DNA of 64,000 bases from Natronocalculus amylovorans (GTDB lineage Archaea > Halobacteriota > Halobacteria > Halobacteriales > Haloferacaceae), in NCBI RefSeq assembly GCF_023638035.1, contig NZ_JAKRVX010000002.1, forward strand, positions 434,001 to 498,000, written 5' to 3'. Below, piece by piece: positions 1 through 64,000 of the stretch. The position numbers and the translations under genes are program-made. Every line of letters begins with the position of its first letter. The stretch's first letter is position 1. The notes under the pieces are model-generated. The model searched no databases and was not told the DNA's origin. It was given only the letters and a program-made list of their open reading frames with translations.

Positions 1-758
1 CGGGTTGGTTGCATCGGGCAGGTATCCGGTGCTTGTTCCTCATCAGCCGAAAGCAGGTATTGGGGCCACTCTCTGTCCCCGTCGACACCCCAATCACCGA
101 TCTTTGCGTGTGGGCAGACGCCATCATACGATTCAAGCCGATTTTGAATCCGCTCTCGTGCCTGTTGGCCCGCCTCGGTGTCTGCAGTAATGCCGTCAAA
201 GACCGATCGCGGCTGGAACGTGATCTCAAGACCGATCGGACAGTACCGACTCATTCGCTGTTCATAAAATGGCGCTCGTGAAGTTGGAAACAGCGGTTCA
301 CCGCCGAAACAGAATTCCCAATACGGGTCGTCAGGCTCCGTTGGAATCTCTTCGGGCCATGGTTCCGGGTCATGGACGTGGAGGAACTGCAGCACGTTCC
401 ATAACCGTTCGTGATAGTCTTTTTCAGCAAGTTCCTGTGCAGGTGGTTTGAAAAATGTCACAAGGGGGGCCCGATCGGCGTGGTCCGGATACACTTCCAG
501 ATACTCAAGCAGTGTATCACGGAATGTGAGCAGTGCATCCTTCTCCGTCATCGAGCCAACAGCGGTGTAGAGAAGATCCTTCTTTTGCATCACCTCGATG
601 CCGAAATAGCATGGGAACGGCGTGTCGTTTCGCCGGCCGAGCATCGAATCTCGGAATGTTTCAAAATGCGTCTCAACCCAGTCAGGAGCCGATCCGTTCG
701 CAACACGCGATTCGATCGTTTCCTGATCCATTAGGACCTGAACGCCCGATTCGTTCAT
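1..758 (-). CDS. YqcI/YcgG family protein (3' end cut by window)
   Basis: The reverse strand is open from an ATG at 758 to the left window edge, about 252 residues, so the C-terminus is missing. The protein has the features I associate with the Bacillus YqcI/YcgG family: a conserved F-P-C-Y-F-G segment near residues 50-55, and a W-E-F-C-F-G-G-E-P-L-F-P-T stretch near residue 150. The family has no established biochemical role; distant members occur near redox and secondary-metabolism genes. It is acidic, as expected for a halophile. The forward-strand frames over it are shadows. The next gene (symporter) ends 70 bases away on the same strand, so the two might be co-transcribed, but nothing links them functionally. 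Confidence 0.7.
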   Translation of the reverse strand, partial: MNESGVQVLMDQETIESRVANGSAPDWVETHFETFRDSMLGRRNDTPFPCYFGIEVMQKKDLLYTAVGSMTEKDALLTFRDTLLEYLEVYPDHADRAPLVTFFKPPAQELAEKDYHERLWNVLQFLHVHDPEPWPEEIPTEPDDPYWEFCFGGEPLFPTSRAPFYEQRMSRYCPIGLEITFQPRSVFDGITADTEAGQQARERIQNRLESYDGVCPHAKIGDWGVDGDREWPQYLLSADEEQAPDTCPMQPT

Positions 759-827
759 ATTCCGATTAGGGAGTGGACGCTATTGTACCCTTCGGGCTAT
801 TCTCACCGGATGAAAGACAGTGAGCGC

Positions 828-2330
828 TTAATCGGCACTCACAACAAACCGATCGTGCTCCTCAGTGGGTGCGGGAGCAGTTGCATACGAGACTGTAACA
901 ACCAGCACGGCACCAACAACCATTGCCGGGAGGGCTACATCCCACCCAGCGTAGGCTCGAGCAAACAACGGGAGCGTCATCCCTGCAACGTCAACCGTTA
1001 CCGTCGGAACGAAAACATGTGAGAGATACAATAATTGGCCCCCAACAAGACCAGCGAACATCCCATCACGAGTCACACCACCCCAATAGAGCGCAATCAT
1101 TACAGGAAGCGTGAGTTGGGCGAAGCCACCAAACGCCGTGTTGCCAACCTCAATGAGCGTTCCTGGCCGAGTTAGGCTTGCAAAGAAGGCAAGCGTCGCA
1201 AACACTGCAACGCCAATCCGGGCAAGCGTTGCCTCTCGACTCTCAGACACATCAGGCGTAACAAATGGTTTGTACAGATCGCGCATGAAGTATGATGATC
1301 CTGACAGAAGCATCGAGTCCGATGAAGACATCATCGCCGCCATTGCACCCGCAATTACAAGCGCTGCAAACCAGACTGGCGTGTACTCGTTTAACAACAC
1401 TGGCAAGACATTTGCGCCCTCAGGGACTGTGATGTCAAGCCCTGCGGCCCATGTTCCGAGTAAGAATGTTGGGACAAACAGCAACAGCACAAGCACTGGC
1501 CAGAGTGTGAACGACCGCTTCAACACCCGATCGGATTTCGCGACAAAGAACCGCTGGTTAATCTGTGGAAACATCGTCACACCAAATGCGATCACAACGG
1601 CAGTCGAAATGATATACGCTGGTGTATAAAAGTCGCTACCGAGTGCCAGGAACTCAGGGTTTGAGCTACTCAGTCCACTATTTATAACGCCGATACCACC
1701 GACGGCAACCAGTACCCAGACAACAGCGATCCATGTGACGGATAACATAAATAGACCCTGAATGGTATCAGTCCATGCAACACCACGCATTCCTGCGATG
1801 ACGACATACAGGATCATGAAGAGTGTAATGAGTGCAGCACCGGCCCAGTATGGAATGACCCCGTTTGAGAGCCCGGTAAGCGCCTCACCAGCACCCATCT
1901 GTTGTAACATGACGTACGGAAACAGCCAAAAGAGGCTGATAAGCGCAACAAGACCACGGAGCGTCTGCGAGCCGAAGCGATCGCCAAGCATCTCACCAAG
2001 CGTTACATAGCCGTGTTTCTGTCCGATCAACCACTGTTTGTAGCCAATCAGATACCACAGGATCGCAAACAGAACACCGTCCATCACACCCATAACGAGA
2101 ATCCACTCAGGACCCTGCGCATACGCAATATTCGGACCCCCAAAGAACGTGAACGCCGAAAGAAGGGTCGCAAACGTTGTGAATAAAAGGACGATCGTCC
2201 CGATTGATCGATCTGCAAGGTAGTAATCTTCGGCTGCATTTGTTGTCACTCGGTATGCAATGACACCGATTATGAGTGCAACCAGAAGGTACGCGAGTAC
2301 AACGCCAAGTTGAATCGCTAACTCAGCCAT
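828..2330 (-). CDS. sodium:solute symporter (SSS family)
   Basis: A 500-residue protein of about 13 hydrophobic segments with the layout of the SSS (PutP/PanF-like, LeuT-fold) family. Such proteins sit in the cytoplasmic membrane and couple solute uptake to the sodium gradient, which suits a high-salt organism. Visible family features are the N-terminal D-Y-Y-L-A-D-R segment near residue 35, the T-L-L-S-A-F-T-F-F-G-G segment near residue 57, and the M-R-G-V-A-W-T-D-T-I-Q-G motif near residue 180. The substrate cannot be read from the sequence. Its start overlaps the end of the upstream DUF3311 gene by 8 bases, the usual DUF3311/SSS pair, so the two are translationally coupled. Confidence 0.9.
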   Translation of the reverse strand: MAELAIQLGVVLAYLLVALIIGVIAYRVTTNAAEDYYLADRSIGTIVLLFTTFATLLSAFTFFGGPNIAYAQGPEWILVMGVMDGVLFAILWYLIGYKQWLIGQKHGYVTLGEMLGDRFGSQTLRGLVALISLFWLFPYVMLQQMGAGEALTGLSNGVIPYWAGAALITLFMILYVVIAGMRGVAWTDTIQGLFMLSVTWIAVVWVLVAVGGIGVINSGLSSSNPEFLALGSDFYTPAYIISTAVVIAFGVTMFPQINQRFFVAKSDRVLKRSFTLWPVLVLLLFVPTFLLGTWAAGLDITVPEGANVLPVLLNEYTPVWFAALVIAGAMAAMMSSSDSMLLSGSSYFMRDLYKPFVTPDVSESREATLARIGVAVFATLAFFASLTRPGTLIEVGNTAFGGFAQLTLPVMIALYWGGVTRDGMFAGLVGGQLLYLSHVFVPTVTVDVAGMTLPLFARAYAGWDVALPAMVVGAVLVVTVSYATAPAPTEEHDRFVVSAD

Positions 2331-2538
2331 TGGTTACACCCATTCCGCGGTCCCACGCGCGTTTCGTGAACTGCCAAAAAAGCGCTGTTGCAACAACCAT
2401 CCAACCGATGTGCCACCACAACCATGCTGGGAGCCCAGCAACAACCGTTCCATCACCCCAGAGGAACCACGGTACTGAAAACACTGTGAGCAGTGCAAAC
2501 GCCACGACCCACAGGACGTCGACAATTCGATCGGCCAT
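2323..2538 (-). CDS. DUF3311-type small membrane subunit of the symporter
   Basis: A 71-residue protein with two membrane segments (about 8-25 and 38-58) and a basic C-terminal tail. Small DUF3311 proteins precede SSS transporter genes in many bacteria and archaea and are thought to be accessory subunits. The 8-base overlap with the symporter start supports joint translation. The region upstream (2539-2673) is a divergent promoter region shared with the isomerase gene. Confidence 0.75.
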   Translation of the reverse strand: MADRIVDVLWVVAFALLTVFSVPWFLWGDGTVVAGLPAWLWWHIGWMVVATALFWQFTKRAWDRGMGVTNG

Positions 2539-2673
2539 ATTACTAATGAATACTATACAGTGGTACCTAAACGTTGTGATTGGCCAACAGAGGGTAGTTT
2601 TGAAGAATAATTTTCTTCATATCTCATGTTTGAATTCAGAATAGTTTTGTATACAGTATTGGTTCGGCTTGGT

Positions 2674-3396
2674 ATGCAGATCGCCGTTCAGCTTTACTCG
2701 CTTCGAAACGCTGGTTGGTCTTTCTCTGAGACGATTGAGCGGGTATCCGCGGCCGGGTTTTCGGGAGTCGAATTTGCAGGTCTGCCCGATGAACCGCCCG
2801 AACAAGTGGAAAACATATGTTCAAAAAACGAGGTGGCAGCTGTGAGTGCACACGTGCCGCTCTCTACGATCGAATGTGAGCCCACGGTGATTCAAGAGTA
2901 TCAACAGCTTGGAGTAACGGAGTTTGTGATCCCATATCTTGAGCCGAAAGCGTTCGACCCAGACACGTTCACGGTAACAATGGATCGGCTAGCGGCTGCC
3001 AATCAACAGATCGAGGATGCTGGTGGAACGCTTAGCTACCACAATCATGAACATGAACTTGAAACGATCGGTACATACACAATCCTTGAGAGGCTTCTGT
3101 CCGAGACCGCGCTCTCACTCCAACTAGACGTTGGCTGGGCAACTGCTGCAGGATGTGACCCGATCGAACTCTGCAATCAGTATCGAAATCGGCTCACATC
3201 GATCCACCTCAAAGATGTCCGTCTCGATGAGACCGCACCACGTGGGGGCACTCCGGTAGGATTAGGTGAGGGTGATGTGGCACTTACGGATATTCTTCAA
3301 GCGGTCCCTGTTGAGCAGGTGATATTCGAGCATGATGATCCGAAAGACCCAGCTGAAGCACTAGTAGATGCAGGTGACTGGTTCCGGCCCATGTAA
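2674..3396 (+). CDS. sugar phosphate isomerase/epimerase (xylose isomerase-like TIM barrel)
   Basis: 240 residues when started at the ATG at 2674, where the typical first beta strand (M-Q-I-A-V-Q-L-Y-S-L-R) begins; an upstream in-frame start at 2626 adds 16 residues unlike the family. The fold is the AP-endonuclease-2/xylose-isomerase TIM barrel: the F-A-G-L strand near residue 35, a S-Y-H-N-H-E-H-E metal-site motif near residue 125, an L-D-V-G-W motif near 150, an H-L-K-D motif near 180 and a final E-H-D-D near 223. These residues form a divalent-metal site in the family. Substrate unknown; inosose- or sugar-epimerase activity is typical. The gene stands alone between divergent neighbours. 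Confidence 0.85.
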   Translation: MQIAVQLYSLRNAGWSFSETIERVSAAGFSGVEFAGLPDEPPEQVENICSKNEVAAVSAHVPLSTIECEPTVIQEYQQLGVTEFVIPYLEPKAFDPDTFTVTMDRLAAANQQIEDAGGTLSYHNHEHELETIGTYTILERLLSETALSLQLDVGWATAAGCDPIELCNQYRNRLTSIHLKDVRLDETAPRGGTPVGLGEGDVALTDILQAVPVEQVIFEHDDPKDPAEALVDAGDWFRPM

Positions 3397-3447
3397 TGTC
3401 CAAAATCACAAACTACAAGTGCGACAGCTATTTGCCATCAGGACGAG

Positions 3448-3456
3448 TATATAAAT
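3448..3456 (+). promoter_or_regulatory. candidate TATA box upstream of dnaG
   Basis: TATATAAAT lies about 80 bases before the dnaG start. With archaeal spacing, transcription would begin near 3480 and leave a leader of roughly 55-60 bases, unlike the leaderless transcripts common in this group. Only the A/T-rich box is visible; the assignment is an inference. Confidence 0.35.
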
Positions 3457-3536
3457 TGTTCCAACGAATCGTGCTACTCAGATAGTTCGATTTTGGATAC
3501 ACCTCACTACCATCACATTACCATTAGGAATTTCAT

Positions 3537-4940
3537 ATGGACGATACATCAAAATATCTTATACATGCACGCATCGTTGCAAGCGGCGTCGTAGAGCGCA
3601 GCGACGTTGTGGGCGCAGTCTTCGGCCAAACCGAAGGCCTTCTCGGGGATGAGCTCGACCTCCGAGATTTACAACAATCATCAAAAGTCGGGCGAATAGA
3701 CGTACAGATCGACTCGGAAAATGGACAGTCATTCGGAGAGCTAACGATCGCGACCAGTCTCGACAAGGTCGAAACCGCGATTCTCGGTGCTGCATTAGAG
3801 ACCATTACTCGTGTTGGCCCCTGCCGGGCACAGGTCGAAGTGACTGACATCGAGGATGTCAGAGCCGCAAAACGTAGAGAAGTTGTTGGCCGGGCAAAAG
3901 AGCTGCTCGCCGAAGGGTTTGACGAGAGCGTCATGTCCAGCGAAGAGCTGCTCGCGGAGGTCAGAGAGTCTGCACGGGTTGCAGATATAGCAGAGTACGG
4001 CGGCATGCCTGCAGGTCCGCGCGTCGTAGATTCTGATGCAATCATCGTCGTCGAAGGTCGAGCAGATGTCCTTCAATTGCTGAAATACGGAATCAAAAAT
4101 GCAGTTGCTGTTGAGGGGACAAACATCCCAGAATCGATCGCAGCGCTCACAAATGAACGAACGGTGACAACATTCTTGGATGGCGATCGAGGAGGTGAGC
4201 TCATCCTCAAGGAATTAGCGCAGGTTGGCGACGTCGATTACGTGGCGTTTGCACCATCCGGAAGTTCCGTTGAAGACCTCGATCGGGCGGCTGTGCTTTC
4301 GGCACTGCGAGAGAAAATGCCGTTCGAACTGCTCGTTGATGAGCCAAACATCCGAGAAACGGTGACAAGTCAGACGGGTGCAACCGACGCAGAGACACAA
4401 CGTTCAGCAATGAGTTCAGTCACCAGCACAAAAACCGCATCAGAGACAAACACGCAAACACAGGCTTCCGATACCGAAGTTGCAGTGAATGTCGTACCGA
4501 GTACCGGAACGGAGGCAGCTAGATCCGAACTGACAGATAACTCTGGAGGTAAAGACACAGAGACCGCCTCAGAGAGCTCGATCGGAGATACGGATGCGCG
4601 AGACACAGAAACAATAGGGGTCCCGAAACCGCCACAATCGATCCGAGAATACGTTACAGAAGTAATTGCAGGTGCAACAGATACTGCAGTGTTTCTTGAC
4701 GAATCATGCCAACAGCTCGATACCTGTGATACTGGAAAGGTGTTCGCAACTCTTGAGTCGACAGAAACAGTACCGGAAACGATCGTTCTCGATGGAACGC
4801 TCGATCAACGGCTCCTCGATCTTGCAACCGATCGTGGGGTTGAACAGATTGTTGCAACAGCCCATGGGGAGTTCGTCAAAAAACCAGTTGGGACGCGAAC
4901 GTTAACCGGCTCACAGCTCCTTGACACCGTTACACACTAA
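3537..4940 (+). CDS. dnaG: archaeal DnaG-like primase (Toprim domain)
   Basis: 467 residues. The N-terminal 150 residues match archaeal DnaG (opening M-D-D-T-S-K-Y-L-I-H-A-R). The Toprim domain follows, with the catalytic V-E-G-R-A-D-V motif (Glu173) and D-G-D-R-G-G (Asp215, Asp217), which bind metal. A Ser/Thr/Glu-rich linker, about residues 285-365, leads to a small C-terminal domain. Archaeal DnaG is found with the exosome (as an RNA-binding subunit) and can synthesise RNA primers; both roles are described for the family. The length is usual for haloarchaea. It reads away from the isomerase and converges on the DUF92 gene. Confidence 0.95.
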   Translation: MDDTSKYLIHARIVASGVVERSDVVGAVFGQTEGLLGDELDLRDLQQSSKVGRIDVQIDSENGQSFGELTIATSLDKVETAILGAALETITRVGPCRAQVEVTDIEDVRAAKRREVVGRAKELLAEGFDESVMSSEELLAEVRESARVADIAEYGGMPAGPRVVDSDAIIVVEGRADVLQLLKYGIKNAVAVEGTNIPESIAALTNERTVTTFLDGDRGGELILKELAQVGDVDYVAFAPSGSSVEDLDRAAVLSALREKMPFELLVDEPNIRETVTSQTGATDAETQRSAMSSVTSTKTASETNTQTQASDTEVAVNVVPSTGTEAARSELTDNSGGKDTETASESSIGDTDARDTETIGVPKPPQSIREYVTEVIAGATDTAVFLDESCQQLDTCDTGKVFATLESTETVPETIVLDGTLDQRLLDLATDRGVEQIVATAHGEFVKKPVGTRTLTGSQLLDTVTH

Positions 4941-4981
4941 CTAGTAGCTGTTGTCACCTCATTGTGTGCCGTAAGTGATGA

Positions 4982-6301
4982 TTAGAATAATCCAACAGCG
5001 ACTGCAATCAGAACGGCACCACCTGCCCCACCGAGAGTCGCAAGGAAATTCACAGACTGATTGCCGAGCCGATCGCCTTCAACTGTGGCTCCTAAGACGC
5101 TGTCAACTGTGATTCCAACAATCCCACCCGCCGTGATTACACCTGCTAACACCAGTGTCTCAGCACCGGGAAGCACGGTCGCAGAAAGAATACCGATAAC
5201 TGCAGCACCAACAAGGCCAGCGAGTTCACCCTGCCATGTAACCGCACCATCAGTTCCTGGCTCAACAGGTTCAAGCGTCGTAATGAGTCGAGGTGTGTCA
5301 AACAGCCCGCCGATCTCACTGGAGAGCGTGTCACCAAGTGCTGTTGCAAGCGAACCGGAGAACGCAACTACAAAAAGAACCTCGGGGGCGGAAAGCTGAT
5401 CTGCCGCAGCAAACCCGAGCACTGCAACGAGTGCAACGGCAGAGTTTCCGAGAACGTTTCCAGTTCCACGCGCACCATCGTTCTCTTCAGCCACGCCGCG
5501 AGCAGATTTATCATCATATTTAAACTTTGAAGCAAGTGCTCCAGTGCCATAGAATGCAATGAGAACGGCGAACCAGCCAAAACCACCATAGACGATCGTA
5601 ATAAGTCCAAGCAAGACGCCGGTAAGCGCACCTGCGATCGAGGCAGTGCCGAGAGCGTAGGAGACGTAGCCAAGGAGGCCAGTGAGAACTACAGCAATGA
5701 GCAGGTAGGTTGGGTCAAGTGAGCCGGCGAGCGATTCGAGCCCCCAAAGTGCAATTCCAACAGTGAATAGCACAACCGGGTCATCACGCTCATACAGTAG
5801 CTCACGAAGGATCGCTGCAAGCAACACCGCGGCGATCGCAAGAAATGAAATAAGCGCCACATCAATCTCGCCGCGGAGTTGAACAGTGACGGCAGCCTGC
5901 CCAGCGACTGCAGCTGCTGCACCGACAATGAGAAATCCAACGACTGCTCGTAGTTCAGTTACATCAGCGATATCAAGGAGTTGCTTACCAAGGTTTCCAA
6001 ATGCAACACCAAATATTGTGGCTGTAAACACTGTTTCCGGCATCGAAAGCTGTGGAGCGGTCGAAAGTAGGGCAAGCCCTGCTGCGGCGAGTGCGAAGCC
6101 AGCAAGCCCGTTGAGACGTTGGTCTTGTCGATCTCCCGGTCGTGCAAACAGTTCGAACACGGGCCCGCTAGAGATGAGAAACGCGGCCGCAACTGCAATG
6201 AGCGCAAATGGTACGGCAGTTACGAGGCCCAGTGTTGGCGAAACCACGGCAATGCTCGCGACTGCTGCAAACGCTGCTGCTCGTCGAGGCCGTCCAGTCA
6301 C
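4982..6301 (-). CDS. DUF92 / VTE6-like polytopic membrane protein
   Basis: About 439 residues from a GTG at 6301, or 470 from an ATG at 6394. I prefer GTG because the first hydrophobic segment follows it directly and the extra 31 residues look non-conserved. It has about 12 membrane segments and the DUF92 signature in the C-terminal third, including A-L-G-D-T-L-S-S-E-I-G and the T-V-D-S-V-L-G-A motif. The family (COG1836) includes plant VTE6, a phytyl-phosphate kinase, so a role with isoprenoid phosphates is plausible. That fits its position: it is divergent from, and close to, a cis-prenyltransferase homologue at 6437. The function in archaea is not established as far as I know. Confidence 0.85.
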   Translation of the reverse strand: MTGRPRRAAAFAAVASIAVVSPTLGLVTAVPFALIAVAAAFLISSGPVFELFARPGDRQDQRLNGLAGFALAAAGLALLSTAPQLSMPETVFTATIFGVAFGNLGKQLLDIADVTELRAVVGFLIVGAAAAVAGQAAVTVQLRGEIDVALISFLAIAAVLLAAILRELLYERDDPVVLFTVGIALWGLESLAGSLDPTYLLIAVVLTGLLGYVSYALGTASIAGALTGVLLGLITIVYGGFGWFAVLIAFYGTGALASKFKYDDKSARGVAEENDGARGTGNVLGNSAVALVAVLGFAAADQLSAPEVLFVVAFSGSLATALGDTLSSEIGGLFDTPRLITTLEPVEPGTDGAVTWQGELAGLVGAAVIGILSATVLPGAETLVLAGVITAGGIVGITVDSVLGATVEGDRLGNQSVNFLATLGGAGGAVLIAVAVGLF

Positions 6302-6436
6302 ATCTGCGGATATCGTGGACTGACACTTAACCTTCCCGACATCCGAGTTCGCATCATCCAAAATAATGGATGTGTTTGTCACCCATGATGGCACTGCGGC
6401 GAAGCCATTATTCGATCGGATATCGTTAGATAGCGT

Positions 6437-7045
6437 GTGCGTTTATACAATGCCTATCTAGCATCTCGAATACGCCGACATGCTACTGCAGCGCCGACTC
6501 ATGTTGCAGTGATCCTCACAGAACGAGACCTGCTTGAAAGCGGGGCGTATGAGACGCTAAGCTCATTTTTCACGTGGGCATTTGAGTATGGTACCGATCG
6601 AGTTACGGTTTCTATCAGTGTGCTCGATAAAGCGGTTGTCCCCACACTCCAGCGTGAGTTGGAAACAATCTCTGCACCTGAGATGATCGCTGTTCGCGGG
6701 CCGAAGGATACCGAGCCGGTTGGAACCCCAATACAGATCAACATTGGACTCGGGGGCAAACACGAGTTTGCTGCAGCGGTCGCTCAACTTGCAACTGCGG
6801 TTGAAGCAGGAGAACTCTCACCAGATGAAATTGACGCGGATTCGATCGCCGATCGACTAGTGTTTCCCGATGAACCCGATCTGCTGATTAAAACCGGCGA
6901 AGAGCGGCTGTCTGACTTTATGATCTGGCAGTCGGTCTATTCGGAACTCTATTTTACGGATATTAATTGGCGAGATTTTCGAAAACGAGACTACCTTCGT
7001 GCAGTCTTGGATTATAAAGACAGACAACGGCGGTTCGGCCGATAA
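6437..7045 (+). CDS. cis-prenyltransferase homologue without catalytic Asp (probable accessory subunit)
   Basis: 202 residues, aligned over its whole length with undecaprenyl diphosphate synthases. Where catalytic enzymes have D-G-N-R after the first strand, this one reads A-V-I-L-T-E-R-D: the catalytic Asp is replaced by Thr28. By contrast the C-terminal half is strongly enzyme-like (E-L-Y-F-T-D near residue 170) and the protein ends in R-R-F-G-R, carrying the RxG motif that completes the active site across the dimer. The frame is intact. This distribution matches the NgBR/Nus1 type of accessory subunit. The catalytic partner, uppS, lies convergently 7 bases away. I infer a heteromeric enzyme; an inactive paralogue is the alternative. 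Confidence 0.8.
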   Translation: MRLYNAYLASRIRRHATAAPTHVAVILTERDLLESGAYETLSSFFTWAFEYGTDRVTVSISVLDKAVVPTLQRELETISAPEMIAVRGPKDTEPVGTPIQINIGLGGKHEFAAAVAQLATAVEAGELSPDEIDADSIADRLVFPDEPDLLIKTGEERLSDFMIWQSVYSELYFTDINWRDFRKRDYLRAVLDYKDRQRRFGR

Positions 7046-7052
7046 CAACGGA

Positions 7053-7988
7053 TTAATCTGCAGGCTCTGACTGGTGGACTTCGTTGTTAAGCTCTTCAGC
7101 AAGGACATCTCGATCTGCGTTTGGAAGATGTTCCTTGAGCCGTCTGGCGACCGATCGGGCCTCGTCAATCTCCACTTCTGCGACCGCTCGAACAAGTGCA
7201 ATTGCCCGCTTCGATCGCGTACGCTGCCATGAGTGTTCTCGTGATTCGTAGGTTCGGATTCCGCGAAGAAAGTCAATTTTTGAAAACTCAGGCCAGTACG
7301 GAGCACAAAAGTAGACTGCAGCCTCGTTACCGTTTGCATGCCATGGTAGAAAATTCGAGGTGCGTTCATCGCCACCGGTACGAATGATCAGATCGACATC
7401 TCTGACTGGTTGCCGGTAGAGTCGTGATTCGATTTCAGAAACGTCGACATTCTCTGCGCGGAGTGTTCCGGTCGCAACATCCGTTGCAACATCTCTTGCC
7501 GCTCGTAAGAGCTCGTTTCGGCCGCCATAGGCAAGTGCGATATTAAGTGTGAATCCAGAATAGCTCGCAGTTCGACGTTCAGCGTACTGGATTGCGTTCT
7601 GCACGCGTGTTGGGAGCTGTTCGATATCGCCGATCGCACGGATGCAGACGTTATCATCGTGGACCCGACCGGCATCAGCAAAATCATAGAGTTTTGATTC
7701 GATAAGATCGAACAGCGGCTCAAGCTCTTCTGGTGGCCGGTTGAAATTTTCTGTCGAGAATGCATATAAGGTAAGCTCCTCGACGCCAAGCTCCGCACAC
7801 CAGTCCAACACATCTTCTGTTGTGTCCGCACCAGCATGATGGCCTTTGTGTGGGTCTTTCCCGCTTGACCGTGCGTATCGGCGGTTCCCATCCTGAATAA
7901 TCGCAACGTGTGACGGAGCGGTCCCGATTTCTCTATCGAGAAGCCGCTCATACACGCGATATAGTTGCCGCCGAAGATACGAGCGCAT
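7053..7988 (-). CDS. uppS: cis-prenyltransferase catalytic subunit (polyprenyl diphosphate synthase)
   Basis: 311 residues. It makes long cis-polyprenyl diphosphates, in archaea the precursor of the dolichol-phosphate glycan carrier. The catalytic motif A-I-I-Q-D-G-N-R-R-Y-A is present (Asp33, Asn35, Arg36), as are the F-S-T-E-N-F motif near 78-83 and R-T-G-G near 204. The C-terminal part is unusual: the W-Q-x-A-Y-A-E-L-Y-F-T-D region is degenerate, the RxG motif is absent, and a charged tail of about 45 residues follows. That missing motif is supplied by the neighbouring homologue at 6437-7045. It acts at the membrane surface. The start ATG at 7988 aligns with the start of the paralogue. Confidence 0.93.
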   Translation of the reverse strand: MRSYLRRQLYRVYERLLDREIGTAPSHVAIIQDGNRRYARSSGKDPHKGHHAGADTTEDVLDWCAELGVEELTLYAFSTENFNRPPEELEPLFDLIESKLYDFADAGRVHDDNVCIRAIGDIEQLPTRVQNAIQYAERRTASYSGFTLNIALAYGGRNELLRAARDVATDVATGTLRAENVDVSEIESRLYRQPVRDVDLIIRTGGDERTSNFLPWHANGNEAAVYFCAPYWPEFSKIDFLRGIRTYESREHSWQRTRSKRAIALVRAVAEVEIDEARSVARRLKEHLPNADRDVLAEELNNEVHQSEPAD

Positions 7989-8022
7989 TCAGTACTACTA
8001 TTTCAGTGATCCTATGAGTGTC

Positions 8023-8682
8023 TTATGCTTCGTCTGTATTTTCATTGCCATGTTTGGGTGAAATCTCATCTGGATGCTGTAGTTCTGAGACCAATTTGTC
8101 TCCAGAGTAGGTCTGAACGCGATTGATCAAAACGCCCAACAGAAACCCAACAGTCCCAATTGCAAACGTAAACAGAAGTGAAAACAACAGCGAAAGCTGA
8201 AGTCTCACAACAATATCTCCCTGCGCGATCGGGCCGTACGGTGCGTTCACCATGTAGCCAAACACAGGAAACAGCACAAGTGAGAACGCAACAAATGCAC
8301 CATCATTTGCGTAGCCAGCGAGCGCAGCAAGAACGCCTAAAAGAAGCGACGGCCCAATCAAAAATAGCAACTCAGGCCCATCAACGACGCCTGTTACGCC
8401 ATACCCTGTAAGAACCAAAAGAACCGCACCAGTTGGGAGCCACGGATTCACATCACCCGCGTCAGAGAGAATGTAGATTGCCGCGACAACTGAAAGGATA
8501 AACGCCCCTGCAGCAGCGTACTGCATCGTTGTCGTTCCAACAGGATCACCGAGTCGTTCCCACAGTGCTGGAAGGGCTAAGGTCCCGAACGCGGTGAGCG
8601 TTAGCAGCCCGGAAATGGCCAGGATCTGACCTGCAAGTCGAAGGTTACGGCCAATAAGGAACCGAACCACAGACTGCGCCAT
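8023..8682 (-). CDS. polytopic membrane protein of unknown function
   Basis: 219 residues with six to seven hydrophobic segments starting near residue 17, and a charged, acidic C-terminal tail of about 25 residues likely in the cytoplasm. I recognise no catalytic or transport motif. It lies upstream of uppS on the same strand with a 34-base gap, so it may share a transcript with it. Haloarchaeal genomes contain many such family-specific membrane proteins; no function is proposed. Confidence 0.7.
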   Translation of the reverse strand: MAQSVVRFLIGRNLRLAGQILAISGLLTLTAFGTLALPALWERLGDPVGTTTMQYAAAGAFILSVVAAIYILSDAGDVNPWLPTGAVLLVLTGYGVTGVVDGPELLFLIGPSLLLGVLAALAGYANDGAFVAFSLVLFPVFGYMVNAPYGPIAQGDIVVRLQLSLLFSLLFTFAIGTVGFLLGVLINRVQTYSGDKLVSELQHPDEISPKHGNENTDEA

Positions 8683-8807
8683 GCCAATTGATTTTCAGCC
8701 GTATTGAATAAATCTATGGCTCCAATTTTGGGCCGTGATAATTACGCTCATCCGTCGCGGTCGATGGATCGCCAGTCGTTTATCAGACGCCTACAGAGAA
8801 CTATACA

Positions 8808-9200
8808 ATGAGCAAGACACTCGATGATGATCTGTACAAGCGAACGAAAGCATTGCTCGAACCTGGTGAGATTGAACTTGTCGGAGCAATCGTCCACAGT
8901 GGGCTGACAAGCCAAGAGGATCTCGAGATGCACGAACTAACCGTTGACCTCAACGAGATTATCAGTGAACACGCTGGAAAAGGTGAGACATATATCTATG
9001 CAGGAAATGATAGCACCGACTTTGCATCAAACCAGTTCCAAGGGCTAACACTTGAGGATGAGGAGTTTGTGTGGGAGTGCCAGCAGCTGCTCCGTGATGG
9101 GACATTTAAACTAGTGTTCTATTATGAAGCAACCGCAGATCAGGAGGCGATCGTCAGTGCAATTGAGTCTCTCGGCTACGACGTAACGGCCGTTCCTTAG
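8808..9200 (+). CDS. conserved haloarchaeal protein (DUF5778-like)
   Basis: 130 acidic residues, no membrane segment or signal peptide. It begins M-S-K-T-L-D-D-D-L-Y-K-R and has an alternating helix/strand pattern ending in a ferredoxin-like hydrophobic strand (Y-D-V-T-A-V-P). The family assignment is from memory of similar haloarchaeal sequences and is not certain. Its stop overlaps the end of the convergent crcB gene by four bases. Confidence 0.7.
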   Translation: MSKTLDDDLYKRTKALLEPGEIELVGAIVHSGLTSQEDLEMHELTVDLNEIISEHAGKGETYIYAGNDSTDFASNQFQGLTLEDEEFVWECQQLLRDGTFKLVFYYEATADQEAIVSAIESLGYDVTAVP

Positions 9201-9544
9201 AGTCCAACGAGCAGCCACGCAAGCCCGATCGCCCCCAGGCTCAGCACAAGATTTCCAATCGCATTCGCGGCTGCTGCAGTGCGTTTTCCATCTTCAAAAA
9301 GCAGGATCGTCTGGACGCTGAATGAAGAGTAGGTTGTGAATGCACCACAAGCCCCAATTCCGATCAAAAGCATCGTGTCAGATGATGCACCACCAAACAC
9401 GAGCACGCCCAGCACAAAGCTCCCGATTACGTTGACAATAAGCGTCGCATACGGAAACTCGGTTGCGGGAACGTACTCACCAACGGCATATCGGAGCAGT
9501 GCACCGATCGCGCCACCGGTTCCGACGAGAAATGCAGGCTCCAT
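9197..9544 (-). CDS. crcB: fluoride channel subunit CrcB/Fluc (second of pair)
   Basis: 115 residues, four membrane segments. Fluc channels let fluoride leave the cell down its gradient. The family motifs are visible: G-A-I-G-A-L-L-R-Y (residues 11-19), the pore Asn38 in I-V-N-V-I-G-S-F, and the T-T-Y-S-S-F segment at 70-75. Its ATG overlaps the stop of the preceding crcB by one base, so the two are coupled. Archaeal and many bacterial genomes carry such pairs that form antiparallel heterodimers, and the pair is preceded by a probable fluoride riboswitch. Confidence 0.95.
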   Translation of the reverse strand: MEPAFLVGTGGAIGALLRYAVGEYVPATEFPYATLIVNVIGSFVLGVLVFGGASSDTMLLIGIGACGAFTTYSSFSVQTILLFEDGKRTAAAANAIGNLVLSLGAIGLAWLLVGL

Positions 9545-9954
9545 TATGAGGCCTCCATATCCGCCTCTGTCTCATCGGTCGGTTCGAGCCACTGAACGGT
9601 CCCACGGGCGAGAAAAACCGCCCCAAACCCACACACGTAACTCCCACTGATATACAACAGTGCAATCTCTGGATCGGTAACCGCATCCAAGACAAACATG
9701 CTATATGTCGTAAACGAAGAAAGAAATCCAGTCCCGAAAACAAGTCTTGAATTATCATGGATAACGTCGTCTCGAAGTGAATCGTACACGAGCACACCAA
9801 GTGCGAAGCTACCGACCACGTTGACAGCAAACGTCGATGTCAGCGATCCAGGAATCAGTACATCAACTGCGTATCGGGCATTTGCGCCTGCAAACCCGCC
9901 GATCGCAATCAGTAAAATCGGTTCAATGTTTCCAAGTAGCTGTCTCCGTCTCAT
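9544..9954 (-). CDS. crcB: fluoride channel subunit CrcB/Fluc (first of pair)
   Basis: 136 residues, four membrane segments after a short basic N-terminus. Family motifs: G-G-F-A-G-A-N-A-R-Y (19-28), V-N-V-V-G-S-F (44-50) and T-T-Y-S-M-F (82-87). The C-terminal tail is Glu/Asp-rich. Together with the second subunit it should build a dual-topology fluoride exporter. The start codon lies only about 10 bases past the 3' end of the riboswitch, so fluoride probably controls translation start or early elongation of this operon. Confidence 0.95.
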   Translation of the reverse strand: MRRRQLLGNIEPILLIAIGGFAGANARYAVDVLIPGSLTSTFAVNVVGSFALGVLVYDSLRDDVIHDNSRLVFGTGFLSSFTTYSMFVLDAVTDPEIALLYISGSYVCGFGAVFLARGTVQWLEPTDETEADMEAS

Positions 9955-9962
9955 AACGGTCT

Positions 9963-10020
9963 CTCAAATAGGAGCCATCAGCCGGAATCGGCGGTTGAGA
10001 AAGGCGAGCCCCATCGCCCA
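9963..10020 (-). promoter_or_regulatory. fluoride riboswitch (crcB motif)
   Basis: Read on the reverse strand, the leader contains GGGCGATGGGGCTCGCC, then AACCGCC, a short loop, GGCTGATGG and CTCCTA. This is the consensus order of the crcB riboswitch: helix GGCG/CGCC closing a loop AUGGGGCU, helix GCC/GGC, the UGAUGG element, and a pseudoknot in which the loop GGGGCU pairs with GGCUCC (with G-U wobbles). It closely parallels the Thermotoga petrophila aptamer as I remember it. It sits directly before two fluoride-channel genes, which makes chance resemblance unlikely. How a haloarchaeal expression platform would work is not visible. Confidence 0.85.
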
Positions 10021-10048
10021 ATCTATCTGAATGCTGTGACGCGACTGT

Positions 10049-10056
10049 GTTAATAG
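10049..10056 (-). promoter_or_regulatory. candidate TATA box of the crcB operon
   Basis: The reverse strand carries CTATTAAC about 25 bases before the first base of the riboswitch helix, the spacing expected between an archaeal TATA box and the transcription start. It gives the crcB pair its own promoter inside the gap after the lipoprotein gene. Confidence 0.4.
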
Positions 10057-10079
10057 TTGCTAAGACCAGTAGTGGTGGG

Positions 10080-10808
10080 TTATGCTTCGCTTGGGAGCAG
10101 CTCAATAGTGAGCGCGAACGCTTCGTCCGGTTCGAGCTGCTGTGTCTCAAACTGATACGGCCCAATTGCTAAGCAGCGTTCGGAATACTCTGTGGCATAC
10201 AGCCGGTAGGTTCGAGTAATCGTTCCGCATGGGTCAACAGTGGTTTGTGTTCGTGTTTCCTCAGTCTCAAGCTCGGATTCTGCTTGCCAGCAGCCGTCTT
10301 CCGGTCGTCGTGGGAGTTGAACAGTTACATCACGTTCAGTGTCGGGAATCGCGAGGATCCCAACGTCAGAGAGTTCGGTGTGTATCCCTTCATAAACGCT
10401 ATACGGTGGCGTCGGACCACCAATAAAATCGTATGGCTCGGATCGTTTGTTTGTATATCGGATCGTTAACAGTGCAGGGCGGTCCTCAGTGAACTGGCGT
10501 GTTATACGTGCTTGAAGTGTGAATAGCTCAGTGTCAACCTCAGTTGTCTCGACCCGTGCGAACGGGAATCCCTCATCTACGTCGATACCCTCGGATTCGA
10601 TCGGGCTGATTTCACACTCTGTCGGACGTGGTGTCGGCGTTGCCCTCTCAGTTGGCGTTGGAGTTTCAGTTGGTGTTTCAGTCTCCGTTTGGTCCGGATC
10701 CGTCGGTGGTATTGTTGGTTGTTCACGCAACGAATTACAGCCTGCCGTCGAGATGGCGGCAATGCCACCAATTGTATGGAGCAGTTGACGTCGTGAGGGC
10801 ACATCCAT
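10080..10808 (-). CDS. secreted Tat-type lipoprotein, function unknown
   Basis: 242 residues from the ATG at 10808 (an in-frame start at 10823 adds five). The N-terminus has a twin-arginine pair (S-R-R-Q-L-L), a hydrophobic stretch and a lipobox ending S-T-A-G-C, so the protein should be exported folded by Tat and lipid-anchored at the Cys. A Thr/Pro/Glu-rich linker of about 35 residues follows, probably glycosylated and extended. The rest is beta-rich with four further cysteines and no motif I know. Similar lipoproteins are common surface proteins in haloarchaea. Confidence 0.75.
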   Translation of the reverse strand: MDVPSRRQLLHTIGGIAAISTAGCNSLREQPTIPPTDPDQTETETPTETPTPTERATPTPRPTECEISPIESEGIDVDEGFPFARVETTEVDTELFTLQARITRQFTEDRPALLTIRYTNKRSEPYDFIGGPTPPYSVYEGIHTELSDVGILAIPDTERDVTVQLPRRPEDGCWQAESELETEETRTQTTVDPCGTITRTYRLYATEYSERCLAIGPYQFETQQLEPDEAFALTIELLPSEA

Positions 10809-10908
10809 ATACTGAGACCACAAGGAGTGACTCTAAGAATCTTCCGTCGTATACGAATCGTAACGGGTATTTCGAGATGCTTATTCATTGGGAGACCCAA
10901 GTACAGAC

Positions 10909-11979
10909 ATGCAACAGGTCGATGCGGAGCTATCACCGACCGATCGGGCTATTTTAAATGCGTTCCAAGGTGGATTTCCAGTTGTTGAGCGGCCGTTTGA
11001 GGCGGCTGCTGCCGCGCTGGCCGACCATGGCGTGGAGTTGACAGCGACTGAGCTCTGTGAGCGTATTCAGACACTTGATGAAAACGGCGTCCTCTCTCGA
11101 TTTGGTGCGCTGGTAAACGCACAAGAAATTGGTGGCAATGCATCGCTCGTTGCGATGCATGCGCCTGCAGACCGATTTGACGAGATCGCAGCACAGGTCA
11201 ACAGCTACCGGGAAGTTGCGCACAACTACGAGCGAGCACATCCATATCTTAACATGTGGTTCGTTGTGTCAGTTGCCGAGGAGAGTCGGATCGCGGGTGT
11301 CCTTTCAGAGATTGAAGACGAAACGGGACAGAAGACGTACAACCTTCCAAAACAACAGGAGTTCCGCGTTGAAGCCAAGTTCTATCTCGATGGACCGATC
11401 GAGGGTGGGGTTATCGATCTATCGGACCTAGGACCGGATGTAACGCCACGTGATCGGACCACACTGACACCACAAGAGCGGGATCTAATTTTGGAGATTC
11501 AGGGTGGGTTCCCACTAACTGAATCGCCATACGAAGCGATCGCGTCGGCGCTTGATGCAGAGCCAGCATGGGTTCGAGAGACAATTAAACGGTTCAATAT
11601 CGAAGGGAAGATCCGCCGAGTTGGCGTTATTCCGAATCATTATGCGCTTGGATATACAGAGAACGGGATGACCGTTTGGAACGTTCCTGACGACGTCGTT
11701 GACACGGTTGGACCGGAGGTTGCGGGCCTTAATTTCGTGACACACTGTTATCAGCGTCCGCGTCACGACGGTGTGTGGCCGTACAATTTCTTTGCGATGA
11801 CGCATGGTCGAAGCGAGGAAGAAAGCCAACAGCGGATTGAACAGGTTCGCGATGTCATGCAGGAGTACTGGGACGTCTCCGATGACGATTGGGACTCGTT
11901 GTTTTCAACCCAAATACTCAAAAAGACGGGCATCCGATTGCAGGAGCGAGCAGCAGCAAATACAACAGACGAAACGTGA
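10909..11979 (+). CDS. ahbB: siroheme decarboxylase, AhbA-AhbB fusion (Lrp/AsnC-like)
   Basis: 356 residues from the ATG at 10909. Two homologous halves, each an Lrp/AsnC-type winged helix followed by an alpha/beta domain: half one begins L-S-P-T-D-R-A-I-L-N, half two L-T-P-Q-E-R-D-L-I-L. Both carry the Q-G-G-F-P motif. Histidines typical of AhbA/AhbB and NirDL are visible in H-N-Y-E-R-A-H-P-Y-L-N-M-W and T-H-C-Y-Q-R-P-R-H-D-G-V-W-P-Y-N-F. The family removes two acetate carboxyls from siroheme to give 12,18-didecarboxysiroheme in the archaeal heme route. It heads the operon ahbAB-sirC-hemA, ten bases before sirC, which supports this role over a transcription regulator. Confidence 0.88.
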   Translation: MQQVDAELSPTDRAILNAFQGGFPVVERPFEAAAAALADHGVELTATELCERIQTLDENGVLSRFGALVNAQEIGGNASLVAMHAPADRFDEIAAQVNSYREVAHNYERAHPYLNMWFVVSVAEESRIAGVLSEIEDETGQKTYNLPKQQEFRVEAKFYLDGPIEGGVIDLSDLGPDVTPRDRTTLTPQERDLILEIQGGFPLTESPYEAIASALDAEPAWVRETIKRFNIEGKIRRVGVIPNHYALGYTENGMTVWNVPDDVVDTVGPEVAGLNFVTHCYQRPRHDGVWPYNFFAMTHGRSEEESQQRIEQVRDVMQEYWDVSDDDWDSLFSTQILKKTGIRLQERAAANTTDET

Positions 11980-11989
11980 GACAACAGCA

Positions 11990-12649
11990 ATGATCCCGCT
12001 ATATCACGACTTTCGGGGTGAGACAGTTGTTATCTTTGGTGGTGGTAGCGTTGGCTATCGAAAGGCACAACGCTTCGCCACAGAGGCACGTGTTATTGTG
12101 GTTAGCCCTAAGTTTGATCCGCGGTTCGCTGACCTCGATTCGGAGTCGATCGAACTCATCCGCGCCGCTCCAGCGGCAGCGGCAGTTGGGTCGTGGATCG
12201 ATCGATGTGAACCAGCACTCGTCGTGATTGCCACCAATAACACTGAAATAAACGATGCAATCGATACAGCAGCCTCCGAACGCGGAGTACTTCGGAACAA
12301 TGCTGCTATGTCAGGTGAGCGATCGGCACGAAGCGTAGTTGTCCCCGCAACAGTCTCTGATGGTCCGGTGACGGTTTCAATCTCTACGGGCGCGAACAGT
12401 CCGGCACTCGCAAAGTACCTTCGACAGCAACTGGAGGGCAAAATTGACGGTGCAGGAGAGCTCGCAGCGCTAACAAGTGAACTCCGAGAAGAATTAAAAA
12501 AAAGCGAGCTATCACCACAACAACGCCGAGATGCAATCCGAGCAGTCGTGCGATCCGAAGCGGTTTGGAAGGCTTTACATAGCGGAGATACGAAAGCAAA
12601 AAAAGAGGCAACGCGCGTGATTACAGAAACGGTTGGTGATTGGGTCTGA
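11990..12649 (+). CDS. sirC: precorrin-2 dehydrogenase (siroheme synthase N-terminal type)
   Basis: 219 residues from the ATG at 11990; the longer open frame upstream belongs to the overlapping ahbAB region. It starts M-I-P-L-Y-H-D-F and has the NAD-binding G-G-G-S-V-G-Y-R-K-A motif near residue 18, A-T-N-N near 77, N-N-A-A near 100 and the G-A-N-S-P-A-L motif near 135. It oxidises precorrin-2 to sirohydrochlorin, the branch point to siroheme and, through AhbAB, to heme. Its stop and the hemA start share one base (TGATG), so translation of the two is coupled. Confidence 0.93.
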   Translation: MIPLYHDFRGETVVIFGGGSVGYRKAQRFATEARVIVVSPKFDPRFADLDSESIELIRAAPAAAAVGSWIDRCEPALVVIATNNTEINDAIDTAASERGVLRNNAAMSGERSARSVVVPATVSDGPVTVSISTGANSPALAKYLRQQLEGKIDGAGELAALTSELREELKKSELSPQQRRDAIRAVVRSEAVWKALHSGDTKAKKEATRVITETVGDWV

Positions 12650-13983
12650 TGTTCCAAACAGGTGTCATTTCAGGGGTGAGTATTTCACATGCACATGCAA
12701 GCGTTGACGAAATCGATGCTGCAAGCGGTGAGAGTGTTTCTGATGTAGTTACGTCGCTGCAGGTTGATTCGCGGGTAACCGAGGCGTTTGCAATCCAGAC
12801 CTGTAACCGTGCAGAAATGTATGTTGTTACTGAGAGCGATGCAGCGGGACAAGAGATATTAACACCATATGTTGGCGGGGTTCGAGAGGGTGCAGTCGTT
12901 TTTATGGACCACGAAGAGAGTCTTCGTCATCTCATGCGTGTTGCATCCGGTCTCGAATCGCTAGTTATCGGTGAAGACCAGATTCTGGGGCAACTGAAAA
13001 CAGCAGCGGAAGATGCACGTGGCGCTGGTGGAGTTGGCCCAATTTTCGATCAGGCACTCACAAAAGCGATCCACGTTGGCGAGCGTGCTCGAACTGAGAC
13101 GAAAATCAACGAAGGTGCACTCTCGCTTGGGAGCGCTGCAGTTCGGCTTGCAAGTAGAGAAGTCGAACTTTCGGGTGCGACTGGACTCGTTGTTGGTGCT
13201 GGCGAGATGGGGACGCTCTCTGCAAAAGCGCTTGCGTCTGCAGGTGTTGATCGTATCATCATCGCAAACCGGACCGTTCCACACGCGGAACATGTCGCAG
13301 CCGAAGTAGACGTTGATGCGCAAGCAGTTGCGATCGATGCAGCACCTGCTGCCGCTGCGACCGCGGATGTGATAATCTCAGCAACGGGGAGCCCAACGTA
13401 CGTGCTTGATGAACGTCGGCTTTCCGATGCAGGGAACACAGTGTGTATTGATATCGCACAGCCACGAGATATCGATCCGTCTGCAGCGCAGATAGCTGGC
13501 GTCTCGGTATATGACATTGATGCCCTCGAAAGTGTAACTGAGGAAACCCGTGAAAAGCGAGATGCTGCTGCAAGCGCAGTTGAAGAGATGATCGATATCG
13601 AACTCGATCGACTGCTAACGGCATTTAAACGAAAACAAGCAGACGATGCAATCAGAGCGATGTATGAGAGCGCAGAGTATGTCAAATCAAGGGAAATTGC
13701 AACTGCACTCACAAAACTGGAGGCACACGGAGAGCTAACTGAGGAGCAGAAAGCGGTCGTTGAGTCGCTTGCAGATTCGATCATCGGCCAATTGCTTGCT
13801 GCACCAACAAAGAGCCTGAGGGACGCAGCGGCCAATGATGATTGGACGACAATTCAAACTGCAATGCGACTATTCGATCCTGGATTCGACGAGCCACCAC
13901 AAGGGACAACGACGCCAAACCACGGGCCACATGTTGATGGCGAAATCCCACAACACGTTCTTGATCAGCTATCTGACGACTGA
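12649..13983 (+). CDS. hemA: glutamyl-tRNA reductase
   Basis: 444 residues from the ATG at 12649. It reduces Glu-tRNA to glutamate-1-semialdehyde, the first committed step of tetrapyrrole synthesis. The catalytic Cys52 is in Q-T-C-N-R-A-E; G-E-D-Q-I-L-G-Q near 107-114 and the NADP-binding V-V-G-A-G-E-M-G near 182-189 are clear. A C-terminal dimerisation helix is followed by a haloarchaeal tail rich in Pro, His and Asp. It is the third gene of ahbAB-sirC-hemA, overlapping sirC by one base. Confidence 0.97.
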   Translation: MFQTGVISGVSISHAHASVDEIDAASGESVSDVVTSLQVDSRVTEAFAIQTCNRAEMYVVTESDAAGQEILTPYVGGVREGAVVFMDHEESLRHLMRVASGLESLVIGEDQILGQLKTAAEDARGAGGVGPIFDQALTKAIHVGERARTETKINEGALSLGSAAVRLASREVELSGATGLVVGAGEMGTLSAKALASAGVDRIIIANRTVPHAEHVAAEVDVDAQAVAIDAAPAAAATADVIISATGSPTYVLDERRLSDAGNTVCIDIAQPRDIDPSAAQIAGVSVYDIDALESVTEETREKRDAAASAVEEMIDIELDRLLTAFKRKQADDAIRAMYESAEYVKSREIATALTKLEAHGELTEEQKAVVESLADSIIGQLLAAPTKSLRDAAANDDWTTIQTAMRLFDPGFDEPPQGTTTPNHGPHVDGEIPQHVLDQLSDD

Positions 13984-14028
13984 CTAGCGAGCTGTTTTAT
14001 TTGAACATTGACATCCGCAACGAGGAGT

Positions 14029-15279
14029 TCAAACGTTTTTGCTCTCTTTGAGACACCGAATTCTGTTTGCGGCGTTAAATACTAACAGTTCTGCGTGACG
14101 TTTGTCACTCGCACTGAATGCATGTGACTCATGGGACCCTGCTTGAAACACGCCAAGGTCTCCAATTGGCACGCTAATAAGCGATCGGTACGCTCCTGCG
14201 GTGTTATGCGTTTCGTTGGTGGAGAGATCATAGATGATCGCAGACTCACCCGAATTGTATGTCTGGCCTGCAATCGTCTCCTCGACTGAAAGCTCAGTGT
14301 AGTATCCGCTCGATGCTGCAGTTTCAGAGACTGCTGCAGCAACCAGCTTTCCGTCGTCGTATGTGTTCACTGCACAGACATCGAACGCAAGCACACCCTC
14401 TGCAAACTGAACCATGTTCTCGTAGACCGCTTGCTCGGAGTCTGCTTCCATGAGTGCACCCGCAGCCGCATGGAGTATCTCGATAGTCTCTGTCTGTTCA
14501 GCAAGCTGCTTTTCCGTTGCAACCTGAGCAGTGATGTTGTGCGAGACTGCTTGGCCGGCGGGCTTGCCTTTATATGTGATCGGTGAGGTCGCGGTAAGCG
14601 TGTATTTTGTCTCTCCATTTTTTGAGACAACCTGTTGTGTAATTTCCGGAGCAGATGAGTTGTTTTGAAAAATATTAGCTAAACGCGTCTCGGCTTCAGC
14701 ACGATCGGCTGGATGGATGTACTCCAGCACACAATCGCCAACAACATCCTCTGGAGAGTCGGCTCCAAAGAGCGCGGCTGAGGCTTCATTTGCATACAAT
14801 AAGACGCCATTACGATCAAAAATATGAATGCCAACCGGAGACGTCTCGACAAGCGTTCGGTACCGTCGCTCGGATGCTTCGAGCGCTTCTGTCGATCGCC
14901 GTTGCTCAATCACATTCTGGATCCGATTCGCAAGGACAGTGTACTGATCTGTGCTTCCCTTTTTTTGCAAATAGTCTGTGACACCTTTCGAAACAGCCTT
15001 GCTTGCAATTTCTTCGGAGCCTTTGCCAGTAAACAGAATAAATGGCAGATGATCATCGATAGATCGAATCGAAGATAACAGCTGTAACCCGTTTTGTGTG
15101 GGCATGTCGTAGTCAGAGACAACACAGTCGTACGAACTTGTCTGTAGTTGCTCAACAACTGCTGTTGGATCTGTCTGAATATCAATGAGCAGCGAATCAT
15201 CGATTCGAGTTAGAAACGTCCGTGTGAGTGTTGCGAATGCCTCATCGTCATCCACTACAAGTACCCGAGAAGTGCCCAT
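14029..15279 (-). CDS. response-regulator receiver with PAS and GAF domains, no kinase
   Basis: 416 residues. A receiver domain (1-120) has D-D-D near residue 10, the phospho-acceptor Asp in V-V-S-D-Y-D-M-P near 57 and Lys in L-Q-K-K near 109. A PAS domain spans about 138-255 and a GAF domain about 275-410. No HisKA/HATPase or DNA-binding domain follows, although haloarchaeal relatives usually end in a kinase or a bacterioopsin-activator output. The receiver is close to that of the kinase at 56219 (same F-T/Y-T-G-K-G-S-E-E-I-A-S-K-A segment). It may act by protein interaction, or it may be a shortened paralogue. Confidence 0.85.
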   Translation of the reverse strand: MGTSRVLVVDDDEAFATLTRTFLTRIDDSLLIDIQTDPTAVVEQLQTSSYDCVVSDYDMPTQNGLQLLSSIRSIDDHLPFILFTGKGSEEIASKAVSKGVTDYLQKKGSTDQYTVLANRIQNVIEQRRSTEALEASERRYRTLVETSPVGIHIFDRNGVLLYANEASAALFGADSPEDVVGDCVLEYIHPADRAEAETRLANIFQNNSSAPEITQQVVSKNGETKYTLTATSPITYKGKPAGQAVSHNITAQVATEKQLAEQTETIEILHAAAGALMEADSEQAVYENMVQFAEGVLAFDVCAVNTYDDGKLVAAAVSETAASSGYYTELSVEETIAGQTYNSGESAIIYDLSTNETHNTAGAYRSLISVPIGDLGVFQAGSHESHAFSASDKRHAELLVFNAANRIRCLKESKNV

Positions 15280-15368
15280 TAGCGTATACTCTGTGTGGTG
15301 ATGTATAAGTCTCCGTCTATCTTGTTATACTACGCACATTTTTCACGACTGCAGGCGTATGACGTGGT

Positions 15369-15641
15369 ATGTCACTTCTATCCGATACAGAGATTGCAGA
15401 TGGACTACCAGCTAAGTGGACACGTGATGATGATGAGATTGTTCGTGAGTACACATTTGACTCATATCTTGATGGTGTCGAATTTGCGGGTGATATTGGA
15501 GAGGTTGCAGAAGAAGAGTTTCACCACCCTGAGATCATCATCGGATACAAGTCTGTCGAGGTTCGTCTGACGAGCCACGAGGCGGGGGGGATTACAAAAG
15601 ATGACCTTCGACTTGCAGCACTGTTCGATGACGAGTACTAA
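15369..15641 (+). CDS. pterin-4a-carbinolamine dehydratase
   Basis: 90 residues, the usual size of the PCD/DCoH family. The signature is clear: E-E-E-F-H-H-P-E (His52, His53), G-Y-K-S-V-E-V-R-L-T-S-H (His70) and G-G-I-T-K-D-D-L with Asp78/79. It dehydrates 4a-hydroxytetrahydrobiopterin; in archaea without an obvious aromatic hydroxylase it may serve molybdopterin or other pterin metabolism. It starts the forward run with the LWR-salt-like protein and the phosphatase. Confidence 0.92.
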   Translation: MSLLSDTEIADGLPAKWTRDDDEIVREYTFDSYLDGVEFAGDIGEVAEEEFHHPEIIIGYKSVEVRLTSHEAGGITKDDLRLAALFDDEY

Positions 15642-15671
15642 ACACAACCGGCACTGATTCCGTGATCGAAG

Positions 15672-16043
15672 ATGGACTCCGGATACATCTTTCGCGTTGA
15701 ATTTAGACTCTCACCAGCGATCGGCTCGGTTGAGCCACATCGTTTCAAAACAGTGTATCGACACCCGTTGGTTGCGCCGCCTAAAGACGGATGGCTCTTT
15801 TTTCGAGACTGGCTTTGGCATGGTGAGCTCACAGATCGCGCACAGTTTCGACCGATCGTTTCTGATGCACTCGGTGTCACCGTAACAAACGTGCAATTCA
15901 GTGAGGTTGTTATCAGCCAGCCGGAACTCGAGTGTCTTGATGTCGCAATTGAGAACAATCTGAACAAGTTTGGCCCCGATACATCGACAGCGGTTCGGCA
16001 TGCACATCTTGGAAGCTCAATCCGGGTGGTCGACAAGGCGTAA
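15672..16043 (+). CDS. LWR-salt-like haloarchaeal protein
   Basis: 123 residues. It resembles the halophile-specific family named for an L-W-R motif, with the F-F-R-D-x-L-W segment at residues 43-49, but here the third residue is His50 (L-W-H-G-E-L). No membrane segment, signal or catalytic motif is seen. It is 30 bases downstream of the pterin dehydratase, so probably co-transcribed with it. The family name is from memory; function unknown. Confidence 0.65.
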   Translation: MDSGYIFRVEFRLSPAIGSVEPHRFKTVYRHPLVAPPKDGWLFFRDWLWHGELTDRAQFRPIVSDALGVTVTNVQFSEVVISQPELECLDVAIENNLNKFGPDTSTAVRHAHLGSSIRVVDKA

Positions 16044-16088
16044 CAACGTAACACACATACCGTTCTATGACCTAACTATTGGCCTGAA

Positions 16089-16724
16089 ATGGTCGTCGAT
16101 GCATACGATTTCTGGCTGTTCGATCTCGATGGAACGCTTGTCGATGCGGAGTGGTCCTACACTCGATCGGTATTCGATCGCGTAGGCGAGCGAATTGATC
16201 GCCCGTTCAGCGATCGCGAAGCAGAGATTATCTGGCATGGACTCGGCGGAGCACGAAACCCGATCTTGCGAGCATGGGACATTGATCCTGCTGCATTTTG
16301 GCCAGCATTTCATGCGGAAGAGAATCCGCAACAACGGGCGGAAGCTACGTATCTTCACGGCGACGCAGACGCATTGCTTTCGGTAATTGATGTACCGATC
16401 GGGATTGTCACGCACTGTCAATCATTCCTCACTCAACCAGTTCTTGAACAGCTAGCGCTTGACGAGCGGGTAGAGACCGTGCTCTGTTGTACGGATGAGA
16501 CTGGTTGGAAACCGGATCCAAAACCAGTCCAGTCAGCGATGAAACAGCTCAACATCGGACGTGACAGCGTTGGCGTTCTCGCTGGTGACGGGGAAAGCGA
16601 TATTGGTGCGGCATGGAATGCTGGCTTAGATGGAATTCACGTTGAGCGACATGGTCCTGACCATCGTGGCCGGTGTGTGCTTGGTGATTATCGAGTCCGA
16701 TCGTTCGACGAGCTTCCGTATTAA
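16089..16724 (+). CDS. HAD-superfamily phosphatase (phosphoglycolate phosphatase-like)
   Basis: 211 residues. HAD motifs in order: F-D-L-D-G-T-L at 11-17 (nucleophile Asp12, acid Asp14), I-V-T-H-C near 104, K-P-D-P-K-P near 141-146 with the Lys, and G-D-G-E-S-D near 165-170. A helical C1 cap lies between motifs one and two. This layout fits hydrolysis of small phosphate esters; the substrate is not determined. It stops 20 bases from the convergent rhodopsin gene. Confidence 0.9.
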   Translation: MVVDAYDFWLFDLDGTLVDAEWSYTRSVFDRVGERIDRPFSDREAEIIWHGLGGARNPILRAWDIDPAAFWPAFHAEENPQQRAEATYLHGDADALLSVIDVPIGIVTHCQSFLTQPVLEQLALDERVETVLCCTDETGWKPDPKPVQSAMKQLNIGRDSVGVLAGDGESDIGAAWNAGLDGIHVERHGPDHRGRCVLGDYRVRSFDELPY

Positions 16725-16743
16725 AAAGAGATATCGCAGCTAA

Positions 16744-17469
16744 TTAGTCAGCACCCAATGCTGACTCAACACCATCACTGTTCATTGTAAGCTCGATTTC
16801 GTTGAGGTCATCGAGCGCAGCGCGCCCGTTGACGGCAATTGCGACAAACGCGACTTTTGTAATGAAGTCAAGATAGACGACAACCATCATCTCAGTGTTG
16901 AGTGTCAACCAACCAAATCCAGCCGGGGAGAAAACCCAAACAACGGGATACAGAGTCCATAAAACAACGGTGATGTTTCGTAGTTTGAAAAACTGCATCG
17001 AGATACGATCAGAGCGGAACGACGTCTGCTGTGGAACGGTTTTCACGAGCAGGTACGCAAGTCCAAGATATGCAAGGCTTCCAACACCGAAGAGTGCCCA
17101 CGATAGAGTGCCAGTTGTCAACACCGCAGCAGCGCCAGAGGCGATCAGTATGATGTCAAGCGTAATCAGTGTCGCATACATTCGAACGCCTGCTTTACAC
17201 AACATCGCAAGATAGAGCACAAGCAGCGGCGTTGTCAGCAGCCAATCAATATACCGTGGTGCATAGAAGATGGCATCACCGGGGGCATCGAACGTCCCAA
17301 TATTGAGTGCCATCGCAGCATACGAAGCAGCTGCAATGCCAGTAATCGCCGCAAGAATTGCGTAATACGTTCGGTTGCGTGGGTTCTTAACCGCGAACCA
17401 GAGTGGTGGTATGGTTGCGATCGCTAATCCCACCGTTCCAATCCATGCCCATGTACTGATTGCAATCAT
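16744..17469 (-). CDS. sopII: sensory rhodopsin II (phoborhodopsin)
   Basis: 241 residues, seven membrane helices. Residue numbering coincides with Natronomonas SRII as I know it: Arg72, Asp75 (counter-ion) and Trp76 in P-R-Y-I-D-W; Thr79; Tyr86 at the site that is Asp96 in proton pumps, so no pumping is expected; Tyr174; Thr189 and Tyr199 of the transducer interface; Asp201, Thr204 and Schiff-base Lys205 in Y-L-D-F-I-T-K. These mark a blue-light sensory receptor that signals through its transducer. Its ATG overlaps the end of htrII by four bases (ATGA), so both come from one transcript with the transducer first. Confidence 0.95.
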   Translation of the reverse strand: MIAISTWAWIGTVGLAIATIPPLWFAVKNPRNRTYYAILAAITGIAAASYAAMALNIGTFDAPGDAIFYAPRYIDWLLTTPLLVLYLAMLCKAGVRMYATLITLDIILIASGAAAVLTTGTLSWALFGVGSLAYLGLAYLLVKTVPQQTSFRSDRISMQFFKLRNITVVLWTLYPVVWVFSPAGFGWLTLNTEMMVVVYLDFITKVAFVAIAVNGRAALDDLNEIELTMNSDGVESALGAD

Positions 17470-19124
17470 TGTGCACCTCCGAACGTGAAGCCACTTTGCC
17501 GCTCCTTCGTGGTCCCACCATCAGTTTGTGTGGCTGTAAACTGGCTTGCAGTGACTGCCTCCATCGCGTCGTTCATTTGTGTGGATTCGACCATTCCACC
17601 ATGATCAACATCGAACTGATCAAGGACCGTTCGGAGACTCTCTGCTTGTGAGGAAAGCTCTGTTGCGGCAGCCTCAACAGCAGCAAGCGTGTTCTGTTGT
17701 TGGTCTGCAACCTTGGTAACACCATCTGCTGCAGTTGTTGTCTGCTCGGAGATTGATGCAACCTCATCAATCATTTCAACAACGGTTGTTGCCGATCGGG
17801 CTTGATCTTCGGTTGTATGATTAATCTCTTGGACACTACTATCGATTTCGTCAACATACTCGATGACGTTATTTAGCTCTGCGATCGCCCCTTCGACAGT
17901 ATTAACTCCTGCTGAGATCCGCTCTGAGGTGTCATCCATACCATCAACTGCCGTTTCGGTTCGGCTCTGGACGCGTTCAATTCGGCCTTCGATCTCCCCG
18001 GCTGCATCTTTCGTCTCCTCGGCAAGGGATTTGACTTCCTCCGCAACGACTGCGAACCCCGCACCTTCCGCACCAGCACGTGCGGCTTCGATCGAGGCAT
18101 TGAGCGCAAGCAAGTTCGTCTGCTCTGCAATCTCTCCAATGACATCGACAATCTCACCAATTTCGGCCATCTCATCATCCAATGACTCAATATCATCCAT
18201 GGTGGTTGCCGTTTGTGACTCGATCGCATCCATCTGTGAGATGGCTTCCTCTGCGGCTTGTTGTCCGTCAGTACCGGCTTCTGTTGCTCGTTTGGTTGTG
18301 TCTGCAACCGTTTCAACCGTTGCTGCCACCTCTTCGGCACCAGCAGAAAGGGTACTCATCTCATTTGAGACATCACGAAGGTTCTTGCTCTGTTTGTGTG
18401 CCCCCTCCGAGATTTCAGAAACCGAATCTGTAACCCCATTACTTGCTGTTTGAAGCTCCTCTGCACGTTCATCGACGCCATCTGAAGCTTCACTCACGTT
18501 CCCAGCAAACTGCTTGACATCACCGACAGTTTGTTCAAGCTCATCCAGCATTTCGTTGAATGAGTGGCCGACATTGGCCATAGCTTCATTCGCATCATCA
18601 ACGGACGCCCGTTGTGTGAGATCCCCGGCAGAGACGGCTTGCATAACGGATTCATACTGTTCTGCTGTTTGTTCGAGTTGCTGTGCGCGTTGCTCAATTT
18701 GTGTTTGTACCTGTTGTGCATCACGTCGTGCTGACTCGGACTCTTCGATCTGTTCTCGAAGGGATGTCCGCATCGTATCAAGTGATGCAACCAACTGTCC
18801 GACTTCATCAGTTCGATCGGAGTCAACAGTTACCGAAAGATCACCTGCGGCCATCTGATCGGCCGTATTCGAAAGCTGTCGAAGCGAAATAATCGTATTG
18901 CTCCCCACAGTGACGCCCAACAGCGCTAAACTAATTACTGCAACAAGAATTAGTCCCAGAATGCTTGAGGCGATACCTGCATCCGTTTCTCCAATCTCAG
19001 TGATTACTTGTATGTAAACCAATGCACCGGACCCAACAATCAATAAAAGAATCCCAATAAGCGACAATGAAAGCTTAATCGCATAGCTTCCACGTATTGT
19101 GGACTTCCACCCTGTATCAGACAT
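17466..19124 (-). CDS. htrII: sensory rhodopsin II transducer (HtrII, methyl-accepting)
   Basis: 552 residues from the ATG at 19124; an upstream in-frame start would add 15 residues lacking family features. Two membrane helices (about 14-38 and 49-72) are joined by a very short outer loop, so it has no ligand-binding domain, as expected for a rhodopsin-coupled transducer. Glu43 sits where Natronomonas HtrII has a receptor-contact Glu. HAMP regions (about 73-125 and 150-205) lead to a long coiled coil with the signalling hairpin A-E-Q-T-N-L-L-A-L-N-A-S-I-E-A-A-R-A near 325-345, which contacts CheA/CheW. Glu/Gln pairs suitable for methylation flank it. First gene of the htrII-sopII operon. Confidence 0.95.
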   Translation of the reverse strand: MSDTGWKSTIRGSYAIKLSLSLIGILLLIVGSGALVYIQVITEIGETDAGIASSILGLILVAVISLALLGVTVGSNTIISLRQLSNTADQMAAGDLSVTVDSDRTDEVGQLVASLDTMRTSLREQIEESESARRDAQQVQTQIEQRAQQLEQTAEQYESVMQAVSAGDLTQRASVDDANEAMANVGHSFNEMLDELEQTVGDVKQFAGNVSEASDGVDERAEELQTASNGVTDSVSEISEGAHKQSKNLRDVSNEMSTLSAGAEEVAATVETVADTTKRATEAGTDGQQAAEEAISQMDAIESQTATTMDDIESLDDEMAEIGEIVDVIGEIAEQTNLLALNASIEAARAGAEGAGFAVVAEEVKSLAEETKDAAGEIEGRIERVQSRTETAVDGMDDTSERISAGVNTVEGAIAELNNVIEYVDEIDSSVQEINHTTEDQARSATTVVEMIDEVASISEQTTTAADGVTKVADQQQNTLAAVEAAATELSSQAESLRTVLDQFDVDHGGMVESTQMNDAMEAVTASQFTATQTDGGTTKERQSGFTFGGAQ

Positions 19125-19203
19125 ATGTGTCTGTAGGTAAATTCTCAATTCCTCCTGATAAAACTGCAACTCAAATTATCTATTTTGAGAGCGTGGTGTC
19201 CAT

Positions 19204-19965
19204 TTACAATCCAGTTGGGTGTGAAATATATTCTGTTGTTAGCCCCCATTGGGAGGCAAGCGCTTGTACCGATCGAACGCCAAACGTCTCTGTTGCATAG
19301 TGACCAGCCAAAAAGACAGAGACTCCAGCCTCGCGCGCTTCGTGGTAGACTTTTTGTTTTCCCTCACCGGTGATCAACGCATCAACGCCAGTGTTGCTTG
19401 CTTCTGCAAACCAGTCAGTGCCGCTTCCGGTGACAATCGCCACATCGGTTAGTTCATCTGGGCCAAAAGCAAGCACGTGTGTCGGTTTCGATCGTTCAAA
19501 CGCATCAAGTGTTGTAGCGATTGCATCTGGTGACTGTGGCGTTCCAAACACACCTTTCTGTCCGATATGTTCGGGGCCAAGCGCGCCGAATGGCTCCCGG
19601 TCAACAAGCGAGAGCGCATCTGCGATTCCAGCGGCGTTACCAATTTCTTGGTGTCCATCCAGCGGTAGGTGAGAGACATATAGTGCAATATCATTACGAA
19701 TAAGCTGCTCGACCAGGTTGTACTCTCGGCCAGTTACTCGTTCGATACCACCCCACGAGATTCCATGGTGTGTCACAAGGACATCTGCGTCTACTTCGAT
19801 TGCAGCCTCGATTGTCGCGGTTGCAGCATCAACCGCAAACGCGACTGTTTCGATCGACCGATCCGGTGGTCCAACTTGCAGGCCATTTGCACTGGCATCA
19901 ATGTCAGCGTATGCATCTGTACGGAGCGTTGAGTCCAACCGATCAACAAAGTCAACAAGCTGCAT
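19204..19965 (-). CDS. NIF3-like dinuclear metal protein
   Basis: 253 residues from the ATG at 19965 (M-Q-L-V-D-F-V-D-R-L-D); the longer open frame upstream lacks family sequence. NIF3 metal ligands are visible: L-V-T-H-H-G near residues 64-69, S-H-L-P-L-D near 96-101, and G-E-G-K with G-H-Y-A-T-E near the C-terminus. Members bind two metal ions and form toroid hexamers; the related bacterial enzyme has been called GTP cyclohydrolase I type 2, but the role is unsettled. Confidence 0.92.
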   Translation of the reverse strand: MQLVDFVDRLDSTLRTDAYADIDASANGLQVGPPDRSIETVAFAVDAATATIEAAIEVDADVLVTHHGISWGGIERVTGREYNLVEQLIRNDIALYVSHLPLDGHQEIGNAAGIADALSLVDREPFGALGPEHIGQKGVFGTPQSPDAIATTLDAFERSKPTHVLAFGPDELTDVAIVTGSGTDWFAEASNTGVDALITGEGKQKVYHEAREAGVSVFLAGHYATETFGVRSVQALASQWGLTTEYISHPTGL

Positions 19966-20096
19966 ACACGATAGCACAACGGCGAGCCGTTTGTATGTGC
20001 CGAGAAGCGAATTGTGCGTTAAATAGTGCGGCTGCTCAGCAGAGAAATGCGCAAACACGTGGTTTGGGTTTGCGATCGATTGAAAATGTGCGTTAC

Positions 20097-20468
20097 TTAT
20101 TCGAGTTTGACAGCGCTAACCTGTCCAGTCTGTCCTGGTCGGGAGGTGACGCGCGCTTCACCCTCAGAGGTGCTGATAACAGCTCCCTTCGTGATGATGT
20201 TCCGTCGCACGTAGTTAACGTTCGATGGGTTCTCTTTGACGCCTTCAATCTCTGCTGAAACAGTGCTTTCGCCGTCTGAAACGTTTGCAACGTTTGTCGA
20301 GAGCGCACGGAACTTCTTCTCGCTTCCGCGCGAATCAATAACCTGCAGGCGTGGTTCGCCAACGGTCGTCTCGGATGGTTCGCGACCGAGTTGGTAGCGT
20401 TTCTTTTTTCGGAATGGCTTGAGTCGACCGCCAGTTCGCTTTCGGGTAGAGCGTCCCTGATCTTTCAT
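20097..20468 (-). CDS. rps8e: ribosomal protein S8e
   Basis: 123 residues, the usual archaeal length. The N-terminus is basic (G-R-S-T-R-K-R-T-G-G-R-L, then K-K-K-R) and the body has N-P-S-N-V-N-Y-V-R-R-N-I-I-T-K-G-A-V-I near residues 80-98, both typical of eS8 in the archaeal small subunit. The high basic content in the first 30 residues contrasts with acidic neighbours, as expected for an rRNA-binding protein. It is monocistronic and divergent from the DUF2240 gene. Confidence 0.97.
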   Translation of the reverse strand: MKDQGRSTRKRTGGRLKPFRKKKRYQLGREPSETTVGEPRLQVIDSRGSEKKFRALSTNVANVSDGESTVSAEIEGVKENPSNVNYVRRNIITKGAVISTSEGEARVTSRPGQTGQVSAVKLE

Positions 20469-20601
20469 ACCGGAGAAAACAGCCAGGAGATACTTGAATC
20501 GCTCGGAACGCGTCGCTGTGTATGTTAGTCAGTGGCGCTCGATCAACCAGTTGATGTATGAGTCGCAACCTTTTCCGTCCGCTCACCCATTCACCCATAC
20601 C

Positions 20602-21051
20602 ATGAGCCTGGATGTTGCCGTTGCCGTACCGTTTCGGCAAAAAGGCAAGCGAGCACTTGGTGAGGGCGAGATTGTCGTAGCGCTGTCGCTCGATCGCGAT
20701 TGGTTTTCGCCTGATCAGGCGAAACGACTTGTAGATGTGGCGCTTGGCCGCGGTTTGCTTGAGTCAGTTGACGGGGAGCTACGACCGACATTTGATCCCG
20801 ACGATGTAGTTATCCCAGAAGACTTCAGTCCAGATGAGTCAATTCTTCGAGAGCAATCGACATTTGAGAAGGCACTCGATTCGCTTGTTGCAGATGGGAT
20901 TCAAAAACAGGATGCTGTTGCGAAGGCAAACACAGTTCAACAGGAGCTTGGCGTAACGATCGAAACTGCAGCGGTGATTGTTGCCCGACGCCGCGGAGTT
21001 AATGTGGACGAGCTTGCAACAACGGTCGTACACGAACTCGAAGAAGCCTAA
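20602..21051 (+). CDS. DUF2240 family protein
   Basis: 149 residues from the ATG at 20602; upstream in-frame codons look non-coding. It opens M-S-L-D-V-A-V-A-V-P-F-R-Q-K-G, with an S-x-D-R-D-W-F-S-P segment near residue 31 and a winged-helix-like pattern, ending in helices rich in Ala/Glu. DUF2240 is an archaeal family without known function, possibly nucleic-acid binding. It is 23 bases before the next forward gene, so the two probably share a transcript. Confidence 0.8.
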   Translation: MSLDVAVAVPFRQKGKRALGEGEIVVALSLDRDWFSPDQAKRLVDVALGRGLLESVDGELRPTFDPDDVVIPEDFSPDESILREQSTFEKALDSLVADGIQKQDAVAKANTVQQELGVTIETAAVIVARRRGVNVDELATTVVHELEEA

Positions 21052-21074
21052 CCATCCGACACAAAAACTAACGC

Positions 21075-21485
21075 ATGGTCATTGATCGACTCACCGACGG
21101 TAAACGGATCGCACAGATACTTTCTTCGGAGATTACCGGCGATAAAAAAGCGCTCCAAACGCTCTCTGTAGCTGATGCTAACCCGGATATTGAACCAACA
21201 GCAGACGGTGCGCTTGCCTACCGTGCAACACTCGATGCGGACACAACGGACACAGCCATACACGTTGCAGATGTCTTTGTCCAGGCCGATCGCGTTCGTG
21301 TCGAGTTTCGCGTTGTACCAGACGTTGCTGCAGCAGCAGGCGCGCGCGCAAATCTTCGTGTTCGTCCAAAGGCTGTGTCACCACCACGGACGATCGTGTT
21401 TGTTGAAGATGGTGCACAGGTTAAATGGTGTATGCCAGTATTTGAGGCAGTGGTTGACGCAGTATCAGCAGAAGATGTCGAGTAG
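21075..21485 (+). CDS. conserved haloarchaeal protein of unknown function
   Basis: 136 residues, alternating strands and helices, no membrane segment. It begins M-V-I-D-R-L-T-D-G-K-R-I-A-Q-I-L-S-S-E-I and has a beta-rich middle (V-R-V-E-F-R-V-V-P). No motif of known function. It abuts the HAD gene with no base between the two convergent stop codons. Confidence 0.75.
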   Translation: MVIDRLTDGKRIAQILSSEITGDKKALQTLSVADANPDIEPTADGALAYRATLDADTTDTAIHVADVFVQADRVRVEFRVVPDVAAAAGARANLRVRPKAVSPPRTIVFVEDGAQVKWCMPVFEAVVDAVSAEDVE

Positions 21486-22151
21486 CTATACCAACGATTC
21501 GAGCAGTGCTGGAAGTTCGAGCACCAGTTTGTTTCGATCGATGTGTGCATCTGCCCGTGGATCCGGCTCAGGTCCACCTGAAAAAAGAACTTGTACAGCG
21601 ATCATCCCAGCATTTGTTGCTCCCCCAATATCGTCGCGTGGCGTATCTCCAATATAGACGGTTTCTTCCGGGGTTGTCCCTAGTTCCGAAAGCAGCGCAG
21701 AGAAGGCATCCGGGTGTGGTTTTCCAGCTGGTAGTTCGCCAGTGACGAGTGCAACTGGAAAGAGTGTGTTCCACTGTAAACGATCGATTTTCTCACGTTG
21801 TGCCTTGATTGGCCCGTTCGTAAGCAGTCCAACCTGATATGTCTCTTTGAGTTCCTCAATAAGTTTCTCTGCGCCTGGTATCGGATTGAGCGCTTCTGTC
21901 ACTGCTTGTCGATACGCTGCAGTGAGCGTTGCTGGGTTGGTCTCTGTCTCATCGTATTGTGCGAGTACATCTTTAAAAATCGGCTCACGGGTCTCTTCGG
22001 TGAGGTTGTTCCGATGGGCCGTTAGGTACTCCTGCCGTGTGATTGGAGGTGCATTGGTTGCCGATACAGCCTCTTTCAACAGCGTTTCTCTGTCACGTTT
22101 CGGCACCGCAAGTGTCTCGTCGAGATCAAACGCGACCCCTCTAATTGCCAT
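21486..22151 (-). CDS. HAD-superfamily hydrolase
   Basis: 221 residues from the ATG at 22151, directly at the first HAD strand. Motifs: F-D-L-D-E-T at residues 8-13 (nucleophile Asp9, Asp11), L-L-T-N-G near 110-114, K-P-H-P-D near 151-155 and Y-I-G-D-T-P-R-D-D near 169-177. A helical cap lies between motifs one and two. Family members hydrolyse small organic phosphates; the substrate is unknown. Confidence 0.9.
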   Translation of the reverse strand: MAIRGVAFDLDETLAVPKRDRETLLKEAVSATNAPPITRQEYLTAHRNNLTEETREPIFKDVLAQYDETETNPATLTAAYRQAVTEALNPIPGAEKLIEELKETYQVGLLTNGPIKAQREKIDRLQWNTLFPVALVTGELPAGKPHPDAFSALLSELGTTPEETVYIGDTPRDDIGGATNAGMIAVQVLFSGGPEPDPRADAHIDRNKLVLELPALLESLV

Positions 22152-22244
22152 TATGTGCCGGTAGGACGCCAACCATCATGAGGATGCCGGCTCATTTTCA
22201 GGATATCGATCGCTTTTTTGCTCGTTCACACTACCTCTGTTGAT

Positions 22245-23501
22245 GTGACACTCGATCCCATTCACGTCGAAACAATCGCTAAATTGGCAAGCCAAATTGC
22301 GGAGGAAACCGATGATAGCGAACAGACTGAGCTTGCACAGACAGTGTGGGATGAGTGGCTAGATCCGCTTGTTGTTGGTGGAAAACGAGTTATCGAGCCA
22401 CTTGAGCCACAAGAGCTACACCGGGTCTCAATTGACGATATTGCGCTGTGTGAGCGGCCTTATAGGGTCACGCACGGGCTGGACTCTGGTACCCTCAACC
22501 CAACAACGTTCAAAAACGGACTTGTACTGGATGTTGCACATGCAGCAATGGCATCACATCCATCGACACTTACACTGCATCGAAAACGGACCGTCATCGC
22601 AACAGTCCACACAAACAACACCACAAGCAACTACGACGAGGAATGGTCGATATATGATGACGGACATAGCCGTCGGAAGGTGTGGCGTGCACCGAAGATT
22701 CGCCGGTTCCAAGAAGGAATCGTCCACGCGCTCTCGTTATATCTTGCAGAGAGCGAGCATGCACTGTCACATGAAGAGGAAGTATCGGAGTTGCTATTTC
22801 TTGATGGCCCACTGTATCCAAAAGAGCTGTTGTCATGGAACGACCGAGATGCAGAGCTTGCAACCCTTGCACGGGAGACAAAGCCGAAATCTGTGCTCTC
22901 GAACTATATACGACTAACAGAGCGATTCATTGAGAGCGACCGGACAATCGCAGGCTTCGTTAAAAATCCAAGCGCTCGGACGATCGTTCAAGGCCTATCA
23001 AAGAACGAGACCACGGTCCCATGGGGCGATGACACGGCATTTTTTACCCGGCTGCTTGAGCAATCACCGAAGAAACAGGCACACATCCACGATCGTCGGA
23101 AAGACTCGCTCACATTCACGACGTGGCTACTGTCACGTGGCGGTCCTGACCGAACTGTCTCTGCGTATGGAGATGCACTCGGAGTAGAGCGAAAATATCC
23201 ATTAGACGCGTATACGGTGACGTTCTTTGTAATATATGATCCACGATCGGATCTGCTGTATAAAATTGAGGCTCCGTATGCAGTTACGAAAGATGAAGAC
23301 AGACGAGAGGCGTTAACCAGACAGGTCTTGAGTGAAGTTGCAGCACAAAAGGGTCCACCAACACCGGTTTCGAAGGCGGATGAGCTTGCACGAATCCGTG
23401 CAGGCGAGAAGCAGTCGCTTAAACGACGGTTTGAGAGCGAACTGAAAACTGCAGTACGATCATCATATGATGCCGAACGATGGGATGACATGGAACACTA
23501 A
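22245..23501 (+). CDS. nurA: NurA-type DNA end-processing nuclease
   Basis: About 418 residues from a GTG at 22245, the likely start; a TTG at 22218 would add nine residues. NurA is a 5'-3' exonuclease that works with the HerA helicase, and with Mre11-Rad50, in DNA end resection. The first acidic motif G-L-D-S-G-T lies near residue 81 and a second L-D-G-P-L-Y near 187, matching the RNase H-like NurA fold that binds manganese. The partner HerA gene lies downstream on the same strand, separated by one opposite-strand gene. Confidence 0.88.
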   Translation: MTLDPIHVETIAKLASQIAEETDDSEQTELAQTVWDEWLDPLVVGGKRVIEPLEPQELHRVSIDDIALCERPYRVTHGLDSGTLNPTTFKNGLVLDVAHAAMASHPSTLTLHRKRTVIATVHTNNTTSNYDEEWSIYDDGHSRRKVWRAPKIRRFQEGIVHALSLYLAESEHALSHEEEVSELLFLDGPLYPKELLSWNDRDAELATLARETKPKSVLSNYIRLTERFIESDRTIAGFVKNPSARTIVQGLSKNETTVPWGDDTAFFTRLLEQSPKKQAHIHDRRKDSLTFTTWLLSRGGPDRTVSAYGDALGVERKYPLDAYTVTFFVIYDPRSDLLYKIEAPYAVTKDEDRREALTRQVLSEVAAQKGPPTPVSKADELARIRAGEKQSLKRRFESELKTAVRSSYDAERWDDMEH

Positions 23502-23508
23502 CGGAGGC

Positions 23509-23844
23509 TTAGGCAGGCCCGGGGTTTGCAATCTCAACGGTGACTGATTCGGAGTTGACACCGATTCGGGCAAACTGTGTTTTAAGATGGTCTTCGGCCG
23601 CTTCAATTGCTTGCGATCGTGTTTCAAACCCGCGTGGCATTGGTGTCTCGAATGCAACTCTAATCTTCTCGCCGTCAATCTTGATTGGAGAGCCACCGCT
23701 TTCGACCTGATAGAACGAATCACAGACCCACACATATGGTGCATCCTCGTCGGGTGCACCTTTGTATGCTGGCGGCTCTTCGCCACGCTCAAATATTGTC
23801 CCGGTGAGATTGGTCCCGCCGCCATGACCACTTACTAACAACAT
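23509..23844 (-). CDS. conserved haloarchaeal protein of unknown function
   Basis: 111 residues from the ATG at 23844 (a GTG three codons earlier is possible). It begins M-L-L-V-S-G-H-G-G-G-T-N-L-T-G and has a C-terminal alpha/beta segment ending in A-N-P-G-P-A. No motif of known function. Its place between nurA and herA on the opposite strand is the notable point: it interrupts what is often a tight gene pair. Confidence 0.7.
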   Translation of the reverse strand: MLLVSGHGGGTNLTGTIFERGEEPPAYKGAPDEDAPYVWVCDSFYQVESGGSPIKIDGEKIRVAFETPMPRGFETRSQAIEAAEDHLKTQFARIGVNSESVTVEIANPGPA

Positions 23845-24022
23845 GACCACCACTATGCCCTCTAAACGTAAATACCGTGTCCACCATTGAGTGATATGTT
23901 AAAATGTTCAATGAGATCGCCAAAGATGCGTGATATTTTACAAATTAAGATCGAATAGCTAGTCGACCACAACAGAGATCGTGAGGGAAAAGGCGTTTAT
24001 CTTTCGCTACAGACACTCATGC

Positions 24023-25849
24023 ATGACACTTGAGGATTTCACCGAGTTTAGTGCCGAATCAAACGGCGACTCAGATGATGGAGGGGCAGCTGGGACGGAG
24101 TCTACATCCAATACAGAGCGGGCATCGGGTGAGCAGGAGGCGGATCGATTTGAGTCCGTCTCAGTGTCACCGACCGGGACAGACAACGGACTCGGCACGC
24201 TGTCGGTCAGAGACGGGTTACGAGTTGCAACGGATACCCAAGAAACCGAACTCCGAGCCTTCATTACAGCAGAGAACCGTGAATCAGTCCGAATTGGAAA
24301 GTATATCATTATTCCATATCCGGATGCGGAGTCGCTGTTTTGTCGAATTACCTCGCTTGAATATGCCCAAGAGTATCACTCCGACGATGCGACCGAGATT
24401 CACGCGCGGCGATCGATGCGACAAAACGAGTTCCATGAGCGCGATTACAAATTTATGGCTTCGTTGGAGCCAATTGCAGTGCTCTACACGGATAATGGAA
24501 CACTTAAACGACGCATGACTGACCGAGTCCCAAAACCAGGTGCAACCGCAAAACAGGCGCGCGACAGCACAGAGATCAAAACGGGTTTGAAAATTCCAGC
24601 GGAAGGAATCTTTCTCGGACATCTCTCAGTCGGTGGTGAAAAGGTACGCACCGCAGCCTCGCCGCCGACGATCGACTACCGAATTAAAGACGACTACGGA
24701 TCCGGTGATCCGCTTGTGTTCCGCCATAGCCTCATTGCAGGGGGAACAGGGTCAGGAAAAACACATGCATCAAAAAATGTACTTAGACAGTATCTCTCCG
24801 AAGACTGCCAGTATCCGATGGCAGACGGACGGACTGTCTCACCAGCAGTTGTTCTGTTTGACCCACAGGATGAGTACGCACAGATGCACGATGATAACCC
24901 CGAGATGACACCGTCATTTGCCCGGAAACTCGATCGCGAGAACATTGCATACGGAGGCCACTCCGATACGATCGCACTTGTTCCAAAAGAAGACGGGGTC
25001 ACGTACGGCGGAGGCGGTCATAATGCCGACCAAAAGGCGTTCACCATCCCGTTTTCAATGGTACGTGATCAGCCGTGGCTTGTTGCCGGAAGTAGTCTCA
25101 ACGAGAACCAATATCCTGCGCTTTTGACGCTGCTTAGTCGATTCTTCCGCAACTATGGCGAGAGTGGAACATACAAACAGTTCCTTGCGTTTCTCGACGA
25201 TCCGGCACTGAAAGCGGAACTGGATGAGTCTGGACGGGTTCATGAGGCAACATTCGATGCAGTAAAGCGTCGGGTACGTGGGATTCCGACCGGGATATTT
25301 GATCAAGCAGCAACCCCAATCACAGATCTTGATCAAAAATTAGTCCGGCCAGGTGGGTTGACAGTCATTCCCACCTACCACCTGAGTACAAGTCGTGCAA
25401 AAGAGCTGTTCGTCCTTGCGGTCTCTTCATACCTGATCGACGACAAGCTCTCAAATGCACCGGAGAGCGATCGTATTAAACAGACACCGGTCGTTCTCGG
25501 GATGGATGAGGCACATAATTTCCTTGCAGACGCAGACACTGTTCAAGCACAGAAAGTAATTACAAAGTTTACAGAGGCCGCAAAACAAGGCCGAAAAGAG
25601 CGGCTTGGGCTATTTTTGATAACACAGGATCCGCAGGATATTGCTGAGCCAGTATTTAAACAGATCAATACAAAGCTGGTATTAAATCTCGGTGACGAGG
25701 ATGCAATAAAAAGCGTCAACATCCCGACGACGCTCCAACAAAAAGTACCATATATGGAGAAAGGACAGATGGTGATCTATTCGCCTGATAATTCCGAGCC
25801 TGTTGAATTAATTGGGCTCTCGACCTGCCTCACACGACACGGTAGATAG
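24023..25849 (+). CDS. herA: HerA-type DNA translocase/helicase
   Basis: 608 residues from the ATG at 24023; the frame extends up to a GTG at 23981 but the M-T-L-E-D-F start gives the better N-terminus. A Ser/Glu/Asp-rich segment (about 10-50) precedes a HAS-barrel-like domain. The FtsK/HerA ATPase core has the P-loop A-G-G-T-G-S-G-K-T-H near 238-247 and Walker B V-L-G-M-D-E-A-H-N near 490-498, followed by a Q-D-P-Q-D sensor region near 535. It forms hexameric rings that act with NurA in DNA end resection. The stop codon abuts a broken TnpB copy in the same frame. Confidence 0.9.
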   Translation: MTLEDFTEFSAESNGDSDDGGAAGTESTSNTERASGEQEADRFESVSVSPTGTDNGLGTLSVRDGLRVATDTQETELRAFITAENRESVRIGKYIIIPYPDAESLFCRITSLEYAQEYHSDDATEIHARRSMRQNEFHERDYKFMASLEPIAVLYTDNGTLKRRMTDRVPKPGATAKQARDSTEIKTGLKIPAEGIFLGHLSVGGEKVRTAASPPTIDYRIKDDYGSGDPLVFRHSLIAGGTGSGKTHASKNVLRQYLSEDCQYPMADGRTVSPAVVLFDPQDEYAQMHDDNPEMTPSFARKLDRENIAYGGHSDTIALVPKEDGVTYGGGGHNADQKAFTIPFSMVRDQPWLVAGSSLNENQYPALLTLLSRFFRNYGESGTYKQFLAFLDDPALKAELDESGRVHEATFDAVKRRVRGIPTGIFDQAATPITDLDQKLVRPGGLTVIPTYHLSTSRAKELFVLAVSSYLIDDKLSNAPESDRIKQTPVVLGMDEAHNFLADADTVQAQKVITKFTEAAKQGRKERLGLFLITQDPQDIAEPVFKQINTKLVLNLGDEDAIKSVNIPTTLQQKVPYMEKGQMVIYSPDNSEPVELIGLSTCLTRHGR

Positions 25850-25852
25850 TGA

Positions 25853-27019
25853 CGGTCTGCTGAGACGGAATTAACCGCGAACCTTGTCCAAAAAGGGATT
25901 CGACTGGCGATCGAGGCCACCAAAAGCGGGGTCGCTCGCCTCAAGAAAGGCGACAAGACGAGCCAACCGCACTTCCACGCGTGGAGCGTTGTTTACGACA
26001 AACGAAGCGCGACGTTCCACCGCGACCACATATCTCTTTCAACAGTGAACGGTCGTGTCGAGTGCGACTACGTTCTTCCCGATACCCCAGAGGGAACATC
26101 GATTGGGGAGTACCTGCTGAACGAGAATTACGAGTTCCGAATGTCCACGTTGCAGTACGACCGTTTCTCAGAGTCGTTCCATCTCCACGCCCGGATGCAC
26201 CGAGTTGAAACCGACGAGCAACCCACAGCTGATTCTTCCAACGTTCATCAGACGCAGCCTGATGCAGCCCATCAGAACGCTCTGCGTTCTGAGGACACCA
26301 AGCACAGAACAGTCCTTGGCGTTGACCTGAACGTGGATGACTCGCTTGCCGTGACTTTCACGGGGGCGTTCATCGGGAACGCTGACGAGATGAATCATCA
26401 CCGCCGAGAGTTCGAGAAGACTCGCGGGTCGATGCAACAAACGGGTACGCGGTCAGCCCACCTGTTGATTCAGCCGATGAACGACCGCGAACACCGCTGG
26501 ATGCAGGACGAACTCCACCGTGCTTCGAACGAGATTCTCGACGAAGCCCGTGAGCATGGCTGTACGCATATCGCGTTCGAGAATCTGACCGGGATTCGCG
26601 ACCGAATGATTGGTGCAAAGCGGTTCCATGCATGGGCGTTCCGACGCTTATACTAGTACGTCGAATACAAATCCGAGACGTACGGTATCGAGGTCGAACA
26701 AGTGGGTCCGGCGTACACAAGTCAGCGGTGTTCCAAGTGTGGGTTTACCCACGAGAACAATCGACGGTCGAAACACGAGCTCGTGTGCCAGAAGTGCGAG
26801 TACGAGTTGAACGCGGATTACAATGCGAGCAAGAACATCGCTCGCAAACTCTTGAAAAGACTCCACTCGGGGCAGAAGTCTTCGAGTGGAGGCGCACTCT
26901 GTCAGTGTGCGCTGAAGTCGGGAACGTTGAACCTAAACGGCGATTATACCGCCTCCGTCGGATCGACGGTAGAAGGGGAGTCCACTGACAAGCCCACGAC
27001 TTCAGTCGTGGGTTACTGA
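25853..27019 (+). pseudogene. tnpB: IS1341-type TnpB remnant, N-terminus lost and in-frame stop
   Basis: Translation from 25853, in the herA frame, gives TnpB sequence from E-L-T-A-N-L-V-Q-K onward; the first 70 or so residues and the left end of the element are missing. An in-frame TAG at 26654-26656 follows A-F-R-R-L-Y and stands where relatives have a sense codon before Y-V-E-Y-K. Otherwise the nuclease residues remain: G-V-D-L-N (RuvC-I Asp), A-F-E-N-L (Glu), a zinc finger C-S-K-C-G/C-Q-K-C and N-A-D-Y-N-A-S-K-N (RuvC-III Asp). No TnpA lies beside it. TnpB is the RNA-guided nuclease of IS200/IS605 elements; this copy should be inactive unless the stop is read through. Confidence 0.9.
26993..27012 (+). 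repeat. right-end hairpin of the TnpB element
   Basis: A perfect inverted repeat (CCCACGAC paired with GTCGTGGG around TTCA) overlaps the last codons of the TnpB remnant. Haloarchaeal IS605/IS1341 elements end in such a hairpin just after tnpB, and the 3' part of the guide RNA (reRNA/omegaRNA) derives from this end. It marks the right boundary of the element near 27020. Confidence 0.75.
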
Positions 27020-27051
27020 CAACTCATACGTTTTGAACACAAACAGGAAAT

Positions 27052-27726
27052 ATGGAGTTTGAAACGGTCGCTGGAACACGCCGATCGGTCCATCAGTACG
27101 CTGAAAAGGAACTATCAAAAGAGACGCTTGAGGAAATATTCGCAGACGTTCGAAATTCACCATCAAGCTACAATTTACAGCCGTGGGAGTTCCTTGTTGT
27201 CCAAGATACAGCCTCTCGTGAACTGCTCAAAGAGAATGCATATGGGCAAGCACATGTCGCAGATGCACCAGCGGTCGTTGTTGTCCTTGGGAACTTAGAT
27301 CCGGCAGCACACGCAATTCGTGTTGTTGATGACCAGCTTCAGCGCGGTGATCTCGACCGCAATGCACGTGACAAAAAGCTTGATCGTCTCAGAAACAAAT
27401 CTGAGGATCCAAAAACGGATCGCCAGCTGTGGACAACACAAAACGTCTCGCTTGCAACAATGACACTGATGCATGCCGCGTGGGCTCGAGGTATCGCTTC
27501 CTGCCCGATGGGTGGCTTTGATCCCGATGCAGTGACCGAACAGTTTGCTATTCCGGACGGCTACGAACCGCTCATGTTGGTAACACTCGGCTATCCAAGA
27601 GCGGATGCTGATGACTTGTCCGGCCAGCGGAAATTCAGACGTCCGGTGTCGGAGTTTGTCCATTATGAGACGTTTGATCCGGTAACAGACGCAGATATCG
27701 TGGATACCGCGGCCACGGACGACTGA
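27052..27726 (+). CDS. nitroreductase family flavoprotein
   Basis: 224 residues. The opening T-R-R-S-V-H-Q-Y (9-16) binds the FMN phosphate, S-P-S-S-Y-N-L-Q-P-W-E-F (36-47) and the A-S-C-P-M-G-G-F segment near 149-156 are further family motifs. Members are FMN-dependent dimers that reduce nitro compounds or quinones with NAD(P)H. The C-terminal 40 residues are acidic and probably a haloarchaeal extension. It lies directly after the TnpB relic, 32 bases from it, so its promoter may be affected by the insertion. Confidence 0.9.
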   Translation: MEFETVAGTRRSVHQYAEKELSKETLEEIFADVRNSPSSYNLQPWEFLVVQDTASRELLKENAYGQAHVADAPAVVVVLGNLDPAAHAIRVVDDQLQRGDLDRNARDKKLDRLRNKSEDPKTDRQLWTTQNVSLATMTLMHAAWARGIASCPMGGFDPDAVTEQFAIPDGYEPLMLVTLGYPRADADDLSGQRKFRRPVSEFVHYETFDPVTDADIVDTAATDD

Positions 27727-27737
27727 ACCGTATCGTA

Positions 27738-29024
27738 CTAAAAAATATTTGCTTGCCGATAAACGCTGATTCCGTCTGCAGTGATTTCGTACGGTTTTGT
27801 TTCACGTGAGTGGTTCGCATCACGGATTTTCTGTATCTCAACGGCGAGTCGCGTCTCCCGGAAGTTCGATGGTCGGACATACTGTAACACAAACACCGCA
27901 TCAGTGAGATACTCGACAATCCCGTGCCGAGAGGCGTACGGATTATCTTCGCTTGCTTCGGAGGTTAACATTGTTGTGACGCCCGCTTCTTTCAGCGATC
28001 GTGTGAAATCAAACACCTCGCTCCGTCGCTTTGCTGGATGATCGTACATCATCTCGAGCAATGAGACCGAATCTAACACGAGTCGATCGGCCTCAAACTC
28101 GGTGATCAACCGTGAGATGTCGCCCCTAAGGCTTGAGAGACTATTTGCCATCTCGACGGGGTCAAGTGCGACAACTGCAAGATATCCTTCGGATTCGTAC
28201 TCTCGAAATGGCCAGCCCCGCTCTTCAGCGGTTGCAAGAATCGCCTCCCTCGTCTGTTCCAACGTAATGAAGACCGCTTTTTCACCCTGTTTGAGCCCAT
28301 GATGAAGAAATTGGAGCCCAAACGTTGTTTTCCCGGTTCCTGCACTCCCAATAACAACCATCAGCGATCGTTGTGGAACCCCACCGAGAATCATCTCATC
28401 GAGGCCTTTGATGCCAATAGTAATTCGATCGATGTCAGATTCGAACTCCGAATCATCGAACGTATCGGTGTCGCCAGCGGCAGATGTTTGGGTATCCTGC
28501 TGCGCTCCAAAATCACCAAACCCAAACGCGTCTCCACCAGATCCTGGTTGGTCCGAGTCAAACGAGTCAAATCCGAACCCATCGGAGTCGTCTGCAGGCG
28601 ACTGTGAGGACGGACGTTGTGAGCCACCAAATGGATCGGTCGTTTCGGTTTCGGTTTCGGGTTCGGTTTCTGTCGTGCTGTTGTCCTGGATACCACCAAA
28701 TGGATCCGAAGGTTCTGACTCGCTGAGTTCGTCAAACGGGATCGGGTCCGCGTTTGCATCGACGGCCGCTCCACGATCGGTGTTCACCCTCGCGGAGTCC
28801 GTCTCTGAGTGAGTGGCATCTGGTCCGTCGGTGGGTTGACTGTTTTCAACGGCCGCAGTATCAGTATCATGGTCGATTTCAATCGGTTCGGATTCGGATC
28901 CAGCCTTGGATGTAGACGCTGTGTCTGTGTCTGTGTCTGCGTCCGTATCGGTGTCATCAGATGCCGTCTCATCTTCTTCATCTAACTCGTGAAGCGCGCG
29001 TTCGTACCAGTCATCATCGCTCAT
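27738..29024 (-). CDS. KaiC/RadA-like ATPase with long acidic N-terminal region
   Basis: 428 residues. The first ~198 residues are low-complexity and extremely rich in Asp, Ser and Thr, including runs of D-T and two copies of D-P-F-G-G (108-112, 130-134). The rest is one KaiC domain: I-K-G-L-D-E-M-I-L-G-G-V near 205-216, P-loop G-S-A-G-T-G-K-T at 226-233, and Walker B R-L-V-L-D-S-V-S near 305. One KaiC domain rather than two means it is not a cyanobacterial-type clock protein; such archaeal ATPases are linked to signalling. The DNA for the D-T run shows repeats of TGTGTC. Confidence 0.88.
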   Translation of the reverse strand: MSDDDWYERALHELDEEDETASDDTDTDADTDTDTASTSKAGSESEPIEIDHDTDTAAVENSQPTDGPDATHSETDSARVNTDRGAAVDANADPIPFDELSESEPSDPFGGIQDNSTTETEPETETETTDPFGGSQRPSSQSPADDSDGFGFDSFDSDQPGSGGDAFGFGDFGAQQDTQTSAAGDTDTFDDSEFESDIDRITIGIKGLDEMILGGVPQRSLMVVIGSAGTGKTTFGLQFLHHGLKQGEKAVFITLEQTREAILATAEERGWPFREYESEGYLAVVALDPVEMANSLSSLRGDISRLITEFEADRLVLDSVSLLEMMYDHPAKRRSEVFDFTRSLKEAGVTTMLTSEASEDNPYASRHGIVEYLTDAVFVLQYVRPSNFRETRLAVEIQKIRDANHSRETKPYEITADGISVYRQANIF

Positions 29025-29218
29025 GTCAGACTCGCCTCCACCGAACGATCAACAGAACCCATAAAAAAGATGCTAGCGGTGATAGAACGCGAGAGACAAC
29101 TCATATCACAACATGGATAGCGACTGGTATCAATGTTACCCGCTAGTCCGACAATAGTAGCGGGTCATCGAAATCGTGACACGCAGTGCTTTTCTCACCA
29201 GACGCTAAAACGGCGGGT

Positions 29219-30040
29219 ATGGACGTCGGGATTATCGCACAACGGGGCAATATGCGAGCGGCCGAGATTGCGGGGGCGATCGCGTCCCGACTACGACGCG
29301 AAGCGGTGGATGTTCGACTCGATACTGCGACGGCGAACACACTTGAACAAAAGGGGATGTCGATTTCAACATTCGATGAGACCGATCTCGTCGTGAGTAT
29401 TGGTGGGGATGGCACATTCCTCTTTGCTGCTCGAGGCGCTGGTGCTACGCCAATTCTTGGCGTTAACCTTGGAGAGGTAGGCTTTTTGAACGCTGTTGCA
29501 CCAGACGATGCGGTTGAAGCCGTTGCTACTGAAGTACAAGCAGTAGCTGATGGATCGATCGTAATTCGAGAGGCCCCCCGACTCGCCGCAACAGTTGATG
29601 ACTGGCAAAGCAACCCTGCAACAAACGAAATCGTCGTTCAAGGTTCGCGACGAGGGCCGGGGGCGGGGATTGATTTTGAAACACGTATTGATGGCTCATT
29701 ATACTCAAGCGGCCATGCGGATGGTATTTTGGTTGCAACACCGACTGGCAGTACAGCGTACAATCTTAGCGAAGGGGGCCCACTCGTTCATCCCGGCGTT
29801 GATAGTGTGATCCTCACAGAGATGTGTGTGACTGACGGCATGCCATCGCTGCTTGTCGATCAAGCGTCAACCGTGACTGTGACCGTTTCTGGCGTTGAGT
29901 CTGCACTTATCGTAAGTGATGGGCGCGATCCACGAGAGATTGAACCACCAGTGGATGTACAGATTACCCGATCCGAACCGCCGCTCCGAATTGCAGGCCC
30001 AACCGGTGACTTTTTTGAAGCACTGGGGAAACTCGCGTAG
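29219..30040 (+). CDS. nadK: NAD kinase
   Basis: 273 residues from the ATG at 29219. It phosphorylates NAD to NADP. The catalytic S-I-G-G-D-G-T motif lies at 60-66, N-L-G-E-V-G-F-L at about 82-89, and the T-P-T-G-S-T-A-Y substrate loop near 178-185, all typical. The next gene starts 41 bases downstream on the same strand. No regulatory signal is evident beyond the A/T-rich upstream region. Confidence 0.95.
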   Translation: MDVGIIAQRGNMRAAEIAGAIASRLRREAVDVRLDTATANTLEQKGMSISTFDETDLVVSIGGDGTFLFAARGAGATPILGVNLGEVGFLNAVAPDDAVEAVATEVQAVADGSIVIREAPRLAATVDDWQSNPATNEIVVQGSRRGPGAGIDFETRIDGSLYSSGHADGILVATPTGSTAYNLSEGGPLVHPGVDSVILTEMCVTDGMPSLLVDQASTVTVTVSGVESALIVSDGRDPREIEPPVDVQITRSEPPLRIAGPTGDFFEALGKLA

Positions 30041-30081
30041 CTCTCGGAATCTTCAAACGAAAAGAGAGACACCACCCAGTA

Positions 30082-30642
30082 ATGGAGGTTCCAGCGGGAT
30101 TATCCCCCTTTGCGAAGCAATCACGAGCGGAACATATAGCAACGGTGGTGCTTGGTGTACTCGTATTTGCGGTGGCGTATCTTGTAACCACAATCGCGGG
30201 GTTTGGGTCGATCGGTACGCTCCAAGCAGGTCCTGATGCGTTTCTGCCACGGCTTACTGCAGGGACTGTCGCAACAGTCTCTTGTTTTTCGTTTTTTGCG
30301 CTTGCATTCATCCGCGGCTATGGTGGCCCTGTACTGAATCCAGTGATATACCCGATCGGTATTGCTGCGATCGTTCCAACCGTAGTGCGTTGGCTGCTAT
30401 TTGGACCTGCGGTTGATGAGCTCCGGAGGCGCCTGTTGCTTCCTCCGCTGTCGGTACTCCTTGAAATGGGAATCTACGTCTTCGGGACACTCATTGCGGG
30501 CATCTCAGCGTTTGGAGTGATACTGCTGCTTTGGTCAAGCTATGTGCTCACCGATGAGGATATGAACCGATGGGAGCAGACACATCTTTCTGAGGTATTT
30601 CGATCAGCGTTCGTTGACGAACAAAACGAAACAGCGCGCTAA
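30082..30642 (+). CDS. membrane protein of unknown function
   Basis: 186 residues with four or five hydrophobic segments starting near residue 20, and an acidic C-terminal tail of about 30 residues. No transport or catalytic motif is recognisable. It follows nadK by 41 bases and converges on carB with a 19-base gap, so it may be the second gene of a nadK transcript. Confidence 0.65.
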   Translation: MEVPAGLSPFAKQSRAEHIATVVLGVLVFAVAYLVTTIAGFGSIGTLQAGPDAFLPRLTAGTVATVSCFSFFALAFIRGYGGPVLNPVIYPIGIAAIVPTVVRWLLFGPAVDELRRRLLLPPLSVLLEMGIYVFGTLIAGISAFGVILLLWSSYVLTDEDMNRWEQTHLSEVFRSAFVDEQNETAR

Positions 30643-30661
30643 CAGCGCAGATTCAGTTCAG

Positions 30662-33600
30662 TTACTCTTCGATTCCCCAGCGTGCAACGTGCCGTGGGCG
30701 ATCCGAGACGGCCATTACATCGATCGGCTCATCTTTTGCACGGCGTGCCTCAAGTGCAGCGCGAGCGCTTGCTGGTGTTGAGAAGTAGGTGATATCCTCC
30801 TCGACAGCGGTTGACAGCAGATTGCGATCGCGTGAGACAATCAGGTCAATCTTTCCTTTCTTAACGGCCTCAACAAGATCGACATCTTCACAGAAGTCAT
30901 AGAATTCGCCAAATCCGTCAACTAACGCGTCGGCTTCCGGTGTATCCGGCTCTGGGAACTCGTCAGCCGAGAGATCAAGCGCAATCACACCGTCGCGCGG
31001 GATTGGCTTGCCAGTCGAATCCTGGGCTTTGTCATATGCTTTGCCGAATGTGTCTGCGGTTCCCATTACTTCGCCGGTCGATTTCATCTCCGGGCCAAGA
31101 CGTGGGTCGCTGTTTGGAAGCCTGTCGAACGGCAGTACAACCTCTTTGACACTGATCTGGTCTGGTGTTTGTTCTTCGACATCCAATTCAGCGAGCGATT
31201 CGCCAGCCATGACTTTTGCTGCGAGTTTGGCGATCGGAACGCCAGTTGCTTTTGAGACGAATGGAACGGTACGGGAGGATCGAGGGTTTGCCTCAAGCAC
31301 GTACACTTCACCATCTTTCACTGCAAGTTGGACGTTGAGCAATCCAACAGTCTCAAGCGCTTTTGCGATTCCCTCCGTCACTTCGCGAACACGGGCGTAC
31401 ACATCTTCATCAAGCGACTGTGGTGGGATCATACACGCAGAGTCACCGGAGTGAACACCGGCGCTTTCGACATGTTCCATCACACCACCGATGAGGATAT
31501 CCTCACCATCGGAGACGGCATCAACATCCAGTTCGATCGCGCCAGCAAGGAACTGATCAACAAGAATTGGCTTGTCTGGGCTGACACGAACTGCCTCTTC
31601 AATGTACGTTTCCAGCTCTGCATCATCGTGAACAACGCGCATTGCACGGCCACCAAGCACGTAGCTTGGACGGACTAACACCGGATAGCCAAGGTCGTGT
31701 GCGAGTTCAAGCGCCTCCGTTTTCGATGTTGCAGTCCCACCTTGTGGCTGTGCAATGCCCATCTCATCCATGAGCGCGTTGAACCGATCGCGGTCCTCTG
31801 CGAGGTCCATTGCCTCAACGCTTGTACCCATAATCTCACAGTCCAGTCCACGACGATCGATCTCGTCTTGGAGTGGTTCGCCGATGTTGACAGAGGTCTG
31901 CCCACCGAACTGAACCATCACACCGTTTGCGCCAGTTGCTTCGACAACGTCAGCAACCTCTTCGGCAGTAATTGGATCAAAGAACAGGCCATCGGAGGTA
32001 TCGTAGTCGGTTGAGACGGTCTCTGGATTGTTATTAACAACGTGTGCCTCGATTCCAAGGTCGCGAAGTGCCTGAATGGCGTGCACTGCACAGTAGTCGA
32101 ACTCAACACCTTGTCCAATTCTGATCGGGCCTCCACCGACGACGACCACGCTGTCGATCGCTTTGTTTACGACTAACTCGCCTGCTGCTGCGTCACCCTT
32201 CAGTGGGCCGCGCTCAAACTCGGACTGGCGAGCGGAGTAGTAGTACGGTGTCTCTGCAGCGAACTCGCCAGCACAGGTATCGACCTGTTTGTACGTTCTT
32301 CCGGGAACGTCCGCTTCAACAGCGTCAACATCAACGCCACCACCGGCGATCGCCGCGATCTCTGCGTTTGTCTGGCCTGCGGTTGCAGCTGGTTGGAGGT
32401 TGCCGTTCTGTGCCGCTTCAGCGGCGTCAGTCACGCGTTTAAATCGCTCAAGATACCATGGCTCAATGCCAGTTAGCGCTTCAACTTCGTCGACGGTGTA
32501 GCCGCGCTCGTAGGCCTCGAAGATCGCATACGGACGATCCGGTGTTGGTGCCTCCAAGTAATCCGTTTCCAGTGTCTCATCGTCTACGTCAGCCCAGTCA
32601 ACTGCTGGATCGTATTCCGTCGATCGAAGCGCCTTCAGCAGGCTCTCTTCGAAGTTTCGGCCGATCGCCATCGCCTCACCGGTTGATTTCATTGCCGTTC
32701 CAAGCGTGAAATCAACGTTTTCGAACTTATCTTTCGGCCAGCGTGGAACCTTCGTCACAACGTAGTCGATCGCAGGCTCGAATGCAGCGGTCGTCTCACC
32801 GGTAATCTCGTTTTTGATCTCGTGTAGCCGTTTGCCAAGTGCAACCTTTGCGGTAACGCGTGCAATTGGGTATCCGGTCGCTTTTGATGCAAGTGCTGAG
32901 GAGCGAGAGACACGTGGATTCACTTCAACTACACGGTACTCCCCACCGGGCGTGCCATCGTCGCGCCATGCAAACTGGATGTTACAGCCGCCTTGGATCC
33001 CGAGTTCGCGGATCACATCAAGTGCGGCGTTGCGCATCTCTTGATGGCCATCGTCCGGAATTACTTGCGATGGGGTCACAACCGTTGACTCTCCGGTGTG
33101 GATCCCCATCGGGTCGATGTTCTCCATATTACAGATGATGATACAGGAGTTTGCAGCGTCCCGCATCACCTCATATTCGAGTTCAACCCAGCCAGCGATC
33201 GATTCGGTGATCAGCACCTCGCTATTACGCGAGAGTCGAAGTCCCTTACGGACGCGCTCGACAAGCTCTTCCATCTCGTCAACAACGCCGGACCCGGATC
33301 CACCGAGCGTGTAGGTTGTTCGTGAAATAACCGGAAGCCCACCAACAGAATCTACAGCATCCGAAACACGCTGTCTAAATGCGTCTTCGTCAAACTGTTC
33401 GACGGACTCACCCTCGTCGAGGGCAATCGTCGTTGACTGTGGAACTGGCTGGCCGATCTTTTCCATGCGCTGACGGAACAGATCACGATCCTCAGTGGCG
33501 TAGATCGTATCCAGCGGTGTTCCCATAATATCTACATCGTACGCTTCAAGCACACCCTCTTCTGCAAGCTCTGCGGTGACATTGAGGCCAGTTTGTCCGC

Positions 33601-33910
33601 CAAGGCCTGCAATAACGCCGTCAGGTCGCTCTTTTTCGATGATCTCCGAGATTGCTTCGGTGGTGATCGGTTCAATGTAGACCCGATCGGCCATCTCAGA
33701 ATCAGTCATAATCGTCGCCGGGTTGGAATTGACGAGGACGACTCGTGCACCTTCCTCCCGAAGTGCCCGGCATGCTTGTGCGCCGGAGTAGTCGAATTCA
33801 GCTGCTTGACCGATCTGAATCGGTCCACTGCCGATGAGCAGAATTGTTCTGTCTTCCTCGGACGATGGGTTGTCCGCAGTCGCTGTTTCAGCGGTCGTCT
33901 CGTCGCTCAT
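30662..33910 (-). CDS. carB: carbamoyl phosphate synthase large subunit
   Basis: 1082 residues, the full length of the family. It makes carbamoyl phosphate from ammonia (from CarA), bicarbonate and two ATP, for arginine and pyrimidines. Two homologous ATP-grasp halves are visible: each starts with a glycine-rich nucleotide region (G-S-G-P-I-Q-I-G near 28 and G-G-G-P-I-R-I-G near 591) followed by G-Q-T-G-L-N and G-Q-T-S-V-N. The MGS-like allosteric domain forms the last 140 residues or so. An acidic Ser/Thr-rich N-terminal extension precedes it. carA is not adjacent within the window. Confidence 0.97.
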   Translation of the reverse strand: MSDETTAETATADNPSSEEDRTILLIGSGPIQIGQAAEFDYSGAQACRALREEGARVVLVNSNPATIMTDSEMADRVYIEPITTEAISEIIEKERPDGVIAGLGGQTGLNVTAELAEEGVLEAYDVDIMGTPLDTIYATEDRDLFRQRMEKIGQPVPQSTTIALDEGESVEQFDEDAFRQRVSDAVDSVGGLPVISRTTYTLGGSGSGVVDEMEELVERVRKGLRLSRNSEVLITESIAGWVELEYEVMRDAANSCIIICNMENIDPMGIHTGESTVVTPSQVIPDDGHQEMRNAALDVIRELGIQGGCNIQFAWRDDGTPGGEYRVVEVNPRVSRSSALASKATGYPIARVTAKVALGKRLHEIKNEITGETTAAFEPAIDYVVTKVPRWPKDKFENVDFTLGTAMKSTGEAMAIGRNFEESLLKALRSTEYDPAVDWADVDDETLETDYLEAPTPDRPYAIFEAYERGYTVDEVEALTGIEPWYLERFKRVTDAAEAAQNGNLQPAATAGQTNAEIAAIAGGGVDVDAVEADVPGRTYKQVDTCAGEFAAETPYYYSARQSEFERGPLKGDAAAGELVVNKAIDSVVVVGGGPIRIGQGVEFDYCAVHAIQALRDLGIEAHVVNNNPETVSTDYDTSDGLFFDPITAEEVADVVEATGANGVMVQFGGQTSVNIGEPLQDEIDRRGLDCEIMGTSVEAMDLAEDRDRFNALMDEMGIAQPQGGTATSKTEALELAHDLGYPVLVRPSYVLGGRAMRVVHDDAELETYIEEAVRVSPDKPILVDQFLAGAIELDVDAVSDGEDILIGGVMEHVESAGVHSGDSACMIPPQSLDEDVYARVREVTEGIAKALETVGLLNVQLAVKDGEVYVLEANPRSSRTVPFVSKATGVPIAKLAAKVMAGESLAELDVEEQTPDQISVKEVVLPFDRLPNSDPRLGPEMKSTGEVMGTADTFGKAYDKAQDSTGKPIPRDGVIALDLSADEFPEPDTPEADALVDGFGEFYDFCEDVDLVEAVKKGKIDLIVSRDRNLLSTAVEEDITYFSTPASARAALEARRAKDEPIDVMAVSDRPRHVARWGIEE

Positions 33911-34021
33911 TACCCAGTCGAAGTGCGTTCATCGTAATAAGCCCGGCGAAAGAATACGAATTTCGTAGCAAAATTCAGTAATTCGTAAGTCACTTGTTAG
34001 CACGATCGGTTCGTATTATCA

Positions 34022-34369
34022 TTATTTTTCACGTGAACTGATGCGTGTTCCGAACCGCCAATCGTAGATAAGGAAGGAGAGTCCAAGCGCCGCAAACGAG
34101 AGAAACGTTAGTTCGACACTTAAATCACGAAAGAACGGTCGGTCAAGTGTATAGTGGAAAAAGAAAATGTCCGATATCTGGCTGTTGTGAATTTCGTAGA
34201 CACGATTGGCACGCGCACCATTGTCCATGATATGATGGACGTCCGGTACAACGCCCCACACACCCGCGAGGAATGCCCCAGTAAGCCTGTACCGTGTGAT
34301 TGGAAGGATCGACAGAATGAATAACCCGATAACGAACCCAACAGCAAAGTGTACAATTGCAGGTGCCAT
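34022..34369 (-). CDS. small membrane protein, DUF457/YdjM-like N-terminal part
   Basis: 115 residues from the ATG at 34369. Hydrophobic segments near 5-25, 30-45 and 85-105. The opening A-P-A-I-V-H-F-A-V-G and G-V-V-P-D-V-H-H recall the membrane-bound metal-dependent hydrolase family (DUF457), but the protein is shorter than usual, so this is a tentative likeness. Ends in a charged tail. Confidence 0.6.
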   Translation of the reverse strand: MAPAIVHFAVGFVIGLFILSILPITRYRLTGAFLAGVWGVVPDVHHIMDNGARANRVYEIHNSQISDIFFFHYTLDRPFFRDLSVELTFLSFAALGLSFLIYDWRFGTRISSREK

Positions 34370-34433
34370 TATGTTATATTGGCCTGCGATCGGTTTCGTT
34401 AGGCCGTGGTTAGCGCACGGCTCGATGCCCATA

Positions 34434-34649
34434 CTACGGGAGCCAATACCGATATGGATGATCGGAGATAACAGTTACATCGCCTCGTTGTGCGTGGCGA
34501 CCAAGTACTGTGGCAACACGGTGTGCGCTGCTAAATCGATCGGTGTCGTGCTCTTCGAGAATCGACATAATCTCGCGCGCCGTCAACGGCTCATCAGCCT
34601 CGGCGAGCACACCTTTGAGACGCTCAAAGTCGTCGTGTGCGGCGTGCAT
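34434..34649 (-). CDS. small winged-helix-like haloarchaeal protein
   Basis: 71 residues from the ATG at 34649. The pattern D-E-P-L-T-A-R-E-I-M-S-I-L-E followed by S-S-A-H-R-V-A-T-V-L-G-R-H-A-Q-R-G looks like a winged helix with a recognition helix and a short wing ending R-Y-W-L-P. No partner is known. DNA binding is an inference from the fold pattern only. Confidence 0.65.
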   Translation of the reverse strand: MHAAHDDFERLKGVLAEADEPLTAREIMSILEEHDTDRFSSAHRVATVLGRHAQRGDVTVISDHPYRYWLP

Positions 34650-34711
34650 ACATCTTACATGGGCCTGAATCCCCTTCAACCTACGTAAGACAGTCGTCTG
34701 ACGATGACAGT

Positions 34712-35248
34712 TCACTGTACGAATACATCATCTTCGCTGAGATCTCGCTGTGCTCTGTACTCGGAGACAAACTCGGAGACGTCAAACTCTAACATCTGTT
34801 GTTCGAACTGTGTTAGCGCGTTCTCATCCTCTCCGTGGCTGACCGCATGTTCCATGAGTTCAATGACGAGTTCAACGATAATTTCGTGGAGCCGCTGTGA
34901 ATCAAAATCGCTGACCCACAACATCGAAAACCCAACATCTTGATCGTTACTTGCGTCGTTTGAAACGACCTTATTCGGGAACTCTTCAAGCACAATTCCC
35001 AAGAGATGTGGGGTTCCAAACTCTGGCATTTCGGCACTCGTCGTTTCGATCGCCTCCTGCAGTACCTCTACAAGAAACTCCGGGAGAAATCTGTCCGGTG
35101 GATGAACATCCATGACGACGGCATGGCTTTCGCCACAGCTACAGTCAAACTCCCGCATCCCAAGGTCAAAGTCGTGAACGTATTTTGTACGGCCACACGG
35201 GAGTTCAAGCTCGTCGCCGCGTCCACCGGGGACGCGTGGTTCTGGCAT
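34712..35248 (-). CDS. conserved haloarchaeal protein (DUF5815-like)
   Basis: 178 residues from the ATG at 35248, where the conserved M-P-E-P-R-V-P-G-G start lies. Conserved cysteines occur in L-P-C-G near 16-19 and D-C-S-C-G-E-S-H-A near 34-42, suggesting a metal site. The rest is helical and very acidic. The family number is from memory. It reads away from the flavoprotein gene at 35355. Confidence 0.7.
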   Translation of the reverse strand: MPEPRVPGGRGDELELPCGRTKYVHDFDLGMREFDCSCGESHAVVMDVHPPDRFLPEFLVEVLQEAIETTSAEMPEFGTPHLLGIVLEEFPNKVVSNDASNDQDVGFSMLWVSDFDSQRLHEIIVELVIELMEHAVSHGEDENALTQFEQQMLEFDVSEFVSEYRAQRDLSEDDVFVQ

Positions 35249-35354
35249 AGGTGTTCGTTGTTTGGTCAGCCGGTTAAATATCGCGTTCGATCGGTTCTGG
35301 TGTAACCGATAGAGAAGCCACAAACCACTTACCGAGTCGTCACAGAACATCAGT

Positions 35355-36728
35355 ATGATTTCGGTCATCGGTGGCGGCATTGCTGGACTTGCAGCCGCCT
35401 ATCGCCTCCAACAGCACGGTCACGATGTGCACGTTTTTGAAGTTGCAGACGAGGTCGGTGGCCTCGCTGGACTGTATGAAACAGCCGGCGATCCGATCGA
35501 GATGTACTATCACCACCTCTCAAAATCGGAAGAAACGATCGTTGAGCTTGCGGATGAGCTTGGCGTTGCAGATCATCTCGAGTGGAAAATCGGCAAAAAC
35601 GCCTACTACGTCGATGGAACTGTTCATCCACTTGATAAACCATGGGAGATACTCGCCTATCCACACATGAGTTTCTACGATAAATTCAGACTCACACTCC
35701 TCACACAGGAGATCGACATCCGCGGTGGCCGACCACGATTTGACACCTACGACGATTTGGCTGCCTTCGAAGATGTTCCGATCGGTGAGTTCCTGCTCGA
35801 ACACACGACACGCGGTGTGTACGAGAACTTCTTTGAGCCGCTTTTGGATGCTAAGTTTGGCGATCGGAAAGACGACGTGTCTGCGGCGTGGCTTTTGGGC
35901 CGTATCAAGTTCCGTGGTGAGCGCGATCTCCTTCGTGGCGAGATTCTAGGCTACTTCGATGGGAGCTTCAAAGTGCTTCTAGCTGCGCTGATTGATGCGG
36001 TCGGCGAACAGAATATTACAACGAACGCGCGTGTGACAGACCTTGCATACAATGAAACAGGTGTGACGTCAGTAACTGTTGAGACACCGACTGAAACGGC
36101 AGTGCATGACTCCACTGCAGCGATCATTGCAGCGATGCCAAACGTGCTTGAATCACTCACTGGATATACCTGTGCGATTGATTTCCAAGGAGCGGTCTGT
36201 GCTGTTGTAACCATGGATGGGCCGCTCACAGACACCTACTGGCTCAATATTGCGGACGACGCACCATTTGGGGCGCTGATCGAGCATACCAATTTTGTCT
36301 CGCCTGATCGGTATGGTGGTGACCATCTCCTCTACATCGCAAGCTACATTCAATCATATGATGAGCCGCTCTGGCAGATGACAGATTCCGAGGTCGAATC
36401 AGTGTGGCTCTCACATATCGAAACGCTATTTCCCCAGTTCGATCAAACGAGCGTTCAGTCGGTACAGATTGCTCGAAATCCACGCGCAGCACCGGTGTAT
36501 GAACGTGGCTATCGGGAGCTAATTGTTCCATACGATCTAGGTGAGGACATCGCACCAGGGGTGTACTATGCCGGGATGGCAAGCCACGCGCAGTACCCAG
36601 AGCGAAGTCTTAATGGTGGAATTGTTGCAGGATTCGAATGTGCCGATCGGATTGCAGAGCGCAACCGAGAGCCAGGACAGTCGGGGACCGATCCGTTTGT
36701 TACGCCAACGCTGGTTTCGGAAGAGTAA
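35355..36728 (+). CDS. FAD-dependent amine oxidase/protoporphyrinogen-oxidase-like protein
   Basis: 457 residues. The N-terminal dinucleotide-binding motif G-G-G-I-A-G-L-A-A-A-Y (6-16) and the following acidic residue in F-E-V-A-D-E-V-G-G are the FAD Rossmann fold of the PPOX/amine oxidase superfamily; a second FAD motif lies in Y-Y-A-G-M-A-S near 410 and N-G-G-I-V-A-G-F near 425. Relatives include desaturases and sugar-modifying enzymes of surface glycan clusters, so a heme role is not implied. The 3' end overlaps the convergent histidine kinase by 29 bases. Confidence 0.88.
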   Translation: MISVIGGGIAGLAAAYRLQQHGHDVHVFEVADEVGGLAGLYETAGDPIEMYYHHLSKSEETIVELADELGVADHLEWKIGKNAYYVDGTVHPLDKPWEILAYPHMSFYDKFRLTLLTQEIDIRGGRPRFDTYDDLAAFEDVPIGEFLLEHTTRGVYENFFEPLLDAKFGDRKDDVSAAWLLGRIKFRGERDLLRGEILGYFDGSFKVLLAALIDAVGEQNITTNARVTDLAYNETGVTSVTVETPTETAVHDSTAAIIAAMPNVLESLTGYTCAIDFQGAVCAVVTMDGPLTDTYWLNIADDAPFGALIEHTNFVSPDRYGGDHLLYIASYIQSYDEPLWQMTDSEVESVWLSHIETLFPQFDQTSVQSVQIARNPRAAPVYERGYRELIVPYDLGEDIAPGVYYAGMASHAQYPERSLNGGIVAGFECADRIAERNREPGQSGTDPFVTPTLVSEE

Positions 36729-38643
36729 TTTTGACGGTTGTTCCAGCAGTGTGACAATCGAACGTAAGCACACCGCCATAGGATTCAACAGTCCATTTGA
36801 CGATCCACAGCCCTAACCCGCTTGTGTGATTAAGCTGGGTTATCTTTTTATCACCTGCAAGCACCTGCCGTTCATCCTCATGAATGCCAGGGCCGTTATC
36901 CTTGATATTCACGAGAACGTCACTCTCCCGTTCTGTGACGTTGGCTTCAACGTACGGTTGTGAACATGGGTTGTGCTCAATTGCGTTCTCAAGGAGGTGT
37001 GTGAGCGCGGTTTCAAGGTAGTTTCCAGCAGAGACGATGCAGTGACTGGGTGCATCTGTGCGGATGTCTGCAGCGGGATATCGCTCGGAAAACGACTCAC
37101 AGATACTGGTGGTCAGTGCTGCGATGTCTATCGGTTCGTTTGTTGGTCCTTGTCGATTAATGATCGATTCAAGCTGCCTTGCTTCCCGACTTGTCTCCGC
37201 AAGGCCCATAATTCGATCGGTAAGCTGTGTTGTAAGTGTGTCAACGGTCTCCGTCTCAGTTGGGTCCTGACGAGCAAGTTGGTCTGCAATTCCCAAAACG
37301 ACATTTAAATCATTCCGCAAATTGTGTCGAAGAATTCGATTTAATACCTCGTGATACCGCTCTCGGTTCCGACGTTCGGTGATATCTGTATACACCGCGA
37401 ATCCGCGCTGCTCTTCGCTATGTGCAAACGAGATGCTCCGTAACAGGAACGTCCGAACACCAGCAGTTGTTTCACGAATCACTTCACGGCTAACAGCCTC
37501 TCCTTGTGCTGCAGAGATGTCAATCAGTTCAGCCTCTGCCTTCTGCGTGTCGGGAACAATGAACTCATTTGTGGGTTGCCCCTGAACTTCTTTTTCAGTG
37601 TATCCAAATACCTCCTCAAACGCACTGTTTACCGACCGAATAACCGATCGGCCATTTCTAAACTGTAGCTCAACGATAGGATCCGGGAGACCTTCATACA
37701 GTTCTCGAAACCGATCTCGCTCGGCGGTGAGCTGCTCTCGTGTTGCTTTCAGCTCACTAATATCTCGAACAACACCAACCGTTCCTCGAAGGCCCGCAGA
37801 GCCATCCAGGGGAAGCAACGTTACCTCCACTTCAACAGGGAGCTCCTCCCCAGTAGTTGTTTTTAACACAAACGTTCGGCTTGTAATCGGACTCGGCTCT
37901 GCTGGATTGTGTTGTGCATGCTCACGGAGTTGCGTTTGTATCTGAACCGCTGTCTTAAATTGTGACGGTGACAGAATCGCAGAAAGCGGCTTGCCACGGA
38001 GTTCCGTTACGTCATATCCAAGCTGTTCAGCAAGTGACGAGCTGACAACACGAATGATTCCCTGTTCATCAACAATATAGACCATCTGATTAGTGGCAGC
38101 CAATAGTTGTTCATATAGGATCGTTTCAGGACCTTGTGAGGCTGTTGGAAGCGTCTGGGGGGTATTGTCGGTTGTCTCAACTGCTGTCGAATTCTCGAGA
38201 ATCTCTTTTTTCACCCACTGTTGAAGCGGTCCCGTAACAGCGGTATCGAACGGTATCGCCGTGCTACTATCGGCAAATAACCAAATTTCAACATCAGTCG
38301 TATCAGTCGATGGATCGGATAAAGCACTACACCAGCCCGCTATGTGTTCCGTTGCTATGTTGGTCTGCCAGCATGATTTGAAATCAGTACCGTGGGAAGC
38401 ACTTGTTGTCCGATCGGTTGCTTGTGTGGCAAACTGACGAAGGATCGCCCGGTCACCACACGTAGCAATAAACCGGATTCCAGAGGGCTTTCGGTGAATA
38501 ATTGTCGCAGCGGGGCACTCTAGCGCCGATCGGCACTGTTCAAGTGTTTGTGTAACTGCAGTTGGTCGCCAACTGAGTTCAGAAACGACAGGCTCGATAG
38601 CAGAAAAAAGAGCGCCGGAGCCATCATGTCGTATCTGTTTCAC
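36700..38643 (-). CDS. PAS-domain sensor histidine kinase
   Basis: 647 residues from a GTG at 38643. An N-terminal region of about 175 residues with no known domain precedes two PAS domains (about 180-300 and 310-430). The kinase core has H-box I-L-R-H-N-L-R-N-D-L near 437-446, N-box L-L-E-N-A-I-E-H-N near 550 and G1 box D-N-G-P-G-I near 580. H-N-L-R-N-D is the haloarchaeal type of H-box, distinct from the other kinases of this window. Cytoplasmic; the signal is unknown and no response regulator is adjacent. Confidence 0.93.
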   Translation of the reverse strand: MKQIRHDGSGALFSAIEPVVSELSWRPTAVTQTLEQCRSALECPAATIIHRKPSGIRFIATCGDRAILRQFATQATDRTTSASHGTDFKSCWQTNIATEHIAGWCSALSDPSTDTTDVEIWLFADSSTAIPFDTAVTGPLQQWVKKEILENSTAVETTDNTPQTLPTASQGPETILYEQLLAATNQMVYIVDEQGIIRVVSSSLAEQLGYDVTELRGKPLSAILSPSQFKTAVQIQTQLREHAQHNPAEPSPITSRTFVLKTTTGEELPVEVEVTLLPLDGSAGLRGTVGVVRDISELKATREQLTAERDRFRELYEGLPDPIVELQFRNGRSVIRSVNSAFEEVFGYTEKEVQGQPTNEFIVPDTQKAEAELIDISAAQGEAVSREVIRETTAGVRTFLLRSISFAHSEEQRGFAVYTDITERRNRERYHEVLNRILRHNLRNDLNVVLGIADQLARQDPTETETVDTLTTQLTDRIMGLAETSREARQLESIINRQGPTNEPIDIAALTTSICESFSERYPAADIRTDAPSHCIVSAGNYLETALTHLLENAIEHNPCSQPYVEANVTERESDVLVNIKDNGPGIHEDERQVLAGDKKITQLNHTSGLGLWIVKWTVESYGGVLTFDCHTAGTTVKITLPKPALA

Positions 38644-38885
38644 TGACGTGACCTCATATTTTGCGATCGTGTTGAGAGAGATACGATATTGCTACTTAAT
38701 CAAACTGTGAGCCCGGAATCACTCCCACCACCGATGCCATCTGCGCGAATCAGTTATACATCAAATGAAGTCGTATAAAATAGTACTGGATAGATTCAGC
38801 CTCATCAACCATTTTATGTGGTGGTGTTAGCTGTATACCTACCTGGATCAAGGAGAGAGCCCTGCCGTGAACAGCGAGGAGGATC

Positions 38886-39488
38886 TCATTCTGTGTGTTC
38901 TTTCGTTTCAGTTGTCGAGACACCGGGGGCGCTTGTCGGGTCGATGTTCTCCGGTTCGGCTGTGCCACCGACGACAACATCGCCATCAGGTGTTTCAGCA
39001 TACACGTTATCTGAAAAGCCGTCGATCGCGTTCTCATACTCCGGTTCGTCCAGTTTTTCCAGTGTTTTCGGTGCGGTTGCAATACCGCCAGCGGGTCTGA
39101 ATGTTCCAAGTGGGTCGTCGATCGTGATCTCGTGGGTAGTGAAAAACGCTCCGTAGCGATCGAAATGTTCCTCAAACTCGTCGGCCGGGATCTCCATCAT
39201 TTCTGTCCAGCCATAGTTGAAGAAGTCGAAGTTTGCTTGGATGTGCGTGATTTCTCGGGCTTCAGCCTCGGAAAACCCTCCATCGAGCGCAGCAACATAC
39301 GTATCCATTGTTGCATCAAAGAAGTCGTCAAGGTGTGCACGGCGTTCCTCGCGTCGATCCTCGTCGGCCTTCCCAAGGAAGATTTTCGTATGCAGTTTGA
39401 CCAGTCCGTAGTTTGCGACCGTACTTATTCCCGGCGTTGTGAGTGCCTTTTTTGCAGCCCAGTGTCGCGGATTCTGGCGTATCTTCAT
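38886..39488 (-). CDS. DUF6149-like haloarchaeal protein
   Basis: 200 residues. Opens M-K-I-R-Q-N-P-R-H-W-A-A-K-K-A-L and has a helical body with A-Q-A/N-F-D-F-F-N-Y-G-W-T-E-M-M-E near 88-100, then an extended, acidic C-terminal half. No function known; the family number is from memory. The preceding 240 bases (38644-38885), toward the kinase, contain no convincing gene. It is divergent from the oxidoreductase at 39617. Confidence 0.75.
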   Translation of the reverse strand: MKIRQNPRHWAAKKALTTPGISTVANYGLVKLHTKIFLGKADEDRREERRAHLDDFFDATMDTYVAALDGGFSEAEAREITHIQANFDFFNYGWTEMMEIPADEFEEHFDRYGAFFTTHEITIDDPLGTFRPAGGIATAPKTLEKLDEPEYENAIDGFSDNVYAETPDGDVVVGGTAEPENIDPTSAPGVSTTETKEHTE

Positions 39489-39616
39489 TGCTACTCACAC
39501 ATTGGGGCTGCGTCATCTTGAACGCCACGCTGGTAATATTTGTGAGGTGTGACAACTGTTCACGGTTGATCATTCAGATAGCAATCCACATTAACCCCGA
39601 ATACAAATTCGAGGGT

Positions 39617-40855
39617 ATGACAGCGTCGTACGTGATCATTGGCGACGGGATCGCGGGGAGTTCCGCCGCAGAGACCCTCCGTGAAGAGGACCCAGATGCC
39701 GACGTGACCGTCATCACCGACGAAGGCGAGGCATTGTACAACCGTATTCTCATCAAAGAGTTCGCGAAAGGCAAACTTCCTGAAGCGCCGATCTCAATCC
39801 ACGATGACTCGTGGTATGATGAGCGCAACATCGACCTCAAACTTAACACGCTCGTAACCAACATCGATACCGACGCACACACTGTCGGTACTCACGAGGG
39901 TGAAACGCTTGAGTACGACAAGCTGCTTGTGGCAACCGGTGGCACGCCAACGCAGCTTCCAGTTGAGAACTCCGATGCAGACGGTATTAGCCATTTCTGG
40001 ACGTTCCAGGACGCACGTCAGATCAAAGACGGGATGGAAGCCGCAGATGATGCAGTCATTGTTGGTGCAGGATTGCTCGGCATCGATCTCGCTGCAATCT
40101 GTGGTGCCCAGGATGTCTCCGGAAAATATCTCATGCGAGGAAACGCCTGGTGGCGCTACGCACTCAGCGAAGAGGGTGCAGAGATCATGCATGAAGCAAT
40201 GCGCGAGCGCGGCGTTGAGCCAGTGTTCGAAAGCGGCGTCGATCGCTTCGAAGTGGATGACGACGGCCACGTAACCGCGGCTATTGACCCAAACGGCGAT
40301 CGTTACGGTGCGGACTTTGTTGGAATTGCGATCGGGCTCAACTTCAACACAGAAATTCTCCAAGACACCGACGTCAAACAGGACAACGGTGTTGTCGTTG
40401 ATCAGTACATGCAGACGAATGTCGAGGATGTGTATGCGGCCGGTGACCTGACACGCTTTTACGACGTGATTCTCGGCGAATACGCACAGAACGGCGCATG
40501 GGGATCGGCAAAAGAGCAGGGAACGATCGCAGCAAAGAACATGATCGATCCAGAGTCTGAAGAGTTCCGCTGGGTCTCTTCGTACTCGATTACGCACTTT
40601 GACTTCCCGTTCCTCTCATTCGGTCACCCAACGCTTGGTGATGACTCTGCGGAAATGAAGCACTCCGACACTGAGTGGCGGCGCATTGCGATCAAAGACG
40701 GTAAAATCGTTGGTGGTGTCCTCATCGGTGATCTCTCCCCGCAGAGCGCGTACAAGAAACTTATGCGCGATGAGGTACCGATCGGCGATCAGAAAGAGAT
40801 CCTCATGCAGGAAGGATTCTCAGTGGACGATCTTGCACCGTCAAAAGAGCAGTAA
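39617..40855 (+). CDS. pyridine nucleotide-disulphide-type FAD oxidoreductase
   Basis: 412 residues from the ATG at 39617; a long upstream open frame is not conserved. FAD motif I-G-D-G-I-A-G-S-S-A-A at 7-17, A-T-G-G-T-P near 112-117, NAD motif V-G-A-G-L-L-G-I-D near 152-160, and the second FAD motif V-Y-A-A-G-D-L near 275-281. The fold is that of ferredoxin/rubredoxin/nitrite reductase-type NAD(P)H oxidoreductases without a redox-active cysteine pair. No ferredoxin partner is adjacent. Confidence 0.9.
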   Translation: MTASYVIIGDGIAGSSAAETLREEDPDADVTVITDEGEALYNRILIKEFAKGKLPEAPISIHDDSWYDERNIDLKLNTLVTNIDTDAHTVGTHEGETLEYDKLLVATGGTPTQLPVENSDADGISHFWTFQDARQIKDGMEAADDAVIVGAGLLGIDLAAICGAQDVSGKYLMRGNAWWRYALSEEGAEIMHEAMRERGVEPVFESGVDRFEVDDDGHVTAAIDPNGDRYGADFVGIAIGLNFNTEILQDTDVKQDNGVVVDQYMQTNVEDVYAAGDLTRFYDVILGEYAQNGAWGSAKEQGTIAAKNMIDPESEEFRWVSSYSITHFDFPFLSFGHPTLGDDSAEMKHSDTEWRRIAIKDGKIVGGVLIGDLSPQSAYKKLMRDEVPIGDQKEILMQEGFSVDDLAPSKEQ

Positions 40856-40891
40856 CCACTGCCTTATTCTGTTATTTTAATACGGTAATGG

Positions 40892-40907
40892 CTGTCAGTA
40901 CCGACAG
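40892..40907. repeat. near-palindrome upstream of a TATA box
   Basis: CTGTCAGTACCGACAG is a palindrome but for one pair, 11 bases before the TATA-like box at 40918. It may be an operator for the gene at 40949 or a hairpin ending the preceding transcript. Confidence 0.35.
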
Positions 40908-40917
40908 TCAGGGTAAT

Positions 40918-40928
40918 CTTTATAATAG
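40918..40928 (+). promoter_or_regulatory. TATA box of the gene at 40949
   Basis: CTTTATAATAG lies about 25 bases before the ATG, the spacing of a leaderless haloarchaeal transcript. Confidence 0.5.
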
Positions 40929-40948
40929 TTCATGTTATTTGGTAACAC

Positions 40949-41188
40949 ATGTCTCGATCTGATTCACACACCCACACACTTGGTGTTGATCTTCGATTAG
41001 TACCGACAGACACCGTAACCGAAAGCGATCGTGTCACACATATTGACCAACTTTCAGAACAGGCTCAAGAAACGATCTTCTCTCGGGTTTGTTGTGGCTC
41101 TCAGCGAACCCAACAGCTACTGACGGAGACCGAAGAGCTGCATCGAGGTGATATTCTCGTTTTTACGGACTACTTTGAGCTCCGGTAG
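40949..41188 (+). CDS. small haloarchaeal protein of unknown function
   Basis: 79 residues. It begins with a Ser/His-rich segment followed by L-G-V-D-L-R-L-V-P-T-D and a helix L-S-E-Q-A-Q-E-T-I-F, and ends G-D-I-L-V-F-T-D-Y-F-E-L-R. A clear TATA box at leaderless distance supports expression. One C-C pair near residue 48. No known function. Confidence 0.65.
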   Translation: MSRSDSHTHTLGVDLRLVPTDTVTESDRVTHIDQLSEQAQETIFSRVCCGSQRTQQLLTETEELHRGDILVFTDYFELR

Positions 41189-41249
41189 CCGAGGAGTGAG
41201 TACTCTCAGATACGAAGCGGTTTTTGTCTGTGGCTGAAAATACACCTGT

Positions 41250-41672
41250 ATGGATAGCGGAGGCGATAACAGCGGCACAATGACGCTCGCATTCGAGTTG
41301 GATGCGCTCAAACAGCTACAAGAGCCGAACAATGTGTTCAACGATGCTCGACAGTGGACTAAATACGTTGGTGTCGTCAGCGAACAGCCAACGTATGTGG
41401 TGACCAATTTTACGCGAAAAGAGCGGATCAGGCAAGATTTCTTCTCAGGGCCGCGCGGTGTTAAAGAGAGCCTTGAGAACGTCAAACGGCAGTTCGATAC
41501 TGATCGACACGTGTATGTCGGGAGTACCGAAGAGGATGAATCAATGGCGGCAGAATGTGGCTGGGAGTTTTTGCATGTTACAGACGCTGCAGACGCTGCT
41601 GGATGGGTTGTTGTGGACCCTGAACCACAAGAGGATCCCTTCGATTCATCCGGTCGGGATGATTGGCCCTAA
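41250..41672 (+). CDS. conserved haloarchaeal protein of unknown function
   Basis: 140 residues, acidic, with the pattern M-T-L-A-F-E-L-D-A-L-K-Q-L-Q near residue 11 and a C-terminal acidic tail rich in Asp and Pro. The alternative start at the second Met (41280) is possible. No motif of known function. It lies 57 bases before mptA on the same strand. Confidence 0.7.
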   Translation: MDSGGDNSGTMTLAFELDALKQLQEPNNVFNDARQWTKYVGVVSEQPTYVVTNFTRKERIRQDFFSGPRGVKESLENVKRQFDTDRHVYVGSTEEDESMAAECGWEFLHVTDAADAAGWVVVDPEPQEDPFDSSGRDDWP

Positions 41673-41728
41673 TTCACCGAAAACTTCACTGATCGAAACT
41701 CCTAATCAATTGCCGTCCTTTTTGTCAC

Positions 41729-42664
41729 ATGATGAGTCATCAATTGCCCGACGTCCAAGCAACACGTCCAGATATTGCGGTCGGGCTTAGTCAGGTTGGA
41801 GTTACCGGAGTCGAGAAGCTAGTCAAACTTGCACGGGCAGACAAGCGCCCAATCGTTCTTATGGCTGAGTTTGAGGTATTTGTCGACCTTCCGGGTGGTC
41901 GGAAAGGAATCGACATGAGCCGGAACATGGAAACGATCGACGAGATTCTCGAAGACGCAACCGATGGTGAGTTCGATCGTGTCGAAGATGTCTGTGGCGA
42001 TGCTGCAGAACGGCTGCTTGCAAAACATGACTACACCTCCACCGCAGAAGTCCGAATGTCCGCTGAGTTGGTAACAAAAGAGAATACACCAGCGAGCAAT
42101 CGTCCGACCCAAAGCACTGCGACAATTATTGCAAGTTCGATCGCGACCGATGAGGGAACTCGCGAAGAAATTGGCGCGGAAGTCACTGGTATGACTGTCT
42201 GTCCATGTTCACAGGGGATGTCAGAATCCCGCGCTCGCGAGGAGCTTATTGCGCTTGATGTCGACCGAGAGACGATCGATACGTTCCTCGAACGCGTCCC
42301 ACAACCGGGTCACTCCCAGCGTGGCCACGCAACACTCACTGTTTCGAGCGACGGGTCACCCGACGTCGATCTTAGTGATATTATTGATATTGCTCGCGAT
42401 TCGATGAGTGCACGAATCTACAATATGGCAAAGCGTCCCGACGAAGACCACATGACGTTTGCCGCACACTCGGATGCAAAATTCGTTGAGGATTGTGTTC
42501 GTGCGATCGCAGAGGGTGTTGTTGAGGAGTTCGATCATCTTCCAGACACCGCGGTTGTTAAAATGAAACAGTCAAACGATGAGTCGATTCATCAGCACAA
42601 TGCGCATGCAGAGCGTGAGGTGACGGTTGGACAGCTTCGAAAAGAGCTCAACGGTTCTGTATAG
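41729..42664 (+). CDS. mptA: GTP cyclohydrolase MptA (archaeal type IV)
   Basis: 311 residues (or 310 from the second Met). It converts GTP to 7,8-dihydroneopterin 2',3'-cyclic phosphate, the first step of tetrahydromethanopterin or, in haloarchaea, folate synthesis, using Fe(II). Motifs: L-P-D-V-Q at the start, V-C-P-C-S-Q-G-M near 154-161 with the conserved Cys, G-H-S-Q-R-G-H near 192-198 and Q-H-N-A-H-A-E near 289-295. Length is typical. It converges on the TrmB regulator with a 16-base gap. Confidence 0.95.
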
Positions 42665-42680
42665 ATTGCTGCGACAGAAT

Positions 42681-43484
42681 TTATAGATTCAGCGGTTCAG
42701 CTTGCTCCCATTTTGGAGCAAATACGTCTGTAACATCAGTCGCGAAGTCTGGGTCCTTCAGATCAATCATTGCAAACGGCTGCTCTGGATCAAGTGGATT
42801 TGGAACTTCAATACAAACCTCCGTCCCATCGATGATATTGAACGTTCCGTCAACGGTGTCCGCAACCCGGACTTCAAATCGTGGGTGGTCTGCGAGCCGA
42901 TTTGCATACGTTCGGCCAACGCTTGGTGGGAGATCAGAGACAAGCGATCGAGACATCAGTAGTGAGATATCAACACCGCGATCAAGCGCAGACTCAAGTC
43001 GGGTTGTTACCTGGTCGCCAACACTCCCGAGATCAAACCCTGAGCCAGGTGAACTTGCAATCATCCGTATTTCTTCTTCTGCAGCCGAAATTCGTTCAAT
43101 CAGAAGATCAAGTGTTTCCTCATTACCGACCGCAGCGGTCCAGAATTGGCCGCTAATCGGCTCAGCAGAGTCAAGCTCATCGACTAATGTGTCAACAACT
43201 GCTTGGTACTGTTTTGCCTGCTGATCAAGTTCGCGCTGTTTATTTTCGAGGAGCCGATCGAGCGCAGCTTCTGGCTCTACTGCAACGTACTTTTTTGGTC
43301 GGCTTGCCGCCTGACTGCGGGCGAGACTATACTGTTCGAGACTGTTCAGTACATCATAGATTCGGCCCATTGGGACATCGCTTGTCCGAGACAACTCTTT
43401 TGCGGTTGTTGGCCCTGTCCGAAGCAGCGATCGGTACGATCGTGCTTCATACTCAGAGAGCCCAAGGTCACGTAAGCTTGCCAT
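42681..43484 (-). CDS. TrmB-family transcription regulator
   Basis: 267 residues from the ATG at 43484 (one at 43499 adds five). Winged helix near residues 5-65 with L-S-E-Y-E-A-R-S-Y and R-I-Y-D-V-L-N-S-L, a coiled-coil linker near 80-110, then a C-terminal effector domain of the TrmB/OxsR haloarchaeal type ending in M-I-D-L-K-D-P-D-F. The only cysteine is near residue 227, so the N-terminal Cys I associate with the thiol sensor OxsR is absent. Target genes cannot be read from the context. Confidence 0.88.
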   Translation of the reverse strand: MASLRDLGLSEYEARSYRSLLRTGPTTAKELSRTSDVPMGRIYDVLNSLEQYSLARSQAASRPKKYVAVEPEAALDRLLENKQRELDQQAKQYQAVVDTLVDELDSAEPISGQFWTAAVGNEETLDLLIERISAAEEEIRMIASSPGSGFDLGSVGDQVTTRLESALDRGVDISLLMSRSLVSDLPPSVGRTYANRLADHPRFEVRVADTVDGTFNIIDGTEVCIEVPNPLDPEQPFAMIDLKDPDFATDVTDVFAPKWEQAEPLNL

Positions 43485-43577
43485 ATATGTACCATCCACT
43501 ACACGTACAAAAACTCTACGGCAGTTTATAATCTACCGAGGAGGAGACCCAGAATTTACGTTCAAAATTCTTGACAA

Positions 43578-43826
43578 CTACGATTCGTCAGCCATTTCGA
43601 GTGTTAGCAGGATTCGCATTGACAGTTCATCTTCGTCGATATCACCATCAAGGTATTCATCAACCCACTCGGTTTCGACGTACCAATACGCAAGGTCGCT
43701 GTCGTCCATCCAGTCCAGCGCAGTAACGTTCATCTGCTCAGTTTCAAGACCCCGATTAATGAGTCCGATATATGCACCAGAAATATATCCCATTTCTGAT
43801 GCAATCTCACCTTCGTCAGTTCCCAT
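43578..43826 (-). CDS. small acidic haloarchaeal protein
   Basis: 82 residues from the ATG at 43826. M-G-T-D-E-G-E-I-A-S-E-M-G-Y-I-S-G-A-Y opens it and the body is very acidic. The same frame stays open for 15 more codons upstream to a TAG at 43872-43874, and those codons (P-P-I-E-N-D-S-L-H-V-E-Y-Y-P) look coding, so the true start may lie further up at a non-standard codon (ATT at 43871). Function unknown. The remaining gap to 44054 shows no gene. Confidence 0.6.
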   Translation of the reverse strand: MGTDEGEIASEMGYISGAYIGLINRGLETEQMNVTALDWMDDSDLAYWYVETEWVDEYLDGDIDEDELSMRILLTLEMADES

Positions 43827-44053
43827 CGGGTAATACTCGACGTGAAGTGAGTCATTTTCGATGGGCGGAATCTATCTCTTACAATAGTGAAGCCTGTTGT
43901 GTCCATAACTCCTACAATAACTTCACAGTTACAGATTGCTGTTTTCACCACATTCAAACAGATCCACACATTTACTCTACGTTCACAAGAATATATATGC
44001 TGCTCAACGGCCAGCTATGGCCTGTCCGGTCGTCGTATGTATCTCAAAGAGTT

Positions 44054-45682
44054 TCAGACAACATCTTCGATGTGTGCTAGTAGTTCATCCGGTGTCGTGA
44101 TCGGTGTGTCTTGGGCCGAACCACGGACGATCGCTTCCCCATCCGGTGGTGTTGATGCATTTGGAATCACTACTTTCTCGTGATCAGCGATACGGAGTGC
44201 TGCACGGTGAAGGGTTGTTCCAGGTTCGGTCCCAATTTCGATTACAAGTGGGTCGTCCAGTAGTCGCGTGACAACTGCGCCATAGCTTGCGATGTGGACG
44301 CCCATACGATCCCATGCACCAGCAAACGCTTCCATTGCCTCAACAGCGACCTCTTGGTACCGATCTTCGCCTGTAAGGATTGCAAGTTCGAACAGCGCAT
44401 CTGCGAGTTCGACACTGCTGTCGATCGGTCGGAGCGGTCGATCAAGCAGTCCAATATCTCGGTTTGGGCCATCGGAGAAGGACCCGCCAACAAATAGTTT
44501 CTCTATTGCCTGGTCGGCGATCGCCGTTGCACGCTCAAGACGTGTGTGATCACCAAGCACCTGTACCGCGGTTGTCCACGCACTCAGTACCTGCGCGGTG
44601 TCAGACAACAGGAGTGACTCACCACGCTCGTCACCAGAGACGTAGTGGATAATTTCGTTGTCTTCGAGCAGTTCGGTTTCGATTGCAGTTAGAATCCGCT
44701 CAGCGGACGTTTTCGCACGATCGTCGTCGGTGTAGCTATAGTAGGTCAATAATGCATCTGCGACGAGTGCATTTCCGCCTGCAAAAACGGTCAGGTCTCG
44801 ACGAGGGGCGGTCAGTTCTTCACGCTCGGATGCGGATGCGCCGTAGTAAGCTGCGCCTTGTCCCGGACCAAGGCTTCCACCAACGCCTACGCCGGTCCAG
44901 AGCTCGTCAGTGAGAAACTCGATCGTCTGTGCAGCAGTCTGTTTGTACGCGTCATCACCAGTGTAGAGATATCCATTTGCGAAGGCACGGAGGAGCGCTG
45001 CGTTCTCTTCGATCGTTTTCTCATAGCGAACACCACTCCAATCGCGGTTTGCCGCAACGCGGAAGAACCCGCCGTCAACGCTGTCAAACAAGTGACGATG
45101 GATCGCATCCAGCGTACGGACTGCGGTATGTTGTTCACGTTTGAGTGCGAATTCGATCGTCCGTGGCAGTGGGAACTTTGCATCCGTTCCCCACCCACCG
45201 TATTCGGAATCGAACTGCTCAGTTAGTTGACCGGCAAGATGTTCGTCAATTCGATGCGAGAGTGTATCACGTGGCGTTGGCTCATCTGCAAGTGCTCTCG
45301 GAATCCGCCCCGAGTCGGCTCCTTTCTGTCGCCACAGGTCACGAACGCGCTCAATCACCTGTCGGAACCCATCGGGGGGAAGATAGCTTGTTCCAGTCAG
45401 TAGCGTTCCAGTTGGTGTCAAAAACGCTACGGTTGGGAAGCTCCCCATGTTGTAACGTTCGCGGACGCGTGGATGTTTGTCGACGTCTGCTCGAACCGGA
45501 ATAAACCGATCGTTCACATGTGCAGCAATCCGTGGCTCAGCAAAGGTCCGTGCATCCATCTCATGGCACTCTTCGGACCATGTTGCAGTAAGCAACAAGA
45601 GCACTGGTGTGTCTGTCTCGGCTGCCTCCTCAAATGCGTCAACCCCCCACTGACGCCAATCGACCCGGGTCGAGTCACTCAT
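44054..45682 (-). CDS. thioredoxin-fold/DUF255 protein (YyaL type)
   Basis: 542 residues from the ATG at 45682. A thioredoxin-like domain (1-130) precedes an alpha/alpha barrel resembling glycoside hydrolase toroids (about 160-450). The family redox motif C-x-x-C is here S-E-E-C (Ser36, Cys39) in T-W-S-E-E-C-H-E-M-D, so disulphide chemistry through a CxxC is unlikely. The barrel has G-G-W-G-T-D-A-K-F-P and H-L-F-D-S-V-D-G-G-F-F-R motifs typical of the family. Cellular role unknown; it is divergent from fxsA. Confidence 0.88.
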   Translation of the reverse strand: MSDSTRVDWRQWGVDAFEEAAETDTPVLLLLTATWSEECHEMDARTFAEPRIAAHVNDRFIPVRADVDKHPRVRERYNMGSFPTVAFLTPTGTLLTGTSYLPPDGFRQVIERVRDLWRQKGADSGRIPRALADEPTPRDTLSHRIDEHLAGQLTEQFDSEYGGWGTDAKFPLPRTIEFALKREQHTAVRTLDAIHRHLFDSVDGGFFRVAANRDWSGVRYEKTIEENAALLRAFANGYLYTGDDAYKQTAAQTIEFLTDELWTGVGVGGSLGPGQGAAYYGASASEREELTAPRRDLTVFAGGNALVADALLTYYSYTDDDRAKTSAERILTAIETELLEDNEIIHYVSGDERGESLLLSDTAQVLSAWTTAVQVLGDHTRLERATAIADQAIEKLFVGGSFSDGPNRDIGLLDRPLRPIDSSVELADALFELAILTGEDRYQEVAVEAMEAFAGAWDRMGVHIASYGAVVTRLLDDPLVIEIGTEPGTTLHRAALRIADHEKVVIPNASTPPDGEAIVRGSAQDTPITTPDELLAHIEDVV

Positions 45683-45797
45683 ACACCGTTGCAGGTGATG
45701 GTCGGGTGTAAGGTCTTCGAGATACCGATCGTCACAAGAATAACCTACGTCGACCAGTGACAAAAGGGCTATCACACCGGAGCGAGAAGATGCGCGT

Positions 45798-46415
45798 ATG
45801 CGAACGCGCTATCTGATCGCGCTTTTACTTCTCATCCCCCTCGTCGACTCGTTTGTCCTTGTGGCGATCGTTGGCTACGGGCTCCTAACGTGGTTGCAGA
45901 CGATCGCCCTCGTTGTACTTACAGGATTGCTTGGTATGCTCTTGGTTCGCGCAGAAGGACGGGCCACAATCCGTCGAACACAAAAAAAACTTGCCGCAGG
46001 AGATATTCCAACGAACGAACTGCTCGATGGTGGCCTGTTGATCGCCGCTGGAGCGTTTCTGTTGACACCAGGACTAGTGACAGACCTAATTGGGTTTTTG
46101 TTGACACTGCCCCCCACGCGGTACCCAATCCGTGAACTGTTGAAGCGGCTTGTGGTGAAACCGTACCTCGACAAACGCTCCGGTGGATTTGTGAGCGGTA
46201 ACGTCTACACGTTCGGGTTCCCAAACCAGGGGCAAGGGCAGGCGCAGGGATCACCATTTGGAAGTGAAGCGGATACTGGATTTGGCGCCAGCAATAGGGA
46301 TGTGACGGAAGACAACAACCGCCAAGACCGAGCAGCAAATGATGTTGTTGATGTTGATTTTGATACCGTAGAGACGGACGAGGATCGATCGTCTGGATCG
46401 AACAGCAGTCGGTAG
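45798..46415 (+). CDS. fxsA: FxsA-family membrane protein
   Basis: 205 residues. Hydrophobic segments near 5-25, 32-50 and 75-105, with P-L-V-D near 14-17 and the L-L-T-P-G-L-V-T-D-L-I-G-F motif near 88-100 of the FxsA family. The C-terminal 65 residues are Gln/Gly then Asp-rich, a haloarchaeal tail. E. coli FxsA affects phage exclusion when overproduced, but its function is unclear; the family is simply conserved in membranes. Confidence 0.9.
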   Translation: MRTRYLIALLLLIPLVDSFVLVAIVGYGLLTWLQTIALVVLTGLLGMLLVRAEGRATIRRTQKKLAAGDIPTNELLDGGLLIAAGAFLLTPGLVTDLIGFLLTLPPTRYPIRELLKRLVVKPYLDKRSGGFVSGNVYTFGFPNQGQGQAQGSPFGSEADTGFGASNRDVTEDNNRQDRAANDVVDVDFDTVETDEDRSSGSNSSR

Positions 46416-46571
46416 TTCCGTGAATACGTTGTGGCATGTTTTTGTGGTATTTCGATCGATAGTGACGTGTGTGAGCGATCGGCTATGGTAACTGAAACCG
46501 TATGACGGGACGGTGATAGCAAAAAGAAAGTCTTAAACAGCATCCCACGCAACGAGTAAATGCGCCACCCT

Positions 46572-46645
46572 GGGCCAATAGCTCAGTCAGGTTGAGCGCT
46601 CGGCTGATAACCGGGAGGTCCGCGGTTCAAATCCGCGTTGGCCCA
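46572..46645 (+). tRNA. tRNA-Ile (GAU)
   Basis: Cloverleaf of 74 bases: acceptor GGGCCAA pairs with TTGGCCC, discriminator A46645, anticodon stem CTCGG/CCGGG with loop CTGATAA giving anticodon GAT, and T-arm GCGGTTCAAATCCGC. CCA is not encoded. A TCTTAAAC box at 46531 would set a start near 46557-46560. Confidence 0.97.
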
Positions 46646-46652
46646 CTACCAT

Positions 46653-46738
46653 CCAAGGCGTTTTTTGGCCTTGGGAAATTGGTGGGGACAGCTCCCCAGC
46701 CAACCAATTTCGACGTTTCAGCAAATTCGAGAAACGTC
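46653..46738 (+). repeat. three consecutive hairpins downstream of tRNA-Ile
   Basis: Three perfect inverted repeats follow each other. Hairpin 1 (46653-46674): CCAAGGC/GCCTTGG with a T6-containing loop. Hairpin 2 (46675-46711): outer stem GAAATTGGT/ACCAATTTC enclosing GGGGA/TCCCC. Hairpin 3 (46712-46738): GACGTTTC/GAAACGTC. The T-rich loop of the first may help end tRNA transcription; the others have no obvious role. Confidence 0.6.
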
Positions 46739-46838
46739 TATCTCATCTAATACGGGAACAGCGCATAACGCACCCCGACACTGTACTTCGATTAGCATTA
46801 GTCGACGATTTTCTACCTAATTTCGGGGGTTTTGCGCT

Positions 46839-47012
46839 ATGAGAGGTCAATCTCGCCTCTCAGAGTTCGGCGGAAACAGTTCTGTTGATCTGTCACTTCT
46901 TACTGGAGCTGAGCGGAAAGCGTACGTCGCCGTTCGGCTGAACGGCGTTGGTGTTCGCGAATACGCTCGTGAAACCGATCGATCACCAGGGACGATCGAT
47001 TTCAAGAACTAA
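46839..47012 (+). pseudogene. truncated sigma-70-region-4-like HTH gene fragment
   Basis: A 57-residue frame (ATG 46839, TAA 47010-47012): it opens R-G-Q-S-R-L-S-E-F-G-G and reaches V-R-E-Y-A-R-E-T-D-R-S-P-G-T-I, the start of a helix-turn-helix seen in haloarchaeal proteins of integrated elements, then breaks off at D-F-K-N. The recognition helix is missing, so it is probably a relic. The remaining 46739-46838 shows nothing else. Confidence 0.55.
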
Positions 47013-47041
47013 TTACATGCAACGACCTGCTGTCGCCGCTG

Positions 47042-48019
47042 TCACAGACTAAGCGCACCCGATTCAACGAACTCACGAGCCGATCGATCGACCCCGAACT
47101 CCTGATCAAAGAGTGTCTCTGCAAGCGTCTGTATACGGTTCGATTCGGGGATTCCGTTGACCCATCGATCGGGGAGTGCTTGCTGACCAAATCGAGCACC
47201 AGCAATTGCGCCAGTCACCGCACCGATCGTATCAGTGTCACCACCCATCATGACCGCATCGACAATTGCTTTTTCAGCGGTTTCCGCAGTTAACCCATGA
47301 AACAGCGCTGCTTGGAGTGTCGTCACCACGTAACCGCTGTTCGAAAGTGACAGCTCTGATCGGGTTCGATCGCCATTCAATACCGCACAGACATCGAGCA
47401 CAGCCTCGCGAAGTTCGGCTGGCGCAGTAGGCGTCCGATCGAGTGCTCGCTCAAGCGGCCGATCGTCACCGCGGAGTAATCCTGCAAGTGTGAAATTCAA
47501 CAACACACACGCCCACTGACAGCGCGGATCTGCGTGCGTAATTGCGGATGAGACACGACTCACAGTCGTCAGTGAGTCGGGCTGATCAGTAAACGCAAGC
47601 GCATATGGGCAACAACGCATTAGACTCCCATTGCCTGCGTTCTGTCCTTCTGGAAGGAATGCCCACTCCTCGATACCGACAGTGTCCCATGAGCCGCCTT
47701 GAGAGAGCCGACGTAATACGGTAGCCGTGAGCATTCCAATATCAAATGGGTCCGTTTCATACCACTGAATAAATCGATCGGCGACTAACGCAGGCACGAA
47801 CGTTTCGGTTGTGACTAACTTTTCGGCAATACAGAGGGCCATGTCAGTGTCATCAGTCACGGTTCCAGCAGGTTGTCCGTGTGTTCCATTCCCAAGCAGT
47901 GTAGTTACATCTCCGTGTTTCGATCGAATCGCAGTTGGAGACAGAAACTCAACAGGTCGACCAAGCGCATCACCACACGCAAGACCGACGAACGCGCCAA
48001 CAGCACGAGAACGAGTCAT
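47042..48019 (-). CDS. ADP-ribosylglycohydrolase (DraG-like)
   Basis: 325 residues. Metal-binding motifs of the family are present: G-D-A-L-G near 16-20, T-D-D-T-D at 55-59 and G-G-D-T-D-T near 256-261, which hold two Mg ions. Such enzymes remove ADP-ribose from proteins or small molecules. No ADP-ribosyltransferase or nitrogenase gene is adjacent, so the substrate stays open. The stop lies 30 bases from the HTH relic on the other strand. Confidence 0.93.
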   Translation of the reverse strand: MTRSRAVGAFVGLACGDALGRPVEFLSPTAIRSKHGDVTTLLGNGTHGQPAGTVTDDTDMALCIAEKLVTTETFVPALVADRFIQWYETDPFDIGMLTATVLRRLSQGGSWDTVGIEEWAFLPEGQNAGNGSLMRCCPYALAFTDQPDSLTTVSRVSSAITHADPRCQWACVLLNFTLAGLLRGDDRPLERALDRTPTAPAELREAVLDVCAVLNGDRTRSELSLSNSGYVVTTLQAALFHGLTAETAEKAIVDAVMMGGDTDTIGAVTGAIAGARFGQQALPDRWVNGIPESNRIQTLAETLFDQEFGVDRSAREFVESGALSL

Positions 48020-48043
48020 ACAAAGAAAAGACCGTCAATCATC

Positions 48044-48054
48044 CTATATATTTG
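48044..48054 (-). promoter_or_regulatory. TATA box of the ADP-ribosylglycohydrolase gene
   Basis: The reverse strand carries AAATATATAGG about 25 bases before the ATG at 48019, consistent with a leaderless transcript separate from the upstream kinase. Confidence 0.5.
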
Positions 48055-48074
48055 GGCGAACTCAACAAGAGCCG

Positions 48075-49241
48075 CTAGCGACTACGCTCTGGATGATGCA
48101 CAACGACATTCGTAAACTCAAACCGAGCACCACCCTCGCTGCTTTCGGTGACTGTAATGTCCCATTCGTGGGCGTCTGCAATGCCTTTTACGATCGCAAG
48201 CCCTAATCCGAGACCATCTTTCGATGTTGTATAACCGGATGTGAAAATCCGATCGTAGTCGGTTGCTTCGATTCCAGGTCCAGTGTCCTCAACGTAGAAA
48301 CCGGTTGGGTCTGCAGTCACTCCAACACGAACGGTAACAGGGTCGGTACTGTGCTCAACCGCGTTTCGAAAGAGATTCTCGAAGAGTCGTTCAATCCGGT
48401 CGGTATCTGCTCGAAACTCCAGTTCTGTCTCAATTGTCACCGACGCCTGCCCCGTATCAACCATCTCCCAACAGCGAGTCGCCAGTTGTGAGAGCGAGAC
48501 CGTTGAAAGCATCTCTATCTGTCTACCCTGCCGTGCAAGGGTGAGCACGTTTGCAATAATCGTCTCCATCCGGTCAAGTGCGGAGGCAGCTTTCGAAAGA
48601 TGTTCTGAGTCATTCCGGTCGCGCTCAAGTTCAATCCGCCCTTGTGCGATATTTAATGGGTTACGAAGGTCGTGAGAGACAACGCTTGCAAACTGATCAA
48701 GATTCTCAAGTTGGGTTTCGATACGACGGCGTTCGAGTTCATGTTCAAGCATTCGACCAATAAGCTCTGCAAACATGGTTTCGTCGGTTGTGAAATCTAT
48801 TGGACGCGGGTTATCTGAGACAAAACAGAGCGTCCCGTAGAGTTCGTTTTCAATCATAATCGAAGTCCCATGATAGCAGTACCGACCGTATGATTCAACA
48901 GCAATATCGTCCTCCCAACCAGCTTCTCGTACATCGTGTAGAATGAGCGGCTCCGCTTGCTCGATTGTTCGTCGACAGTAGGCTGTACCTAGGTCGACAA
49001 TCACTCCGACAGGAACCTTACCATCCGGTGAATCGGTACTTGCGATCGCTTGCCAGTGATCTGCCTCCCGATCAATACGGGTTAGATGTCCGTTTTCAAC
49101 GTCCAGATACGCCTTTCCAATTTCAAGTGCATGATCTGCTTTCCACGCAAACGACTCGTCCGTTTTCATCACCTCATAGAGAACTTTTCGAGCTTGGTCC
49201 GGAGATAGATCTGCATACTCACCCAGATCACAACTGCCCAT
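48075..49241 (-). CDS. GAF-domain sensor histidine kinase
   Basis: 388 residues. A GAF domain (about 20-170) precedes the kinase core: H-box V-V-S-H-D-L-R-N-P-L with His190, N-box E-N-L-F-R-N-A-V-E-H near 283-292, G1 box D-T-G-P-G-I near 317-322 and G2 G-L-G-L-G-L-A near 342. No membrane segments, so a cytoplasmic sensor. The C-terminal catalytic domain is closely like those at 54796 and 56219. No regulator is adjacent. Confidence 0.93.
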   Translation of the reverse strand: MGSCDLGEYADLSPDQARKVLYEVMKTDESFAWKADHALEIGKAYLDVENGHLTRIDREADHWQAIASTDSPDGKVPVGVIVDLGTAYCRRTIEQAEPLILHDVREAGWEDDIAVESYGRYCYHGTSIMIENELYGTLCFVSDNPRPIDFTTDETMFAELIGRMLEHELERRRIETQLENLDQFASVVSHDLRNPLNIAQGRIELERDRNDSEHLSKAASALDRMETIIANVLTLARQGRQIEMLSTVSLSQLATRCWEMVDTGQASVTIETELEFRADTDRIERLFENLFRNAVEHSTDPVTVRVGVTADPTGFYVEDTGPGIEATDYDRIFTSGYTTSKDGLGLGLAIVKGIADAHEWDITVTESSEGGARFEFTNVVVHHPERSR

Positions 49242-49391
49242 TCAAAAAACACCCCGTTGATTTTGTGACAAAAGAATAAGATGAGTGCCGCCTGAGTATC
49301 GACATAGTGCAGTATAGACGCGCAGCGAATATGAGTGTTCACTATCGGTGAGCAACCGGATAGCTATGACCGTTCAAAATAAAATCAGGTC

Positions 49392-50414
49392 ATGGATGTT
49401 CTCGTCCTCGGTGGGACCGGATTGATTAGCACCGCAATTGTTCGCCAACTCACCGATCATGGTCACCGCGTTACGACGTACACACGAGGCGAAACAGCAG
49501 CCACACTTCCGGCGACGGTGAGACAGCTTCATGGCGATCGGAATGACACTGCGGCCTTCCAGCGCACGATGGGGGCCGAATCTCCAGACTGCGTGATCGA
49601 TATGATCTGTTTTACTGGTGCACAGGCAAAACAAACGGTTGCGGCTTTCAAAAACCGAATCGATCGGCTCGTCTTCTGTAGTACGGTTGATGTGTATGAA
49701 CGGCCACCACCGAAGAACCCAGTAACGGAAGCATCGCCACGCACGCCAGTGAGCGAGTATGCTGCCGGGAAAATCAGTGCAGAGAATGTGTTCACCGAGG
49801 CAGACGCAGATGGTGCGTTTGATGTTGTAACAGTTCGGCCGTGGAACACGTACGGTGAGACAGGGACGCTGGTCCATACATTTGGAATGGGAACAAGCTA
49901 TCTTGATCGAATCCGGAGGGGCAAGCCGATCGTCGTCCATGGGGATGGAACCGGACTCTGGGGACCGTGCCACAGAGATGACGTGGCAAGCGCGTTTGTT
50001 GGGGCAGTTGAAGCGGATGGGGTTGGTGGCAATACGTACAATGTCACAAGCGAGGAGACAATGACGTGGAATCAGTATCACAAGCGTGTCGCATCGGCAC
50101 TAGACGCTCCAGAACCGGTGTTGGTTCACATTCCAACTGGGTTACTCCTGCGTGTTGCACCCGATCGAACCACAATGTTACGCGATCATTTCCAATATAG
50201 TACAGTCTTCGATAACAGTGCAGCAAAGGCGGACCTTGGATTTACATATACCGTCGAATTTGAGAGTGGCGTACAACGAACCGTTGCATGGCTGGACGAC
50301 CATGACGAGATCACAACTGCGGATGCAACGATATCTGATGATGACATAATTGCGGCATGGCGTGCTGTATGCACTGAATTTGAACAGTCAGTTCCTGTGG
50401 GAAACGAAGCGTAA
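49392..50414 (+). CDS. NAD-dependent epimerase/dehydratase (extended SDR)
   Basis: 340 residues. N-terminal cofactor motif G-G-T-G-L-I-S (7-13), a C-S-T-V-D-V-Y strand near 96-102 and the catalytic Y-A-A-G-K near 120-124 (Tyr and Lys) of the extended SDR family. R-P-W-N-T-Y-G near 148-154 is the substrate-side motif. Probably acts on a nucleotide sugar; substrate unknown. 27 bases before gpmI on the same strand, possibly co-transcribed. Confidence 0.9.
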   Translation: MDVLVLGGTGLISTAIVRQLTDHGHRVTTYTRGETAATLPATVRQLHGDRNDTAAFQRTMGAESPDCVIDMICFTGAQAKQTVAAFKNRIDRLVFCSTVDVYERPPPKNPVTEASPRTPVSEYAAGKISAENVFTEADADGAFDVVTVRPWNTYGETGTLVHTFGMGTSYLDRIRRGKPIVVHGDGTGLWGPCHRDDVASAFVGAVEADGVGGNTYNVTSEETMTWNQYHKRVASALDAPEPVLVHIPTGLLLRVAPDRTTMLRDHFQYSTVFDNSAAKADLGFTYTVEFESGVQRTVAWLDDHDEITTADATISDDDIIAAWRAVCTEFEQSVPVGNEA

Positions 50415-50441
50415 TTACGGATCGCGGGACAGTATCACCGT

Positions 50442-51956
50442 ATGGACGCTGCACTCATTATTCTCGACGGGTGGGGACTCGGAGATCACGATCGACGCGA
50501 TGCGGTCAAAGCCGCAGCAACGCCGAATTTCGATCGGCTATCCACGCAGGGCGCATATGGGACGCTCAAAGCAGATGGACGGGCTGTTGGGTTGCCTGAT
50601 GGGCAGATGGGTAACAGCGAAGTTGGACATCTCAATATCGGTGCTGGACGAGTTGTCAAGCAGTCATACACACGAATTGGTGACTCGATTGCGGATGGCT
50701 CATTTAATACTAATAAAGCCGTCAACGATGCCTTTTCGTATGCGATCGAGAATGATGGACGGGTCCACTTTATGGGGCTCGTCAGTGATGGGGGGGTACA
50801 CTCAGATATTGAGCACCTCAAATCACTGATACAGATGGCAGGCGATCGGGGCGTCCCAGCAGTGACGCACGCGTTTACAGACGGACGAGACACCTCGCCA
50901 ACCGGCGGTGCAACATATCTTGCCGATCTTGAAGGGACAATCCTTGACGTGGGAACCGGAGAGGTCGCGACCGTGTCCGGTCGATACTTCGCGATGGATC
51001 GAGATCAAAACTGGGATCGAACGAAGCGAGCGTACGATGCGATCGTCTCCAGAGAGGCCGAATACGGCGCACAGTCAGCAGTTGCGGCAGTCGAAGCAGC
51101 CTACGAGCGTAGTGAAACCGATGAGTTCATTCCACCAACGACGATCGACGGAGGTGCAGCGCTTGAAGACGGAGATGCGATCGTCTTTTTCAATTTCCGA
51201 TCGGATCGAGCAAGGCAGCTTGTTCGACTCCTCGCAGATATAGAACCGGAATGGCTGTTTGAGACAACACCACCGAAGACGAATCTGGTGACGATGACGC
51301 AGTACGACGAAACGTTCGATCTACCGGTTGCGTTCCCACCGGAGCAGCCGACTGAGACCCTCGGTGAGGTTATTTCGAACGCAGGGTTGACACAGCTTCG
51401 GCTTGCAGAGTCAGAAAAGTACGCACATGTCACATACTTCCTTAATGGTGGCAGAGAGGTAGCGTTCAGTGGGGAACGCCGAGAGATCGTCAAGAGCCCT
51501 GCGGTCCCGACATACGATCTCCAGCCGGAAATGAACGCACCGCTTGTGACAGACACGGCGATCGATGTAATCGGGACGGACGATCCAAACGTCTTGGTGC
51601 TCAACTATGCGAACCCTGATATGGTTGGTCACACCGGCGACTTTGGCGCTGCTGTCAGTGCAGTGGAAGCGGTTGACAAACAGCTTGGACGGCTCGTAAA
51701 TGCAATCACTGCTGCTGGTGGGCATGTCCTAATTACTGCAGATCACGGCAATGCGGATGATATGGGGACTCCTGAAGAGCCACACACGGCCCACACATTC
51801 AATCCTGTTCCGATCATCTATCTGACTCCTGAACTAACGGACGGCAATCGGCGTATTCGAAACGGTGGCGCACTCTGTGATCTCGCACCCACGCTGCTTG
51901 AGTTGCTTGGGCTTTCACAGCCACCGGTGATGACTGGACAATCACTGTTAGAGTAG
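50442..51956 (+). CDS. gpmI: 2,3-bisphosphoglycerate-independent phosphoglycerate mutase
   Basis: 504 residues, normal length. Interconverts 3- and 2-phosphoglycerate in glycolysis and gluconeogenesis. The metal motif I-L-D-G-W-G (Asp9) and nucleophile Ser59 in M-G-N-S-E-V-G-H are clear, as are F-N-F-R-S-D-R near 247 and the C-terminal T-A-D-H-G-N-A-D near 430 with metal ligands. It is the bacterial-type Mn-dependent enzyme, as in other haloarchaea. Confidence 0.97.
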   Translation: MDAALIILDGWGLGDHDRRDAVKAAATPNFDRLSTQGAYGTLKADGRAVGLPDGQMGNSEVGHLNIGAGRVVKQSYTRIGDSIADGSFNTNKAVNDAFSYAIENDGRVHFMGLVSDGGVHSDIEHLKSLIQMAGDRGVPAVTHAFTDGRDTSPTGGATYLADLEGTILDVGTGEVATVSGRYFAMDRDQNWDRTKRAYDAIVSREAEYGAQSAVAAVEAAYERSETDEFIPPTTIDGGAALEDGDAIVFFNFRSDRARQLVRLLADIEPEWLFETTPPKTNLVTMTQYDETFDLPVAFPPEQPTETLGEVISNAGLTQLRLAESEKYAHVTYFLNGGREVAFSGERREIVKSPAVPTYDLQPEMNAPLVTDTAIDVIGTDDPNVLVLNYANPDMVGHTGDFGAAVSAVEAVDKQLGRLVNAITAAGGHVLITADHGNADDMGTPEEPHTAHTFNPVPIIYLTPELTDGNRRIRNGGALCDLAPTLLELLGLSQPPVMTGQSLLE

Positions 51957-51974
51957 AGTAAGTAGCAGTAGGGG

Positions 51975-52643
51975 TTATCCACGAACCGGTAGTGGACGTA
52001 TGTGCCGATACAGCGGCCCAGCAAGGAGCATGATACCAACGGCACTCATACCCGCAAGGAGCCACGGATCGAACGCGCTTGTTACCTCGCCAGCAACAAG
52101 CTGGTCGATCGAAATGCCGATAATAACACCGAGAACCGCCCACGGGAACTCACCGACAAACGTTCCTGCGACGTAGGCTCGAACGCGAACGCCTGCAACT
52201 CCGGCTCCGATCGAGACAACATCGGATGGAAGCGGAAACAGCCTGCTTGCAGCAACGCCACGAAAACCACCAGTTATTGAGACAAGCTCTTTACCAGCAG
52301 TGCCAATACGACCGCTGTGGCCCGTTTGTTTTGCAACAAGGTACGGTGCGAGGCCAGTCAGTGTGAGCAATATTGCAGATGGAATAATCCCACCCACACC
52401 GATTGCATAGCCCGCAGCGATCGGGATGAGTGTTGTTGGCCATGCAAGCGCCGGTCGGATGAGTGCAAATCCAGTCAGAAGCAAGAGGAAGACGAAGGGC
52501 TGTTCAGCGGTGCTATCCAGCCAGTGCAGAATGACGCCAGGATCGGTGAGAACTGAGAGGACGAGCACAAGGCAGAGTGTGGTCATCCCAGCAACCGCTC
52601 GAGGATGGGATCGAATCCAAGAGATGACTGCCCAGCTGTCCAT
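51975..52643 (-). CDS. VTT/DedA-family (SNARE-associated) membrane protein
   Basis: 222 residues with five or six membrane segments. The family features are the L-I-P-I-A-A-G-Y-A-I-G motif near 72-82 and R-L-F-P-L-P-S-D-V-V-S near 139-149, with Arg and Pro in the re-entrant loop of VTT proteins. Relatives act as lipid scramblases or transporters; the substrate here is not known. Converges on gpmI with an 18-base gap. Confidence 0.85.
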   Translation of the reverse strand: MDSWAVISWIRSHPRAVAGMTTLCLVLVLSVLTDPGVILHWLDSTAEQPFVFLLLLTGFALIRPALAWPTTLIPIAAGYAIGVGGIIPSAILLTLTGLAPYLVAKQTGHSGRIGTAGKELVSITGGFRGVAASRLFPLPSDVVSIGAGVAGVRVRAYVAGTFVGEFPWAVLGVIIGISIDQLVAGEVTSAFDPWLLAGMSAVGIMLLAGPLYRHIRPLPVRG

Positions 52644-52739
52644 CTATGTGTCCGTTGAAACGAGTCGATATACGTTTTCTGTCTTCGATCGCCGCGGATT
52701 CTGAGTAAGCGTTTTGATTGTTGATCGTAAATCACAACT

Positions 52740-53129
52740 GTGACCGATCGGTCAACAGATGAGACAGAGCGAGCACGAAAGAAAGAGCTCGCGCTTGAGC
52801 TGCTTGCACATCTCGAGACGGATGAGCTTGCGCTGTCGGCAGTAATCGATCGGATTGAAACAATTACCACAAGCCCTCAGCTAACTCGGGAGATTCTTGA
52901 CACGGCCGAAAAACGAGGGATTATCGGACGCGATGGGGCACGGATACAGACACGGCGTGGAGGGACTTTTGTTCGGTTTGAAAGCCAGGTCGTTGTCCGA
53001 GAGGGTGAGTTTAGCTGTCGTCGCTGTGGTGCAGGAATCTCAAGCGGTCATTTCATCAGATTTGAATCCGGTGAGCTGGGGCCATTTGGGTCCTCATGCA
53101 TTCGAAAAGTAACTGGCAGAGAGACGTAG
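52740..53129 (+). CDS. haloarchaeal zinc-finger protein (DUF5830-like)
   Basis: 129 residues from a GTG at 52740. An N-terminal helical domain resembling a winged helix (L-T-R-E-I-L-D-T-A-E-K-R-G-I-I near 48-62) is followed by C-R-R-C-G near 94-98 and a third Cys at about 119, so a small metal site is likely. The family number is from memory; function unknown. DNA or RNA binding is a guess from composition. Confidence 0.75.
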   Translation: MTDRSTDETERARKKELALELLAHLETDELALSAVIDRIETITTSPQLTREILDTAEKRGIIGRDGARIQTRRGGTFVRFESQVVVREGEFSCRRCGAGISSGHFIRFESGELGPFGSSCIRKVTGRET

Positions 53130-53150
53130 TACCATTTTAGTTCAGTTCAA

Positions 53151-54179
53151 TTATCGGCCGCGCCGGAGCTCTTCGATAAGCGTCTGCAGTAGATCGCCTT
53201 GGCGTTCGATCTGCTCGGCCTGTTTCTCAATCGTCTCTGTGAGTTGTTTGACCTGTGCAGTAAGTTCATCGTCAGCAACTGGCCCAGCGGATTCAAACGG
53301 CGACCCTTCAAATGCATCTGCTTCAGTCTGCTCCGCTTCTGAGAGCGAGTTTTCAAGCGAGAGCTCCGCAGACTGTGAGTGGCTTGCAGTAGATTCCCTT
53401 GCAGTTGTCTCTCGGGCTCCTTCAGACTCGGACTGTGTTTGTGAATCATTCCGATCGGCACCAAGCGGTGTGAGACCATCGCCGAAATCAAGTGAACTTT
53501 TGCTGTCATCGGGCATCTCTTCAGGTTCGTCTTCCGCTTGTTCTTCGATCGTGAGCCGGAACTCTTCGAGACTCTCAACATCGTGATGCGCACAAATTAC
53601 TTCCGAGAGCGTCTCGCTGACCGCTCGAGCATCCTCATTCGGCGTTTTAAATCGCTCTTGGCGGCCATTAAGTGTGAGGACGATCGATGTGGCGACACTA
53701 CCATCCTCGAACGTGAGGTCAGTTACATCATCGTAATGATACTGCTCGGCATCAAGATCCCATACAGCCGTGCCGATATGTTTCACGAGCCGGCTACTTG
53801 TTATAACCAGCGAGAGGTCACTGAATCGAAAGAGTCGAAACACGGTCTCATCTGGCTCGATTGCACCAGTGTGTTTGAGAACACCAGCAACAAGCGGTTC
53901 GAGAACAGTATCAACCTTTTTAGCAGGGAGTGCAAGCGTGTCCTCACCATCAAGGCCATATTTAAGCGTGATTTTGGCTTTCCGGCGACCCACAGAGACA
54001 CTGATCTTTTCAGCCTGATGTGAATACGTTTCGACTGATTCGTCCGATAACAAACCTTCTGCCCGGTAGACAACGGTTTGTGTTGGCGTTACCACAAGTA
54101 CGTCATCGCCACCAAGTGGGATCTGTTCGATAATTTCTTCACCCTCAAGACGACCAGTAAGCAGCTCGGGTAAACTCAT
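53151..54179 (-). CDS. haloarchaeal protein with PH-like domains and C-terminal coiled coil
   Basis: 342 residues. The first 200 residues are beta-rich and look like tandem PH-like domains (D-V-L-V-V-T-P-T-Q-T-V-V-Y-R near 26-39; L-S-L-V-I-T-S-S-R-L-V near 121-131). A Ser/Glu/Ala-rich linker (about 210-300) leads to a coiled coil near 305-338 (Q-V-K-Q-L-T-E-T-I-E-K-Q). No membrane segment. It may be a scaffold, which is an inference from the architecture. Confidence 0.72.
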   Translation of the reverse strand: MSLPELLTGRLEGEEIIEQIPLGGDDVLVVTPTQTVVYRAEGLLSDESVETYSHQAEKISVSVGRRKAKITLKYGLDGEDTLALPAKKVDTVLEPLVAGVLKHTGAIEPDETVFRLFRFSDLSLVITSSRLVKHIGTAVWDLDAEQYHYDDVTDLTFEDGSVATSIVLTLNGRQERFKTPNEDARAVSETLSEVICAHHDVESLEEFRLTIEEQAEDEPEEMPDDSKSSLDFGDGLTPLGADRNDSQTQSESEGARETTARESTASHSQSAELSLENSLSEAEQTEADAFEGSPFESAGPVADDELTAQVKQLTETIEKQAEQIERQGDLLQTLIEELRRGR

Positions 54180-54332
54180 TGTGAGTGCAGTTTTTCGCGC
54201 ACAGCATAAATCCGATGGGTCTCGCGGTGATTATTACCCACTCCATTCGGCTACAGAGAGACTGTGCGTTAGTATACCGAGGGCGACCGAGATGAGAAGG
54301 TTAAAGAGTATGATCGCAATACGTAGAGGTGA

Positions 54333-54483
54333 GGCCGGGTGGCTTAGCTGGACATAGCGCCGCACTCATAGGGTAATTGAGATTCGGTGCGGTATTGCCT
54401 TGGAAGCATCCGCCCCCAAGAGGCTTGCCGAGCCTCATACCTGGGCTATGCGGAGATCGCGGGTTCGGAGCCCGCCCCGGCCA
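54333..54483 (+). tRNA. tRNA-Met (CAU), elongator, with 77-base intron
   Basis: Exon 1 is 54333-54370 and exon 2 is 54448-54483; the 77-base intron 54371-54447 sits after position 37, the canonical archaeal site. Acceptor GGCCGGG pairs with CCCGGCC, discriminator A54483; anticodon stem CCGCA/TGCGG, loop CTCATA plus A, anticodon CAT. The stem lacks the G-C triplets of initiator tRNA, so this is the elongator. The T-loop reads TTCGGAG, with G at position 58 where A is nearly universal. A GTTAAAG box lies about 30 bases upstream. Confidence 0.9.
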
Positions 54484-54795
54484 TACGACAAATCGTTTTG
54501 ACGAAACCAGATACCAATAACGCTGGTTCTGTACGAGCCGATCGACGTAGTGTTAGTCTGGCTGCTAAAACTACACCAACTGAGCGCGTGAGTTATTGAT
54601 GAGACTCAGCTGTCTGTTCAGGTAACTGAAATCAGCTGGTAGCTACACAGACGCGATTATTGATCGGTTCCTTTGTTTAAATTTTTGTGGAGACCAAAAA
54701 ATATATAATTCAAAAGGTGCCTGCGGAGACGGAAGCCGGGGAGACCCCTTGTTCAGGCTCCAAGAGAATATACCTGATCTCAGTCAACAAATGGT
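54484..54795. other. intergenic region without a gene
   Basis: 312 bases between tRNA-Met and the PAS kinase. No conserved frame; an A/T-rich stretch near 54675-54710 (TTTAAATTTTT and ATATATAA-like boxes) probably holds the promoter of the kinase at 54796. Confidence 0.5.
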
Positions 54796-55878
54796 ATGAC
54801 TGATTGCTCAGACGAGCAATTGCCTGCAGAGACTGCAGCCCCAATCGATCGTGCCCATCTCGAATACATGCGTCTCGTTGAGAATATGCACGATGTCTGT
54901 GTCCTCGTCGAAATTGAAGGTGCGCCACCCACCGAGAGTTACCGGATCTGCCGATCGAACCAGTATCATAAAACCGTCACTGGGTGGACTGAGACCGATA
55001 TCCGTGGTGAGAGCCCAACCACCCTATATGGTAAGGAGATCGGTTCTGACGTTATCAAGAATTACAGACGATGTATCGCCGCTCGCGAGCCGATCGAGTA
55101 TGAAGCCGACCGACTACTCGATGGTGAGCTCGAAACATGGAATATCAAACTGTCGCCAGTGATTGAACACGATCGAGTGACACACTTGGTTGTCGTTGCT
55201 CGGCAAGTCACCGGAAAGAAACAAGAGCGGGTCGAGTTGGAACGTGAACGAAAACGATTAGATGAGCTTGTTCACCTCATTGCTCATGACCTTCGAAGCC
55301 CGCTCAATGTCGCACAAGGATACGCTGACCTTCTTGAAGAACCGCGTACCGGTGGCCAAGACAGCGATTATCTCGAACAGGTACAGGGCGCACTCGATCG
55401 CATCGACACGATTATTTCTGAAACAATCACGCTCGTAAAACAGGGTAACACTGTAAACGATGTCGATGCTGTGGGACTCTCCTCGATCGCACGTACCTCG
55501 TGGAAGATGGTTGAGACAGAAGATGCAACACTTACAGTCGATATCGATTCAGAATGCTCGATTGTGTGCGATTACGAGCGAACCAAGCATGTTTTTGAGA
55601 ACCTATTTCGTAATGCCGTTGAGCATGCAGGCCCTGCACCCACAATTACAGTCGGCCAGCAGAGCGACGAGGGGTTCTATATTGCAGACAATGGGAGCGG
55701 CATTCCTAAGAAACACCGAGAGACCGTGTTTCTTGCTGGAGTCTCCATAGAGGGGAGTACTGGCTTCGGGCTCTCGATTGTCAAGTGGATCGCAACCGCT
55801 CATGGATGGGATGTTGACATCGAAGAGAGCAACAGCGGTGGCGCTCGATTTGAGTTCACCAATGTAACGATCGAATAG
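54796..55878 (+). CDS. PAS-domain sensor histidine kinase
   Basis: 360 residues. A PAS domain (about 20-140), then H-box L-I-A-H-D-L-R-S-P-L with His164, N-box E-N-L-F-R-N-A-V-E-H near 272-281, G1 D-N-G-S-G-I near 301-306 and G2 S-T-G-F-G-L-S near 325-331. Cytoplasmic; signal unknown. The catalytic domain closely resembles that of the next gene and of the kinase at 48075, suggesting duplication. Confidence 0.93.
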   Translation: MTDCSDEQLPAETAAPIDRAHLEYMRLVENMHDVCVLVEIEGAPPTESYRICRSNQYHKTVTGWTETDIRGESPTTLYGKEIGSDVIKNYRRCIAAREPIEYEADRLLDGELETWNIKLSPVIEHDRVTHLVVVARQVTGKKQERVELERERKRLDELVHLIAHDLRSPLNVAQGYADLLEEPRTGGQDSDYLEQVQGALDRIDTIISETITLVKQGNTVNDVDAVGLSSIARTSWKMVETEDATLTVDIDSECSIVCDYERTKHVFENLFRNAVEHAGPAPTITVGQQSDEGFYIADNGSGIPKKHRETVFLAGVSIEGSTGFGLSIVKWIATAHGWDVDIEESNSGGARFEFTNVTIE

Positions 55879-56218
55879 TGGCCGTAATCGACACTTGATC
55901 AGACTCTACCACAGTCTTGTCTACAGGTAGACATGGTGCGATACTGTGCTCCAAAATACGGTCGTTTGGTCCATGTAACGGGTCGGTGCGAGCATCGATT
56001 TCACGATCGATCTTCACTAATCCTCAAGAGAGAGCAGAATTCGGACTCTTAGAGAAGTTAGTTGGCCATGAAAACCAACAGAACGTGAATGTCAAGGACG
56101 TAATAAGCGTGCAAGCATCTGGTTCGGAACCGGTATACTCAGTTCCGTATTGTTCTGGTAACCAAATAAATGCTGTACTAAATGTTTATACCTTTGCTGA
56201 TATTTCTTTTATTAGACG
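55879..56218. other. intergenic region with promoter of the multi-domain kinase
   Basis: 340 bases. The forward open frame here has no conserved features. TTTATA at 56185-56190, about 30 bases before the ATG at 56219, is a candidate TATA box; nothing else is recognisable. Confidence 0.4.
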
Positions 56219-58870
56219 ATGTCCTCCCTGTCTGTGCTTCATATTGATGATGATCCCTCTTTTTTGCAGTTAGCATCAAATTATCTCGATCGTGTTGATC
56301 CGGATATCGAACTACTAGTAGAGACCGATGTTGCTCGTGCAATCGCACAAATTGAATCGGAGCTCTCTCGGTATGATTGTATTATTTCGGATTATGAGAT
56401 GGGTGACAAAACCGGACTAGACCTATTAAAAATTGTTCGATCGGTCGATAGCGAGTTTCCATTTATTCTTTACACTGGCAAAGGATCCGAAGAGATCGCA
56501 AGCAAGGCAATCTCTGCGGGTGTGACCGATTATTTACAAAAGTCTCATGGCAGAGAGACATACACGCTGTTAGCAAATCGGGTCCGAAACGCGGTTCAGA
56601 CCTATCGTGCAGAGCAAACCCGTACTGCGCTCGAAACGCGGCTCGAAACACTCACAGAAGCAACATTCGATGCGGTGTGGGAGCGATCGTACATAGATGG
56701 AGAACTTCTATGGGAACGTGGGCTTCGTTCGCTCTTTGGATATACTGAACAGCGACACTCAGAGCAGCCATTGTCTGCATGGTGGCGCTCGAATATTCAC
56801 ACCGAAGATCGTGATCGCGTGGACACGCAGTTACAGCAAGTACTGGACGACAGCGGCGAGAGATGGGAATGTGAGTACCGATTCAAGCGGGCAGACGGTT
56901 CGTACGCCACTGTAATCGATCGAGGGTATCTCAGAGTAGATGGCGAAACACAGCGGCTTATTGGCTCAATCGACGATATCAGTGCGCTTCGTGCCGCAGA
57001 GGCGGATGCAAAGCAAAGACACGAACGGATGGCTGATGGGTATTTGTTTGTCACCGATCAGTGGAAGATAACGGAAATCAATTCAAAAGGGTCTCAGTTG
57101 CTGAACACTCCTGAAAAAGATATTATTGGGCATGATTTTTGGGAGCAGTTTCCAGATGCGATCGGCACACTGTTCGAATCAAAGTACCGACATTGTATGA
57201 TCTCTGGTGAGCATGTAGAATTTAACGCGTATTATCCTCCGTTTGATTCGTACTATCATGTTCGATGTTACAGCGATCAACGTGGGCTTTCGATCTACTT
57301 CCAAGACGTCAGTAAAAGTGTTTCTCAACAACAACGGCTACGAGAAGAGCGGAACTTGCTCGAAGAACTGTTCGAGACAAGCCCGATTGGGATTATCGTG
57401 CTGGATCGTGATGGACAGATTATCCGATCGAACTCACGAGCGGGAGACATCCTTGGAGTCTCTGAGCTAGGAATGGCCGAGCGAGCGTACAATGATTCGG
57501 TATGGAAAATTGTCGACGAAGAAGGAAACACAATCTCTGATGAGGAACTGCCGTTTCATGTCGCACGTGAAACTGGCACGTCAGTGTTTGATTATCGACA
57601 TCAGATTACTCGATCAGATGGAACAGCGGTATGGATTTCTGTTAATGCATCGCCGCTCTTTGCGGATGATGGCTCAGTTACATCGGTTGTTGTCACAATA
57701 GAAGATATCTCGGGTGAGAAACGATACACATCCATACTCAATGACCTTCATGAGTCGACCCGAAATATGCTCCGGGCAAAGACCGTAACCGACGCCGTTA
57801 CCGAAGGGATACTGGCAGGTGAACAGATACTCGGGCTCGAAATCTGTGGGGTCTTCAGATATGATCCGTTAACGGAGCTTTTGACACCGATTATCACGAC
57901 CGACCGGGCAGCCGACGTTATCGGAGAGTATCCACAGATACCCGTATCAGAAGGTCTTGCAGGTCGAGTATACAGGACCGGTAAACCAGAGGTACACTCG
58001 GATCTTCGGGACGTCTCAGCGCGTTATAACCCGGAGACAAACATTCGAAGCGAAGTACTGTTTCCACTCGGCGAGTATGGTGTGTTTGTTGCCGGCTCAA
58101 CGACAGTCAATGCCTTCGATGAGACGCGTGTTTCGTTAGTACAGGTATTCTGTTCGAATCTTACTGCCGCGATCGAGACACACAGACAGGACGAAGCACT
58201 CAAAGAGAAGGAAGCAACACTCAAACAACAGAACGACCGATTAAGCGAGTTTGCAAGCGTGGTCTCGCATGACCTCCGAAACCCGCTGTCGGTTGCGAGT
58301 GGTTATCTCCAACTTGTTCGCGCAGAGCAGGACTCACCGCATCTGGGGCGGATTGAGACGGCAATAGACCGTATGGATGAGCTGATCGATGATCTACTCA
58401 CGCTCGCGCGGACTGGTGAAGAGATAGATACCAATGAAACGGTATTGGTGAAGACCGTCGCCGAAGCAGCATGGGAAAATATCGAGCGTGACGATGCAAC
58501 ACTACGATTCGAGAGCGGTCTTAAAACGATACGCGGTGATCCAGTACGGATTCAACAACTCTTTGAGAATCTGTTTCGGAATGCGATCGAACACGGTGCA
58601 AAATCTATGCCAGCAGAGGCCCCATTAGTGGTGACTATTGGGCCACTAGAAGATACCATGGGGTTCTATGTTGAGGACACGGGGACAGGGATTCCGAACG
58701 AGTATCGTGAGTCTGTGTTCGAGCATGGTTTCAGTACAAATACTGATGGGACTGGATTTGGGCTCTCGATTGTCTCCACAATCGCGGATGCCCATGGGTG
58801 GACTAGTACACTCGCGAAGTCCGAAACAGGCGGCGCTCGGTTCGAGTTTAGATTACCGTCTACTGCGTAG
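56219..58870 (+). CDS. multi-domain signalling protein: receiver, three PAS, GAF, histidine kinase
   Basis: 883 residues. Receiver domain 1-120 (acidic D-D-D near 10-12, phospho-acceptor Asp in I-I-S-D-Y-E-M near 60, Lys in L-Q-K). PAS domains about 140-255, 265-370 and 385-500. GAF about 515-660. Kinase core: V-V-S-H-D-L-R-N-P-L near 682-691, N-box E-N-L-F-R-N-A-I-E-H near 785-794, then D-T-G-T-G-I and G-T-G-F-G-L-S. The receiver at the N-terminus suggests it accepts phosphate from another kinase and integrates it with redox or light-like signals sensed by PAS/GAF. It follows the kinase at 54796. Confidence 0.93.
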   Translation: MSSLSVLHIDDDPSFLQLASNYLDRVDPDIELLVETDVARAIAQIESELSRYDCIISDYEMGDKTGLDLLKIVRSVDSEFPFILYTGKGSEEIASKAISAGVTDYLQKSHGRETYTLLANRVRNAVQTYRAEQTRTALETRLETLTEATFDAVWERSYIDGELLWERGLRSLFGYTEQRHSEQPLSAWWRSNIHTEDRDRVDTQLQQVLDDSGERWECEYRFKRADGSYATVIDRGYLRVDGETQRLIGSIDDISALRAAEADAKQRHERMADGYLFVTDQWKITEINSKGSQLLNTPEKDIIGHDFWEQFPDAIGTLFESKYRHCMISGEHVEFNAYYPPFDSYYHVRCYSDQRGLSIYFQDVSKSVSQQQRLREERNLLEELFETSPIGIIVLDRDGQIIRSNSRAGDILGVSELGMAERAYNDSVWKIVDEEGNTISDEELPFHVARETGTSVFDYRHQITRSDGTAVWISVNASPLFADDGSVTSVVVTIEDISGEKRYTSILNDLHESTRNMLRAKTVTDAVTEGILAGEQILGLEICGVFRYDPLTELLTPIITTDRAADVIGEYPQIPVSEGLAGRVYRTGKPEVHSDLRDVSARYNPETNIRSEVLFPLGEYGVFVAGSTTVNAFDETRVSLVQVFCSNLTAAIETHRQDEALKEKEATLKQQNDRLSEFASVVSHDLRNPLSVASGYLQLVRAEQDSPHLGRIETAIDRMDELIDDLLTLARTGEEIDTNETVLVKTVAEAAWENIERDDATLRFESGLKTIRGDPVRIQQLFENLFRNAIEHGAKSMPAEAPLVVTIGPLEDTMGFYVEDTGTGIPNEYRESVFEHGFSTNTDGTGFGLSIVSTIADAHGWTSTLAKSETGGARFEFRLPSTA

Positions 58871-58883
58871 TCTCTCTGTTCAG

Positions 58884-59069
58884 TTAGACAGGGCGGCCGC
58901 CTTCACTCGTGCCAACAAGAAGCGTTCCGATGGTTAGGATAATTGCTGCTGCGACAAGGGCGACAATCTCGAATGTACCACTGCCGGCCGTAAGCGCTGG
59001 AAGGAAAAGCAGTGTACCAATAACCATCAGTGCTGCACCGATGAACGTCTGTTGTGGGAGCGTATCCAT
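58884..59069 (-). CDS. small two-helix membrane protein
   Basis: 61 residues from the ATG at 59069 (59078 adds three). Two membrane segments, about 8-28 and 35-52, and a short charged tail. Unknown function; typical of haloarchaeal small membrane proteins. Confidence 0.6.
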   Translation of the reverse strand: MDTLPQQTFIGAALMVIGTLLFLPALTAGSGTFEIVALVAAAIILTIGTLLVGTSEGGRPV

Positions 59070-59129
59070 ACGATACACACAGAACCCATCAATAATGAGC
59101 GTTTTCTTTCGATGTAACGCAGGAGTGGT

Positions 59130-59690
59130 TCAGAGCGGTGGTTCGTTTTCGCCTGCTAAAATGATACATGAAAGCCAGTTTTCTTTCGGCGCAAGCGGGC
59201 ACGAAAATGCCTCGTTGTATGCACAAAACGGCGTGTACGCGAGATTGAAATCAATCGTCACTTCGTCACCGGTCTCCAGCGAGTCACTCGGTGAGAGCTC
59301 CATATATCGCCCTTGTTCGTAGCTTTGTTGACCGGTTGTTTTGTCACGAAATGGTACAAAAATCGGCTGCGCTTCGTCTTGGTCTTGTTTGTACCCGCAG
59401 AGCGTATAGGTCTCATTATTAACGGTGAATTCGAATGTGACTGTCCGGAGATACCGGACATTTGGCCCCGCGCTGGTCTCCATTTCGATCGGCTCTGGCT
59501 GCTCATGAACAGTTACCGTCGCGGTCACACGGAATGTTGGGTCCGGATCGGCGTACGATAATCCATCAAATGAATCTCGTTTCTCAGGTGGTATCGGTGA
59601 CTGGGGATGTGTTTCAAAAAACTCGTCTTTTTCAGCCCGTTTCGTACGGAGCTCTTGCTCCCATGCTGCTTGATCGAATGAATTGCTCAT
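59130..59690 (-). CDS. DUF1684 family protein
   Basis: 186 residues from the ATG at 59690. DUF1684 features: W-x-x-E-L-x-x-K-R-A-E-K-D-E-F-F near 11-24, the F-D-G-L-S-Y-A-D-P segment near 44-52, Y-x-L-x-G-Y near 94-99 and P-F-R-D-x-T-T-G near 111-118, with P-F-C-A-Y-N near 153-158. The family includes FMN-binding-like split-barrel folds but its function is unknown. Confidence 0.85.
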   Translation of the reverse strand: MSNSFDQAAWEQELRTKRAEKDEFFETHPQSPIPPEKRDSFDGLSYADPDPTFRVTATVTVHEQPEPIEMETSAGPNVRYLRTVTFEFTVNNETYTLCGYKQDQDEAQPIFVPFRDKTTGQQSYEQGRYMELSPSDSLETGDEVTIDFNLAYTPFCAYNEAFSCPLAPKENWLSCIILAGENEPPL

Positions 59691-59741
59691 ACACAGACAG
59701 TAGACACCGAACATAAAAGAGCCAGTGATACTGTTAGGAGA

Positions 59742-60710
59742 CTACTTTGCGTCTGCAATCCGATCGAACTGTTCATCAGTAAGATCAATCTCGGCCGCGC
59801 GGAGGTTCTCTTCAATCTGTGTGACAGTTCTTGCACCGATGATTGGAGCAGTCACTTGCGGGTGCGTTAGTAACCATGCGAGACTGACCTGTCCTGGTGT
59901 CGCATCAACCTCGTCTGCAACTGTTTCGATCGTCTCGATCGCATCAAAGTTTTCCGCAGTAAGATATGATTCTGCAAAGCGTTCATCAGTCGCTCCACGA
60001 GAGCCAGCAGGTGGCGCTTCATCCCGATGATATTTGCCGGTGAGGAATCCACCTGCAAGCGGTGACCACGGGACAACACCGATGTCGTAGTGCTCACACA
60101 TTGAGAGATAGTTTCCTTCAATTTCGCGGTTGACTGCATTGTATCGTGGTTGTGAAACAGTGAACGGTTCATATCCGCGTTTGTCTGCAATCTCATTAGC
60201 AAGGGTTACTTTCCACGCGTTCGGCTCAAATGTAGATGCACCAAGATAGTTTACTTTCCCGTCACGGACAAACGAGTCAAGCGTTCGCATGAACTCCTCT
60301 GCAGGGGTGTCATCATCCCAACGGTGTGTGTAGAGCAGATCAATGTACTCCGTCCCAAGCCGATCGAGGATGAGATCAATATTCCGTCTCAGATGCTTTC
60401 GGTTGAGCCCGCGACCATTTGCATCGTCACGAGTTGGCCAATAGATTTTCGAAGCAATAACGAAGTCTTCTCTGTCGCGGTCGGCTAACCAGTTGCCAAT
60501 ATATTCTTCCGATCGGCCGTCCCCGTACATGTCGGCAGTGTCAATGAACTGGCCGCCCGCCTCCGCATACGCATCAAGAAGTCGATGCGCTTGCGCTTCT
60601 GTGATTTCTATCTCACCCTCGTCGTTCTCCCGCCCGAACCGCCAGGTCCCGAATGCAATCTCTGAGACCGTTGTTCCGGTTCGACCCAGTGAAACAGTAT
60701 CAAGTGACAT
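59742..60710 (-). CDS. aldo/keto reductase
   Basis: 322 residues, (beta/alpha)8 barrel. The catalytic tetrad is readable: Asp57 and Tyr62 in D-T-A-D-M-Y-G, Lys88 in A-S-K, and His129 in Y-T-H-R-W. G-T-W-R-F-G starts the first strand, and the C-terminal V-T-A-P-I-I-G-A-R-T motif near 285-294 binds NADP. Reduces carbonyl compounds; substrate unknown. It is likely cytoplasmic and monocistronic. Confidence 0.95.
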   Translation of the reverse strand: MSLDTVSLGRTGTTVSEIAFGTWRFGRENDEGEIEITEAQAHRLLDAYAEAGGQFIDTADMYGDGRSEEYIGNWLADRDREDFVIASKIYWPTRDDANGRGLNRKHLRRNIDLILDRLGTEYIDLLYTHRWDDDTPAEEFMRTLDSFVRDGKVNYLGASTFEPNAWKVTLANEIADKRGYEPFTVSQPRYNAVNREIEGNYLSMCEHYDIGVVPWSPLAGGFLTGKYHRDEAPPAGSRGATDERFAESYLTAENFDAIETIETVADEVDATPGQVSLAWLLTHPQVTAPIIGARTVTQIEENLRAAEIDLTDEQFDRIADAK

Positions 60711-60762
60711 ATGGATGTTTTGGTCCGTTACTGTCTAAAATAAGACGGTGTGTTCGTGGGCG

Positions 60763-60996
60763 TTACCGCCGATACTCATGTCCAGCAATCAGAGCGAGAA
60801 TATGGATGGCGATCAGACCGACGAATACCACCGCTGAGACACGTATCTGTTCAATAGCTAGCAGCGGAAGATAGCCGAACGGGAGTGCAACAGCAGTCCA
60901 AAATGCGATACCACGAATGCGTGCGAGGAGCTGCGTTTTCATATCTGACCAGTGGAGGACATGGCGAACAGGGGCAGGGACGGATGGAACAGACAT
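60763..60996 (-). CDS. small membrane protein
   Basis: 77 residues from the ATG at 60996, or 59 from the Met at 60942, which is where the first hydrophobic segment begins soon after. Two membrane helices (about 31-47 and 54-70) and a basic C-terminal tail. No family recognised. The intergenic stretch to 61143 shows no gene. Confidence 0.55.
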   Translation of the reverse strand: MSVPSVPAPVRHVLHWSDMKTQLLARIRGIAFWTAVALPFGYLPLLAIEQIRVSAVVFVGLIAIHILALIAGHEYRR

Positions 60997-61142
60997 AGAA
61001 CACCAGTAGACGATTCGCCGTTCTGTATAAAATATCCCTATGAGCGTTCACGTGAGTTTACAACGGTTATACAGTCCTGTAAACCGGTACGAAATACCTA
61101 CTCTCAGCGAACAAACAACAACAGAGACAGCAAACAAAATTT

Positions 61143-61454
61143 ATGTCTGATCGATCAACAGAAGGTATGAAAGACCTTCATCCAATCGCAAAGCGGATTC
61201 ATAACATCACACCAGAACCCGTTATTCTCACGTTATCTGATGGAACAGTCGGAACGTTTCAGTTCTCGTGGACTGAATTTTTCCAACAGGAGTTCCAAGC
61301 GGAAGGGACTCGAAAGGAGGATGATGCAGCCTACCGACTCATTTCAACTGAGGATTATACCGAGATTATGGTCGGAAGACAGCCATCAGCGTCAGATGGG
61401 TGGGAGATGATTGGCACGATCGAATCAGCGGAGCCTGTAGCTGAAGACGCCTAA
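61143..61454 (+). CDS. small acidic haloarchaeal protein
   Basis: 103 residues; the Met at 61167 is an alternative start. Conserved-looking segments are H-P-I-A-K-R-I-H-N-I and D-G-T-V-G-T-F-Q-F-S-W-T-E-F-F. No function known. The stop overlaps the convergent exporter gene by four bases. Confidence 0.65.
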   Translation: MSDRSTEGMKDLHPIAKRIHNITPEPVILTLSDGTVGTFQFSWTEFFQQEFQAEGTRKEDDAAYRLISTEDYTEIMVGRQPSASDGWEMIGTIESAEPVAEDA

Positions 61455-62380
61455 TCAGCAGATGGCGCGCTCCACCGTCGGGTAAATTCGCTTCGGATTG
61501 CCTTACGCTTCAACAGGCCGAATCCGGTAAAGATGAGAACAAAACCAACAACGGTCGTCACGGTGAGCCCTTCTTGTAAGAATATCCAACCAGCGATCGC
61601 TGCAAAGATCGGTGCAACATACGAAACAAGATTGATTTCGATCGGACCTAAGCGGTCAAGCAGATCAAAATAGATCAGAAAGCCGATCGCACTGGCTGCG
61701 ATTGAGAGATATGCGAGTGCAGCTACGGCTTCAACTGTCCACTGAATATCAGCCATTGATTCGCCCATCCCCAGCGAGAGAATGTGCATGAGAATACCAC
61801 CCAAAATCATGGCCCACCCCTCCATCGTCTCAATTCGCATCTGTGCGTCAATGCGTCGAGTGAGAACGCTCCCAAGTGCGAACGCAACGGTTGCGAAAAA
61901 GACAAGCAACTTTGGGAGCGCACCGTCTGCGGCGAGGTTGCTTGGATCCGGGTTAGCAAGTACAATCGCCCCTGCAAGCCCTAACATGAGCCCGATGATA
62001 CCCAAGACAGTGAGTCGCTCGCTCGGCAAGAGGAGTCGAGCGAAGACGGTGGTCAAAAGTGGGCTTAAACTTACGATTACCGCTGCGATCGCACTAGTAA
62101 CAAGCGGATCGGTCTGTCCAATGAACAACAACGCGTGGTACGCTGCGATGAGGAAGACAGCTGCAACAGCGACCAACAGCCACTGTTCGCGGCCACGTGG
62201 AATTGGATCATCAACAACCCAAAAAGCGTATCCCAACATCAACACGCCTGCGATCTCATACCGGAGTGCTGCAAACAGCACGGGTGGCAGATATTCAACC
62301 CCGAGATTGATCGCCATAAACGCCGAACCCCACACTGCAGCAAGAATCAAAAAGAGACTTAGATTACGATAGGGTGACAC
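61451..62380 (-). CDS. EamA/DMT-family exporter
   Basis: 309 residues with ten membrane segments in two EamA repeats (about 8-140 and 152-285). The first helix contains W-G-S-A-F and each repeat starts with the usual pattern of the drug/metabolite transporter family. The C-terminal tail is basic and cytoplasmic. Substrate unknown; relatives export amino acids or metabolites. It is divergent from nothing in particular and ends at a small acidic protein. Confidence 0.92.
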   Translation of the reverse strand: MSPYRNLSLFLILAAVWGSAFMAINLGVEYLPPVLFAALRYEIAGVLMLGYAFWVVDDPIPRGREQWLLVAVAAVFLIAAYHALLFIGQTDPLVTSAIAAVIVSLSPLLTTVFARLLLPSERLTVLGIIGLMLGLAGAIVLANPDPSNLAADGALPKLLVFFATVAFALGSVLTRRIDAQMRIETMEGWAMILGGILMHILSLGMGESMADIQWTVEAVAALAYLSIAASAIGFLIYFDLLDRLGPIEINLVSYVAPIFAAIAGWIFLQEGLTVTTVVGFVLIFTGFGLLKRKAIRSEFTRRWSAPSAD

Positions 62381-62485
62381 ACAAACAGTCGTAGCGGCAC
62401 CGGTTAGAACGTTACGAAGGCGGGTTGTTCAGCCGGATGTTGTTCCAGTTGTATCGGACACGTCTGTGTGGTATTTGTATTGTAT

Positions 62486-64000
62486 TTATTTTTCTTGTGC
62501 GTCGACGACGGCAACACCTGCAAGATTGACGATGTCTTTGACTTCGTCACCGCGCTGGAGGACGTGGACTGGTTTGTCCATCCCAACAAGCATTGGGCCG
62601 ATCGCTTCTGCGCCACCAAGCCGCTGCAGCAGTTTGTAGCCGATGTTACCAGCTTCGAGGTTCGGGAAGACCAACACGTTCGCGGGTTCATCTAGCGCTG
62701 AGAAGTCGTAGGTGCCAGTGAGGATCTCTTCAACGACAGCAGTGTCAGCCTGCATCTCACCATCGACTGGGAAGTCAACCGTTGGATCATCATGTAGCTT
62801 CGCAACGGCATCACGTGGCTTTGCGGTGCCCTCGTTCAGCACACTGCCGAAGTTGGAGTATGAAAGCATTGCCGCACGTGGCTCGACATTAAATCGACGT
62901 GCAAGGTCTGCAGTATGTTTCGTGATCTCTGCGAGCATCTCCGCATCTGGATCCTGGTTCACCGTCGCATCTGCACAGAAGATCACACGGTTGTTGATCG
63001 TAAGCATGTACACACCAGCCGCATAGTCGGCATCGTCTGCAGTTCCAATCACCTGTAGTGGTGGACGCAGTGCGGACGGGTAGTGGTGGGTCAATCCAGT
63101 GAGCATTGCATCTGCATCACCGACTTCAACCATTACACTGCCGAGATAGTTTGTGTCTCTGCGAACAAGCTCTGCGGCCTCGCTGTGGGTGATTCCTTTA
63201 CGTTTGCGGAGTTCATAGAGCCGATCAGCATACGGTTCAAGCGATCGCTCATCCGGATCGACAATCTCCGGAGTGAATGCAAGTCCAAGCGATTCTGCAG
63301 TGCGGTGAATCGCTGTCGAGTTTCCAAGCAGAATCGGCTCTGCAATTCCTTGTTCTTGGAGCTGGTATGCTGCTCGAATCATCTTCTCGTCGGTCCCTTC
63401 CGCAAGTGCAATCCGTTTTGGGTTGCTCTTTGCTTTGTTGAGGACGACACGCATCATCTCGCGTGATTTGCCAAGGCGTGCTTCGAGCTGTTCAGCGTAG
63501 ACGTTCGTATCAATATCTTTTCGGGCTACACCGCTTTCGACAGCGGCTTTCGCAACTGCAGGTGCAACAGTGAAAAGCACTCGTGGATCGAGCGGCTTTG
63601 GAATAACGTAGTCCGGGCCGTACTGCAGTGGTTGGTCACCGTACGCTTTGACAACTGCATCAGGCACATCTTGTCGTGCAAGCTCTGCAAGCGCCTCTGC
63701 GGCGGCACGTTTCATCTCCTCGTTAATGTCGCGTGCGCGAACATCGAGCGCCCCTCTGAAAATGAATGGGAACCCAAGTACGTTGTTGACCATGTTCGGG
63801 TAGTCCGATCGCCCGGTTGCCATAATCACATCATCATCGCGGGCGGATTTTGCGTCTTCGTAGGTGATTTCAGGATCCGGGTTTGCCATTGCGAAGATGA
63901 TCGGGTTATCATTCATCGATCGAACCATCTCTTGAGAGACGATCCCGCCGATCGACAGGCCGACAAAGACATCTGCACCATTCATCGCATCTGCAAGGTC
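62486..64000 (-). CDS. maeB: malic enzyme/phosphotransacetylase-like fusion (5' end beyond window)
   Basis: 505 codons on the reverse strand, open to the right edge; the true start lies outside. The first part is the C-terminal portion of an NADP-malic enzyme domain ([23 protein letters not shown]). After about residue 175 the phosphotransacetylase-like domain begins, with R-I-A-L-A-E-G and L-G-N-S/D segments and a final C-terminal V-F-P-N-L-E-A-G-N. In such MaeB enzymes the second domain is regulatory. It converts malate to pyruvate and CO2 and supplies NADPH. Confidence 0.95.

Follow-up and report, generated by a model that had tools for sequence, protein, structure and literature searches.

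Two neighbouring genes of the haloarchaeon Natronocalculus amylovorans both belong to the cis-prenyltransferase (cis-PT) family, and each holds only one of two motifs that single-chain enzymes carry together. Do they encode two enzymes, or two subunits of one? Profile-based automatic annotation would call two uppS-like enzymes here; our analysis indicates that the pair is probably one enzyme, both in haloarchaea and in the whole phylum Halobacteriota. The stretch of DNA analysed (hereafter the window) comprises 64,000 nucleotides of contig NZ_JAKRVX010000002.1 (positions 434,001 to 498,000), and the two genes are referred to as short and long.

Two convergent genes with complementary motifs

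The features of the locus, in coordinates of the window, are the following.

4982..6319, minus strand: DUF92 (PF01940) membrane protein, PF01940 E 5.2e-56; divergent from the short gene
6437..7045, plus strand: short cis-PT gene, GTG at 6437 to stop at 7045; 202 aa
6518..6532, plus strand: codons of T28-E29-R30-D31-L32 (short), in place of the catalytic D-G-N-R-R in the joint alignment
7031..7042, plus strand: codons of R199-F200-G201-R202 (short), RxG and the single residue after it; C-terminus R-R-F-G-R
7053..7988, minus strand: long cis-PT gene, ATG at 7988 to stop at 7053; 311 aa
7056..7280, minus strand: C-terminal extension of the long protein (about residues 237-311), from DSSP of its AF2 model, with further helices at 275-287 and 290-303
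7878..7892, minus strand: codons of D33-G34-N35-R36-R37 (long), the catalytic, Mg-binding motif, from the translation

The two genes are convergent, with 7 bp between their stop codons, and a profile search identifies them as the only two PF01255 genes in their own genome. Both exceed the PF01255 cut-off of 27 bits and are thus members of the family: the long protein matches positions 1-216 of the profile (236.5 bits, E 3.4e-70), while the short protein matches with its C-terminal half only (positions 116-219; 90.7 bits, E 1.3e-25), the enzyme-like half that a preliminary description of this DNA had ascribed to it. Translation and alignment also bear out how that description read the two motifs. 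The short protein is devoid of D-G-N-R, having H-V-A-V-I-L-T28-E-R-D-L-L where single-chain enzymes have H-V-A-I-I-M-D-G-N-R-R, and ends in R-R-F-G-R; the long protein keeps D-G-N-R (Asp33) and lacks RxG, with S-W-Q at E. coli positions 242-244 in the joint alignment. Neither protein, then, combines D-G-N-R with RxG, as a homodimeric UppS does. The late motifs of the long protein had also been called degenerate, which proved mistaken: its IPP-diphosphate-binding residues R203, R209 and S211 (E. coli R194, R200 and S202) are intact, and its late differences are RxG and the W-H-A-N-G-N-E-A-A-V-Y-F stretch. We propose that the short protein is a non-catalytic, NgBR-like subunit donating its RxG tail, and the long protein a catalytic, DHDDS-like one.

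Beyond the pair, a predicted 219-aa protein (8023-8682, minus strand) has its gene 34 bp upstream of long, in the same direction and possibly in one operon with it; the protein matches nothing in Pfam or NCBIfam, and among 80 other loci none showed a relative of it next to the pair. Two adjacent genes for small membrane proteins of 115 and 136 aa (9197-9544 and 9544-9954, both minus strand) resemble, judged by eye only, a CrcB/Fluc fluoride-channel pair. Defence-system profiles gave no match.

Partition of the motifs across relatives

To place these motifs in context, we aligned 96 distinct shorts and 117 distinct longs, a phylum-wide sample, and numbered the joint alignment on E. coli UppS (its sequence taken from a PDB match). 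Among the shorts the D26 column holds Thr in 70, Ala in 9, Ser in 7 and Asp in 5, with other residues in the rest, and D-G-N-R occurs in 0 of 96. Retention of the catalytic Asp by relatives of the short protein, which the preliminary description had named as evidence against its reading, is thus seen as a lone residue at the T28 column of five distant shorts, none of which has D-G-N-R. R242 and G244 are present in all 96, and every one of these chains ends in exactly R-x-G-x, that is, one residue past the Gly. The longs are the complement: D26, G27, N28, R29 and R30 are kept in the 114 of 114 that cover these columns, R194, R200 and S202 are identical in 117 of 117, and RxG is found at 242-244 in none of the 117. 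Because this partition holds phylum-wide in so many distinct sequences of both types, chance is excluded as its source.

Haloarchaeal shorts share 57-74% identity over 26 genera and have ERDLL unchanged in all 26 sequences, and R199 and G201 are invariant in 50 phylum-wide shorts. The same is true of D33, G34, N35, R36, R37, R203, R209 and S211 in 49 phylum-wide longs, as well as of R36, E80, N81 and R84, which correspond to R37, E81, N82 and R85 of human DHDDS. These last four are also found in single-chain enzymes, so they indicate that the docking site is intact and are not specific to a heteromer. E. coli E213, which had seemed to be kept by the shorts alone, was set aside as a distinguishing residue, since its alignment in the long protein hinges on an insertion of two residues.

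Distribution in Halobacteriota and a single-chain control phylum

All 30 relatives sampled from across the families have the short gene. A survey of haloarchaeal genomes for co-occurrence of the two types, which the preliminary description had suggested, supports the pairing: the short gene is present in all 145 genomes (58 genera) and the long gene in 144, with PF01255 giving essentially two genes per genome. The sole genome with a short and no long gene (G087) is a 120-contig assembly. The idea of a special haloarchaeal case did not survive, since the same split extends across Halobacteriota. In this phylum 117 of 119 genomes have cis-PT genes, each at least two, in the pattern of one full-length gene ending before the end of the profile and another matching the profile in its C-terminal part alone, as far as position 219; in the remaining two genomes, of one genus, short and long are both absent. 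The split is therefore a fixed architecture common to the phylum and not peculiar to haloarchaea.

A few genomes depart from the simple pair. Some haloarchaea (G083, G077, G112 and G119; loci L262-L265 and L268-L271) have two long-type paralogues and one short gene, and both longs keep DGNRR and are without RxG; one short protein may serve two catalytic subunits there. One haloarchaeal genome has a third, divergent cis-PT (L277, G020:C1:478925-479599; PF01255 E 2e-29) of neither the long nor the short type, whose frame ends RRNEGR. An archaeal short gene also turned up on a contig labelled Lachnospiraceae bacterium (L234), probably a binning error in a metagenome-assembled genome.

Thermoplasmatota, whose genomes were reached through named loci among the matches of the short profile, served as a control. 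Fifty-nine of 61 genomes have cis-PT, and nearly all of these have one gene spanning profile positions 1-219. The 10 proteins read carry DGNRR and a terminal RRFG or RRYG plus one residue, all on one chain. Both motifs being present on these chains, the loss of RxG from the long protein accompanies the presence of the short one. The Thermoplasmata matches of the short profile had been considered as a wider occurrence of the split, which we rejected, since what had matched was the C-terminal half of single-chain enzymes.

Gene neighbourhood

Of 144 haloarchaeal genomes, 109 have short and long within 5 kb of each other, each time in convergent orientation and never on the same strand or divergent; the convergent arrangement recurs in several families outside the haloarchaea (loci L115-L134). 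For subunits of a single enzyme, convergence wherever the genes are close is an unusual layout; antisense or 3'-end regulation is possible. Convergent genes cannot share an operon, and the layout thus gives no guarantee of equimolar expression.

Many haloarchaeal families, as exemplified by Halobacterium salinarum (L183), preserve the gene order dnaG, DUF92, short, long. Throughout the haloarchaea, and in Methanoperedens and Methanothrix as well, the DUF92 gene is a conserved divergent neighbour of short, even with the long gene elsewhere (neighbouring loci are L165-L167, L170, L172-L174, L178, L199 and L213), and its product is a possible partner in polyprenyl-phosphate metabolism. The evolutionary rates of short and long covary (r 0.88; partial 0.62 given DUF92), a weak signal confounded by shared phylogeny.

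Predicted structures

Modelled as single chains with AF2, the short and long proteins both adopt the cis-PT fold. The short model (pLDDT 86) falls below 50 in its tail, residues 200-202, and is weak at about residues 150-170, as might be seen in a chain modelled without its partner. In the long model (pLDDT 88.7) a continuous helix, residues 237-271 by DSSP, runs through the place of RxG. The tail that follows R245 in the longs has a median length of 64 aa in haloarchaea vs 13 aa in other classes.

The best PDB match of the long model is human DHDDS from the heterotetramer (E 2.2e-23, 319 columns), with a TM of 0.67 and an rmsd of 13.6, the C-terminal helices being poorly superposed; its next matches are bacterial UppS, with a TM of 0.9 over the core. 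The 50 fold matches listed by Foldseek for the short model are generic cis-PTs and do not include NUS1.

Origin of the split

In the tree, 30 longs form one clade (support 100/99) that branches by archaeal classes and excludes the sequences of Thermoplasmatota, bacteria and humans. A second tree, built on about 100 C-terminal columns with the RxG columns removed, places 29 shorts in one clade (100/99) and 30 longs in another. Most simply, the trees point to one ancient split that dates from the base of Halobacteriota or earlier. The long branch of DHDDS groups with the single-chain enzymes and not with the longs, but a tree constrained to unite DHDDS and the longs is not rejected either (AU p 0.129). 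On a reading about as likely as not, a homodimeric cis-PT became an obligate two-chain enzyme through one ancient duplication in the ancestor of Halobacteriota, nearly every later lineage retained it, and the similar eukaryotic split arose separately, so that the same division of the active site evolved twice.

Proposed mechanism and alternative explanations

Short and long are very probably the two subunits of one obligate heteromeric cis-PT that makes polyprenyl diphosphate for dolichyl-phosphate carriers. The sharing of one active site by two chains, in the manner of NgBR and DHDDS, finds strong support at the level of sequence in conservation, in the one-to-one co-occurrence and synteny of the genes, and in the contrast with the single-chain control phylum; the physical complex, the insertion of the tail, the length of the product and its physiological role we infer. 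The long protein would bind the allylic diphosphate and Mg2+ through D33-G-N-R-R and the diphosphate of IPP through R203, R209 and S211, and could not supply an RxG of its own, its C-terminus running on as a helix. The short protein, its catalytic motif lost, would dock by the usual cis-PT dimer face, so that R199-x-G201 and the terminal carboxylate could enter the active site of the long protein and close it over IPP. Each heterodimer would thereby have one active site, in which an all-trans primer is elongated by successive cis additions. The predicted product is a polyprenyl diphosphate of the C50-C60 class, from which haloarchaea would derive the dolichyl phosphate that carries sugars for the N-glycosylation of their surface proteins.

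The long protein might instead be a self-sufficient homodimer, its active site closing with no need of RxG, and the short protein a separate regulator or membrane adaptor retained by chance. Methanosarcina mazei MM_0014 is active without RxG (PMC8131916), the long protein keeps all the other catalytic residues, and some haloarchaea have two longs for one short. MM_0014, however, has TLGG at its very C-terminus, where the longs have no Gly and the helix continues in the model, and an invariant RxG followed by exactly one residue in 96 shorts is unexpected of a non-catalytic tail. As the pair is moreover present or absent together and its M. mazei counterpart is reported to be heteromeric, we consider this reading improbable. 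That the short gene is a functionless degenerate paralogue or pseudogene, as the missing DGNRR and a Pfam match confined to the C-terminal half could imply, is scarcely credible for a gene found in every one of the 145 haloarchaea and in effectively all Halobacteriota sampled, with 57-74% identity and invariant residues across 26 haloarchaeal genera and no widespread frameshifts seen.

A further reading accepts the heteromer and assigns it another acceptor or donor reaction, such as irregular or O-prenyl transfer, in place of a polyprenyl diphosphate for glycosyl carriers. MM_0014 offers a precedent for such transfers (PMC8131916), but the genome has no other cis-PT genes, N-glycosylation in haloarchaea depends on dolichyl phosphate (PMC3871713), and the M. 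mazei pair is reported to make C45-50 chains, so that this reading is very unlikely. An obligate heteromer for carrier-lipid synthesis thus remains the preferred explanation.

Implications

A search of the open-access literature found no description of a haloarchaeal or phylum-wide heteromeric cis-PT. Within the searchable literature, then, the haloarchaeal case and the phylum-wide extent of the split appear new, the heteromeric enzyme of M. mazei having been reported already. Of greater interest than the haloarchaeal case itself are the phylum-wide fixation and a possible independent origin. If short and long are one enzyme, neither carrier-lipid synthesis nor N-glycosylation should proceed without the short gene. 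The archaeal pairs, small, soluble and without a membrane anchor, could serve as simple models for human NgBR/DHDDS, which causes disease when mutated, and the phylum offers hundreds of natural pairs in which to study the sharing of the tail and whether the split had one origin or two.

Comparison with known systems

Single-chain UppS of bacteria and Thermoplasmatota has the cis-PT fold and PF01255 domain in common with the pair; the long protein keeps its catalytic residues and the short protein its C-terminal half with RxG. The difference is that both motifs stand on one chain there and are split over two genes here.

The closest known system is that of M. mazei, where MM_0618 and MM_1083 are reported to form a heteromeric cis-PT with C45-50 products (Emi 2019, as cited in PMC8131916); the preliminary description had correctly named a Methanosarcina heteromer. 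Relatives in Methanosarcina, of the same phylum, have a long protein (D-G-N-R, no RxG) and a short one (RxG, no D-G-N-R), both within the same two clades as the genes of the window. In a Methanosarcina-like genome (G246) the set of cis-PTs is exactly three: a long (L081), a short with 75-84% identity to those of named Methanosarcina genomes (L135), and an LGG-ending copy of the TLGG type (L136). By clade, the window pair appears orthologous to the M. mazei pair, with MM_0618 and MM_1083 matched by elimination of the TLGG-type copy in this relative. The systems differ in that the pair is not adjacent in the Methanosarcina-like genomes examined and that the C-terminal extension is longer in the haloarchaeal long protein. 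MM_0014, which is able to carry out irregular and O-prenyl transfers (PMC8131916), resembles the long protein in lacking RxG, but is a separate third paralogue of about 220 residues that ends in TLGG and acts alone.

Human NgBR (NUS1)/DHDDS and yeast Nus1/Rer2 likewise pair a D-G-N-R chain without RxG with a non-catalytic chain. NgBR ends R290-L291-G292-K293, an R-x-G-x with spacing identical to that of the shorts; its tail enters the active site of DHDDS and its terminal carboxylate contacts R37 and R85, which together with E81 and N82 are contacts of the tail or substrate ligands (PMC7573591). Yeast Nus1 has Asn where RxG has Arg (PMC7573591). DHDDS has C-terminal helices, as does the long protein. 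Of the NgBR/DHDDS-type pair first proposed for this locus, the division of motifs stands, and the resemblance to the human subunits does not discriminate, a single-chain archaeal enzyme matching DHDDS equally well: DHDDS is the best PDB match of the long profile, which we rejected as a sign of heteromer kinship because DHDDS is matched very strongly by a single-chain Thermoplasmatota enzyme as well (207 bits, vs 152 bits for the long protein alone). The short profile, for its part, matches NUS1 at E 3e-12 vs 5e-34 for bacterial UppS, which argues against orthology with NUS1/NgBR. Starting near the catalytic domain, the short protein has no space for an N-terminal transmembrane part like that of NgBR, and it is much closer in sequence to single-chain cis-PTs.
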